Origin: Gemmatimonadota bacterium
GTDB taxonomy: Bacteria; Gemmatimonadota; Gemmatimonadetes; Gemmatimonadales; GWC2-71-9
Assembly: GCA_003221985.1 (NCBI GenBank)
Contig: QHUQ01000161.1
Coordinates: forward strand, 1-11,410
Reading direction: 5' to 3'
Length of the DNA: 11,410 nucleotides
The number at the start of each line of letters is the position of its first letter. Positions within the stretch are counted from its first letter, which is position 1. Shown piece by piece: positions 1-11,410 of this stretch. The position numbers and the translations under genes are program-made. The notes under the pieces are model-generated. The model searched no databases, was not told the origin of the DNA, and saw nothing but the letters and a program-made list of their open reading frames with translations.

Positions 1-939
1 TCCGCTTGCCGGAACGATGCAGACGTCGTTCTCGACGTCCCGGCCCTTGGAGCACACGAACGCGATCGTCTTGCCGTCTGGAGACCAGGCGGGCGAGCTG
101 CTTTGCGGGAAGCCGGTGGGCAGTGGGCGCGTCGTGCCGTCTGCAACATTGAGGAGGTACAAGGCCGGCCAGTTGTCGTTCCGTACTTCCCGATTCTCGG
201 TCGAGTCCTGGTCAAAGGCGATCGTCTTGCCGTCCGGCGACCACGCGGGCGAGTTCTGGCTCAAGTCACCACTGGTGAGCTGGCGCGGTGTGCCGCCCGC
301 GACCGGGACGAGGTACAGATGGGCGGGGCGCCGGATCTCGCGCGGGGGCAGGTAGCCGCGCTCATCGCCAACGATCGGGATCGAGGTGTAGACGCGCCCG
401 TCGAAACGCTTGGGATCGGCGCCGCGGGTGATCGCGGTGGGTGACACGCGCGTGCGCCACGTCTCTTTCTTCAGACTGTCCGGGTCATCGCCGCGCCACG
501 TGTACGCGAGCCACTGCCCACTTGCCGAGAAAATCGGCATCGCGTGCACGCCTTTGATCTGGAATGCCTCGCCGCCCGGCGCGGCAGTCCGCAAAAACCA
601 GATGTCGTCATCCGAGCCGTCGCGCTTGCTCGAGAACGCAAGCAGCGAGCCGTCGGGCGACCAGTTTGGGTTCGACGCTTCCGTCGAAGGACTCGTGTAG
701 CGGAACGCTGGGGCGGCGCCGTCGGCGGGAGCCATCCAGATCTCGTTGTGACGCCGGTCTTTGTCTTCGACGACCGTGGTCACGACGAACGCGACGCGCC
801 GCGCGTCGGGCGACAGCGCCGGACTGCTCACGACGGTCAGCCGATAGTAGTCGGTGGACTGCCAGGGCCGGGCTTGGGCGGACAGTCGGACCGTCGGACT
901 GACGGACAGAATGAGCGCGGCTAGCCAAAGCTTGCGCAT
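1..939 (-). CDS. Secreted S9-family (prolyl oligopeptidase-like) peptidase, N-terminal part, truncated by window edge
   Basis: Reading the minus strand from ATG at 939-937 gives 313 uninterrupted codons to the window edge. Residues 1-22 form a signal peptide (MRK, then a hydrophobic stretch, ending LSAQA). The rest is a WD40-like/PD40 beta-propeller: SPD at 43-45, NWSPDGSLLAFSS at 92-104, AWSPDGKTIAF at 232-242 and again at 284-294. The DYYRL opening and the repeated SPDG blades are typical of the propeller that covers the active site in S9 peptidases (acylaminoacyl-peptidase/DPP-IV group). These are serine hydrolases that cleave short peptides, here probably after export to the periplasm. 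The Ser-Asp-His catalytic domain would lie beyond position 1 and is not seen, so a TolB-like propeller protein cannot be fully excluded. A weak SD-like GAGAG lies 6 nt before the start. A hairpin separates it from the OmpA gene upstream, so it is probably transcribed independently. Confidence 0.85.
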   Translation of the reverse strand, partial: MRKLWLAALILSVSPTVRLSAQARPWQSTDYYRLTVVSSPALSPDARRVAFVVTTVVEDKDRRHNEIWMAPADGAAPAFRYTSPSTEASNPNWSPDGSLLAFSSKRDGSDDDIWFLRTAAPGGEAFQIKGVHAMPIFSASGQWLAYTWRGDDPDSLKKETWRTRVSPTAITRGADPKRFDGRVYTSIPIVGDERGYLPPREIRRPAHLYLVPVAGGTPRQLTSGDLSQNSPAWSPDGKTIAFDQDSTENREVRNDNWPALYLLNVADGTTRPLPTGFPQSSSPAWSPDGKTIAFVCSKGRDVENDVCIVPASG

Positions 940-970
940 GGAGATCTCTCGGTTCGTCGTGGGGTCAGAA

Positions 971-1007
971 AACTACCGGCCCCGGCCGTAGCGCGCGACC
1001 GGGGCCG
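971..1007 (-). terminator. Probable intrinsic terminator after the OmpA/TSP-3 gene
   Basis: Positions 977-985 (CGGCCCCGG) and 999-1007 (CCGGGGCCG) are perfect 9-bp inverted arms with a 13-nt loop. Reading the minus strand, the stem is followed within 3 nt by a TTTT run (GTAGTTTTC). It lies 40 nt downstream of the stop at 1047 and upstream of the S9 peptidase start. The T-run is short, so termination may be incomplete. Confidence 0.6.
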
Positions 1008-1012
1008 TTCCA

Positions 1013-1046
1013 CAGTCCGACGGTCCGTCCGTCCGACCGTCCGACG
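1013..1046. repeat. GTCCGAC short-repeat cluster with an inverted copy in the S9 signal peptide region
   Basis: The heptamer GTCCGAC occurs three times in this 34-nt stretch, interspersed with GTCC units. The 15-mer CAGTCCGACGGTCCG at 1013-1027 recurs exactly in inverted orientation at 887-901, inside the codons for the signal peptide of the S9 peptidase. Its role is unknown. Confidence 0.6.
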
Positions 1047-2744
1047 TCAGTTCAACTTATGCAGTTCTACCCGTCTGTTTTGCGCTCGCCCTTCCGGTGT
1101 TGCATTGGGTGCGATGTATCCCGATGCTCCGTATCCGCGTGCCTGCATCCGCATCGGGCTGACTCCCCGGCGCGCGAGATACGCGCGCACGGCTGCGGCC
1201 CGCGCCATCGAGAGCCGGAGGTTCATCGGACGCCGGCCCGTGGAATCCGTATATCCGGCGATCTCGATCCGAATTTCAGGATTGGCTGCAAGGGACGCGG
1301 CCACCTGATCCAGGACCACGTAGGACGAGGTCGTCAGCACCGACCGGCCGCTCTGGAAATTCACGCCCTGCAGAATCAGCGTCGGGCGGGCCGGCGGCGC
1401 GCCCGGGGCCGCCGGGGGAACCGCGCGCTCCTCGAACAACAACAAGCAGCCGAATTGATCGACGCGCGATCCCTTCGGCGTGTTGGGGCAGCGATCCTGT
1501 GAATCGATCACGCCGTCGCCATCGGTGTCGTGCTCGATCGGGCAGCCGTTTCCATCGACCTGAATCCCGGCCGGCGTGTTAGGGCACTTGTCCAGACTGT
1601 CAGGCACGCCGTCCTTGTCGCTGTCTGCCGGACAGCCGAACGCGTCGACCGGTGTGCCGGCAGGAGTGTTGGGGCAGCGATCGATCCCGTCGAAGACCTT
1701 GTCGCCGTCGGAATCCATCGGGCAGCCATTCGCGTCGACGGTCGCGCCCGCCGGCGTATCCGGGCACTTGTCGAGTCCGTCCCAGACGCCGTCGTGATCG
1801 GAATCGAGCGGACATCCCGTCGTATCGACCGTCGCACCCGCAGGCGTATCGGGGCACTTGTCGAGCAGGTCGTTCACGCCGTCGCCGTCGGAATCCGGCG
1901 GGCCGGCCGGAGCGGCGGCGGCGAGCGGGCAACCCTTGGCGTCGACCGCAACGCCCGCGGGAGTGTTCGGGCATTGATCGATCCCGTCGAACACCTTGTC
2001 GCCATCTTGATCGTGCGGGCAGCCCATCGCGTCAACGGTCGCGCCCGTCGGCGTGTTGGGGCACTGATCGATCCCGTTCAATACGCCGTCGCTATCGGCA
2101 TCGGCGGGACAGCCGCGGTTATCGACGGTCGCGCCGCGGGGAGTGTCGGGGCAGGCGTCACGTTGGTCGGCGACGCCGTCGTGATCCGCGTCTGCCGCCG
2201 GCGCGGCGTCCGGCTGGAAGAACGCGAATCCCGCGGACGCCATGAGGTGCGTTGCGTTCTTCGACCCGCCGGGAAACGCACTCGTCGTGCTCGGCGTGTA
2301 GATGCCGCGCGCCTCGAATCGCAGCGCAAACCGCGAGCTCATGAAGAACTTCGCACCCGCTCCGCCATGGAATCCGCCATCGGTGAACCGGTAGGGATTC
2401 GTGCCGCCGAAATCGAGCCGCGAGTACCCGCCGAGCACGTAGACGGACATGCGGCTCGCGTTCAGCGCGTTCACGACGAGACTGCCGCTGCCGATCAGCG
2501 GCTCGATGTGCGCCGTGCCGACGTCCTGCGGTGACTGGAACAGCGCCTCGACCTCGAGGTCGATCATCGGCGTAAGCGCGTACGCGAAGCGCACGCCGCC
2601 GCCTGGTTTATCGGCCAGATTGAAGGCCTTATCGTATTTTGTGAAAGCGCCGAAGATGCCGACTTCGTAGCGGCGATCGTACTGCGCCTCCAGCCGCGTG
2701 GCCGTCAGCGTCATCACCACAAGTATCGGGGCGAGCTTTCTCAC
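1047..2744 (-). CDS. OmpA-family outer-membrane protein with eight thrombospondin type-3 repeats (paralog B)
   Basis: This 565-residue protein probably links the outer membrane to peptidoglycan. Residues 1-20 are a signal peptide (cleavage after LEA). Residues 21-176 look like an OmpA-type beta-barrel with alternating hydrophobic strands (for example VYVLGGYSRLDFGG and LRFEARGIYT). Residues 185-433 carry eight Asp-rich type-3 repeats of about 30 residues (pattern DxDxDGVxDxxDxCPxTPxGxxVDxxGCP), which bind calcium in known proteins. A Pro/Ala linker follows. Residues about 457-565 are the OmpA C-terminal domain, with the diaminopimelate-binding pair Asp500 (GYTDSTG) and Arg515 (LSMARA, 15 residues later) and the closing NRRVEL motif. 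The start is GTG, chosen because GGAGG (2751-2755) sits 6 nt upstream and the signal peptide begins there. It lies 14 nt after the stop of its paralog and is almost certainly co-transcribed with it. A terminator hairpin follows. Confidence 0.93.
   Translation of the reverse strand: MRKLAPILVVMTLTATRLEAQYDRRYEVGIFGAFTKYDKAFNLADKPGGGVRFAYALTPMIDLEVEALFQSPQDVGTAHIEPLIGSGSLVVNALNASRMSVYVLGGYSRLDFGGTNPYRFTDGGFHGGAGAKFFMSSRFALRFEARGIYTPSTTSAFPGGSKNATHLMASAGFAFFQPDAAPAADADHDGVADQRDACPDTPRGATVDNRGCPADADSDGVLNGIDQCPNTPTGATVDAMGCPHDQDGDKVFDGIDQCPNTPAGVAVDAKGCPLAAAAPAGPPDSDGDGVNDLLDKCPDTPAGATVDTTGCPLDSDHDGVWDGLDKCPDTPAGATVDANGCPMDSDGDKVFDGIDRCPNTPAGTPVDAFGCPADSDKDGVPDSLDKCPNTPAGIQVDGNGCPIEHDTDGDGVIDSQDRCPNTPKGSRVDQFGCLLLFEERAVPPAAPGAPPARPTLILQGVNFQSGRSVLTTSSYVVLDQVAASLAANPEIRIEIAGYTDSTGRRPMNLRLSMARAAAVRAYLARRGVSPMRMQARGYGASGYIAPNATPEGRAQNRRVELHKLN
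1446..2192 (-). repeat. Eight TSP type-3 coding repeats (paralog B)
   Basis: These are tandem units of about 90 bp encoding residues 185-433. Units 3 and 4 are separated by an extra Ala/Pro spacer (LAAAAPAGPP). Units 3 and 6 share the variant DGDKVFDGID, which has Lys in place of Gly. Units 4 and 5 share DKCPDTPAGATVD exactly. Confidence 0.85.
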
Positions 2745-2758
2745 GTTGTGCCTCCGCC

Positions 2759-4204
2759 TCAGTTGGTCTGCCGCAGCTCGACGCGCCGGTTCTGCGCGCG
2801 ACCGGTTGCCGTCGTGTTCGGCGCGACCGGCTGCGATGCACCATACCCCTTGGCGACCATCCGCTCGGGACCGACGCCCTTGCTCGCCAGATAGGCGCGG
2901 ACGGCATCGGCACGCGCCTGTGACAGACGCAGGTTCGTCGCCGAGGCCCCCGTGTTGTCGGTGTGTCCGCCGATTTCGATCTTGATGTTGGGGTTGGCGA
3001 CGAGTGATGCCGCCACGATGTCGAGAATCGTGTACGAATCAGGCTTCAACGCCGAGCGGCCCGTCTCGAACGTCACGCCGCGAAGGACCACCGGCGTCTT
3101 CGCTTCCGTGAAAAGAATCGGACAGCCGGCGGCATCGACCCGCGTGCCTGCCGCCGTGCTGGGACATTTGTCCTTGGTGTCGTCGATGCCGTCCCCATCG
3201 GTGTCGGAGGCGCGCTGGCACCCCGCCGAATCGACTTCCGTGCGGGGCGGCGTGTTCGGGCACTTGTCGATGCCATCGGGCACGCCGTCGTGATCGCTAT
3301 CGACCGGACAACCGGTCGTGTCGACGGTCGCGCCGGCGGGCGTGTTCGGACATTGGTCGGGACCATCGGGGACGCCATCGCGGTCGGAATCCGTCGGACA
3401 GCCTTGGGCGTCCACCCGTGCGCCCGTCATCGTGCCGGGACACTTGTCGATCCCGTCGTACACGCCATCGGCGTCGGCATCCTTCGGACAGCCGCGCGCG
3501 TCGACTTCCGCTCCTTCGATCGTGTTGGGGCACGCGTCGAGCCCGTTGTAGACCTTGTCGCGGTCGGAGTCGCTGGGACATCCTACCGCATCGACGACCG
3601 CTCCAGCCGGTGTTCCGGGGCACGCGTCCTTCTTGTCCGCGATGCCGTCCTGATCGGCGTCCCGGAATCCGCTCGGCCCGGTGAAGATCGACAGCCCGGC
3701 CGAGCCGACGATGTGTCCCGCCCAGTTACCGCTCGAGAAGCCGGTCTTCGGGGAGTAGATCGCTCGTCCTTCGATCCGAACGGCGACCCGGTCGCCGAAA
3801 AACATCCGGTCCCCAATCCCGCCATGAAAGCCGTTGTCGGTGAAGGTGTAGGAAGGGTGATCACTGAATTCGAGGCGCGTGTAGCCCCCGAGGATATAGA
3901 AGAGATTGTTCTCGTTTCCGACATTGAGGGTAAGGCTGCCGCTCCATAACGCGAGCGTCGCCTTGGCGCCGCCGCTGGCTGGTGCCGGTTGCTGATAGCC
4001 GAATTCGGCTTCTGCCCCGATGGCCCGGCTGAAAAAATACCCCAGACGGCCGCCGCCGCCGATTTGATGGTCCAGACTAAAGGCACGGTCGTAGCGGGTG
4101 AACGACCCGTACGCGCCGATTTCGAACTGATGGGTGTGCTGTCCGATGCAGAGGGCAGGAACGGCAATGAGACAGAGCAGCACCAGCGTCGTCCGCGCGC
4201 GCAT
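2759..4204 (-). CDS. OmpA-family outer-membrane protein with six thrombospondin type-3 repeats (paralog A)
   Basis: This 481-residue protein has the same architecture as its downstream neighbour. It has a signal peptide at 1-21 (MRAR, then a Leu/Val-rich core) and a beta-barrel-like region at about 26-176 (ILGGYTRLEF is close to VLGGYSRLDF in paralog B). Six type-3 repeats span 182-362 and an OmpA C-terminal domain spans about 373-481. The peptidoglycan-binding residues are visible as Asp416 (GHTDNTG) and Arg431 (LSQARA), and the end is NRRVELRQTN. I chose ATG at 4204 because GGGGAGA (4208-4214) stands just upstream and it starts directly at a normal signal peptide. An in-frame GTG at 4228 would add eight residues and has no better SD. 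The paralogs differ mainly in repeat number, so they look like a tandem duplication followed by repeat expansion or loss. The gene follows the kelch lipoprotein by 51 nt with no terminator between, which suggests one operon. Confidence 0.93.
   Translation of the reverse strand: MRARTTLVLLCLIAVPALCIGQHTHQFEIGAYGSFTRYDRAFSLDHQIGGGGRLGYFFSRAIGAEAEFGYQQPAPASGGAKATLALWSGSLTLNVGNENNLFYILGGYTRLEFSDHPSYTFTDNGFHGGIGDRMFFGDRVAVRIEGRAIYSPKTGFSSGNWAGHIVGSAGLSIFTGPSGFRDADQDGIADKKDACPGTPAGAVVDAVGCPSDSDRDKVYNGLDACPNTIEGAEVDARGCPKDADADGVYDGIDKCPGTMTGARVDAQGCPTDSDRDGVPDGPDQCPNTPAGATVDTTGCPVDSDHDGVPDGIDKCPNTPPRTEVDSAGCQRASDTDGDGIDDTKDKCPSTAAGTRVDAAGCPILFTEAKTPVVLRGVTFETGRSALKPDSYTILDIVAASLVANPNIKIEIGGHTDNTGASATNLRLSQARADAVRAYLASKGVGPERMVAKGYGASQPVAPNTTATGRAQNRRVELRQTN
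3119..3661 (-). repeat. Six TSP type-3 coding repeats (paralog A)
   Basis: These are about 90-bp units encoding residues 182-362, each with a DxDxDGxxDxxDxCPxT core and closing VDxxGC. Unit 2 has Lys in place of Gly (DRDKVYNGLD), the same variation as in paralog B units 3 and 6. Unit 5 closes with GCQ instead of GCP. Confidence 0.85.
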
Positions 4205-4255
4205 GTCTCTCCCCGTGGTTAGCGGCACTTCACACTCTAATAATCAGGCTCGCAT

Positions 4256-5743
4256 TCAGAAACCCCAGGCGCAGCTGCGGCGCCCCTGCGTGGCTAAATC
4301 GGCTCCGCCGACCACCAGTCCGCGATGCGTCCCATCCGCCTCATGCCACGCGACCCCGGCGGGGCCAATCAGGGTTCCGGCTGGCTCCGTCAGGCACATC
4401 AAGTCGGCGATGCGATTGGTGCCGACGGGACCGGCGAACGCACTCAAGGAGTCGTCGTTGACCGCTGCCGCGAGCGTCTCCGCCGAGTTGCTGCCTGCAC
4501 CGCCGTACATTCCGCCCACGATCAACACCGTTGAGTCGAGGTCGAGGAGCGCGAACTGCGACCGGCCTTCGGGCAGCAATGCCGGTCCGGCGCCCCACGC
4601 GCCCGTGAAGAATCCCGACAGCAGGCTTACGGCCGCCGTATCGCCCGTCACCAGCCGCTGGGTCCCGGTTCCGACGCCCCCGCCGGGGGGCACGCTGTCG
4701 GCGACTCCCCCGATGGCGATGACCCGAATGTCGCGCGCCAGTCCGGCCCCATACGCCCGCGGCCCGACGAGCGACGGCTGCAGGTACCAGCCGTCTATGT
4801 GCCCGTTCGCCCCGATGCGACCCATGTAGACGGAGCTCTGCGGCTGGCCGAGCTGGTCCGTTCCGCCGATGACGTAAATCCTGCCGTGACGCACGACCCC
4901 GATCGCTCCCGCGCGCGGCGCCGGTAACGGCTCCAGGAACACGAACCGGCCGATCACACTGTCCGCCGTCACGTCGGCGGCGAACACCGAGGACTGCGCG
5001 GTTCCCGACCGGTCGATGCCCCCGATGACGTACAATGCGGTCCCCGGAAATCGGGAATTGTACCGCGTCGCCACCGCGGCGGCGGCGAAGGCACGCGGCG
5101 CCGGAAGCACGCGACTGCGAGCCTGTACCGTCGTGTCGTGCTGGCGTGTCCAGCCGTCGATCGCCCCGGCTCCTCCGGCCGTCGCGCGCGCGACATACAC
5201 GCCGGAGTCCGGCGTCATCAGCGGTGGGTCTGCGCCGCCGGCCGCGTACAGTGTGGTGCGCAGGACGCCGCCTGGCTCGGGAAACTCAGCCGCGGTCAGT
5301 CCAATGCCGGCGGTCGCGCCCGGGTACGGCGCCCGCGCGGTCCACGTCACTGTTCCTGGATCGAAGAATGACCGTGGCAGGACGTGGACCGTCGCAAGGA
5401 TCGTCGTTCCCGCCGCGGTGACAACGGCCAGGGCTTCGGTTCCGGTGGCCGCCGAATCGGGGACGACGGCCGTGATCGTGAACGACGTCCATGCGGAGTC
5501 GGCGACCGCGGCCTCGATCGTGCCGCCGTTGATTTTCGTGAGCAGCACCGTGCCCCGTGCCGTGCCGAAGCCGAGGCCTTCGATCACGAACCGTTCGCCG
5601 CGCGTGAGAATCGGCTCGATGGCGCCGGCGACGTAGTCGATGCGAGCGGCGGGGGTGGGCGAGCCGGAGTCTCCGCTGCAGCTTGCCAGGCTTGTCGCCA
5701 CCAGTACGACCGCCGCCGCGGCGATCGGTTTACGGATGACCAT
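4256..5743 (-). CDS. Lipoprotein with IPT/TIG domain and six-bladed kelch-type propeller
   Basis: This 495-residue protein is probably anchored in the cell envelope. Residues 1-22 are a lipoprotein signal with lipobox LASC (Cys22 is the lipidated residue). It is followed by a Ser/Gly/Pro tether. Residues about 34-122 resemble an IPT/TIG immunoglobulin-like fold ([12 protein letters not shown], then a beta-rich stretch). The rest is kelch-like: six double-glycine turns at 169-170, 241-242, 293-294, 345-346, 410-411 and 479-480, preceded by hydrophobic strands such as LYVIGG, IYVIGG and VLIVGG. Such propellers usually bind proteins or glycans; no catalytic motif is visible. I chose ATG at 5743 because it starts directly at the lipoprotein signal. 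The frame stays open up to 5860, but that extension has Arg/Ser-rich composition and is antisense-like. The start overlaps the end of the upstream signalling gene by 14 nt and has no SD at normal spacing, which suggests translational coupling. Confidence 0.87.
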
Positions 5744-7835
5744 TTCCCCCGCGGATGAAACGCAGTGCCTGCGACAGCTGCTCGGCGAGGGCCGACAATT
5801 CGGCCGCACCATGGGCGAGGTCCTGGATGGCCCGCAGCTGCTCGGCCGCCGCCGCCGCAACGGCCTCCGCTTCTTGACTGGAGCTCTGCGCCCCCGCGCG
5901 TGCCTGCCCGAGCGTTTCGGTGATCTTCGTGGCCAGCTCCGCGCTCTGGCGACCGAACTCGGCGACCTGTTTGCCCGCGCGCGCCGTCTCGGCGGCTGCC
6001 TCGGCGATGCGATTGAGATCTTGTACCCACTCGGCGGAGCTCTGGACGACCTGCCCCAAGTCGCCGCGAATCCGCTCGATCAGCTGCGCGGCGCGGTCCA
6101 AGGCGCGACGGGTGTCCTGCACGGCCTTGCCCACGTTGCGCGCCTCCCGGCCGCTCGCTTCCGCGAGCTTGTGCACCTCATCGGCGACCACCGCGAAGCC
6201 GCGTCCGTGAATTCCCGCCCGCGCCGCTTCGATCGTCGCATTCAGGGCGAGCAGATTCGTCTGGTTGGCCACGAAGCCGATCGTTTCGGAGAACCGTTCG
6301 ACTTGCGTCGCGACGTCACGCAGCCGGCCGACTTCGGCTGCGCTCTCCTCGGTTGTGGCCCCGAGATCGGTCAGTTGCCGCACCGCGTTCTGCGTACCGG
6401 TCCGCACACGGTCGGCCGTCTTTTCCATCTGCGAGCCCGCTTCGCGCGTGCGATCGCCGGCAGCGGCGAGCTCGGCAGCGGTCTCTTTCAATTGTCCGGC
6501 TTCGCGGGCCGCCGTGGTGACGAGGTTCGCCGCCTGGCCCGCGCCGTGGCTGGCGCGCCGCGCCGATGCCGCGACCTCCTCGCTCGAGGCATGGATCTCC
6601 TCGGTCGTCGCGGTCAGCGTCTGCACGTACTGCATCGTCTGATCGGAGGCGCCGGTGACGGGCCGCAGGGAGCCATCGATCGCGACCATCAAGGCGAGCT
6701 GCGGCGCGAGCAGCTCGAGCAGGTCACCGTCCGATTGGCGATACATGGTGGGGTCGGAATGCCGGACACTCCACAGGCCGACGAGCTGCCCCGCATGGTA
6801 GAGGGGCACGAGCATCTCCGAGCCCGGTACCTCGGCGCCGGGGACGACGACCTGATCGTAGGCGAGGCCGTGTGCGACAACCGGGCGGCGCAAGCGCAGT
6901 GCCTCGCCGGTGAGCCCCGCATCGGAATCGAATCGGAACGTCTTCCCCGGCTGGGCGGCGGTGTCGGCCACGAGCTCCATTTGCCGCGTGCGCGCGTCGT
7001 AGCGGGCGAATCCCATTTGCTCCCACGGCACCAGCTGGCGCGTCAGCTCCTGTACGCGCTTGAAGCTCTCGGTCAGCGTCAGCTCGGCGGCGATCACCTG
7101 CGCCAGGCGCTGAATCAGGTGCAGCTCGTCGGCGCGGACGCCGAGACGCAGCACGTACAGACTGCCCGCGGTCCCCATCGCCAATCCGGCGGTGACGAGG
7201 CCGCGGGGGCCTGACGGCAGCGTCGCATGGAGCAGCGCCAGCCACCCGACGGCGAGCACCGCCGAGACGAGATAGACGATGGATTCCCAGCGCAGCGTGA
7301 GCCGCGCGTCCACCCACGCGATCGTCTGCCCCAGTGCGAGCTCGAGGTAAAACGTGCCGTTCACGATGATGGGCAGTATGACGATGGTCAGCGCAACCGC
7401 ACCGACGTTGTCGGCCGAGAGCGCCGCCGCCCCCATCGCGCCACTCACCCGCGCGTACATCAAGCCTACGAAGGTGGACCCCGCGGTGAGATGGGCCGCG
7501 TTGCCGAACGCGGCGCGCAGCGGCAGTCGCCGCAGCACGACGTCGCCGACCAGCATCGCGAACGGCGCGACGATCGCGGCGAATGCCCAGCCGCGATCGA
7601 GAATGGCGAACAGCAGCACCCCGATGACGTAGGACGAGAACCCGTTGCCCGGGAGGGCGATGCCGAAGCGGCGTGAGAGCGCGGCGGCGAGCACGAGCAG
7701 CGCGCCGGCGAGCGGCAGGTTTTCGCCGGCTGGAACGGCGCCGCTGGCGAGGGCGGCAATCCCGGCGCCGAAGCTGACGAGGGCGGCGAGGGAAATCGCG
7801 ACACGGACGAACAACGCCGGCGCTGCCGAGACCAT
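5730..7835 (-). CDS. Membrane-anchored GAF plus methyl-accepting chemotaxis-type signalling protein
   Basis: This 701-residue protein has a hydrophobic N-terminal third (about 8-230) with roughly six or seven membrane segments and no large periplasmic domain. A GAF-like sensor domain follows (about 235-385, including [19 protein letters not shown]). Residues about 400-695 form the long coiled-coil MCP signalling domain. The conserved hairpin tip is clear at 518-556 ([17 protein letters not shown], then [16 protein letters not shown]), the part that contacts CheA and CheW in known receptors. There is no evident HAMP domain, and the C-terminus (GGNGHP) lacks the xWxxF CheR-tethering pentapeptide. 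It probably senses an intracellular or membrane cue and signals to a chemotaxis-like kinase. No che genes are in the window. The ATG at 7835 is the first possible start after an in-frame stop and has no SD. The gene heads the minus-strand run and overlaps the lipoprotein gene by 14 nt. Confidence 0.9.
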
Positions 7836-7840
7836 CGCGC

Positions 7841-7869
7841 AAAGTCGGCGCCGTGGCGCACCATGTCAA
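7841..7869 (-). promoter_or_regulatory. Candidate promoter for the signalling-protein operon
   Basis: On the minus strand a perfect -35 hexamer TTGACA (7869-7864) is followed after 17 nt by GACTTT (7846-7841), a poor -10 match. The predicted start would fall at about the ATG itself, giving a nearly leaderless transcript. This fits the absence of an SD, but the -10 is weak. Confidence 0.25.
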
Positions 7870-7876
7870 GCACGAC

Positions 7877-7882
7877 TATCGT
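7877..7882 (+). promoter_or_regulatory. Candidate -10 element for the SelW-like/pfkA unit
   Basis: TATCGT lies 7 nt before the ATG at 7890, the spacing expected for a leaderless transcript. There is no clear -35 at the usual distance and no SD. Confidence 0.25.
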
Positions 7883-7889
7883 TTACGCC

Positions 7890-8129
7890 ATGACCGTCAC
7901 GATTGAATACTGCGTCATCTGAAACTACGAGCCTCGGGCCACCGGTCTGGCGGCCGAGATCCGCGATGCCTACCCGCATGCCGAAGTGCGGTTAATCCAA
8001 TCCTCAGGCGGCGTCTTTGAAGTAGAGGCCGACGGAAGCCGCGTCTTTTCCAAGAAAGCCCTGAAGCGCCATGCCGAGCCCGGTGAAGTGGTGCGGTTGA
8101 TTCGCGAGAGGGCTGCCGGCACGCGGTGA
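7890..8129 (+). CDS. SelW/Rdx-family selenoprotein; in-frame TGA at codon 11 read as selenocysteine
   Basis: Read through the TGA at 7920-7922, this frame encodes 79 residues beginning MTVTIEYCVI-Sec-NYEPRA. That is the N-terminus of the SelT/SelW/SelH (Rdx) family: beta strand, CxxC or CxxU redox motif (Cys8, Sec11), then a helix. The middle carries the family-like SSGGVFEVEADG and VFSKKA, and the tail is a helix (GEVVRLIRERAAG). Family members are small thioredoxin-fold proteins of about 75-100 residues thought to act in thiol redox chemistry; the substrate is not known here. The only in-frame stop before 8127 is the TGA at the catalytic position. A SECIS-like hairpin follows it, and the ORF ends exactly in a 4-nt overlap with pfkA. 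An in-frame ATG at 7863 would add nine residues not typical of the family. No SD precedes either start. The alternative is a recent pseudogene or a base error (TGC/TGT to TGA), which I think less likely. Confidence 0.85.
7933..7958 (+). promoter_or_regulatory. Bacterial SECIS-like stem-loop in the selenoprotein coding region
   Basis: It begins 10 nt after the TGA. The lower stem CTCGG/CCGAG (7933-7937 with 7954-7958) is followed by a bulged G in the 5' arm, CC/GG, an A-C mismatch, CC/GG, and the apical loop GGUCU (7944-7948). As I recall, the E. coli fdhF SECIS has the same features: a 5'-arm bulge and a GGUCU-type loop whose G-U contacts SelB, at about positions 23-24 from the UGA. Here the G-U falls at 26-27. 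Confidence 0.6.
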
Positions 8130-9193
8130 GACTTGCCATCTCCACCGGCGGCGGCGATGCGCCCGGACTGAATGCCGTCATCCGTGCCGCCGTACTCACG
8201 GCGGTGCATCGCGGGTGGGAGTGCGTCGGCATCAAGCGCGGGTTCGGGAGTCTGCTCGGCGAGGGCGAGCTGATGCCCCTCGGGCCGCAGGAAGTCCGCG
8301 GCATTACCCACCTCGGCGGCACTATCCTCGGGACATCGAATCGCGGTAATCCTCTCAAATGGCGCGTGCAGCGGCCCGACGGCTCCTGGGAGGAGCGCGA
8401 CCGCACGCAGGAGCTCTTCGAATCCGTTCGGGCGAATCGCCTCGATGCCTTGATCGCGATCGGCGGCGAGGGGACGCTCGGCATCGTCCACACGCTGTGG
8501 CAGAAGGGCCTGCCCGTCGTCGGTGTGCCCAAGACGATCGACAACGACGTCGGTGCCACGGTCGCGACGTTCGGATTCGATACCGCGGTCGCCACTGCAA
8601 CGGACGCCATCGACAAAGTGCACTCGACCGCGGAGAGTCACGAGCGGGTGATGGTCGTCGAGGTCATGGGCCGCAACGCGGGTTTCATCGCGCTCCACGC
8701 GGGTCTCGCCGGATCCGCCGACGTGATCCTGATTCCCGAAATCCCGTTCGACATCGACAGGGTCTGCGACAAGATCCGGCGGCGCGAAGCGGAGGGCAGG
8801 CATTTCAGCATTGTGGTGGCCGCGGAGGGTGCGGTCCCAAAAGGCGGCGCGGTGTCGCTGATCGATCCCGCGCACGAACGGCTCGGCGGCATCGCCGACA
8901 AAGTGGCCCACTCGATCGAGCAGATGACGGGGAAAGAGACGCGCTCGCTCGTGTTGGGACATCTGCAGCGGGGCGGCAGCCCCACGACGTTCGATCGGCT
9001 GCTCGCGCTGCGGTTCGGCGCCGCGGCAGTGCGCCTGGTTGCCGAGCGACAGTTCGGCATGATGGTCGCCTTGCAGCCGCCGCGCATCGTTGCCGTCCCC
9101 CTGGCGGAGGCGATCGCGACGCCGCGGCGCGTGCCGCTCGACTCCGACACCATTACGACCGCGAGAGATCTGGGAATCAGCTTCGGAGACTGA
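8126..9193 (+). CDS. pfkA: 6-phosphofructokinase (PFK group III type, predicted ATP-dependent)
   Basis: This 355-residue cytoplasmic enzyme phosphorylates fructose 6-phosphate to fructose 1,6-bisphosphate in glycolysis. Visible motifs in order: STGGGDAPGLNA at 6-17 (nucleotide/phosphate loop), GGEGTLG at 113-119, PKTIDND at 135-141 with catalytic Asp139, MGRNAG at 181-186, AAEGA at 232-236 and LGHLQRGGSP at 278-287 (sugar phosphate binding). Gly116 (E. coli Gly104 position) together with Lys136 (E. coli Gly124 position) is the combination of actinobacterial-type ATP-PFKs. PPi-dependent relatives have Asp at the first site, so ATP use is predicted but not certain. Length and motifs are complete. 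The start is GTG at 8126, giving a GTGA overlap with the stop of the selenoprotein gene. The only SD-like sequence (GAGAGGG, 8106-8112) is 13 nt away, so translation probably depends on the upstream ORF. No clear terminator follows. Confidence 0.95.
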   Translation: MRLAISTGGGDAPGLNAVIRAAVLTAVHRGWECVGIKRGFGSLLGEGELMPLGPQEVRGITHLGGTILGTSNRGNPLKWRVQRPDGSWEERDRTQELFESVRANRLDALIAIGGEGTLGIVHTLWQKGLPVVGVPKTIDNDVGATVATFGFDTAVATATDAIDKVHSTAESHERVMVVEVMGRNAGFIALHAGLAGSADVILIPEIPFDIDRVCDKIRRREAEGRHFSIVVAAEGAVPKGGAVSLIDPAHERLGGIADKVAHSIEQMTGKETRSLVLGHLQRGGSPTTFDRLLALRFGAAAVRLVAERQFGMMVALQPPRIVAVPLAEAIATPRRVPLDSDTITTARDLGISFGD

Positions 9194-9326
9194 GCGGACA
9201 GCTGTATCCACTGACGGACACTCCCCCGGATCCGGCCCTATCTCGCATTACATTGACAGCACATCACTTACGGGCATTGCCGAGCGTGGCACGGCTCTTC
9301 CTTATAGACACGACAAGGAGGCAGCC

Positions 9327-9602
9327 ATGAAACGCATGCTCATTCTCGTCGGACTGTTGTTTGGTCTCGCTACAGGCGGCGCCAGCGCTCAAACCAGGGT
9401 TGGCGTCTCTTTGAGTTTCGGAGACCCGTACTTCGCCGGTCAGGTGGTTATCGGCCGGCCCTACTACTATCGACCGTACTATCACCGATACGCTCAGCCC
9501 TACTACTATCGCTACTACCCTGCCCCAATCATCGTCCTGGGTCCGCGCTACTACGCGCGACCGCATCGGTATCACGCACGCCGCTATCATCGCGGCTGGT
9601 AG
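9327..9602 (+). CDS. Small secreted Tyr/Arg/His-rich protein of unknown function
   Basis: This is a 91-residue protein. Residues 1-22 are a clear signal peptide (MKR, a Leu-rich core, ending ASAQ). The mature part starts with a short beta-like stretch (TRVGVSLSFGDPYFAG) and then becomes extremely biased: 16 Tyr in the last 58 residues, in YYY and YY clusters separated by Arg, His and Pro (RPYYYRPYYHRY), ending HARRYHRGW. No enzyme motif is visible. Similar low-complexity exported proteins are common and mostly uncharacterised; surface, wall or metal/heme interaction roles are only guesses. The start is firm: AAGGAGG (9315-9321) lies 5 nt before the ATG, the best ribosome binding site in the window. 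It stands alone between a 133-nt gap after pfkA and a strong terminator, suggesting its own short transcript. I saw no convincing promoter in the gap. Confidence 0.85.
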   Translation: MKRMLILVGLLFGLATGGASAQTRVGVSLSFGDPYFAGQVVIGRPYYYRPYYHRYAQPYYYRYYPAPIIVLGPRYYARPHRYHARRYHRGW

Positions 9603-9619
9603 GGGACGTCGAATAGGCT

Positions 9620-9658
9620 GGAGGCGCCGGTTCACCGGCGCCTCCCTTCTTTTTCTAT
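9620..9658 (+). terminator. Strong intrinsic terminator after the Tyr-rich gene
   Basis: A perfect 11-bp stem pairs 9620-9630 (GGAGGCGCCGG) with 9635-9645 (CCGGCGCCTCC) around a TTCA tetraloop. It is followed by a T-rich tail (CTTCTTTTTCTAT). It starts 18 nt after the stop codon. Confidence 0.93.
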
Positions 9659-9661
9659 ATT
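9656..9661 (+). promoter_or_regulatory. Candidate -10 element for a leaderless helicase transcript
   Basis: TATATT matches the -10 consensus at five of six positions and ends 6 nt before the GTG at 9668, so transcription would begin at about the start codon. It abuts the terminator T-run. The -35 position would fall inside the terminator stem and shows no TTGACA-like match. Confidence 0.35.
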
Positions 9662-9667
9662 CCAGCA

Positions 9668-11410
9668 GTGCGCATATCCCGCGATCATTTCCTTCCCCCC
9701 GACCCCCAGGCATTTCTCGCTGCCGAACCAGCCACCGGCCGCGTCATCGTCATCGCACCGACTCGAGCTGCCTGTGAGACGATCGAGTTGGCGCTGGGAC
9801 TGAAGTTGGAAACGCTGCTCGAGCGGGAGCACGGAGAGGACATTCGCCGGCTGGCGGGCTCCGGTCAGGGCTTTGGCATCGTGGCGGGCACGGGCACGGG
9901 GAAAACGCTTGCGATCCGGACGATGGCGGAAACCGTCCTGAAGGCGCCGCTCAAGGTGGGCGTGGTGAATCGCGAACGCGAAGCGACGCCCGAGACGCCG
10001 ACCTGGAACGTCGTCATCGTCACGACAGGCATTGCGCGGCGGTGGTTCCAGGATGGTCTGATCACCGCCCAGGACACGCTGGTCGTCGACGAAATCCATC
10101 AGACGTCCGCCGAGATGGAGCTCTGTCTCGCGCTGGGCAAGCGCGCGCGCTGCCGCTTCATCTGGCTCTCGGCGACGGTCGACCCGAGCTTTTACTCGGC
10201 ATACCTCGCCTCCGCCCAAGTCCTGGAGACGCGTGCCTTCGATCCCGCCAAGGCTGCGCAGGTGAACGTTCTGGCGGAGCAGCCGCTCGAGTTCTTGAAC
10301 GATCGTTTCATGAAGAGGGTCACCCGAGAGCGGCGCGGCGTGGCGGTATTCGTGCCCACCCGCGCCGAAGTTGAACAGATCGCGAAGGAGCTCGGCGACC
10401 GCTGGCCCAACCTCGCGACAGCCTTTTACCATGGCGGCGAGCCGATTCGCGTCATTCGTCCTTTTCTTGACGGTTTGGTCAAACGTCCCTTTCTCCTGGC
10501 GATGACGGCGGCGGGCCAATCGGCGCTCAATATCCGCGGTTTGGACACGGTGGTCATTTACGATGCCCGCTACACGAACGTCGTTGAGCGCGGCAAGAAC
10601 GTGCTGACGCGGGCGTACCTGGGTGCCAACGAGATTCTGCAGATGGCGGGTCGGGTCCATGGCCGCGTCCAGCACGGTGAGGTCTACATCCTCAGTGACC
10701 GGGACCTGGTATTCGAAGACCTCCGCCCCACCGCCCCCGAATTCCAGCTGGCCGGCGACGCGGAGCGGGTCGCGATCACATGCGCGGCAATCGGCGTGGA
10801 TGCGGCGGAGCTCGATTTGCCGGTCCCGCTCGATCGGCGGGCCTATCGCGACAGCGTCGAGCTCCTCACGGAACGCGGGCTGATAGAGCACGGCCGTCTA
10901 ACGACTTACGGCCGCGATGTTGAAGCGATGCCGGTGGAACGTCCCTGGGGCGAGCTGCTCTATCACGCGGAGCCACCGCTCGTACCGCTCGTCGCTGTTG
11001 CGTCGAACATCGAGTCGCTGCACCGCATGACGCGCGAGGAGCGGCAACTGGGAGGGTTGATCGTCCCGGGCTCCGATCACATCACGGCCTACAACGTCTA
11101 CGCCGAGGCCGTCAACAAGCATGGGTATCTGGGCGAGGTGTATGGCCTGCCGCGGCATCTCTTTCGCGAAGGCGACATCGAGCGCTGGGCGGAGGAGCGT
11201 GGCGTGCTCGTTAAGGCGATCGAAGACATCGCCCTGGGGACGGCCTCGGTCTATCGCCAACTCGACGTGCCTCTCCCCGCGAAGTTGGCCTATGGAGACC
11301 GGAAGACGCTCGAGCTTTTTGCTGACCTTTTGGCCAAGATCATGCCATTCGACCTCGTGATCGACGAACAGACGGCGGACGGGCGCGAGGCGCGTGTAAG
11401 CCGCAGTTCG
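9668..11410 (+). CDS. DEAH/DEIH-type superfamily 2 ATP-dependent helicase, C-terminus cut by window edge
   Basis: There are 581 open codons from GTG at 9668 to the window end with no stop. Helicase motifs in order: Walker A GTGTGKT at 74-80, DEIH at 141-144, SAT at 168-170, MTAAGQSALNIRG at 279-291 (motif V position) and QMAGRVHGR at 325-333 (motif VI, with the arginine-finger arginines). After the two RecA-like folds comes a winged-helix-like part (LLTERGLIEHGRLTTYGRD), then a ratchet/HA2-like part (SDHITAYNVYAEAVNKHGYL). This order is that of DEAH/RHA-type RNA helicases such as bacterial HrpA and HrpB. It would unwind RNA or remodel ribonucleoprotein at the cost of ATP; the substrate cannot be read from the sequence. 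The 73 residues before Walker A include a VIVIAPTRAACETIELAL segment that I cannot assign. GTG is the first possible start after an in-frame TAG at 9614. No SD is present, and a terminator separates it from the gene before. Confidence 0.88.
   Translation, partial: MRISRDHFLPPDPQAFLAAEPATGRVIVIAPTRAACETIELALGLKLETLLEREHGEDIRRLAGSGQGFGIVAGTGTGKTLAIRTMAETVLKAPLKVGVVNREREATPETPTWNVVIVTTGIARRWFQDGLITAQDTLVVDEIHQTSAEMELCLALGKRARCRFIWLSATVDPSFYSAYLASAQVLETRAFDPAKAAQVNVLAEQPLEFLNDRFMKRVTRERRGVAVFVPTRAEVEQIAKELGDRWPNLATAFYHGGEPIRVIRPFLDGLVKRPFLLAMTAAGQSALNIRGLDTVVIYDARYTNVVERGKNVLTRAYLGANEILQMAGRVHGRVQHGEVYILSDRDLVFEDLRPTAPEFQLAGDAERVAITCAAIGVDAAELDLPVPLDRRAYRDSVELLTERGLIEHGRLTTYGRDVEAMPVERPWGELLYHAEPPLVPLVAVASNIESLHRMTREERQLGGLIVPGSDHITAYNVYAEAVNKHGYLGEVYGLPRHLFREGDIERWAEERGVLVKAIEDIALGTASVYRQLDVPLPAKLAYGDRKTLELFADLLAKIMPFDLVIDEQTADGREARVSRSS

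Follow-up and report, generated by a model that had tools for sequence, protein, structure and literature searches.

Positions 7890 to 8129 on the forward strand of the window, the 11,410-nt stretch of Gemmatimonadota DNA analyzed here, are best explained (probability of about 0.96) as a functional gene for a SelW-like selenoprotein of the Rdx family in which UGA is recoded at codon 11. The reading frame, the family, the conserved UGA, a covarying hairpin, the selenocysteine machinery of relatives, and linkage to the 6-phosphofructokinase gene pfkA were each computed directly. Applying to codon 11 the bacterial mechanism of selenocysteine insertion outlined in PMC13188914, SelB carrying Sec-tRNASec(UCA) would be recruited by a hairpin just downstream of the UGA (7937–7955), selenocysteine would be inserted at that UGA, and a second UGA would terminate the protein. 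The Cys8-x-x-Sec11 pair makes a thiol oxidoreductase likely, and most likely alternates between the selenol/thiol and selenenylsulfide states as a thiol-dependent enzyme of this kind.

A SelW-like reading frame across an in-frame UGA

With TGA translated as a residue, the selW-like gene (7890–8129, +) encodes 79 amino acids beginning MTVTIEYCVI-U-NYEPRA. Its single internal TGA is codon 11 (7920–7922), and its terminal TGA (8127–8129) overlaps the GTG of pfkA at 8126. The sequence-only reading had proposed this complete 79-residue protein, with one in-frame TGA as selenocysteine and an operon-style overlap with pfkA, and the translation agrees in each respect. Its assertion that standard gene calling leaves the interval empty or antisense is borne out under translation table 11: no forward-strand ORF of at least 60 amino acids lies over 7890–8129, and antisense ORFs at 7915–8616 and 7970–9211 overlap it. 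In five near relatives, the annotated proteins are hypothetical proteins of 60 to 65 amino acids that start downstream of the TGA, at an internal MAAEI or MAAEL.

The translated product matched the Pfam Rdx family (PF10262) with E = 2e-20 and a score of 73.2 bits (cut-off 22.6), residues 2 to 73 aligning with positions 1 to 74 of the 74-position profile. The best NCBIfam model was SelTWH_Campy (NF041051; 4.3e-29, 100.6 bits, cut-off 88), and CXXU_selWTH also matched (59.6 bits, cut-off 34.2). Both the Pfam Rdx and the SelTWH_Campy scores exceed their cut-offs, in keeping with the earlier assignment to the SelT/SelW/SelH family. SelTWH_Campy belongs to another phylum, whereas the window gene adjoins pfkA, as in most of the loci examined. 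Near the N terminus lies a CxxU redox motif (7911–7922, +) composed of Cys8 (TGC, 7911–7913), Val, Ile, and Sec11 (TGA, 7920–7922); Cys8 is invariant across 17 aligned sequences. The TGA had been placed at the second-Cys or Sec site of CxxC/CxxU, and alignment confirms this: codon 11 aligns with the second Cys of CxxC in Cys homologues, and in the two printed profile alignments the CxxC of the structures 2fa8 and 3dex aligns with Cys8/Sec11. Profile similarity (E from 2e-12 to 3e-4) extends over the Rdx structures 2fa8, 3dex, 2oka, 2obk, 2ojl, and 2p0g and mammalian SelW (2npb). At position 11 the 2fa8 and 3dex chains carry Cys in place of Sec, and they are longer (105 and 107 residues) than the 79-residue product of the window gene.

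Across the window and nine near relatives, columns variable at codon positions one, two, and three number 1/1/6 before the TGA and 15/8/52 after it, so that 6 of 8 variable columns upstream and 52 of 75 downstream are third positions. Of 71 codons, 40 show synonymous variation alone, and residue changes occur at 20. This pattern of substitution indicates purifying selection on the frame on both sides of the TGA.

SelW-like selenoproteins with CxxU are already known in bacteria, as is the failure of annotation to capture such genes. A table in PMC13188914 lists SELENOW-like CxxU proteins (PF10262) as 'predicted with high confidence', and one in PMC1794560 gives a SelW-like selenoprotein count of 10. 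A passage of PMC1088965 presents SelW-like proteins as the most abundant selenoprotein family of the Sargasso Sea (48 genes); it calls their function unclear, takes CxxU to suggest a redox function, and refers to interaction with glutathione. According to a passage of PMC4607533, annotation had overlooked some SelW genes of Epsilonproteobacteria altogether. The window gene shares PF10262, CxxU, and one Sec per protein with the bacterial SELENOW-like group, but the passages on that group in PMC13188914, PMC1794560, and PMC1088965 mention neither Gemmatimonadota nor pfkA linkage. The main texts of PMC13188914, PMC1794560, PMC12013277, PMC5330540, PMC4561486, and PMC5029168 do not name Gemmatimonadota. 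Titles and the opening lines of abstracts in the open literature yielded no paper on Gemmatimonadota selenoproteins; of the passages retrieved, that in PMC3281104 concerns SelO, that in PMC8318568 is a list of metagenome-assembled genomes (MAGs), and that in PMC8938466 deals broadly with trench MAGs, their transcripts and their sel genes. No paper joining selenoprotein W, phosphofructokinase, and an operon was found in the open literature, and we found there no earlier description of the Gemmatimonadota set or of its linkage to pfkA.

Codon 11 and the selenocysteine machinery in relatives

We reached relatives of the locus through pfkA. The eight best PfkA matches are MAGs of Gemmatimonadetes or Gemmatimonadales, with 85 to 92% identity in the best segment. 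From 261 confirmed relatives, 80 loci were kept, 16 of them Gemmatimonad. A SelW match by tblastn (E ≤ 1e-4, in the stretch around pfkA) was present at 15 of these 16 loci and at none of the 64 others, and all 15 orthologues upstream of pfkA have TGA at codon 11. In a broader sample of 395 genomes of the phylum Gemmatimonadetes (that of genome G002), a profile search with alignment A1 matched selW in 191, about half of the sampled genomes. Routine annotation cuts this selenoprotein gene short, as the proteins of the five near relatives illustrate. Of the 191 genomes, 189 have TGA at codon 11 and 2 have TGC. The underlying alignment tally covers 189 sequences (188 genomes and the window; TGA 187, TGC 2), with G009, G013, and G016 read as loci L009, L013, and L025. 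One TGC form (G141, locus L264) has pfkA downstream; the other (G066, locus L353) has a low score, 43.6 bits, and could represent a different Rdx subfamily.

These counts bear on whether the interval is a pseudogene in decay, or whether a sequencing error has turned a Cys codon into TGA. Such an origin would account for the internal stop, for the absence of the frame from a plain ORF listing, and for annotated proteins in five relatives that begin past the TGA, but it is extremely improbable given that 189 of 191 genomes share the TGA at this codon and that selection is purifying on either side of it. The sequence-only reading had named random frame damage in close relatives as an outcome that would refute it; the relatives carry TGA or, in 2 of 191, Cys (TGC) at this codon, and no random damage.

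We gave the same very low probability to a regulatory stop at codon 11, with the remainder translated solely as a short protein that begins at an internal start and lacks the redox motif. The public proteins of relatives are indeed annotated from MAAEI or MAAEL. However, the codons before the TGA, including Cys8, are conserved, the family motif spans the TGA, and TGC takes its place in the two genomes without machinery matches, in which neither selB (E ≤ 1e-65) nor tRNA-Sec (E ≤ 1e-9) was found. The appearance of TGC where selB and tRNA-Sec are unmatched is the pattern expected for a selenoprotein, and with both TGC forms in such genomes the phylum offers a ready test bed.

Genes for the selenocysteine machinery, which the sequence-only reading had suggested looking for, were sought in relatives: the 16 Gemmatimonadetes genomes reached through pfkA, comprising 15 with selW nearby and the genome of locus L012. 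tRNA-Sec scored above cut-off in 13 of the 16, and ARAGORN assigned the anticodon tca in all 13; there were also seven weaker above-cut-off matches, and the four checked were one tRNA-Ser and three tRNA-Leu. Above-cut-off matches were likewise found for selB in 13 genomes, for selA in 13 (partial in two more, no match in one), and for selD in 15, 12 of which have an in-frame TGA of their own in selD. All four components were above cut-off together in 7 of these 16 MAGs, and at least some were present in every one. The relative G208, whose genome includes a 5.51-Mb contig, has TGA-selW, tRNA-Sec (tca), and selB. The machinery anticipated from the single gene is therefore found in its relatives, and from them we infer that the window's own organism has it and decodes UGA as selenocysteine.

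In the phylum sample, selB was matched in 282 of 395 genomes (E ≤ 1e-65). It accompanies selW in 173; 18 genomes have selW only, 109 selB only, and 95 neither, a co-occurrence with a Fisher p of about 5e-17, uncorrected for kinship. Among the 18 selW-only genomes, 14 have a tRNA-Sec match (E ≤ 1e-9), with anticodon tca in each. In the 109 selB-only genomes (no SelW at E ≤ 1e-8), other selenoproteins presumably use the machinery, one candidate being a selD that itself contains a TGA. Two genomes with TGA-selW, G292 and G369, gave neither a selB (E ≤ 1e-65) nor a tRNA-Sec match (E ≤ 1e-9), which counts against the selenocysteine reading unless their assemblies are incomplete. Genome G015 (locus L015) has TGA-selW, full-length selB, and a TGA-bearing selD, with no selA match and no tRNA-Sec above cut-off; either an assembly gap or an unusual tRNA-Sec would account for it. 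For all three genomes, we assume incomplete assemblies.

The machinery also bears on whether the UGA is read as another amino acid, such as Trp, by suppression or under a changed code. Some metagenome SelW proteins point that way: among 120 listed of 382 homologues, 16 match the N-terminal pattern with the motif intact, and at codon 11 these have Arg in two, Trp in two, and Leu in one. These variants are known as proteins only, and the Trp may reflect gene calls with TGA read as W. We nevertheless regard this reading as highly unlikely. TGA is also the terminal stop of the window gene and of 11 of the 15 orthologous genes, so there is no general reassignment; relatives possess tRNA-Sec(tca), selA, selB, and selD; the two genomes lacking selB and tRNA-Sec matches have TGC; and the hairpin described below satisfies published constraints on bacterial SECIS elements (bSECIS). 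The proteins with Arg (P0002, P0016), Trp (P0007, P0013), and Leu (P0017) all retain Cys8, and they may be either real losses of selenocysteine or gene-caller artefacts.

A conserved hairpin downstream of the UGA

A SECIS-type hairpin, about which the sequence-only reading had made no claim, lies at 7937–7955 (+). Its stem pairs 7937–7944 with 7948–7955 around an apical GUC loop (7945–7947), at a spacing of 22 nt after the UGA. Numbered from the U of the UGA, positions 18–25 pair with 29–36 about a three-base loop (26–28). The window copy has one A·C mismatch (7941/7951), which follows from Thr18 (ACC) and is common to 29 of 181 sequences. Section 5 of PMC13188914 sets out the bSECIS constraints, namely a location 16 to 37 nt after the UGA and a G in the first two loop positions, and comparatively the hairpin family conforms to them, the window copy with one mismatch. 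Shared with the bSECIS consensus are a 3-nt loop with G first, a stem of up to 8 pairs, and a distance of 22 nt from the UGA; the stem mismatch of the window copy is the difference.

For the comparative counts, identical 48-mers were merged (155 loci to 142 sequences; 187 TGA sequences to 181). In the 142 distinct sequences, 94% of stem cells are paired, and sliding one arm by 1 to 3 positions lowers this to 16 to 56%. Synonymous recoding gave 70% (maximum of 300, 72%), and shuffling same-residue codons within columns gave 90.4% (maximum of 500, 91.4%). On the 181 sequences, pairing was 94.0% compared with 90.0% for the within-column shuffle (maximum of 300, 90.8%). The 4-point lead over the within-column shuffle is small, yet no shuffle reached the observed value; this shuffle breaks kinship. 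Changes on both sides occur at pairs 18–36 (GC/AT/CG), 21–33 (CG/GC/TA), and 22–32 (GC/TA). The last of these joins residues 18 and 21, with GCC+GCG (Ala18, Ala21) in 82 sequences and TCC+GAG (Ser18, Glu21) in 7; it is broken by TCC with GCG or GCC in 5. The apical loop opens with GG or GU in 180 of 181 sequences, and the energy of this register is ≤ −7.5 kcal/mol in 139 of 142.

Folding of single sequences gave less. The minimum-energy fold of the window is a different register, and its hairpin was unremarkable when folded alone (z of −0.18 and −1.09). In a sliding fold test of 40 sampled genes, mean energy (−14.5) and mean z (−0.99) both reached their minimum in the segment that starts at codon 15; the signal is modest. 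An Rfam search of 7700–8300 returned no match at E up to 1. From its conservation and covariation across genomes, this hairpin is predicted to be a bacterial SECIS.

Linkage to pfkA and surroundings of the gene

The pfkA gene (8126–9193, +) starts with a GTG that overlaps the selW stop. Its best model is PFK_mixed, against which the product scores 426.9 bits, below the cut-off of 430.55. The protein carries a PKTIDND motif, and its phosphoryl donor may be either ATP or pyrophosphate. The pfkA neighbor recurs widely in the phylum. Of 110 loci identified through SelW without regard to pfkA, 87 carry a downstream, same-strand pfkA, 86 of them with a gap of −10 to 102 nt (the remaining locus, L156, has a nonsensical gap). 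The 110 loci, 30 best and 80 further SelW matches, are not a random sample and exclude the weakest matches. No pfkA was seen in the available stretch at 23 of them, and because it was observed at only 7 of 30 weaker SelW loci, the linkage is not universal.

Because stop and start overlap, selW and pfkA are probably translated from one mRNA; both co-transcription and any effect on PfkA are inferences. Linkage to pfkA gives a metabolic lead on SelW-like proteins. One speculative proposal, to which we assign a low probability, is that the pair acts as a selenium-status switch on glycolysis by translational coupling, with SelW as a possible redox partner of PfkA or its pathway. Since the selW stop overlaps or adjoins the pfkA start, ribosomes would have to pass the UGA and complete selW to feed pfkA, and if the proposal were true, low selenium would make them fall off some 200 nt ahead of pfkA, at codon 11, and yield less PfkA.

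Upstream, a 54-nt stretch (7836–7889) separates selW from a divergent chemotaxis-type gene (5730–7835, −) and is conserved in nine relatives: over the 50 nt before selW, four 10-nt blocks are 87 to 97% identical to the window and one is 62%, whereas blocks from −100 to −61 have only 21 to 31% identity. A TATC(G/C)T element is found 7 nt upstream of the ATG at 7890, and no Shine–Dalgarno sequence is evident ahead of that ATG, which suggests that the mRNA could lack a leader or that the start could be at 7863. There the in-frame codon reads ATG in two sequences, the window and locus L007, and GTG in eight other near relatives; this possible start would add nine residues and move Sec to position 20. 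A scan of 7790–9260 gave no match to the sigma-70 consensus, and the same interval has one terminator-like site, on the reverse strand, compared with a shuffle mean of 0.6.

Elsewhere in the window, which contains no tRNA genes, two neighboring reverse-strand genes (1047–2744 and 2759–4228) encode proteins whose C-terminal domains are OmpA-type and which also contain repeated Asp-rich stretches resembling thrombospondin type 3; they are perhaps a tandem duplication. A DEAD/DEAH-type helicase gene (9668–11410, +) extends past the window end, and its product is only distantly HrpB-like (50 bits against a cut-off of 546).
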